Source: a virus. From it: DNA of 22,901 nucleotides. The notes under the pieces were generated by a model. That model was not told the DNA's origin. It saw only the letters and a program-made list of their open reading frames with translations, and made no database searches. Numbering within the stretch: position 1 is the first letter of the stretch; the number at the start of each line of letters is the position of its first letter. Positions 1 through 22,901 of the stretch are shown here, in pieces. The DNA lies in IMG/VR virus record IMGVR_UViG_3300048833_000203, positions 1-22,901 of that record, one strand, 5' to 3'. Made by a program: the position numbers and the translations under genes.

Positions 1-366
1 CGAGAAATGAAGTCTTTGGGCATTGATCCAAGGTCGCCAATATATGCAGATTCAGCAGAACCAAAAACGATTGAGGAAATTAGGCGTTCAGGCTTCAATA
101 TTCAGCCAACGGTCAAAGGTGCTGATTCGATTACCTTTGGGATTACTATATTGCAAGAGCAGAATATCTTAATTACAAGTAGTTCAGTCAATCTGATTAA
201 AGAGTTTAGGAACTATACATGGGATAAGGATAAGACTGGTGCGAAACTTAATAAGCCCATTGATGACTGGAACCACGGGATTGATGCGACTAGGTACTTT
301 GCTATGATGGCCTTGAAAAAGAAGTCAGAATCCTTTGTTTTGGTTAATGGCAAAATAATTAGGTAA
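1..366 (+). CDS. terL: Terminase large subunit, C-terminal nuclease part (partial)
   Basis: The frame is open from the left edge, so the start and the ATPase domain lie outside the window; 121 residues are visible. They match the RNase H-like nuclease domain of phage large terminases, which cuts concatemeric DNA during packaging: an early Asp in YADSAEP, the stretch NYTWDKDKTGAKLNKP, and a final acidic motif NHGIDATRY near the end. In the family these carry metal-binding aspartates. The portal gene follows after 9 bases in the same direction, the usual terminase-portal order. An ATG at 7 is internal to the domain and is not the start. Assignment rests on motif recognition and position. Confidence 0.9.
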   Translation, partial: REMKSLGIDPRSPIYADSAEPKTIEEIRRSGFNIQPTVKGADSITFGITILQEQNILITSSSVNLIKEFRNYTWDKDKTGAKLNKPIDDWNHGIDATRYFAMMALKKKSESFVLVNGKIIR

Positions 367-375
367 TTTACAGGT

Positions 376-1743
376 ATGAAACTATTCTCCGCATTCAAGA
401 CGGTTAAAAAGAAAGAACTTGGCTTACCCGCTGGTGTTCAATGGAGCTACGTAAACGGGATTTTCATTCCATACGACAACCTTGACAGCATATTCGTTAC
501 CAAAGCCTTTAAATCAATTCCGATAGTTCAAAGCCTAGTTTCTAAAATAGCTGAAAAGGCTGCCGATGCCACGCCTCAGGTAATGAGGATCAAAGACAAA
601 AGAGCGGCCGCAAAGTACTATTCACAAGTCAAGTATCTAAAATCCAAGGCTCAGGCGTTTGAATTAGCACAATTAAGAGTTAAGGCATTTGAGCAGGTCG
701 ATAACCATCCTTTTTTAGCCTTAATGGATGCCCCTAACCCGATCATGTCAGGCAGGGAATTAAGGGAGGCTAGTTTCGCTTATTGCCTTATTACTGGGAA
801 CGCTATCGAATACGCTGCTAGCCCCGGAAGCGGTCAAAGAGCTAAAGAACCTGTTGAGATATGGTCAGTGCCTAGCCCTTGCGTTAAACCTGTAATGTCA
901 GGAAATAGACGTGACCCGATTGAAGGATATGCGATTACCTATGCTTATAATCGAACAATACCGAAAAGTCAAATTACCCATTTCAAGTACTTCAATCCGG
1001 TAGGTGAAGATCAGGGATATGAAAACAGCTTTTGGGGCTTCAGTCCATTAGGATCGGCTAGAAATCAGATTAGTCAAAAGAGATATGCGGATTTAGCCCA
1101 AGGTAATTTATTTGCCAATATGGGCCCTGCTGGAATTATATCTGGTAACGCCCCTAGAGGATCGGTAGCTGCTACTGAGTTGACTCCTGAACAGGCGGTG
1201 GCCATCAACGACGACTTTGTTCAGAACCATACGGGAGCGCACAAGGCGGGATCAATCATTATTACTCCTGCTGACGTCAAGTGGGTTCAGATCGGTCTTA
1301 GCCCTGTCGATCTTCAAATCTTGGAGTTTAATAAGGACTTAGAAAGACAGATAGCTAATATTTACGGCTACCCTAGTCAGTTACTAAATCCAGACGGAAC
1401 TCTTGCTAACTCCGATTCAGGCGATGTAAGGGTAATTACCAATTGCGTATTACCTCTTTTGAGGAAGTTCGATGATATTCGGACAATGAAGCTCAGGGAA
1501 TGGTATGGCGATGACTCGCTTGTTTATATGTCCGATACCGATGTTTATCCAGAGTTGGAAGCAGATAAAAAGGAATTGGTGGCTTGGATGCGACAGGCTG
1601 GGGTATTCAGTCAGAGCGAGATTAGACAGGCATTGGGTTACGGCGTAGAAGTCAATCCAGATGAGGTCTTAATTCCATCGGGTTATATCAGGCTATCAGA
1701 TTTGGGATTAAGCGAGTTGGAAATGGAGCCAATTCAGGAATAA
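376..1743 (+). CDS. Phage portal protein (HK97 family)
   Basis: 455 residues, a usual length for HK97-type portals, the dodecameric ring at the capsid vertex through which DNA is packaged and to which the neck binds. Family signs: an N-terminal segment with a variable loop (residues 60-115), NHPFLALMDAPNPIMSGREL then a GNAIEY strand (about 114-150), an FWGFSPLGSARNQI segment (about 218-232), the Gly-rich GPAGIISGNAP region (about 253) and IANIYGYPSQLLNPDG (about 335-350), where portal families carry a conserved Gly-x-Pro helix start. The ATG follows an ACAGGT sequence 9 bases after terL. Unusually, no protease, capsid or minor head gene follows; an RNA island does. Confidence 0.92.
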   Translation: MKLFSAFKTVKKKELGLPAGVQWSYVNGIFIPYDNLDSIFVTKAFKSIPIVQSLVSKIAEKAADATPQVMRIKDKRAAAKYYSQVKYLKSKAQAFELAQLRVKAFEQVDNHPFLALMDAPNPIMSGRELREASFAYCLITGNAIEYAASPGSGQRAKEPVEIWSVPSPCVKPVMSGNRRDPIEGYAITYAYNRTIPKSQITHFKYFNPVGEDQGYENSFWGFSPLGSARNQISQKRYADLAQGNLFANMGPAGIISGNAPRGSVAATELTPEQAVAINDDFVQNHTGAHKAGSIIITPADVKWVQIGLSPVDLQILEFNKDLERQIANIYGYPSQLLNPDGTLANSDSGDVRVITNCVLPLLRKFDDIRTMKLREWYGDDSLVYMSDTDVYPELEADKKELVAWMRQAGVFSQSEIRQALGYGVEVNPDEVLIPSGYIRLSDLGLSELEMEPIQE

Positions 1744-1747
1744 TTGC

Positions 1748-1755
1748 TATATTTG
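1748..1755 (+). promoter_or_regulatory. Possible promoter -7 box TATATTTG
   Basis: TATATTTG fits the Bacteroidetes -7 consensus TAnnTTTG and lies just after the portal stop. No convincing TTTG is present 19-21 bases upstream (ATGG at that spacing), so the call is weak. If active, it would give an RNA of about 75 bases ending at the terminator at 1810-1836. Confidence 0.25.
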
Positions 1756-1809
1756 AATACCACATTTAAATCTACCGACTAGGTTTCCTTTACGGACATT
1801 CAAGTCAGC

Positions 1810-1836
1810 AAGCCCGAAAATAAATTCGGGCTTTTT
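1810..1836 (+). terminator. Rho-independent terminator after portal
   Basis: A 9-bp stem AAGCCCGAA/TTCGGGCTT with a 6-base loop is followed by a T tract. It closes the terminase-portal transcription unit before the RNA island. Confidence 0.85.
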
Positions 1837-1837
1837 G

Positions 1838-1869
1838 TTTGCTTAGTAATTAGGATTTGTTTAGGTTTG
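1838..1869 (+). promoter_or_regulatory. Bacteroidetes-type promoter of the RNA island
   Basis: TTTG at 1838-1841, 20 bases of spacer, then TAGGTTTG at 1862-1869 match the Bacteroidetes sigma-ABfr promoter pattern exactly. The 17 bases at 1853-1869 recur identically on the - strand at 20584-20568 in front of another gene, and with one change at 4890-4904. It immediately precedes the structured RNA region, so it probably drives tRNA and tmRNA synthesis. Confidence 0.65.
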
Positions 1870-1939
1870 TTTTGTCGGTTGGGTAGTGAAGACACGGGAT
1901 TAGCTCTAGCCTTAACAGGTTGCTATTTGACCGACAAAA
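1870..1939 (+). ncRNA. Inverted-repeat element, possible structured RNA
   Basis: A 9-bp perfect inverted repeat, TTTTGTCGG (1870-1878) and CCGACAAAA (1931-1939), closes a 52-base interior. The interior can form smaller helices, for example GGTT/GACC at 1918-1921 and 1929-1932. The size is tRNA-like (70 bases) but no T arm, anticodon arm or D arm can be fitted, so it is not called a tRNA. It begins directly after the -7 box and ends one base before the tRNA-Cys-like gene, so it may be a leader or processing element of the RNA transcript. Confidence 0.4.
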
Positions 1940-2011
1940 TAAGGGAATGGCGGAAATGGAACGCTCCAGACGGCAAATCTGGCACATTTGGGTTCGAGTC
2001 CCAATCCCTTA
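1940..2011 (+). tRNA. tRNA-Cys-like (GCA) with non-canonical positions
   Basis: A cloverleaf can be drawn: acceptor TAAGGGA/TCCCTTA (7 bp), D arm GGCG/CGCT with GG in the loop, anticodon stem CCAGA/TCTGG, and T arm TTGGG-TTCGAGT-CCCAA. The anticodon at 1973-1975 is GCA (Cys). It departs from normal tRNAs in three places: position 33 is G instead of the near-universal U, position 8 is A instead of U, and no base 26 separates the D and anticodon stems. It may be a decaying tRNA or a tRNA-like RNA with another job. CCA is not encoded. Confidence 0.6.
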
Positions 2012-2018
2012 CTCGTTG

Positions 2019-2099
2019 GTTTGCTTATGGGTAACTGCAAACATCTGGCCTGTCTGTCGTGGAGTCTCCCCTGACAGGAAATAAATGGAGACCTTACCC
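2019..2099 (+). ncRNA. Candidate RNA with two interlocked pseudoknots
   Basis: Four 6-bp helices fit together. GTTTGC (2019-2024) pairs GCAAAC (2037-2042), and its loop GGGTAA (2029-2034) pairs TTACCC (2094-2099). Between them CCTGTC (2049-2054) pairs GACAGG (2073-2078), and its loop GTCTCC (2064-2069) pairs GGAGAC (2087-2092). Both units are H-type pseudoknots, the second nested inside the first. The stretch lies between the two tRNAs and has no plausible coding frame. Function is unknown; pseudoknots of this kind are typical of tmRNA, but tRNA-Tyr separates this one from the tmRNA pieces. Confidence 0.45.
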
Positions 2100-2130
2100 C
2101 ATATGACAGCTCGGAAAGACGGGCAACTTT

Positions 2131-2214
2131 GGGAGTAATGCACGAATTGGTTAGGCGCTAGACTGTAAATCTGGTAATCCGCATGGATAGGAGGTTCGAA
2201 TCCTTCTGCTCCCA
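2131..2214 (+). tRNA. tRNA-Tyr (GTA)
   Basis: Acceptor GGGAGTA/TGCTCCC (with one G-T pair), anticodon stem CTAGA/TCTGG, anticodon loop CTGTAAA with GTA at 2165-2167, a long variable arm ATCC-GCAT-GGAT, and T arm GGAGG-TTCGAAT-CCTTC. The long variable arm is the class II form expected of bacterial tRNA-Tyr. The discriminator A is 2214 and CCA is not encoded. The D stem is weak (two good pairs) and position 8 is A rather than U, as in the tRNA-Cys-like gene. It probably supplements translation of phage genes. Confidence 0.85.
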
Positions 2215-2216
2215 CA

Positions 2217-2477
2217 ATAGTTCTTTGCATTTGAAGCTAATTCAAGACAGGGGTTCGACTCCCCTCAGCTCCACATAGCCAAAGGTAGTTAGGTAATAGT
2301 CTTTTGACTTAGCGCAAACCTACCTGTTCATTAATGGGGCCGACTGGTTTTGATTGGATTGAGTGTGTAGGGTGCGTCCAATGAGGACTATTTCGATAAA
2401 CGGCAAAACCGTTTCAATGTCTTTCGCAGGTGCTAGAGTAGCTGCATAAGAGGTCAAGCCCCGAACCAAATCGGGGC
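2217..2477 (+). ncRNA. ssrA: Circularly permuted (two-piece) tmRNA
   Basis: tmRNA rescues stalled ribosomes by acting as alanyl-tRNA and then as a short mRNA for a degradation tag. Here the 3' part comes first: T arm AGGGG-TTCGACT-CCCCT (2249-2265), acceptor strand CAGCTCC (2266-2272) and discriminator A (2273), a textbook tmRNA 3' end. After 62 bases the 5' part begins: GGGGCCG (2336-2342) followed by a D-domain-like ACTGGTTTTGATTGG. The two acceptor strands pair with six of seven pairs (one C-A mismatch) and place G-U at pair 3-70, the alanine identity element. TTGAGT (2359-2364) can pair AATTCA (2239-2244 region) as helix P2. The intervening part folds by AGGTAG/CTACCT (2283-2288/2320-2325) and AGTC/GACT. 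A tag frame from GCA 2426 encodes AGARVAA and stops at 2449. This order (acceptor piece, spacer, coding piece) is that of permuted ssrA genes. Outer ends are estimates. Confidence 0.75.
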
Positions 2478-2484
2478 AACTTTT
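2458..2484 (+). terminator. Hairpin closing the tmRNA coding piece
   Basis: A 7-bp GC-rich stem GCCCCGA/TCGGGGC with loop ACCAAA is followed by AACTTTT. It lies 8 bases after the tag stop codon. The T run is short, so it may be a weak terminator, a 3' processing signal, or a helix of the coding piece. Confidence 0.5.
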
Positions 2485-2486
2485 CA

Positions 2487-2509
2487 GAACTTAAACTAAA
2501 ACAGATATG
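2487..2509 (+). repeat. Accessory-gene leader motif, copy A
   Basis: GAACTTAAAC followed by a variable base or two and AAACAGATATG, ending in the start codon of the 51-residue membrane protein. Near-identical leaders occur at 4909-4930 (+), 18398-18376 (-), 18841-18819 (-) and 20565-20542 (-). Confidence 0.6.
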
Positions 2510-2662
2510 AGTAAAACATCAATTATTTTCTTTGTGCTAGCAATAGCTTCATTAGTTCTAGCAATAGTGTCAGGACTGGATAATGATTCTAACGGAATTA
2601 TTACTGGGTTAATTGGCATTTACGGAAACCTGATTTTAGCAAAACTTCATAAAAAAGACTAA
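2507..2662 (+). CDS. Small two-helix membrane protein
   Basis: 51 residues, starting MSKTSIIFFVLAIASLVLAI. Residues about 4-22 form one hydrophobic helix and about 30-45 (GIITGLIGIYGNLILA) a second, joined by a short acidic loop DNDSN, with a Lys-rich end LHKKD. A small inner-membrane protein is likely. Holin activity is possible from the shape alone, but the lysis genes lie 13 kb away, so this is not claimed. The start is supported by the leader motif shared with other small genes. The next gene begins 7 bases after its stop behind a partial copy of the same leader (ACTAAAACAGGTATG). Confidence 0.7.
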   Translation: MSKTSIIFFVLAIASLVLAIVSGLDNDSNGIITGLIGIYGNLILAKLHKKD

Positions 2663-2669
2663 AACAGGT

Positions 2670-2858
2670 ATGAACGTATTCACAGGATCACAGGCGGCTG
2701 AAATGTACGATAAAGGCACATTTCCAAACAAATCAATAGGGGTATTCGAGCTTTTCACTTGCTGGGGCTATTGGATCAATTATAACGGCATATTCGATAC
2801 GGATATTGCAGACAGTGAAGAAGAAGCATTCAGAAAGGCTAAATTGAATTTGTTATGA
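2670..2858 (+). CDS. Hypothetical protein, 62 residues
   Basis: Not recognised. The protein has an aromatic centre (VFELFTCWGYWINYNGIFDT, residues about 25-44) and an acidic then basic helix at the end (DSEEEAFRKAKLNLL). It looks like a small soluble domain. Start: ATG directly behind ACTAAAACAGGT, a near copy of the leader of the preceding gene. The stop overlaps the next start (ATGA), so the two are probably translated together. Confidence 0.65.
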   Translation: MNVFTGSQAAEMYDKGTFPNKSIGVFELFTCWGYWINYNGIFDTDIADSEEEAFRKAKLNLL

Positions 2859-3694
2859 AGTATTTTAAATTTATTGGAGATTCCAAGCATGTGCCATTCA
2901 AAGAGGGCAAGATTTACAAAGGGTCCTTTGAAGCTGAAGGCTGGGCTAAAGTTTCAAGGCTTGCAAAAGTAAATCCTTGTGATTGGGATCGAGTTAAAAA
3001 CCCCAAAAAGACCCTATCCGAAAAGATCGAAAAGCTAAAGAAGCAAGCGGAAAAGCAGGTTTTGAAATGCGAGGTTGTTTTGTCTAATCCTACCTTCTCA
3101 GCTATCAATACCAAGGATGAATGGGATTTTATCGAATTAACTGAAGATGGGGCTAACTTTAAGAAAGGTCAAATATTTAAAGTTTTAGATTCTCATTTTT
3201 CCCAATTCTTAGGATATGGGACTTCTTATAAAATTATACAAACAAAAGAACATGGGATTTGGGTAAATCACTTAATGATTAAACCCTCAACCGAACAATC
3301 ATACGTTGAGCAGCTGAAAAAAGAGGCTTTTGATAGGTTTGGGGAGATTAAGGAGGGGGATAGGTTTGATAGATCGAGCATGAATTTTGATATTCCTCAA
3401 GGTATTGATAAGATTTACGGAGAAATTAATTCTTACCAATACAATAAAGAGAAAGATATGTTATTTGTTGGTGACTTATGCCTTTACAAACAAGGCAAAT
3501 GGGCTACCCGAGTGAAGGAAAGGGTTGAGGGGAGTTACGTAAAATACCATATCCTTTGGCCTAATGATGACGGAGCGACTTTAGGATATAGCTTTTCTGG
3601 TTTTGCAGATAAACACGGTTCGCTTCCAATAGAAAAACTAGATGATGCTGGAAAATTCCTAGCCTCCCAGCTCGAAGCCTATCTGAACCGATGA
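2855..3694 (+). CDS. Hypothetical protein with two similar small beta modules
   Basis: 279 residues, no family recognised. Residues about 2-48 (FIGDSKHVPFKEGKIYKGSF...) and about 90-143 (FIELTEDGANFKKGQIFKVL...) resemble each other: each has a hydrophobic strand, an acidic turn, a KEGK/KKGQ turn with an aromatic after it, and a following strand. They look like tandem small beta-barrel (SH3-like) modules, joined by a Lys/Glu-rich helix (about 52-72). The C-terminal third is a separate domain with KIYGEINSYQYN and LFVGDLCLYKQGKWATRV. It overlaps both neighbours by ATGA. Function unknown. Confidence 0.7.
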   Translation: MKYFKFIGDSKHVPFKEGKIYKGSFEAEGWAKVSRLAKVNPCDWDRVKNPKKTLSEKIEKLKKQAEKQVLKCEVVLSNPTFSAINTKDEWDFIELTEDGANFKKGQIFKVLDSHFSQFLGYGTSYKIIQTKEHGIWVNHLMIKPSTEQSYVEQLKKEAFDRFGEIKEGDRFDRSSMNFDIPQGIDKIYGEINSYQYNKEKDMLFVGDLCLYKQGKWATRVKERVEGSYVKYHILWPNDDGATLGYSFSGFADKHGSLPIEKLDDAGKFLASQLEAYLNR

Positions 3695-3870
3695 AAAAGT
3701 ATTTCGATAAGCAGTATTTCATATCACTTGCAATAATGTCTGTGATTACATTTTGCGCATGTGAATTTTGGCAAATAATTGTGCAAGGAGACAGTATTTG
3801 GTTTTCAATAATTTACACTGCAATTATGGCTCCTTTAGGTGCTTTTATGGTAAGAGTTACATCAGAGTAA
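3691..3870 (+). CDS. Small membrane protein, 59 residues
   Basis: Starts at the ATGA overlap with the previous stop. Residues about 9-30 (YFISLAIMSVITFCACEFWQ) and about 37-53 (WFSIIYTAIMAPLGAFM) are hydrophobic and would make two membrane helices with a short QGDS loop between. Two Cys (22, 24) lie in the first helix. No family recognised. It is the last gene before a strong terminator, closing the accessory cluster downstream of the tmRNA. Confidence 0.65.
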   Translation: MKKYFDKQYFISLAIMSVITFCACEFWQIIVQGDSIWFSIIYTAIMAPLGAFMVRVTSE

Positions 3871-3890
3871 AAGTCGCCAATCACCAATCC

Positions 3891-3920
3891 AAGCCGTTGC
3901 AAATCGTAACGGCTTTTTTT
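3891..3920 (+). terminator. Rho-independent terminator
   Basis: An 8-bp perfect stem AAGCCGTT/AACGGCTT with a 9-base loop runs into a T tract of seven. It ends the accessory cluster just before the tail terminator gene and shows that the open frame extending upstream of 3933 is not coding. Confidence 0.85.
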
Positions 3921-3932
3921 ATACCTTTGGGT

Positions 3933-4361
3933 ATGGACATATCACTAGCCATCCAGTCAGGTTACTTCCAAGCCTTGAATCCTGAAATAGGAATACCGAT
4001 TTACAATGCTTTTGCAGTGCCTGAATCGGCTACCTATCCTTATGTGATTATTGCTTCGATTGATCCAGTTGAGGAATTAGATTCTAAGTGCAAATCATTT
4101 GACGTAACTGTTACTTTGGATATTGTGACGGGGTTCCTAAGTCAAACGGGATCAACTCAGGCGTTTAACATATCGGAAGACATTGAGGCTATTATCAATC
4201 CAAGTAATAGAACTCAGATAGATATTACTTCAATGGGGTGGCAGATAGGGCAGACTAGATCAGGTTCAACTGGAAATCAATTCTATTCTGGAACTCATTA
4301 CATTTACCGGGTTATTAAGACGTTCACGCATAAGGTGTGGCTGATAGGTTTGGATAGTTAA
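3933..4361 (+). CDS. Tail terminator / tail completion protein (DUF3168-like)
   Basis: 142 residues. The layout fits the DUF3168 / gpU-like tail completion family, which caps the tail tube and joins it to the neck: an N-terminal helix, GIPIYNAFAVPESATYPYVIIASIDP (a strand pair around residues 22-48), a central strand VTVTLDIVTGF, a helix ISEDIEAIINP, and a last strand pair ending HYIYRVIKTFTHKV. The frame stays open upstream, but that part holds a terminator, so ATG 3933 is chosen; the preceding TACCTTTG could be a -7 box. The tail tube gene follows, as expected. The gp10-type partner that normally precedes it lies on the other strand at 20607. Confidence 0.72.
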   Translation: MDISLAIQSGYFQALNPEIGIPIYNAFAVPESATYPYVIIASIDPVEELDSKCKSFDVTVTLDIVTGFLSQTGSTQAFNISEDIEAIINPSNRTQIDITSMGWQIGQTRSGSTGNQFYSGTHYIYRVIKTFTHKVWLIGLDS

Positions 4362-4380
4362 TTTATTCGATTTATATTTG
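4349..4380 (+). promoter_or_regulatory. Bacteroidetes-type promoter for tail tube
   Basis: TTTG at 4349-4352, a 20-base spacer and TATATTTG at 4373-4380 fit the Bacteroidetes -33/-7 pattern exactly. The ATG of the tail tube gene is 22 bases after the box. A dedicated strong promoter suits a structural protein needed in many copies. Confidence 0.7.
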
Positions 4381-4402
4381 ATTCAATAAACCACTAGAGA
4401 AT

Positions 4403-4828
4403 ATGGCAACGTTTATCACAGGCGAAAATTTTGGTATTTCAGTAAAGGTTGGGGGAGATTGGAAACTTGCAGTCTGCACGAATTCTATCACGGTTGACCG
4501 ATCAAGGGCTTCCATTGAGATTCAAAACAACTGTACCGGAGGAGCCATCGAAAAGCTTGCAACTACTCAGAATAACTCCATTTCGTTTGAGGGAGACATT
4601 TCAACCGATCCTGGAGTTAACGAAATCGGAGTAACTGGATTGAACGAAATGTTTAACGATGCGACCGTTTCCGAGTGGAAAGTTGAGAATGAAGATTCTA
4701 GCATCGTTTACTACGCTGAAAAGGCATTCTTGGAGACCTTTGCTAATACATTCCCTACAGGTGATAAGGCCACATTCTCAGTAACACTTGCCGTATCTGG
4801 ACCACTACTAGACGCTGAACCATCCTAA
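4403..4828 (+). CDS. Major tail tube protein
   Basis: 141 residues, beta-rich, of the TP901-1-like major tail protein type that stacks as rings to make the tail tube. Visible signs: short N-terminal strand (GENFGISVKVGG), the characteristic NSITVDRSRASIEIQNNCTGG (about 27-47) where the family reads 'x-T-x-x-x-x-I-D-x-T-...-T-N-x-D', GDISTDPGVNEIG, and a final FSVTLAVSGPL strand. It has its own promoter upstream and a terminator downstream, so it can be made as a single-gene transcript. The order tail terminator, tube, chaperones, tape measure is standard. Confidence 0.88.
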   Translation: MATFITGENFGISVKVGGDWKLAVCTNSITVDRSRASIEIQNNCTGGAIEKLATTQNNSISFEGDISTDPGVNEIGVTGLNEMFNDATVSEWKVENEDSSIVYYAEKAFLETFANTFPTGDKATFSVTLAVSGPLLDAEPS

Positions 4829-4832
4829 TTTC

Positions 4833-4854
4833 CATATCTGTTTGTTTTAAGTTG
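4833..4854 (-). repeat. Accessory-gene leader motif without a gene (orphan copy)
   Basis: Read on the - strand it gives CAACTTAAAAC then AAACAGATATG, almost the same as the leaders in front of real accessory genes, but the frame it opens runs only 26 codons against the tail tube gene and is not credible. It sits between the tail tube stop and the terminator. Confidence 0.5.
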
Positions 4855-4884
4855 AAAAGGCTAGAAGAAATTCTAGCTTTTTTC
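4855..4884 (+). terminator. Rho-independent terminator after tail tube
   Basis: Perfect 7-bp stem GCTAGAA/TTCTAGC with GAAA loop (4860-4877), flanked by A's upstream and a run of seven T's downstream. Confidence 0.88.
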
Positions 4885-4904
4885 ATTTTATTTGGTTAGG
4901 TTTG
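4873..4904 (+). promoter_or_regulatory. TAGGTTTG promoter copy
   Basis: ATTTGGTTAGGTTTG at 4890-4904 matches the RNA-island promoter at 1855-1869 with one change. At 20 bases upstream the -33 position reads CTAG, a weak fit. The distance from box to ATG is 23 bases, the same as at the - strand copy before 20544. Confidence 0.5.
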
Positions 4905-4908
4905 GATG

Positions 4909-4930
4909 GAACTTAAATGGATAGATTATG
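4909..4930 (+). repeat. Accessory-gene leader motif, copy B
   Basis: GAACTTAAATGGATAGATTATG, related to the other leaders over its first nine bases and its last part, ends in the start codon of the 85-residue gene. Confidence 0.5.
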
Positions 4931-5185
4931 GAACTGAACAAAACTCAAGAAATTGATCTTTGCGCTGTAATATGGATAAAGGTTAGTGAGTTTGAATCAA
5001 AGTATAGAATAAGCCCTAATAATGTTGTTTTGCCTTTGTTTGTAAAGGAACATTTGATTAAAAACTTAAAAGACTTTGGTGATACAATGATAACCCAAAA
5101 AGGTTATTTCGTTTTTATGGGTCTAAAAGTTCATTGGACAATGGTTAACACAACTGAATCAATAATAGTATTTGAAACACCATGA
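4928..5185 (+). CDS. Hypothetical protein, 85 residues
   Basis: Not recognised. Mixed helix and strand: an N-terminal part (MELNKTQEIDLCAVIWIKVS), a helix (VKEHLIKNLKDFGDTMI) and a closing strand (SIIVFETP). It is AT-richer than the tail tube gene before it. It has its own promoter and leader of the accessory-gene type, and its stop overlaps the start of the tail chaperone gene (ATGA), so an inserted accessory gene now coupled to the tail operon is likely. No role in tail assembly can be deduced. Confidence 0.65.
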   Translation: MELNKTQEIDLCAVIWIKVSEFESKYRISPNNVVLPLFVKEHLIKNLKDFGDTMITQKGYFVFMGLKVHWTMVNTTESIIVFETP

Positions 5186-5586
5186 TTAATCCCAACCTCA
5201 TAACCTTCACGATCAACGATCAGGAAATCCCGATGATCTTCAATAACTCAAGCCTAAACGCTATGAGTACGGTGTTATTCGGGAACCAATCCAAAGCCTT
5301 TGACCTATCGGCACTACTTGAAGAAATCAACCGGATCAATGCTGAAAACTTCATGTTTGCCTGCAAAGTGATTATCTATTCGGGTGTTGTAGGTTATTCC
5401 CTCGAATCGGACAGCCCTAAGCCTATGTATTCCTTTTCTGAGGTAGGTAAGCTAGTGGGTAATATGACCGAGCCTGAATTGATCGAATACACGGGAAAGA
5501 TTTGGGATAAGTTTCTGAATGACTTAGGCGTTAACCTTGAAAAATTACAGGAATTAGAAAGCGAACAGACTGAAAAAAAAAAGTAA
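5182..5586 (+). CDS. Tail assembly chaperone, short form (gpG-like)
   Basis: 134 residues ending in TEKKK. By position (between tail tube and tape measure) and layout this is the G-type tail assembly chaperone that coats the tape measure protein while the tube polymerises and is absent from the finished virion. The N-terminus is beta (LITFTINDQEIPMIFNNSSL), followed by helices (FDLSALLEEINRINAENFMFACKVI) and an acidic C-terminal helix. The last codons lie in a run of ten A's, where ribosomes can slip to give the longer GT form described separately. Confidence 0.8.
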   Translation: MINPNLITFTINDQEIPMIFNNSSLNAMSTVLFGNQSKAFDLSALLEEINRINAENFMFACKVIIYSGVVGYSLESDSPKPMYSFSEVGKLVGNMTEPELIEYTGKIWDKFLNDLGVNLEKLQELESEQTEKKK

Positions 5587-5906
5587 CTTTTGACGATCTA
5601 TTCCAGATTTGTGTTGGTGAAGTTGGGGTAAGTCCGATTGACTTTTGGCGAATGACCTACAAAGAAACTGTATTGGCCATACGGGGTTATGAGAATAAGC
5701 AAGAGAGGGAATGGCAACGGATTAGGGTTGTAGCTTATCAAGTCTATGCATCTACTCCTACAAAGGATAGTAAGAAGTCGATTAACGCTTATTTGCCACT
5801 TCCAAGCGACCGATTAAAAAGACGGTCTAAAGAGGAAATGGATGCGGTGAGAAAGTTCTTTATTGAGAAACAGAGGAAAGAGAATGAGTCTAAACGCCCT
5901 AACTAG
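5182..5906 (+). CDS. Tail assembly chaperone, -1 frameshift form (gpGT-like)
   Basis: A -1 slip at A-AAA-AAG (5577-5583) leaves the 0 frame just before its stop and enters an open frame that reads VTFDDLFQICVGEVGVSPID... and continues to 5906, giving about 241 residues. The extension holds DFWRMTYKETVLAIRGYE (about 154-171), the hallmark of T domains: FW, then MT-x-x-E, then GY. In lambda and relatives the T part binds the tape measure and the G/GT ratio is set by frameshift rate. An independent start at ATG 5652 would cut the FW motif's front and is less likely. The stop codon is inside the terminator hairpin. Confidence 0.82.
5573..5583 (+). promoter_or_regulatory. Programmed -1 frameshift site
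   Basis: Ten A's then G. In the 0 frame the last heptamer is A-AAA-AAG, the very slippery sequence known from E. coli dnaX, placed one codon before the 0-frame stop TAA (5584-5586). Confidence 0.85.
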
Positions 5907-5922
5907 AAATTAGGGCTTTTTT
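5896..5922 (+). terminator. Rho-independent terminator
   Basis: Stem GCCCTAA/TTAGGGC (7 bp) with a 7-base loop containing the stop codon of the chaperone GT frame, followed by six T's. The tape measure ATG follows 15 bases later, so partial read-through is expected. Confidence 0.85.
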
Positions 5923-5936
5923 CTTAACTTAGTGCC

Positions 5937-8018
5937 ATGAGTAATGAACTCCAAATCCGTTTAAGCGGAGACATTTCAGCCCTCCAAGCCGCTTTAACCA
6001 AGGCCAAGGCAACTATTAAATCCTTTGAATCGGAAACTGACAAGGAATCCGAGAAAGGAAACGTTGGGTTCAAACGTAAGATCGGCCTAATCGAGCAACT
6101 TACCAATAAAGCAAAGAATCTCAGAACGGCACTATCTCAGGCTACTAATGAGACTCAGATAGCCAAATACAATGCTGAACTCGAGCAAACAAGCCAAGAA
6201 TTAGCCCGACTAAACGCTCTAGGCCGTTCGGTATCAGCTAACCTTGGAAGTACTGCAGGTGGATTTGGTCAGGTTGCCAGACAGGGGACTAATGCTAACG
6301 GTGTAGCTCAAGAATTTAACCGAGTTATCCAAGATGCTCCATTTGGCTTGATTGGTATCGGTAACAACTTGCAACAGTTGGCGGGTAACTTTGCCAATGT
6401 GAGCAAGCAAGCAGGCGGAACGGGTGCAGCTATAAAGGCCTCATTAGCTTCTATTATTTCTCCGGTCAATCTTGGTTTATTAGCGGTATCAGCTTTAACG
6501 GCTGGCTTTACGGCTTATCAGATGGGGGCTTTTGATTTCATTTTTGCTAATGAAGAATCTGATAAATCATTAAAAGATGTAAAATCAAGCGCAGAACTTT
6601 ACAAAGAAACACTTGATAAATTAATTGATTCTCTTAATGCTGTAAATTCAGCAAGACTAAGTGGAAGCGAAAGCGCATCAAAAGAAATAGCTAATATTGA
6701 CCTTTTAAGAGGTGTTATCGAAGACGAATCAAATAGTAGGCAAACTAGGTTAGATGCAATAGATAGGCTTCAAAAAGAATACCCAAATATCTTTAAAAAC
6801 ATTGATAGAGAACGGATATTAATTGAAGGTCTTTCTAAAGAATATGGAGTTTTAACTGCTGCAATATTTGAGAGGGCTACCGCTAGCGCAATTGAAGAAC
6901 AGGCTGGGAAATTAGCAGTTGAAAGAGTTCGGTTATTACAAAAAGAAAACTCAGAAACAACTTTCCAAAACAATTTATTTAAGCAAAGAAATGAATTAGA
7001 ATTAAAAAGAGCTGAGGCACTAGAAAAAATAAATGCCGCTGAAACTAATCAAAGGGATAGAAACGAGGCTTTAAGAGTTTTTTCTGATTCTCAGGCAGCA
7101 TTAAAAAAATTAAATGCTGAATTTGAAATTTTAGGAATAGTTACTGGGCAAACAGAAACTGAATTACAAAAAAATAGAGTTTCTACCGATTCATTAAAAG
7201 AGGCTTATTCTGGATTGAATCAAGAGTTAATAGGTTTAATTTCAAATAATCAAGAGACTAATAAGGCATTAAAAGACACTTTCAAGGATATTGATTCAAA
7301 TGTTCTGTTTGCAGACCTGTTCAAAGATTTGCCGAAAAGATTACAAAATGCATTAAAAGGCCTTTCAACAGGCGGTAATTCAATAGTCGATATTCCAATA
7401 GATTTTAACATTATTCCTGAAAATGCAGATATTGATGATTCAAAACTAACCGAATTTGTTTTAAGACTTAAGGATTTTAACGATCAAATAAGCGGAATAC
7501 TTGAAGAAGGTGCTGAAAGAAGTTTAGGAGATTTTGCTTTTGCTATTGGTGATGCTTTAGGAAAAGGAAACAATGTTTTAGAGGCTTCAGGAGCAGCTTT
7601 ATTGGGGGGGTTAGCATCTATTTTAAATCAATTAGGCCAATTAGCTATTGGTACTGGTATTGCTATTGCAGGTATCAAGAAGGCCTTGCAAACACTTAAT
7701 CCAGCCGTTGCAATTGGGGCTGGGGTTGCTTTGATTGCTTTAGCTGGCTTTGTTAGCGCAAAAGCAAAGTCTTTAGGTGGATTTGGTTCAGGTGGTGCAT
7801 CTTCTTTTGGATCAAGCGGGGGTTCTGCTTCTGTAGGTGCGCCCCCTCAGATATTCACCAATGCTAATACGGTAACACCTCCAAGCCCTTTCAGTCCTAC
7901 TCCAAGCGGTAATATCGACTTTGATCGAGGAACAGGCAGACTAGATGCTAGAATAGATGGCGGGGATATAGTTTTTGTTTACGATAGATATAAGGAACGT
8001 CAAAGGGGCGGGGGGTAA
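5937..8018 (+). CDS. Tail tape measure protein
   Basis: 693 residues, the longest tail-core gene, directly after the chaperone pair. The tape measure sets tail length; at about 0.15 nm per residue this would give roughly 100 nm. N-terminal helices and heptad-like stretches (about 60-105), then VIQDAPFGLIGIGNNLQQLA (about 130-150), a motif common in Bacteroidetes prophage tape measures. Hydrophobic segments lie at about 165-197 and 545-605, as expected for a protein that enters the host envelope. The end is Gly/Ser-rich, then FVYDRYKERQRGGG. The middle (about 6540-7640) is visibly AT-richer than the ends, suggesting mosaic exchange. ATG 5937 is the first start after the terminator. Confidence 0.92.
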   Translation: MSNELQIRLSGDISALQAALTKAKATIKSFESETDKESEKGNVGFKRKIGLIEQLTNKAKNLRTALSQATNETQIAKYNAELEQTSQELARLNALGRSVSANLGSTAGGFGQVARQGTNANGVAQEFNRVIQDAPFGLIGIGNNLQQLAGNFANVSKQAGGTGAAIKASLASIISPVNLGLLAVSALTAGFTAYQMGAFDFIFANEESDKSLKDVKSSAELYKETLDKLIDSLNAVNSARLSGSESASKEIANIDLLRGVIEDESNSRQTRLDAIDRLQKEYPNIFKNIDRERILIEGLSKEYGVLTAAIFERATASAIEEQAGKLAVERVRLLQKENSETTFQNNLFKQRNELELKRAEALEKINAAETNQRDRNEALRVFSDSQAALKKLNAEFEILGIVTGQTETELQKNRVSTDSLKEAYSGLNQELIGLISNNQETNKALKDTFKDIDSNVLFADLFKDLPKRLQNALKGLSTGGNSIVDIPIDFNIIPENADIDDSKLTEFVLRLKDFNDQISGILEEGAERSLGDFAFAIGDALGKGNNVLEASGAALLGGLASILNQLGQLAIGTGIAIAGIKKALQTLNPAVAIGAGVALIALAGFVSAKAKSLGGFGSGGASSFGSSGGSASVGAPPQIFTNANTVTPPSPFSPTPSGNIDFDRGTGRLDARIDGGDIVFVYDRYKERQRGGG

Positions 8019-8043
8019 AAAAAGCCTAGTTTTCGCTAGGCTT
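8015..8043. terminator. Bidirectional terminator
   Basis: Stem AAGCCTAG/CTAGGCTT (8022-8029/8036-8043). On the - strand it is followed by a run of seven T's; on the + strand by GTAATTTTT. It separates the tape measure gene from the converging - strand cassette. Confidence 0.8.
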
Positions 8044-8136
8044 GTAATTTTTCAATTCTTGATCAGTATTTAAGCTGAGTTTGATCATTTTGAGCTTTTT
8101 AATTTGCTCGTCCATAATTTTTTCTATCTCTTTCAT
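8026..8136 (-). CDS. Very small charged helical protein, 36 residues
   Basis: Reads MKEIEKIMDEQIKKLKMIKL then SLNTDQELKNYKPSEN. It is nearly all helix with alternating charges and heptad-spaced Ile/Leu/Met, so a short coiled coil or amphipathic helix is likely. Its ATG comes one base after the stop of the preceding - strand gene (TAAGATG), which implies coupled translation, and its stop codon lies inside the terminator stem, a compact arrangement typical of a real last gene. No family recognised. Confidence 0.55.
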   Translation of the reverse strand: MKEIEKIMDEQIKKLKMIKLSLNTDQELKNYKPSEN

Positions 8137-8137
8137 C

Positions 8138-8404
8138 TTAGTAAGGAAATACAGTATTATTTACGTGGCCCTTTCTTCTAAATGATGTATTTTTTGCAGA
8201 CATTGAGAAGTTTTTTTCATGAGTATGAAAACTGACATTAATTTTCACGTCGTGTCCATACATATTTACACACACATAAGTAAATCCAACGTTCCCAAAA
8301 TGCGTATTTAAAGAATCTAACTTTCTTGTTTTGATAGACAAAACCTTGTAACCTAATTTCTCTAAAATTGACTGTGGTCTTGAGCTGAGAGTTTCCATTT
8401 TCAT
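8138..8404 (-). CDS. Hypothetical protein of opposite-strand cassette
   Basis: 88 residues from ATG 8404. Not recognised; mixed alpha/beta, with LEKLGYKVLSIKTRKLDSLN, strands around VGFTYVCVNMYGHDVKINVSF, and a basic C-terminus (KNTSFRRKGHVNNTVFPY). The open frame extends to a TTG at 8452, but the TTG overlaps the -33 box of a promoter (CTTG-N20-TAGGTTTA) whose -7 box is also inside the extension; the ATG at 8404 is therefore preferred (another lies at 8398). It opposes all tail genes around it, which marks it as an independently expressed accessory gene ('moron'). Confidence 0.65.
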   Translation of the reverse strand: MKMETLSSRPQSILEKLGYKVLSIKTRKLDSLNTHFGNVGFTYVCVNMYGHDVKINVSFHTHEKNFSMSAKNTSFRRKGHVNNTVFPY

Positions 8405-8421
8405 TTCGTTTAATTGTCTTG

Positions 8422-8453
8422 TAAACCTAACAAATTCCTTTTTAGGAAACAAG
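8422..8453 (-). promoter_or_regulatory. Promoter of the opposite-strand cassette
   Basis: On the - strand CTTG (8453-8450), a 20-base spacer and TAGGTTTA (8429-8422), preceded by ATTTGT. This matches the - strand promoter before 20544 (CTTG-N20-TAGGTTTG) almost exactly. The proposed ATG is 17 bases downstream. Confidence 0.6.
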
Positions 8454-8477
8454 CCTGAAAAGAATTATTTTTGACTA

Positions 8478-10937
8478 ATGGCATTACAACCTTTCAATTT
8501 CTTCTTTTTCCAGTGTGAGGGAACGATAACCGTCAACGGCTCGCCTCCTTTGTCTCAATACGAAGAGGGTACTAACCTAACTATTCAGGTCACGTTCACC
8601 GATGGAAACACGGACGTAGAATGGATTATTAACAACCAATCAGAGGGGACGTCAAATCCATTAGTGGCATTTCCAATGCCCGGTGGAGGGATATACCTTC
8701 GAATCTTAGGTTCAGGTGCGCCCGAAGTCACTAATGAGTTCAGGTTCTTTTGGAGGTTCGGAAATGGTATCGGTTCGTTTACCGTCAATGGAGGAACGCC
8801 ACAGCCTTATTATGAAGCGGGGATTTCATTAGAGATCGAGGCGGTATTAGTTCCCGGGTTTACCTTTGATGATTTCAATATTAATAACGGCTTTTTAGTA
8901 GGATTAACGAATCCTTACACATTCACAATGCCTTCGGCTGATGTGGATATTACAGTTAATTCCACCGGAATACCTGTATATGTCGATAACCACGGCCTAT
9001 ATTATTATTCCGAGTTCTGCGACATTACAGGCCAAGCTATCGAGTTGCAAATATTACGGGAAGGATATGAAGGAACCGCCACTAAAAAGCCTTGTTCAAA
9101 TGTCCGCTATTCATTCGGATCATTCGGGGCCGAAGTCTTAGACGTTCGTGTGCCTAGTTCAATCTCGTTTAGCTTAGTAGGTACACGTGACGAATACTTT
9201 GAGCTTTTGGACGGTGGGTATCGGTTCTGGAAGGTTCGATTACTAATCGAGTCAAATCTATTCTGGGAAGGCTACCTATCCAATCAATTTCTAACCGTTA
9301 ATGAGTTAGACTACGAAGAAAACCAACGGTTTACGGCGGTCGATGGAATGAAGTCTTTAGATGCAATACGGGCTATTGATTCCTATTTTACCCGATTAGC
9401 CTCAGGGTTTGAAATGATGCAAGCGATAGTTAGATGTGTTAATCAGACCTTTGATAATGCTAGACCGATTTCAGTAGCCTGTTCGATCTACGAAACGAGA
9501 TTAGACCGAAATACAGGCTTATTTGAGCAATTATTAGTTCCTGACAATGCAGTATATCAAGACGGTGAACTCCCTACTTTCTTTGACGGTGGATTTGTTG
9601 AACTGAATACTTCCCTTTATATCGGGGAAATATTAGACAGGATGCTAAAGCCTTTCCTTTGCCGTTTATTTCTGTGGAAAAATGAGTTTTACATACTTTC
9701 AACACCTGAGCTAAATAAACCAAGCTATACTCGTTTCAATTACGACACGTTCGGAGACTTTATTGATTCGGAAGAAATAATCTCAGGCTTGGATATGTCC
9801 TGTAAGTTTACGCAAGGGCAACGAACTGGAAAACCTGTTTACACGGAATTTACAACCGTATTGAAACTGGGGGTTCTCGATGTGGCTGCTTCAGGAGGGC
9901 TTATCGAATACAGCTTTGGCAATGAAGATTGGATATTACTTGGCCCGACAACCGCATATCCTAACCGATACCAATTAAAGAATTTCAAGTACGTCAATGC
10001 AAGGCCATCAAATCAGCCTGACAGTTACCCAACGGGATCAAGTTTGGCCTTAGTTCAATTTGTTTCTCAAGGGTATTGTCAGATTTGGGGGACTACTTCA
10101 GTAGATGGAATTGATGATCCTAATGTATCCTACATCGAGATTGACTCATACCGAAACAAAAACCCGATCCAAGTTGCTCAAGGGATAGCCAATACTTTAG
10201 CTTTTAGCCTTGAGTTTTTAACGCTTCCAAGGGGGAGTGATGGCGTTCCTGTAAATCAGTTTTGTGGGGTAATGATTCGTATAGGTTCAAGCTATGTCCA
10301 ATGGGATGGGAATCAAACTTTCACATGGACTACAACTCCAACCATTATGGAGTTTCCGATGCTAAATCTGAATGAATGGAATAAGATTGATATTAAACCG
10401 ATTGTCATTCCCGAAGATGGGATAGTCACTATCCGACTTTATGAAACTATAAATAACGGCGGAACAGCTGATAGATATACAGTATCTTATCGGAATATGT
10501 CCGTTAAGATCGAACAAAACGAGGTCTTTACTAAGCAGGATATTCGAGACAAGTTTATCACTACCGACCGATACAGCAACGTATATCCGGATATTGAGAC
10601 TTACATTGGAGACGTTGGTACGGATAATTCAAGTTCTGCGATCAAGCTAAATATACCTCAATTCAACTATCCACATTCTATCATTTGGTCTATTGATGGA
10701 ACGGTAGAATTAAGGCTTTCTGAGGTTATGTTGCAGGAAGTTGCTAACTTGTACGGGCGAAGAAATCCAAGACTGATTGCAACGGTATTGAGAGACGGGG
10801 TTAATCCTTTACAGGTAGAACCGTTCCAAAATGTTATTTATGACGGTGCGTATTGGATGGTCTTAGCAATCGACTTGGATTTTCAGCTAAATACTTGGAG
10901 AATAGAACTGCATCAGATTGGATTGATTGAATCGTAA
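8478..10937 (+). CDS. Baseplate/tail-tip protein with InlB-like repeats at the N-terminus
   Basis: 819 residues, first gene after the tape measure on this strand, where phages keep the distal tail and hub proteins. Residues about 14-68 and 97-162 are two related modules: each has G-x-ITVNG/G-SFTVNG, a YEEGTNLTI/YEAGISLEI strand, and ends with NP-x-x-x-F-x-MP. This is the pattern of bacterial InlB B-repeat-like beta-grasp domains, typical of adhesion proteins. From about residue 170 a tail-tip body follows (YSEFCDITGQAIELQILREG..., YRFWKVRLLIESNLFWEGYL), common in Bacteroidetes prophages at this site. Role: host contact and tail tip; the hub function is inferred from position. The ATG is preceded by TATTTTTG, a possible -7 box. 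Confidence 0.72.
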   Translation: MALQPFNFFFFQCEGTITVNGSPPLSQYEEGTNLTIQVTFTDGNTDVEWIINNQSEGTSNPLVAFPMPGGGIYLRILGSGAPEVTNEFRFFWRFGNGIGSFTVNGGTPQPYYEAGISLEIEAVLVPGFTFDDFNINNGFLVGLTNPYTFTMPSADVDITVNSTGIPVYVDNHGLYYYSEFCDITGQAIELQILREGYEGTATKKPCSNVRYSFGSFGAEVLDVRVPSSISFSLVGTRDEYFELLDGGYRFWKVRLLIESNLFWEGYLSNQFLTVNELDYEENQRFTAVDGMKSLDAIRAIDSYFTRLASGFEMMQAIVRCVNQTFDNARPISVACSIYETRLDRNTGLFEQLLVPDNAVYQDGELPTFFDGGFVELNTSLYIGEILDRMLKPFLCRLFLWKNEFYILSTPELNKPSYTRFNYDTFGDFIDSEEIISGLDMSCKFTQGQRTGKPVYTEFTTVLKLGVLDVAASGGLIEYSFGNEDWILLGPTTAYPNRYQLKNFKYVNARPSNQPDSYPTGSSLALVQFVSQGYCQIWGTTSVDGIDDPNVSYIEIDSYRNKNPIQVAQGIANTLAFSLEFLTLPRGSDGVPVNQFCGVMIRIGSSYVQWDGNQTFTWTTTPTIMEFPMLNLNEWNKIDIKPIVIPEDGIVTIRLYETINNGGTADRYTVSYRNMSVKIEQNEVFTKQDIRDKFITTDRYSNVYPDIETYIGDVGTDNSSSAIKLNIPQFNYPHSIIWSIDGTVELRLSEVMLQEVANLYGRRNPRLIATVLRDGVNPLQVEPFQNVIYDGAYWMVLAIDLDFQLNTWRIELHQIGLIES

Positions 10938-10939
10938 TT

Positions 10940-12883
10940 ATGGCAAATGTACAAGGCACTTTCTATACAGCAACTACACAAAGAAGAGGGGTTACGCCTG
11001 TAAGTCCTCCAAATGCGGTGGATGATCCTATTAATCCTGTATTACCTCCGATTGGATCACATCCTGCCGTAACCATCGGAACCCCTGCTAATGGATTGAG
11101 CATTGATCCATCAACTCAGGTTCTTTCAATTGGATTAGCTGATGAAAATAATAATGGAGCTCTTACTTCTGAGGACTGGCAAAAAATCCAAGACCTCGAA
11201 CCACCAGCCCCTCAAGAAGGATTAGTCACCCGAGGTACCATCACCTTTGATTCCCCGACCTCCGTGGATATTGATGGCTATGAATGGAACTACGAGGGCG
11301 TACTTCAGGAGGGAGGTCTGGAAGAAAACAAAACCATCCCAGGCACCCCTACTGAGTTCAACCGAATCGATGCCCTAGTGGGTGACAATGCTGGAAGCTA
11401 CCACTGGATCGAAGGCACGGAAGATGAAAACCAAGTCTTCGAACCTGCCATCCCTTCAGATCGGAGGATTCTGGAATACATCCTACGCACACCCTCTGGA
11501 GACAATACCCTTGAGCCAGTAGAGCCAGACCTGACTATCTATGTCGATAAAATATCTACAGGCACCCAAACCATCCAATCCGACCTCGCTTCCGTCAAGT
11601 GGGCGAAAGGCCAAAATGACTATTTGCGCTCCGACCCCAACGGCAAGATACAGGTAGTACGAGGCGACAAAGTAGGCGTACGAACTACCATCCAAGGTTC
11701 TGTCGGCTGGGCTAGAGCTATTCGCATCAACTGCAACTTTTCCCAGCAGCTGAATTACGGAATGACCCTAGAGCTGAGCGCCGTGGAGTCCAACGACTAC
11801 CAGACCGCCAAGCTGACTTTCTATCTCCGGTTCAACGGGTCAGGAGTCCTTCAGGACAGTTCGTTACTGCTTTTCGGCAAGGTCACCCCAGCCCGATATA
11901 AGATCGTGAAGATCGATACCGACACCTACGAGCTATGGCTACAGCACTTCACCAGCCTGACCTTATATGTCTGGCGACCGCTATTCTCCTTCGGGGGAAT
12001 CGGTCGATATACACTGTATAACAATCAGGCGATTACAAGTCTTCCGAGTGGGGATCAGTTGGATTTTGTGGATGCAAACGACCTCAGTGAGATCCTCTCC
12101 GACATCAATTACCTCGAAGTAGCCCTACTTGCCCTCGAAGGCGTGGTAGATGATCACGAGGAGCGGATAGACGAACTGGAAACCAGACCCTACCTCATAG
12201 ATGTCATCGCAGGCACCAATGTCACGATCGACAAAACCGACCCTAAAAATCCCATCATCAACGCAACAGGCGGCGGCGGTGGCGGTGGCACCACAGGACG
12301 AACCGAGCTCACGGGCTTTCCCGTCATTCCCTTTGACAAGGAATACTACTACACCCACGAGATGAGCGGCCCAGTGGAGATATCCGTCAACACCACCTTG
12401 CCAAGGTCCATTCCAAACAATACGATCCTGTACGTCAAGGCCAATGGCACAGATAAACCAACTTTCAAGACCTCGGACAATTTCTCGATCGTACTGGATG
12501 GATGGAACAATACAGCCGGGGAGTGGAATAGAATCCAGCTGGAATGGTCCCCTCAGGGCAATCCTGTGGTCCAGATCATGGACACTTCAGGAGATGCGAA
12601 TCCCGGCACAGGAGCCACGGTCATCACCCTGACCTTTGATGAAGACGATTCCTTTTCCCACGTCATCACTGGCACGGTATCGCTCTCGGTGGACACCACG
12701 GGGGCAGTGGTAGCCAAGCGGGTGATCGGATGGTTTCAAGCGGACGGTACGAACAAACCCATGTGGTCAAGTCCGATCGAGTGCAACTATGATACCTACG
12801 TCAACGAGGCAGGAATCTGGAACCGATTCTATCTCGAATGGACACCTGAAAACAAAGTCACACTTCAAATTCAAAATACCTGA
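10940..12883 (+). CDS. Tail fibre / receptor-binding protein
   Basis: 647 residues, starting 2 bases after the previous stop. The N-terminus (about 1-90), with HPAVTIGTPANGLSIDPSTQ and GALTSEDWQKI, is the repeated-turn type found in fibre attachment parts. A coiled coil lies at about 380-416 (LSEILSDINYLEV... DDHEERIDELETR), then a strand pair, then a Gly-only run at about 443-449 acting as a hinge. The end is two tandem copies of a roughly 90-residue module (about 456-548 and 558-647), each with a G-W turn and a W-NR-x-x-LEW-P motif, probably the receptor-binding tips. From about 11,190 the DNA is clearly GC-richer than the genes around it, a sign of recent acquisition. Confidence 0.78.
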   Translation: MANVQGTFYTATTQRRGVTPVSPPNAVDDPINPVLPPIGSHPAVTIGTPANGLSIDPSTQVLSIGLADENNNGALTSEDWQKIQDLEPPAPQEGLVTRGTITFDSPTSVDIDGYEWNYEGVLQEGGLEENKTIPGTPTEFNRIDALVGDNAGSYHWIEGTEDENQVFEPAIPSDRRILEYILRTPSGDNTLEPVEPDLTIYVDKISTGTQTIQSDLASVKWAKGQNDYLRSDPNGKIQVVRGDKVGVRTTIQGSVGWARAIRINCNFSQQLNYGMTLELSAVESNDYQTAKLTFYLRFNGSGVLQDSSLLLFGKVTPARYKIVKIDTDTYELWLQHFTSLTLYVWRPLFSFGGIGRYTLYNNQAITSLPSGDQLDFVDANDLSEILSDINYLEVALLALEGVVDDHEERIDELETRPYLIDVIAGTNVTIDKTDPKNPIINATGGGGGGGTTGRTELTGFPVIPFDKEYYYTHEMSGPVEISVNTTLPRSIPNNTILYVKANGTDKPTFKTSDNFSIVLDGWNNTAGEWNRIQLEWSPQGNPVVQIMDTSGDANPGTGATVITLTFDEDDSFSHVITGTVSLSVDTTGAVVAKRVIGWFQADGTNKPMWSSPIECNYDTYVNEAGIWNRFYLEWTPENKVTLQIQNT

Positions 12884-13194
12884 TGGAAATCACCGAAGAA
12901 CAATACCTGGAAGCACTCGCACTGATCAACAAGACCGAGGAGGCTAAACAGCTCATTCAGCAGTTTGAAGAGCAGCAGCGTTATGCCGATAATCCTGAGC
13001 TAGAAATCATGGAAAAAGGAAAAGTGGAGTTTGTCGAGGGAGAGTCAATCCGCAATTCGCCTTTCCTCTGGCGTGCTACGAAGATCAAATATGTCCATGC
13101 CAAGGGCACTATCCTCCGAACGGTGGAGTATGCCAATCCTGGAGAATCTCCTGATTTATTCAAAACCACTTCAGATCAAATCGAATTAATATGA
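12883..13194 (+). CDS. Small fibre-associated protein, 103 residues
   Basis: Overlaps both neighbours by a few bases (TGATG, ATGAG), so it is part of the fibre operon. A helical, acidic N-terminal half (EEQYLEALALINKTEEAKQL, then IQQFEEQQRY) is followed by a beta part with FVEGESIRNSPFLWRATKIK and a YVHAKGTILRTVEY strand. No family recognised. Small proteins after a fibre gene are often assembly chaperones, but nothing here proves that. It shares the GC-rich composition of the fibre gene and probably came with it. Confidence 0.6.
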   Translation: MEITEEQYLEALALINKTEEAKQLIQQFEEQQRYADNPELEIMEKGKVEFVEGESIRNSPFLWRATKIKYVHAKGTILRTVEYANPGESPDLFKTTSDQIELI

Positions 13195-14552
13195 GTCAGT
13201 TTAGGCAGACAGGTAACGGGTATGCTTCTCAGTGGGACGGTGACGATTTAAACGCTGGAACAGATCCTACATTACCTAAAAAAAATATTTCTGCATTTGC
13301 TTCTTCGACAACAAATGTAATTGTTGTCGGCCCGGGTTATTACAAAGGATCGTGGGTAGGTTCAAGAGTAGTTCAGGCTGATGGTAAAGTGATAGTAGAT
13401 GGGTTAGGAGGAGTAGCGGGTTCTTTAAATATATTCAGGGGCTGTCACGTGAGAAATTTTTCCGCAATCTCAAATGCTGGAGCGAGTAGTGAGTTTACTG
13501 ATTCTATAGTGGAATCTGTGACTTTAGCCTCACTACGAGGATTTCACACTAGATCAATCTTTCTGTCCAATATTGCTCTCGAAAACTCTAACTCTAATAT
13601 TTTTATAGATAACTGCATATTTATCACCCCTCGATTCAATTCAACTACGGATGCTGGGGCAAATATCAGAGCTCTTGGAAGAATTTCCTATGGGTATATA
13701 GCCGCTGGTTCTAAAATATTTTTGAGCACAATTACTGTTTTAACAAATAATTTGATTAATGGACTGATTCGAATATCTGGAGTTGATTATGAGGCTAAAT
13801 TTTTAATTGATGGAAGCCCAAGACCAGATGCAGACCCATTAATAGCGGATATTGCTACTATAAGACCTACGTTTTACACAGATGGAAATTTTGCATGTCT
13901 TGAATCAGATATAAAATTTATTGATATTATATCCAGAACAGTCGAGCCAGATTCTATTTTACTCCAAAAGTCAAACGCAAACGGGTTTATCGGAGGAGTA
14001 AAAGTCGGCAAGAAAATAGACCTTGACGAGTCGGGATTTACGATCACCAAAACAGGTATTGATGATTCAAACCCAAACTTTTGGAAGATTGCATCCGGAG
14101 TCACTTTTGCCAAGATACGAATCACGGGCAAAGTATCTGACTCGCTGATTTCAGGAACAACACTCGATATTAGAATACCATTTAATTTTGATGGGGACAG
14201 CTCAGGAAACACGGCGACCAATAACAACGTTCCTGATGCCTGGAATGAACGGACCACACCAGACACCAAAGGGACCAAGCCCAACAGACTGACTTTTGAG
14301 GTTAGAACGTCAAAGTTAGCATCCCCGGGAAGAGACGTTTCAGCAGACTGGGATAATGACAACACAAACAGCCCTTCAATTGCGGGGCAGTACTATTTAA
14401 CAGAATGGGGTCAACCTATGCTTCATCATGTGATTTCTGGAGTATCTTATGGGAATGCCGATGCTAATGCCATCAATGCGGCCACCAAGCTCCCATTTAA
14501 TTTCCGGTCAATAGACGTAATTATCACCATTACCAATACCCGAGAGATATGA
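13191..14552 (+). CDS. Tail spike-like beta-solenoid protein
   Basis: 453 residues. The middle (about 30-260) is a series of short strands and turns rich in Ile, Val, Asn, Ser and Gly, e.g. GKVIVDGLGGVAGSLNIFRG and NSNSNIFIDNCIFITPRFNS, like the coils of right-handed beta-helices in phage tail spikes and surface proteins. The last 170 residues are a separate globular beta domain (KIRITGKVSDSLISGTTLDI...). No lyase or hydrolase motif was recognised. It overlaps its neighbours by ATGAG on both sides. Composition returns to AT-rich here, unlike the preceding two genes. Confidence 0.6.
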   Translation: MSQFRQTGNGYASQWDGDDLNAGTDPTLPKKNISAFASSTTNVIVVGPGYYKGSWVGSRVVQADGKVIVDGLGGVAGSLNIFRGCHVRNFSAISNAGASSEFTDSIVESVTLASLRGFHTRSIFLSNIALENSNSNIFIDNCIFITPRFNSTTDAGANIRALGRISYGYIAAGSKIFLSTITVLTNNLINGLIRISGVDYEAKFLIDGSPRPDADPLIADIATIRPTFYTDGNFACLESDIKFIDIISRTVEPDSILLQKSNANGFIGGVKVGKKIDLDESGFTITKTGIDDSNPNFWKIASGVTFAKIRITGKVSDSLISGTTLDIRIPFNFDGDSSGNTATNNNVPDAWNERTTPDTKGTKPNRLTFEVRTSKLASPGRDVSADWDNDNTNSPSIAGQYYLTEWGQPMLHHVISGVSYGNADANAINAATKLPFNFRSIDVIITITNTREI

Positions 14553-14899
14553 GTTTGCCCAGCGGATTTGAAGGCATAATCCTATCAGGCGAGCAGGCAC
14601 CCGTCACCAATCTGCCTCAGGCATTTCGAGGCGTGGTGCTCAGCTTCTCCGGAGACACTATCTTTGTGAATGTCAAAAATGGTCTGGGAAAACCAATTGC
14701 CGGGATGGAAGTATCCACACCCTTCTCAGGCTCGACCCTGACCGGGTTCACCGATGCCTCCGGAAATGTCCAGATCCTCTGCGATGCCACCGGCACCATC
14801 ACTTTCCGCAAGGACAAGACCTTCCGCACCCGCTCCTACGACCGCTCCACCGAGGGTGCGATTGTGAATTATGTGTATAACATCCCGCTCATGGAGTAA
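14549..14899 (+). CDS. Ig-like / carboxypeptidase-regulatory-like domain protein
   Basis: 116 residues. Residues about 32-95 (FVNVKNGLGKPIAGMEVSTP, then FTDASGNVQI, DATGTITFRK) have the order seen in invasin/CarboxypepD-regulatory domains: a strand, G-x-P-I-x-G-x-x-V, then T-D-x-x-G-x-V and a final T-F-x-K strand. Such beta-sandwiches are common at the tips of phage tails where they bind sugars or other surface structures. It overlaps the spike-like gene by ATGAG and is the last of the adhesion genes before a large hairpin. It is GC-rich like the fibre gene. Confidence 0.68.
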   Translation: MSLPSGFEGIILSGEQAPVTNLPQAFRGVVLSFSGDTIFVNVKNGLGKPIAGMEVSTPFSGSTLTGFTDASGNVQILCDATGTITFRKDKTFRTRSYDRSTEGAIVNYVYNIPLME

Positions 14900-14900
14900 A

Positions 14901-14964
14901 GCTCACCGCAGAGTCTCAGAGAACGCAGAGAGACCTTTGAGGTTTTGCAATCCTCGAAGGTCTC
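14901..14964 (+). repeat. Purine-rich direct repeats and 13-bp hairpin
   Basis: After the stop codon the sequence reads CCGCAGAGTCTCAGAGAACG and then CGCAGAGAG, i.e. repeated CGCAGAG units, running into a stem of 13 pairs (14930-14942 with 14952-14964, one G-T) around a 9-base loop. No T tract follows, so it is a poor terminator. Similar CGCAGAG-type intergenic sequences recur in many environmental bacterial genomes (recollection, not checked). It may be a dispersed element or an RNA-processing hairpin. Confidence 0.5.
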
Positions 14965-14978
14965 ATTATATTAGTCGT

Positions 14979-15347
14979 ATGAAAAAAGCCCATATCCTCA
15001 CTAACAAATCCATCCGCACAAAAAATGTAGAGCTGACCACCGAAGGGGCTTTCCGTCTTCAGCCCGGCAAATCTGAGGGTACAATCTACCTCGGAGGTCA
15101 TGCTTTTCCCTACACCTACCAGACTAACCAGTTCGAATCCTTAGAGCCATTCGGCCTTCACACCGACTTTCCCGGTATTCCCCGTGACATTTTTGCAAAC
15201 CCTGACGGCACCTTTCGCCTTGAGCCCAGCGATGAAGAGCTTAGAAACCTAAAGCCTATCATTGTTCCAGACACCCCCATCAAAGGTGAAGGAATCATTC
15301 GTTACCATCCCGACGGACGGGTGACTCATACAAAAATCCGTAATTGA
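14979..15347 (+). CDS. Hypothetical protein, 122 residues
   Basis: Not recognised. Starts MKKAHILTNKSIRTKNVELT. Beta-rich, with similar turns FRLQPGKSEGTI and FRLEPSDEELRN, and a last strand pair RYHPDGRVTHTKI. The frame continues upstream to 14871, but that would run through the hairpin and overlap the previous gene, so ATG 14979 is chosen. It is GC-rich like the fibre-tip genes and in the same direction; a structural accessory of the tail tip is plausible but unproven. Confidence 0.62.
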   Translation: MKKAHILTNKSIRTKNVELTTEGAFRLQPGKSEGTIYLGGHAFPYTYQTNQFESLEPFGLHTDFPGIPRDIFANPDGTFRLEPSDEELRNLKPIIVPDTPIKGEGIIRYHPDGRVTHTKIRN

Positions 15348-15366
15348 CCTTTAGAACTAAACTGGT

Positions 15367-15495
15367 ATGATAGGCGACATCGAGTTTTTTGTAATCCTAT
15401 TGGAAATCCCTGCAAAGTATGCTAATCCTATTCTGCAATTCTTAGCCGAAAATGAGGAGAAATCAGAACCGGAGAAAAAGACAAAGGATAAGTAA
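15367..15495 (+). CDS. Very small protein, 42 residues
   Basis: A hydrophobic N-terminal helix (MIGDIEFFVILLEIPAKYAN) is followed by a charged tail ending EKSEPEKKTKDK. The start follows AGAACTAAACTGGT, a partial copy of the accessory-gene leader. It ends 14 bases before a strong terminator, so it closes the tail-tip transcription unit. Shape suggests a membrane-associated peptide; function unknown. Confidence 0.5.
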   Translation: MIGDIEFFVILLEIPAKYANPILQFLAENEEKSEPEKKTKDK

Positions 15496-15509
15496 ACAAT
15501 ATTCGGCAC

Positions 15510-15543
15510 GGCTACTAAACTTTTTTTAGTAGCCTTATTTTTT
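15510..15543 (+). terminator. Rho-independent terminator
   Basis: A 10-bp perfect stem GGCTACTAAA/TTTAGTAGCC with a 5-base loop and a downstream TTATTTTTT tract separates the tail-tip unit from the lysis genes. Confidence 0.9.
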
Positions 15544-15555
15544 GTAAATTTACAA
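15542..15555. promoter_or_regulatory. Perfect 14-base palindrome, possible operator
   Basis: TTGTAAATTTACAA is its own reverse complement. It lies 46 bases before the holin-like gene and upstream of a weak -7-like box (AATATTTG, 15584-15591), a position suited to a repressor or activator site for lysis gene expression. Confidence 0.35.
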
Positions 15556-15601
15556 TAATTAAGATTTATGCAGGAATAATCCTAATATTTGAATAAATTA
15601 A

Positions 15602-15844
15602 ATGGAAGCAACTCAACCTCTTTTAGACATACTTCTCAATCAAAGCCCGATAGTTGTCGGAATGGGTTTTGTGATATATACCCTTTGGAAGTCCTATCAA
15701 AAGGAAAAGGATCAAAAGGAAGTTTTAGCCGATAAGGTCATTACTAATAACATAATTATCCAAGAGCAGATGAAGGACATGATTGAGTTGCAAAAGAAAG
15801 TTGTTGACACCTTAGACCAAATGAAAAATGGAAAGTCTCATTAA
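15602..15844 (+). CDS. Holin-like protein (BhlA/UviB type)
   Basis: 80 residues: a short exposed N-terminus, one membrane helix (about 14-28, SPIVVGMGFVIYTLW), then a long charged helix (YQKEKDQKEVLADKVITNNI... MIELQKKVVDTLDQMKNGKS) that should form a coiled coil. A single membrane helix with a coiled-coil tail is the BhlA/UviB layout of small holins or holin-like bacteriocin proteins. The endolysin gene 430 bases downstream supports a lysis role: holins time the release or activity of the endolysin. The ATG follows an A-rich leader after the palindrome and terminator. Confidence 0.72.
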   Translation: MEATQPLLDILLNQSPIVVGMGFVIYTLWKSYQKEKDQKEVLADKVITNNIIIQEQMKDMIELQKKVVDTLDQMKNGKSH

Positions 15845-16280
15845 TATGATATTCCCGAAATCAAAATCGTCTCAGGCTATTTATGATTTAGCAATGAACT
15901 CAACAAAGGCTACGGCCTCTCTTTTTAAGCTATACAAAGAAGGGGGATCTGACATACCAACCGATGAGAATCTATTCGTGAAAATATTCCCTCACGATCC
16001 TGCAAGCCCTGCAATCTATTGGGTCGATGATTCTCAATATATAATCAGATACCCTCCAAACTCAAAGCCTTATTCTCATTCATTTGAGGACAAATGCAAG
16101 TTTATTGAATGTTTGTCCGGTAAATTGTTCGATGCTAATTCTGATTTTAAAATGTTCAAGGGAGATAAATTAAAGGTTTATCCAAAAGATAATTACGCCC
16201 CATATACTGAAAATGAAGCCTGTTATCTACGGGTTTGTGTCGGTTCTTGCGATTCACTATTTGACCATATTTGCGGATGA
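15828..16280 (+). CDS. Hypothetical protein in lysis region, 150 residues
   Basis: Not recognised. An N-terminal helical part (SSQAIYDLAMNSTKATASLF), then beta segments with LFVKIFPHDPASPAIYWVDD, SQYIIRYPPNSKPYSHSF, and a Cys-containing end (ACYLRVCVGSCDSLFDHICG; four Cys in the last 20 residues). It overlaps the holin gene by 17 bases; a second ATG at 15846, one base after the holin stop, would remove the overlap and is equally possible (144 residues). Its stop overlaps the endolysin start (ATGA). Lies between holin and endolysin, so a lysis accessory is possible. Confidence 0.65.
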   Translation: MESLINMIFPKSKSSQAIYDLAMNSTKATASLFKLYKEGGSDIPTDENLFVKIFPHDPASPAIYWVDDSQYIIRYPPNSKPYSHSFEDKCKFIECLSGKLFDANSDFKMFKGDKLKVYPKDNYAPYTENEACYLRVCVGSCDSLFDHICG

Positions 16281-16666
16281 AACTAACAACTAATTTTAAC
16301 CTCCCTGAATTCGCTTCCAAGGATGGATCCGCATTTCCTGAATCTGTAAAAGAATCTTTAGCTGAATTAGCGGAAAACCTTGAGATATTAAGAGCACACT
16401 TTGGCAAACCTATCACCATTACGTCCGGTTATCGTTCACCTGCTCATAATTTACGGATTGGTGGAGCTTCTGAGTCATTCCACACCAGAGGGATGGCGGC
16501 CGATATAAAAGTCAAAGAAGTTGCTCCAAAGATAGTTTACAATGCAATAGAATTGCTGATTAAGTCAGGTAAGATGAAAGAGGGGGGACTTGGCCTTTAT
16601 AATAGTTGGGTACATTACGATATTAGAGGAAAAAAAATAAGATGGGATTACACAAACAAATCATAA
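16277..16666 (+). CDS. Endolysin, peptidase M15 family
   Basis: 129 residues. Cleaves peptidoglycan peptides (D-Ala-D-Ala carboxypeptidase or L-Ala-D-Glu endopeptidase type of M15). Zinc-site residues visible: His69 and Asp76 in SFHTRGMAADIKV (S-x-H-x-x-G-x-A-x-D pattern) and His113 in WVHYDIRG. ITSGYRSPAHN (about 48-58) is the family's conserved substrate-side motif. A frame starting at TTG 16271 exists, but ATG 16277 overlaps the previous stop as ATGA and is preferred. No signal peptide is seen, so release depends on the holin. Confidence 0.92.
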   Translation: MKLTTNFNLPEFASKDGSAFPESVKESLAELAENLEILRAHFGKPITITSGYRSPAHNLRIGGASESFHTRGMAADIKVKEVAPKIVYNAIELLIKSGKMKEGGLGLYNSWVHYDIRGKKIRWDYTNKS

Positions 16667-16671
16667 AAACC

Positions 16672-17124
16672 ATGAAAAAACTATTTGAAAAAATCAAACT
16701 AGCCTTATCAAAGGCTTTCGGGGCATTCCTTGGAATACTGATTAAGAACGCAGATGCAGCCGTAAAGGTGGTTGACATCGTAAAGACTATCATTGAAAAC
16801 CCTGCCATTGATTGGGTTGTAGCCTTGACTCCTACAAAGAAAGATGATGAGCTATTGAAAAAAGCAAAAGAAATCACTCCAAAGATCATGGCACAGGTTG
16901 CATTCTACATGGGTATTGTTGATGCTATCACATTGGAACAAGACCCAGAGAAAGCAGCTTCAATCGTATTCAATCTCATTTCCGATAAAATACCAAATGA
17001 AGGGCGGGGAATATTCTATCGAGAACTATCGGCTGAAATCGGAAAGGCGCTAAGTGACGGAGAAATAGATAATGCTGAAATCGGGGCTATCGTTCAATTG
17101 GTAAGGAAGAAAATCCTATCGTGA
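16672..17124 (+). CDS. Helical protein following endolysin, 150 residues
   Basis: Almost wholly helical. The N-terminus (MKKLFEKIKLALSKAFGAFL, then GILIKNADAAVKVVDIVKTI) is basic and amphipathic and likely to touch membranes. The rest (AQVAFYMGIVDAITLEQDPE... GIFYRELSAEIGKALSDGEI) has conserved-looking DGEI turns that resemble an EF-hand-like loop only loosely. Family not recognised; proteins of this look stand next to endolysins in Bacteroidetes prophages. A start at ATG 16642 would overlap the endolysin; ATG 16672, 5 bases after its stop, is chosen. A lysis or envelope role is an inference from position. Confidence 0.65.
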   Translation: MKKLFEKIKLALSKAFGAFLGILIKNADAAVKVVDIVKTIIENPAIDWVVALTPTKKDDELLKKAKEITPKIMAQVAFYMGIVDAITLEQDPEKAASIVFNLISDKIPNEGRGIFYRELSAEIGKALSDGEIDNAEIGAIVQLVRKKILS

Positions 17125-17237
17125 AGTTCCCTTTCTCAGGATCGTTTTTCAACCGTTCTAAGCGAGTCAAACATGAAATCAGTATAAGACTTCCTATTTG
17201 GTTTTTAAAGCGCCTTATTCAAAAGAAAAGCCTCTAA
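17121..17237 (+). CDS. Small basic protein with GTG start, 38 residues
   Basis: Starts at GTG overlapping the previous stop (GTGA). Reads MKFPFSGSFFNRSKRVKHEI then SIRLPIWFLKRLIQKKSL: ten Lys/Arg, no acidic residue but one Glu, with a short hydrophobic patch. It may be a membrane-active or nucleic-acid-binding peptide. Its stop codon lies in the terminator stem, which fits a true last gene of the lysis operon. Confidence 0.5.
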   Translation: MKFPFSGSFFNRSKRVKHEISIRLPIWFLKRLIQKKSL

Positions 17238-17250
17238 ATAAGAGGCTTTT
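17226..17250. terminator. Bidirectional terminator between converging operons
   Basis: A 10-bp perfect stem AAAAGCCTCT/AGAGGCTTTT with a 5-base loop. The T and A runs are part of both stem sides, so it works for the lysis genes (+) and for the long - strand operon that ends at 17264. Confidence 0.9.
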
Positions 17251-17263
17251 TCATTGGCTAACT

Positions 17264-17455
17264 TTACAACCTTTCATCTACTTCTAATTCTCGAATTGTA
17301 ATTTGATTATAAGCTATAGTTTTTGGAAGGTTATTTTTAACCGGAACTTTATCTCCTGACTTAGCGCAAATTTCCTCAATTCTTTCTTCTTTGATTAGCC
17401 TTCTAAATGAATAATAGGCTTTAAATCCTGATGGTTTTTCAATTAAGAACATCAT
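17264..17455 (-). CDS. Hypothetical protein, 63 residues
   Basis: Not recognised. MMFLIEKPSGFKAYYSFRRL, a charged helix IKEERIEEICAKSGDKVPVK and a short strand ITIRELEVDERL. The start overlaps the stop of the preceding gene (ATGATG over TGA), so it is translated from the same mRNA. It is the last gene of the - strand operon before the bidirectional terminator. Confidence 0.6.
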   Translation of the reverse strand: MMFLIEKPSGFKAYYSFRRLIKEERIEEICAKSGDKVPVKNNLPKTIAYNQITIRELEVDERL

Positions 17456-17862
17456 TGGTAAATGATTCTAGCTGCCTCCCTCAATTTATTCAACCGCACC
17501 GATATGACTGTAATTCCGTCCACTGGTAATTTAGCCTCTTCCAAGCTCTCAACCTGTCTAAATGCAAGCGGGCCTATTTCAGGAATCTGGATCAGCTTAA
17601 TCAGTGGGTTTTTAGGATCGTTGCCTTTAGCTTGGTCTGATAGCCTGTCATAACCCATCGATACAAATTGATGCTGCCTGTCATGAATTTGTAATTCTAC
17701 CGCTCCGTCACCTTCTTCTCCTTCATAAATGAAATAGAATACAGGGCTAGCGGTCTTAACTGTTTCGCCTAGCTTTTTACTTTGAGCATTTGCATCATTA
17801 GTCATCAGGCTAAGAGTCAAAATTAGGAATGCAAAAGACAATAGATAGATTAGCTTTCTCAT
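17452..17862 (-). CDS. Secreted protein with signal peptide, 136 residues
   Basis: N-terminal signal peptide: MRKL, hydrophobic core to about residue 20, then TNDANA with a likely cut after Ala26 (A-N-A before Gln). No lipobox Cys. The mature part (about 110 residues) has GVEL/FYFIYEGEEGDGAVELQI, a helix around YDRLSDQAKGNDP and a last helix LNKLREAARIIY. No family recognised. Its neighbour at 17859 carries the same DANAQ pentapeptide at its signal cleavage site. Possible roles: envelope disruption, exclusion of other phages; none proven. Overlaps neighbours at both ends. Confidence 0.68.
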   Translation of the reverse strand: MRKLIYLLSFAFLILTLSLMTNDANAQSKKLGETVKTASPVFYFIYEGEEGDGAVELQIHDRQHQFVSMGYDRLSDQAKGNDPKNPLIKLIQIPEIGPLAFRQVESLEEAKLPVDGITVISVRLNKLREAARIIYQ

Positions 17863-18164
17863 TTTATTATTGATTTTCTAACTCTGTTTTCTTTTCTAAC
17901 TAATCGGGCTGACTGGTTATTATTGCCTCGAATAGATTTAGACTGCTTTACCGCCACTTTAACAGCTCTTATTCTAATTTTAGGCTGTGACTTTCTCCAA
18001 GATTCAAAAGACCTTTCTTTTTGAAGTTTGTTGTGATACCTCAAATGAGGCGTTTGTGCGTTAGCATCTGGCCCGAACAATATGACCAATAGCAAGATTC
18101 CGATAATCACTAAGACTATTCTAAAGAATCTCTTTTCAATTTTTCCCATTTCCCTTGGTTTCAT
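17859..18164 (-). CDS. Very basic secreted or membrane-anchored protein, 101 residues
   Basis: Basic start (MGKIEKRFFR from Met6), one strong hydrophobic segment (about 16-30, IVLVIIGILLLVILF) and GPDANAQT, a likely signal cleavage after Ala36. The rest is strongly basic (SWRKSQPKIRIRAVKVAVKQ, ending VRKENRVRKSIIK) with few acidic residues. The first ATG (18164) overlaps the upstream gene by 29 bases, Met6 (18149) by 14; the latter is plausible. With its neighbour it makes a secreted pair at the end of the operon. A spanin-like role can be imagined, but no spanin motif is visible. Confidence 0.62.
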   Translation of the reverse strand: MKPREMGKIEKRFFRIVLVIIGILLLVILFGPDANAQTPHLRYHNKLQKERSFESWRKSQPKIRIRAVKVAVKQSKSIRGNNNQSARLVRKENRVRKSIIK

Positions 18165-18378
18165 TTTTGATGTAGTTTTTTATAAGTATTAGTTTGTTTT
18201 GATACCTTTTAGTTTTCAATACCTTTTCCAGTTGCGGAGTGGTATTACCTGTAAGCATGAAGTTTAGGAAATCTGAGGCTACCCCCACATAATCTTCAAG
18301 TATTTGGCAACATTTCATTGATGGATGTTCACAAGCGAAGTGAACTTTGACCGCTTTTGTAATTAGTTCTTGATTCAT
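18136..18378 (-). CDS. Hypothetical helical protein, 80 residues
   Basis: Not recognised. Reads MNQELITKAVKVHFACEHPS, then KCCQILEDYVGVASDFLNFM and a basic end (KVLKTKRYQNKLILIKNYIK). Three Cys and two His near the start could bind a metal, but the spacing (C-x-x-x-x-x-x-CC) fits no standard finger. The start codon is the end of an accessory-gene leader that also encodes the last residues of the preceding gene. Confidence 0.6.
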   Translation of the reverse strand: MNQELITKAVKVHFACEHPSMKCCQILEDYVGVASDFLNFMLTGNTTPQLEKVLKTKRYQNKLILIKNYIKNETKGNGKN

Positions 18379-18821
18379 TTATCTGTTAGTTTAAGTTCTT
18401 CACCTGTCAGGGCAAAATATAGGTTTTGAAGATGGTGGACGTATTGGATTTTGAAATAACCGTTTCTGTAGAAAGGATAATCCTCGTAGGAATAATCCAT
18501 CATATTTTTGAGCCAAACAATATCAAACATCCAATCTTTTGTTACTGGGTTGGTTCCGATATAAAAACTATCACAGACTGATCCTTCCCTCTTATAAAAC
18601 CCAAACCTCACCAACCATTCTTCGGTAAGGGGGATTGGTTCAAATGATTCGTAAAACTCAGCATTTATAGTTCCTTCAACCCAAAAGAAATTATCCCAAG
18701 GATCATACCCGATAAAATTGACAATATCCTTTACGTTTTCACTTTTTTGATCTACTTCATCTTCGATATTCTCATAAATACCATAAATCAAATTCCCAAT
18801 CCTTAGTTCGCTTGCTTTCAT
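18375..18821 (-). CDS. Phage-associated protein of the 'ELRIGN...IPLTEEWL' type
   Basis: 148 residues. The start KASELRIGNLIYG and the centre EPIPLTEEWLVRFGFYKREG, followed by YFKIQYVHHLQNLYFALTGE, are a combination I know from many Bacteroidetes phage and plasmid small proteins of unknown function; LTEEWLxxFGF is the most constant part. Acidic, probably soluble and alpha/beta. The ATG lies at the end of an accessory-gene leader, 12 bases after the stop of the minor head gene. No role is known. Confidence 0.7.
   Translation of the reverse strand: MKASELRIGNLIYGIYENIEDEVDQKSENVKDIVNFIGYDPWDNFFWVEGTINAEFYESFEPIPLTEEWLVRFGFYKREGSVCDSFYIGTNPVTKDWMFDIVWLKNMMDYSYEDYPFYRNGYFKIQYVHHLQNLYFALTGEELKLTDK
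18376..18398 (-). repeat. Accessory-gene leader motif, copy C
   Basis: GAACTTAAAC, then TAACAGATAAATG ending in the start of the 80-residue gene. Here the leader is also coding: it gives EELKLTDK, the C-terminus of the upstream protein. Confidence 0.6.
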
Positions 18822-18841
18822 ATCTCTGTTTGTTTAAGTTC
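18819..18841 (-). repeat. Accessory-gene leader motif, copy D
   Basis: GAACTTAAAC then AAACAGAGATATG, ending in the start of the 148-residue gene. Its first bases overlap the stop region of the minor head gene. Confidence 0.6.
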
Positions 18842-19655
18842 TTCTCTGTACTGGTCTAAATCCATATTGACGGCCTGCTAATCTAAAGGCTAATCTGCAC
18901 CTACAATTGATCGCTTGACCGATTACAGCACCTTGAGTAAGATCACCGGGATATGCCATCAAATAACCTCCTACAATGAAATTATCTTTAATCCCAATCC
19001 AATTTGTGTTATCCATTACAAAATGTGCGTCTCTCGTCCGATCATCCCTAATCGGGTTCCACGACTTCTGCCAATTCAGCTTACTGCTTTCCAAGGCTAG
19101 AATCTGAGCCTTTGACATTGCATTAGTCGCCTCAGTCCTTGCGATTGTATTAGCCCGTAATTCCCTAGCCCTTGCATCGGCACGAAGTATCCTAGCAAGT
19201 TCCTTATTGGTCAATCCATCGTTTCGGCCTCGCTCGATAAACTCCGTTACCCGTTTGATAGTGGTTCCCATTACTTCCGTAACACGTTGGATAATGTAGG
19301 TATTCAAGAACCCTGTCATTAATCGATTCCAAAAAGGCTTCATTTCCGAAATCTTATCCGGAGAATATATCGAGGCGACTTCATCGAATACGTCCTTAGT
19401 CTTAATTTCCTGACCTGTCAAAGGTGCTACCAATTCATTCCAGATTAGAACGCCTTCGCTTGCCATGATACTTAGATACAATCGAGTGTAGACCCTTTGC
19501 ATCGGTTCTGAGTCGATTTGATCTAGTGGTAAGCCATATTCAAGGTTACGAGCGATTTGGTAATAATTCTGTTTGAGAACCCGTTGGAAAGCTAATGAGA
19601 ACCTTCGCTCATATTGCCCGTGGCGTTGTAGGTGCAGTTGGTCTTGGTAGGTCAT
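18834..19655 (-). CDS. Minor head protein (phage Mu gpF-like)
   Basis: 273 residues. The C-terminal half carries the MuF signature: TIARTEATNAMSKAQILALE (about 165-185), W-x-x-IRDDRTRDAHFVMD (about 195-210), then YPGDLTQGAVIGQAINCRCR (about 235-255) with NCRC, the end motif of the family. N-terminal half helical with LRADARARELRANT. Mu gpF-like proteins bind the portal region inside or near the capsid vertex and take part in head assembly; some carry toxin extensions, this one does not. It normally follows the portal gene; here it is on the opposite strand, 17 kb away and near the end of its operon. Starts within 4 bases of the upstream stop (ATGA). Confidence 0.9.
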   Translation of the reverse strand: MTYQDQLHLQRHGQYERRFSLAFQRVLKQNYYQIARNLEYGLPLDQIDSEPMQRVYTRLYLSIMASEGVLIWNELVAPLTGQEIKTKDVFDEVASIYSPDKISEMKPFWNRLMTGFLNTYIIQRVTEVMGTTIKRVTEFIERGRNDGLTNKELARILRADARARELRANTIARTEATNAMSKAQILALESSKLNWQKSWNPIRDDRTRDAHFVMDNTNWIGIKDNFIVGGYLMAYPGDLTQGAVIGQAINCRCRLAFRLAGRQYGFRPVQRRT

Positions 19656-19945
19656 TGATCTAATTCGCTTATACCTTTTTTACTAATCCAAATCTTCATA
19701 CAGGTTTTACAAGCCCCGTTTATAGTGATTTCTTGAGGTTCAATGTCAGATAATTTTACACGTTCTGTGGGTTCATTACCTTCGGTTGCTATAATCTTAC
19801 CGCAAAGACTAATGTTTCCCTCAATCTTTTCTAAATCTGTAAAAGGATGTGGAAATTCCTTTGACACAAAGCAATGAGACTTTAATAATGATTTTTCATC
19901 AATACTAACAAATCTATGCCATACGAATTTAAAATTGTGTTTCAT
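19652..19945 (-). CDS. Hypothetical protein, 97 residues, with C-x-x-C
   Basis: Not recognised. HNFKFVWHRFVSIDEKSLLK and FVSKEFPHPF at the start, a central ISLCGKIIATEGNEPTERVK, then GACKTCMKIWISKKG with a C-x-x-C that, with Cys48 and a His, might hold zinc. ATGA overlap with the minor head gene and with the DUF551 gene: clearly one operon. Confidence 0.62.
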   Translation of the reverse strand: MKHNFKFVWHRFVSIDEKSLLKSHCFVSKEFPHPFTDLEKIEGNISLCGKIIATEGNEPTERVKLSDIEPQEITINGACKTCMKIWISKKGISELDQ

Positions 19946-20154
19946 TGCTTAGGCGGTTCAGGTAGTGGCATCCAGTGGGTTGGAAAGTAAAGCACTCTAT
20001 TAGCCTCATTAGCATCTTGGAATTTACCATTTATAAATATCATTCCAGAAATGACTTCACCCGTGTTAATATCAGAAATAATAACTTCTGAAAGATTTTC
20101 AGGCAGCCTATCCTTAACACTTATCCAATTACTTTCCATCGTATATCCTTTCAA
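19942..20154 (-). CDS. DUF551 domain protein
   Basis: 70 residues; 65 from the second ATG (20139). NWISVKDRLPENLSEVII (from about residue 9) and the end FPTHWMPLPEPPKQ are the two defining parts of DUF551: W-I-S-V-x-x-x-L-P near the start and T-H-W-M-P-L-P-x-P-P at the end. The family is frequent in phages and prophages, function unknown. The first ATG overlaps the preceding membrane protein gene by 26 bases, the second by 11. Confidence 0.85.
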   Translation of the reverse strand: MKGYTMESNWISVKDRLPENLSEVIISDINTGEVISGMIFINGKFQDANEANRVLYFPTHWMPLPEPPKQ

Positions 20155-20320
20155 CTATCTCAAAACCTGCCAAAACAACCAAAATACTAAGTCCTAACCC
20201 AATCGGATAAGACCAAAATGAGTTAAAGTAAATCGCAAACTGTAATAGCCCTGCGATAATCCCTGAGCCTATGAGAAATAAGCATAGGATTGTGAGTATT
20301 TTTTCTAGGAGTGGGGTCAT
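20129..20320 (-). CDS. Small two-helix membrane protein, 63 residues
   Basis: Two membrane segments: about 8-30 (ILTILCLFLIGSGIIAGLLQ...) and about 36-54 (SYPIGLGLSILVVLAGFEIV), with basic/acidic tail ERIYDGK. It overlaps both neighbours. Function unknown; it is far from the lysis genes. Starts as ATGA overlap with the 75-residue gene. Confidence 0.65.
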   Translation of the reverse strand: MTPLLEKILTILCLFLIGSGIIAGLLQFAIYFNSFWSYPIGLGLSILVVLAGFEIVERIYDGK

Positions 20321-20544
20321 ATTTCGATTTTTTTAAGAATTTCCCATCCATTAAAGAATCCGATAGTGCCGTTTGGAGCATCATCATTTTCATCAAAAAC
20401 AAAATAACTGTGTTCTTCATCACAAGTAAATATTGGCCTTGGCCTATCTTCAAAATGAAATATACTGTGAAATTTTAGTTTTTTGCCAGATGGAGTGGTC
20501 CATTCACTACCATCTTCAAATTCTTCAATTTTATTTAATTTCAT
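20317..20544 (-). CDS. Hypothetical acidic protein, 75 residues
   Basis: Not recognised. Beta-rich and acidic: EEFEDGSEWTTPSGKKLKFH, then PIFTCDEEHSYFVFDENDDA and GFFNGWEILKKIEI. It has the best-defined promoter and leader on this strand: CTTG-N20-TAGGTTTG and a 23-base leader of the accessory-gene type. It therefore can start a new transcript inside the neck operon. Confidence 0.65.
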   Translation of the reverse strand: MKLNKIEEFEDGSEWTTPSGKKLKFHSIFHFEDRPRPIFTCDEEHSYFVFDENDDAPNGTIGFFNGWEILKKIEI

Positions 20545-20565
20545 TATCTCTTTGTTTTAAGTCTC
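20542..20565 (-). repeat. Accessory-gene leader motif, copy E
   Basis: GAGACTTAAAAC then AAAGAGATAATG, ending in the start codon of the 75-residue gene, directly after the TAGGTTTG promoter. Confidence 0.6.
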
Positions 20566-20567
20566 TC

Positions 20568-20599
20568 CAAACCTAAACAAATCCACTATATGAAGCAAG
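20568..20599 (-). promoter_or_regulatory. TAGGTTTG promoter copy on - strand
   Basis: CTTG (20599-20596), 20-base spacer, TAGGTTTG (20575-20568). The 17 bases 20584-20568 are identical to 1853-1869 on the + strand. The start codon is 23 bases downstream, the same distance as at the copy before 4928. Confidence 0.62.
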
Positions 20600-20606
20600 A
20601 AAAATC

Positions 20607-21053
20607 TTACTTATTTTCGAGTAGCTTCTTAATATTCTGAAAAGTCTTTTCAAATTCGGTTCGGGCATTGCGGAATAAAAATGATCGCATCGGTAAATTC
20701 ACCTGCTTAACGCCTGCACCTTTGAACTGGCTTGCATACTGAACTAAGCCAAATTCCTGTAAAAATGATTGATTAACGAATGTTCCCGTTCCAAACTCGA
20801 TATACGGGGCGTAATTAACCCCGTTAATACCACCAACTTTTACGGCCCATGATAGTCTATTGGGATTTCCAACGGCTCGAATAGTTCCTTTTAAATCTCC
20901 CGTCTTAACCGGAACGTCCTGCTTAGCCTTATCCTCAGTCCTATCAGCCCAATCTTTCACTTCTTCAGCTACCAACTTCTTAAGATCCTCAGAATATTTG
21001 TCCAAGCCTGAAAGGACTAGATTAACTCCTGAGACTTTAACTTTGACTGACAT
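20607..21053 (-). CDS. Neck / tail completion protein (HK97 gp10-like)
   Basis: 148 residues. Family signs: an N-terminal GVNLVLSGLDKYSEDLKKLV helix, DWADRTEDKAKQDVPVKTGDLKGTIRA (about 35-62, the V-x-T-G-x-L-x-x-S/T motif), then NYAPYIEFGTGTF (about 79-91, Y-A-x-x-x-E-x-G-T) and FLFRNARTEF near the end. gp10-like proteins join the head connector to the tail terminator. In other phages the tail terminator gene follows directly; here it lies on the other strand at 3933. The start overlaps the HAD gene by 17 bases. Confidence 0.88.
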   Translation of the reverse strand: MSVKVKVSGVNLVLSGLDKYSEDLKKLVAEEVKDWADRTEDKAKQDVPVKTGDLKGTIRAVGNPNRLSWAVKVGGINGVNYAPYIEFGTGTFVNQSFLQEFGLVQYASQFKGAGVKQVNLPMRSFLFRNARTEFEKTFQNIKKLLENK

Positions 21054-21429
21054 ATTGAATCGCGTTATAACATTCTTGCTCCCAATCTGAATTACCGAAT
21101 ACAGGTATTGCTTTTACATCAGTATGTATTTCGATTTCATGTAATTCAATCCAATCGTCATCAAGATGGAAAATGAAGTCTGAAAACTGCCTAAAATAGT
21201 CTTTTTTCAATCCTCCATTAGTAAAAATGATTCTGTCTTGAGGTATTCCCAAAGATTCAGCTACCTTAAAAAGTTCGATATTATACGATTCATGAACTCC
21301 CTTGTTAGCCCTACTCGTAACTATCCAAACATTCAACCCCTGATCAATGCAGTATCTAGCAAAGTCCTGTACCGTTTTTTTGGTTAGAGTACCATCGAAG
21401 TCAAATGATATATTAAGAACTTGCTGCAT
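21037..21429 (-). CDS. HAD-superfamily phosphatase-like protein
   Basis: 130 residues. Motif I is SFDFDGTLT with Asp10 (nucleophile) and Asp12; motif II is VWIVTSR (about 34-40, Ser/Thr); RIIFTNGGLKKDYF (about 68-81) supplies a Lys, and FIFHLDDD (about 85-92) an acidic motif IV. There is no room for a large cap, so it resembles small HAD phosphatases such as those of the LPS kdsC/polynucleotide 3'-phosphatase size class. Substrate unknown. Sitting between head-tail adaptor and gp10 with overlaps on both sides, it is made with the neck proteins, yet has no known place in neck assembly; it may act on nucleotides or on host metabolites. Confidence 0.82.
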   Translation of the reverse strand: MQQVLNISFDFDGTLTKKTVQDFARYCIDQGLNVWIVTSRANKGVHESYNIELFKVAESLGIPQDRIIFTNGGLKKDYFRQFSDFIFHLDDDWIELHEIEIHTDVKAIPVFGNSDWEQECYNAIQYVSQS

Positions 21430-21763
21430 TTCTACCCGTCGTTTCTATTTCAGAAAAACACATCACCTCAATCCATCTTCTGTAAGCATCGACCTTAAAT
21501 GAAAGGTTCGTAAATCTAAACCCTCTCCATTCAATAAAGTCTCCGTTCAAAATCTCAATCTCTGGATTATACCTAAGCTTAACCTTTAGAAACTGAGTTA
21601 TATTCTGCTGTTGTGCGATTATATCCGTACTTGATCGAACCTCATTAACTTGAGCTGCTTTAGGCTGGTAATAGATCGTCTCCACATTGACCATATCGCC
21701 CGTGTTTGGATCCTGAGTTTGACTAACCCGAATGAATGATATTTTTTCTCGTGGGTGGGTCAT
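21413..21763 (-). CDS. Head-tail adaptor (head closure, SPP1 gp16 / HK97-like)
   Basis: 116 residues. MTHPREKISFIRVSQTQDPN then TGDMVNVETIYYQPKAAQVN, a helix (RSSTDIIAQQQNITQFLKVK) and IEILNGDFIEWRGFRFTNLS with a last strand WIEVMC: the small beta-barrel with an inserted helix loop of the head-tail joining family. These rings close the connector after packaging. Position between gp6-like and gp10-like genes agrees. The start overlaps the Lys-rich gene (ATGA). Confidence 0.83.
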   Translation of the reverse strand: MTHPREKISFIRVSQTQDPNTGDMVNVETIYYQPKAAQVNEVRSSTDIIAQQQNITQFLKVKLRYNPEIEILNGDFIEWRGFRFTNLSFKVDAYRRWIEVMCFSEIETTGRNAASS

Positions 21764-21900
21764 TTCTTTTTAAGCTTTTTTTTCAGCTTTTTAACCTTTT
21801 TTTTAAGTTTAATGCAATACTTATACAGATCAATAAGTTGTTGCCTTTCTTCTTTTAAAGCAAGTCTTTTTGGACTAGAAAATTCAAATAATCTAATCAC
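21760..21900 (-). CDS. Lys-rich coiled-coil peptide, 46 residues, GTG start
   Basis: Starts at GTG overlapping the stop of the connector gene (GTGA) and stops over the next start (ATGA), so it fits its slot to the base. Reads MIRLFEFSSPKRLALKEERQ, QLIDLYKYCIKL and then a tail of 14 residues of which 11 are Lys. The first part has a heptad-like helix, the tail is almost pure positive charge. It could bind DNA at the neck, or neutralise packaged DNA, but no family is known. Composition bias from the A-rich DNA is an alternative explanation for the Lys run. Confidence 0.6.
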   Translation of the reverse strand: MIRLFEFSSPKRLALKEERQQLIDLYKYCIKLKKKVKKLKKKLKKK

Positions 21901-22433
21901 GGAAATACCACCCTCCTATATGGGTTCAGAATCATTTTTACAATGTCAGGCATAGGCCCTGAACTGCCTCGATTCTCATAATAGTCAAAGGCTCGCTTGT
22001 AAATAGCCGTTTTAATCGAATCATTCACTAGGCTTGCATTGGTCACATATTCAACCGTAACATTTTCACCGCCTTCAATCAGAATATCACCAAATAGGGT
22101 AAACCCGCTTGTCGATACCGTTTCAACTGGGCCCCAAGGTAATCGGTAATCCTTTGGCAATCTCTGAGCAAGTAGGGTAATGGTTCTAATTCCAAGGCTC
22201 TTTTGTAGGTAATTCTCTACGTTAATCCTTGCCGCTTTAAGATACAATTCTAACAGATTATCGTCCGTATCTGCATCGATATAAGCGTGATCTTTGAACT
22301 CTTCGACTGTTACGGGTTCAACATACTCAGATTCATCGGTAAATGAATACTGAAGTCCTTTGAGAACCGGATAGGTGTCGTACCTCGGAAGTCCCCACTC
22401 GTAAAGCTGATCTATGTTTTTATCGAAGTCCAT
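21897..22433 (-). CDS. Head-tail connector protein (gp6-like)
   Basis: 178 residues. After a 35-residue lead, PVTVEEFKDHAYIDADTDDN then LLELYLKAARINVENYLQKS (about 40-80) is the standard gp6 start: E-x-x-K-x-H-x-x-I-D-x-x-D-D-D-x-L-x-x-x-I-x-A-A. Then LLAQRLPKDYRLPWGPVETV and ENVTVEYVT strands and a last helix IKTAIYKRAFDYYENRG. These proteins bind below the portal as a ring. It is followed by small overlapping genes for the remaining neck proteins. ATG 22433 lies 13 bases after the previous stop. Confidence 0.88.
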   Translation of the reverse strand: MDFDKNIDQLYEWGLPRYDTYPVLKGLQYSFTDESEYVEPVTVEEFKDHAYIDADTDDNLLELYLKAARINVENYLQKSLGIRTITLLAQRLPKDYRLPWGPVETVSTSGFTLFGDILIEGGENVTVEYVTNASLVNDSIKTAIYKRAFDYYENRGSSGPMPDIVKMILNPYRRVVFP

Positions 22434-22446
22434 GCACTAAAGGTAC

Positions 22447-22710
22447 TTAAAAAGGACAATCATTCAAACTACTGATTAATACCTCTGGATTTGGGTTCAG
22501 ATAAATTTTATCAGCTAATTGATTTTCGCTCCAAAATTTACCGTGAATTAGCCATCTGTTATGAGGCTGTTTTTTGACCTTCAATAATCCGTAATGGTTA
22601 CGCCCTGATTTGTGGGGAAAACGATATAACTCTTTATCAGATCCAAAGCAATAATCTGGAAATCCTTTGATTAACCACTTTGAAATTATATCAAAATTAT
22701 CTTGCTTCAT
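22447..22710 (-). CDS. Hypothetical small phage protein, 87 residues
   Basis: KWLIKGFPDYCFGSDKELYR, then KSGRNHYGLLKVKKQPHNRW and LIHGKFWSENQLADKIYL. The order 'G-x-D-x-x-L-Y-R ... R-x-Y-x-x-x-K ... W-x-I-x-GK-x-x-S' resembles the NUMOD-type DNA-binding segments that accompany HNH endonucleases, but no HNH motif is present. It may be a free-standing segment or the remnant of a homing endonuclease. It precedes the connector gene. Confidence 0.6.
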   Translation of the reverse strand: MKQDNFDIISKWLIKGFPDYCFGSDKELYRFPHKSGRNHYGLLKVKKQPHNRWLIHGKFWSENQLADKIYLNPNPEVLISSLNDCPF

Positions 22711-22757
22711 TTGATTTAAATAGCGTTTTGATAGATGGAATTGCGCAAATAAATGAG

Positions 22758-22901
22758 TTACCTGCCATTTGGATAAACAGCACGGTAAAACTCATGGTTT
22801 TCAGACTCGACAAAAATCATAAATGCATCATTCTTTAACCCCATATCATCAATTTCATTGACCATACGACAAAAAGAATTTGCTTTTTGATTCAATTCTT
22901 T
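22758..22901 (-). CDS. Partial hypothetical protein at right edge
   Basis: The last 47 residues of a protein whose start is beyond the window. Visible: LNQKANSFCRMVNEIDDMGL, then NDAFMIFVESENHEFYRAVY and PNGR. Not recognised. It is co-directional with the neck operon and separated from the 87-residue gene by 47 bases in which no promoter or terminator stands out. Confidence 0.5.
   Translation of the reverse strand, partial: KELNQKANSFCRMVNEIDDMGLKNDAFMIFVESENHEFYRAVYPNGR

Follow-up and report, generated by a model that had tools for sequence, protein, structure and literature searches.

The question raised by this locus is whether a virus genome carries a working tmRNA gene (ssrA) with its two ends in reverse order and, if so, to which line of two-piece tmRNAs it belongs. 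The window, i.e., the whole stretch of DNA analysed, takes in the full length of one IMG/VR virus record (22,901 bases), in which the portal gene (376-1743) is followed by tRNA-Cys, tRNA-Tyr, the permuted tmRNA, and a run of small genes. The features of the locus are as follows:

1940..2012, + strand: tRNA-Cys (GCA), called by ARAGORN and common to sister phages without the tmRNA
2121..2130, + strand: 10-bp direct repeat GGGCAACTTT, left cassette border, from sequence comparison
2131..2214, + strand: tRNA-Tyr (GUA), from ARAGORN and the sequence; CCA not encoded
2215-2484, + strand: permuted tmRNA gene, with 3' end, spacer, 5' end, tag, and hairpin in that order
2215..2273, + strand: acceptor piece of about 59 nt, to which CCA would be added; 5' end placed by the adjoining tRNA
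2238-2245, + strand: 3' strand of P2, within the acceptor piece
2249-2265, + strand: T arm, 5/5 pairs, TTCGA loop
2266-2272, + strand: acceptor 3' strand CAGCTCC, within the acceptor piece
2274..2335, + strand: intervening spacer, 62 nt, predicted to be removed
2336..2480, + strand: coding piece of about 145 nt; 3' end placed by the hairpin
2336-2342, + strand: acceptor 5' strand GGGGCCG of the coding piece, starting at G2336 and followed by the D-loop
2354-2361, + strand: 5' strand of P2, TTGGATTG, in the coding piece
2402..2449, + strand: tag frame GKTVSMSFAGARVAA, 15 codons and stop TAA, from ARAGORN
2458..2484, + strand: terminator-like hairpin GCCCCGA-ACCAAA-TCGGGGC, then AACTTTT (41-nt stretch, fold z -3.4)
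2474..2483, + strand: 10-bp direct repeat GGGCAACTTT, right cassette border, from sequence comparison

The preliminary description had placed a tmRNA 3' end (T arm, CAGCTCC, and discriminator A) upstream of a 5' end that is followed by a tag frame, and all of these parts were recovered in that order. The acceptor piece ends in the discriminator A2273, with CCA uncoded, and ARAGORN called a permuted tmRNA with the tag GKTVSMSFAGARVAA* at 2402-2449. The resume codon GGC lies 66 nt from the tmRNA 5' end, a leader with enough room for pseudoknot PK1 before the tag, and the tag ends in VAA and the stop with its frame intact. The spacer, described as 62 bases and folded, is exactly 62 nt, and its predicted fold exceeds chance by a modest margin (MFE -12.3, z -1.6). 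The pairing described across the spacer holds at six of the seven acceptor positions, including G-U at 3-70, and breaks at the mismatch C6-A67. The P2 helix, which joins the acceptor and coding pieces, has 8/8 pairs. The hairpin at 2458..2484 was not reported by a consensus terminator scan (too few T), and a sigma-70 scan returned no promoter, the sigma-70 consensus being one that does not cover Bacteroidota promoters.

A strict permuted arrangement (full T stem, TCC-A, at least 6/7 acceptor pairs, and D-loop GG) occurred once in the window and in 0/200 dinucleotide shuffles of it, and ARAGORN likewise made no permuted tmRNA call in these same shuffles. Covariance models gave 51.2 bits for Rfam RF04321 (tmRNA_permuted; gathering score 47), at the low end of the range of the phage group described below (43-69). 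The window passed none of RF01849-RF01851 (alpha, beta, and cyano) at their gathering scores; the beta model matched in part (36.7 bits vs 84 required). Positive controls covered two of the three clade models, and alpha and beta loci passed theirs. The RF04321 score alone is weak evidence because standard one-piece tmRNAs also reach it: five ARAGORN-standard loci (the L090-L094 set, from 100 Pseudomonadota genomes) scored 53-65 bits. Near its threshold (about 50 bits), this model does not tell one-piece from permuted tmRNA, and it was rejected as sole proof. Among the same control genomes, one of ARAGORN's permuted calls (L092) was spurious. As neither tool is decisive alone, the weight falls on the arrangement, on the pairing read directly from the sequence, and on the relatives.

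Scanning viral contigs for the pattern and searching deposited phages by similarity turned up permuted tmRNAs in many phages. The group considered here has 16 distinct loci: the window, L002, L004, L007, L033, L034, L038, L039 (Chryseobacterium phage MA9V-3, PV245944), L040 (crAss-like genome cr10_1), L041 (Maribacter phage Panino, PP540027), L047, L050, L052, L053, L057, and L058. Two of them, Panino and MA9V-3, come from phages grown on Bacteroidota. Judged by sequence, the group is a phage-borne one set apart by a short leader (57-68 nt from the 5' end to the resume codon), a mostly uncoded CCA (all loci except L002), and a related tag. The tag frame is kept in all members, often as G/D-K/N-V-I ... 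P-x-R-x-A-A (e.g., GKVMNVSFAPTVRQFA, GKQINVNFAASRKLAA, GKVIQMFAQPVRLAA, and DKVINLFNAPLRMVA); for L058 and L053, the ARAGORN tag was replaced by the in-frame reading at the conserved place. No member passed the alpha, beta, or cyano model, and L034 (42.8 bits) falls just under the RF04321 cut-off. A hairpin over the resume codon (AAACGG-CAAAA-CCGTTT) was dropped as a group hallmark because most alpha and other phage tmRNAs fold similarly.

The pairing could be followed across the 16 loci. G3-U70, which is the alanine determinant, is invariant (16/16), and the loci split evenly at acceptor pair 5, eight having C-G and eight G-C, a compensatory change. Pairs 1, 2, 4, 5, and 6 of P2 vary on both sides (C-G, T-A, A-T, etc.), and P2 complementarity averaged 7.1 within a locus vs 5.4 between loci, a difference reached in 0/10,000 permutations. 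This covariation indicates that the tmRNA structure is under selection in the group. The window gene itself is known from a single virus population (identical in L023 and L031), so the conservation described is that of the order, stem, P2, and tag frame across independent phages. The window tmRNA region had no blastn match among annotated phages.

The preliminary description had also called the locus phage-borne and of Bacteroidetes type, and both attributions stood. The window is an IMG/VR virus contig with portal, MuF-like, tail, and endolysin genes. The closest annotated relatives of the portal are from Cellulophaga phages (30%) and then Flavobacterium phage 11b, those of the MuF-like protein are also from Cellulophaga phages, and those of the endolysin are from Flavobacterium phage hemulen (57%) and then Nonlabens phage P12024S. 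A Shine-Dalgarno-like motif precedes one of the 31 window genes; a scarcity of such motifs is expected for Bacteroidota genes. Together with the permuted relatives in Maribacter and Chryseobacterium phages, these gene comparisons suggest that the phage infects a member of the Bacteroidota, probably a flavobacterium. No prophage relatives were found in bacterial genomes with the portal as the query.

We therefore consider it probable that the locus is a functional circularly permuted ssrA of a Bacteroidota phage, the host probably being flavobacterial. Such a gene would work as follows. The tRNA-Tyr/tmRNA transcript would be cut by host tRNA enzymes. With A2214, the last base of tRNA-Tyr, directly adjoining the acceptor piece, a single 3' cut by RNase Z behind the tRNA would also define where the acceptor piece begins. 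Panino, L033, and L052 likewise have a tRNA whose 3' end lies about 5-10 nt ahead of the tmRNA match, and in these three group members and the window the tRNA just upstream may supply the 5' processing of the acceptor piece. Cleavage by RNase P in front of G2336 would free the coding piece at its 5' end, the acceptor piece would be trimmed and given its CCA at A2273, and the 62-nt spacer would be discarded. The two RNAs would be held together by the acceptor stem and P2, and the acceptor piece would be charged by AlaRS. The preliminary description had credited the phage with its own ribosome rescue and its own tag. The tag frame is there, and an SmpB gene was found in none of the 19 phage records searched (several of them fragments), so host SmpB would be needed to carry the two-piece tmRNA to stalled ribosomes on broken mRNA. 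Ala-GKTVSMSFAGARVAA would then be added to the nascent chain (the Panino counterpart, alanine plus phage tag, being AGKVMNVSFAPTVRQFA), and the ribosome would be freed. We infer expression and tagging by the window tmRNA from this analysis; the likely benefit would be that ribosomes are kept free during infection while host mRNA degrades, with the phage's own tag.

The flanks bear on whether the gene was gained or lost. A 353-bp unit holding tRNA-Tyr and the tmRNA (2121-2473) lies between the two GGGCAACTTT copies. Sister contigs L024 and L025 have portals 93% identical to that of the window and match it at 99.5% over tRNA-Cys; they lack tRNA-Tyr and the tmRNA and have a single hybrid GGGCAACTTT copy instead, a difference explained by a single recombination at the repeat. 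RF04321 had no match in the whole records of these sisters or of relatives with 48-51% portal identity. Gain of the cassette is the more economical reading of this comparison, with loss as the less economical alternative. A second unit, the window stretch 2495-2673 with a 51-aa ORF (about 2508-2660), is also missing from L024 and L025 and is flanked by near-perfect 16-bp repeats ACTAAAACAGRTATGA. The region downstream of the portal resembles a cargo site at which units come and go at short repeats.

The absence of the cassette from close sisters, together with the C6-A67 mismatch in the acceptor stem, would also suit a decaying or decoy copy that is transcribed and perhaps processed without taking part in trans-translation, either competing for SmpB or AlaRS or being dead cargo. 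There is a precedent in the form without a CDS from mycobacteriophage DS6A, whose expression in E. coli inhibits endogenous tmRNA (PMC11915505). However, RNAs of the DS6A type lack the CDS, whereas the tag frame of the window is intact down to VAA and the stop, that of every other group member is kept, and all eight P2 pairs form. We regard a decoy or decaying copy as unlikely.

The functional two-piece gene could instead be an ordinary capture, in which a permuted ssrA was acquired from the phage's own host and the phage group is nothing special. Bacteroidota chromosomes are known to carry one-piece ssrA, and RF04321 found no match in Bacteroides ihuae, the sole Bacteroidota chromosome control, which makes the bacterial test a partial one. 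A motif covering 5 of the 16 group members gave two chance matches in 84,980 bacterial and archaeal genomes, both inside genes, in unrelated sequence and without a T arm. Published phage tmRNAs do mostly follow the host lineage (PMC9004378), but the three main bacterial clades to which permuted tmRNA is ascribed are alpha, beta, and cyano (PMC11915505), and we rate host capture as decidedly improbable. That the locus is no tmRNA at all, being a 3' remnant of a standard ssrA beside unrelated sequence or a chance resemblance to a tRNA, would fit the RF04321 scores of 47-65 bits on standard tmRNAs, but is contradicted by the direct pairing, the tag, P2, and the 15 similar permuted loci and is hardly credible.

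The window tmRNA, read as a functional permuted ssrA, is not a new kind of gene because phage two-piece tmRNA is already known from Melnitz. Two-piece tmRNAs with their own tag have been described in the phages Melnitz and Mosig and other marine phages and are reported to sort with the alpha, gamma (beta), or cyano lineages; two-piece forms account for 53 of the 133 unique tmRNA structures listed for phages (PMC9004378). What the window shares with genes of the Melnitz/Mosig type is the phage location, the permuted ssrA order, and a tag of its own. The proteobacterial-type phage loci in our set, most of which pass the beta or alpha model (L045, L048, L051, and L056 pass RF04321 only), have leaders of 80-96 nt, or 80-95 nt where the alpha or beta model is passed, and an encoded CCA, in contrast to the 66 nt and uncoded CCA of the window. 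The cyano-type genes of cyanophages S-SSM7 and S-CRM01 share the short leader (63-70 nt) and uncoded CCA with the window, but have a spacer of about 4-5 nt (ARAGORN) vs 62 nt and Ala-Asn or Ala-Lys tags. The SsrA genes of Panino and MA9V-3 are like that of the window in permuted order, short leader, and uncoded CCA (tags GKVMNVSFAPTVRQFA and GNVIDINKYVAKLEVAA, respectively), although these genomes (77 and 103 kb) are much larger than that of the window's phage. What is new is the predicted two-piece tmRNA group of Bacteroidota phages, which fits no alpha, beta, or cyano model.

The preliminary description had also proposed a separate lineage. An ML tree built without constraints from 146 columns brought the 16 group loci and L015 (17 rows) together with weak support (aLRT 67, UFBoot 32), and the node adding L056 to them had a support of 95/86. 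With no clade model passed, a separate lineage is likely and a single grouping of these loci plausible, but neither is proven. Going further, we tentatively propose a fourth two-piece lineage, confined to Bacteroidota phages, which arose by a separate permutation and has a tag unlike the one-piece tag of the host; the chance that this holds in full seems to us a little short of even. Were a permuted form widespread among phages of a one-piece phylum, it would show that such genes are maintained in phages independently of the host lineage. Provided that phage and host tags differ, mass spectrometry could separate phage from host tagging in the same infected cell, and the existing isolates Panino and MA9V-3 make the reason for a phage tmRNA testable.

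These two deposited Bacteroidota phages carry their permuted tmRNAs unremarked: their papers annotate SsrA, and the words "permuted" and "two-piece" are absent for it. A non-exhaustive literature search found no report of permuted tmRNA in either Bacteroidota or the phages that infect them. S-SSM7 (L059 587-805) and Panino (L041 1555-1704) each have a hypothetical protein annotated over the permuted tmRNA. In cr10_1 (L040 128-306), a RAGATH-9 RNA lies about 1.2 kb before the permuted tmRNA. ClpX is the protease partner by which tmRNA tags are usually recognized. MA9V-3 is also annotated with a ClpX subunit, at 26938-27777 of PV245944 (PMC13120357).
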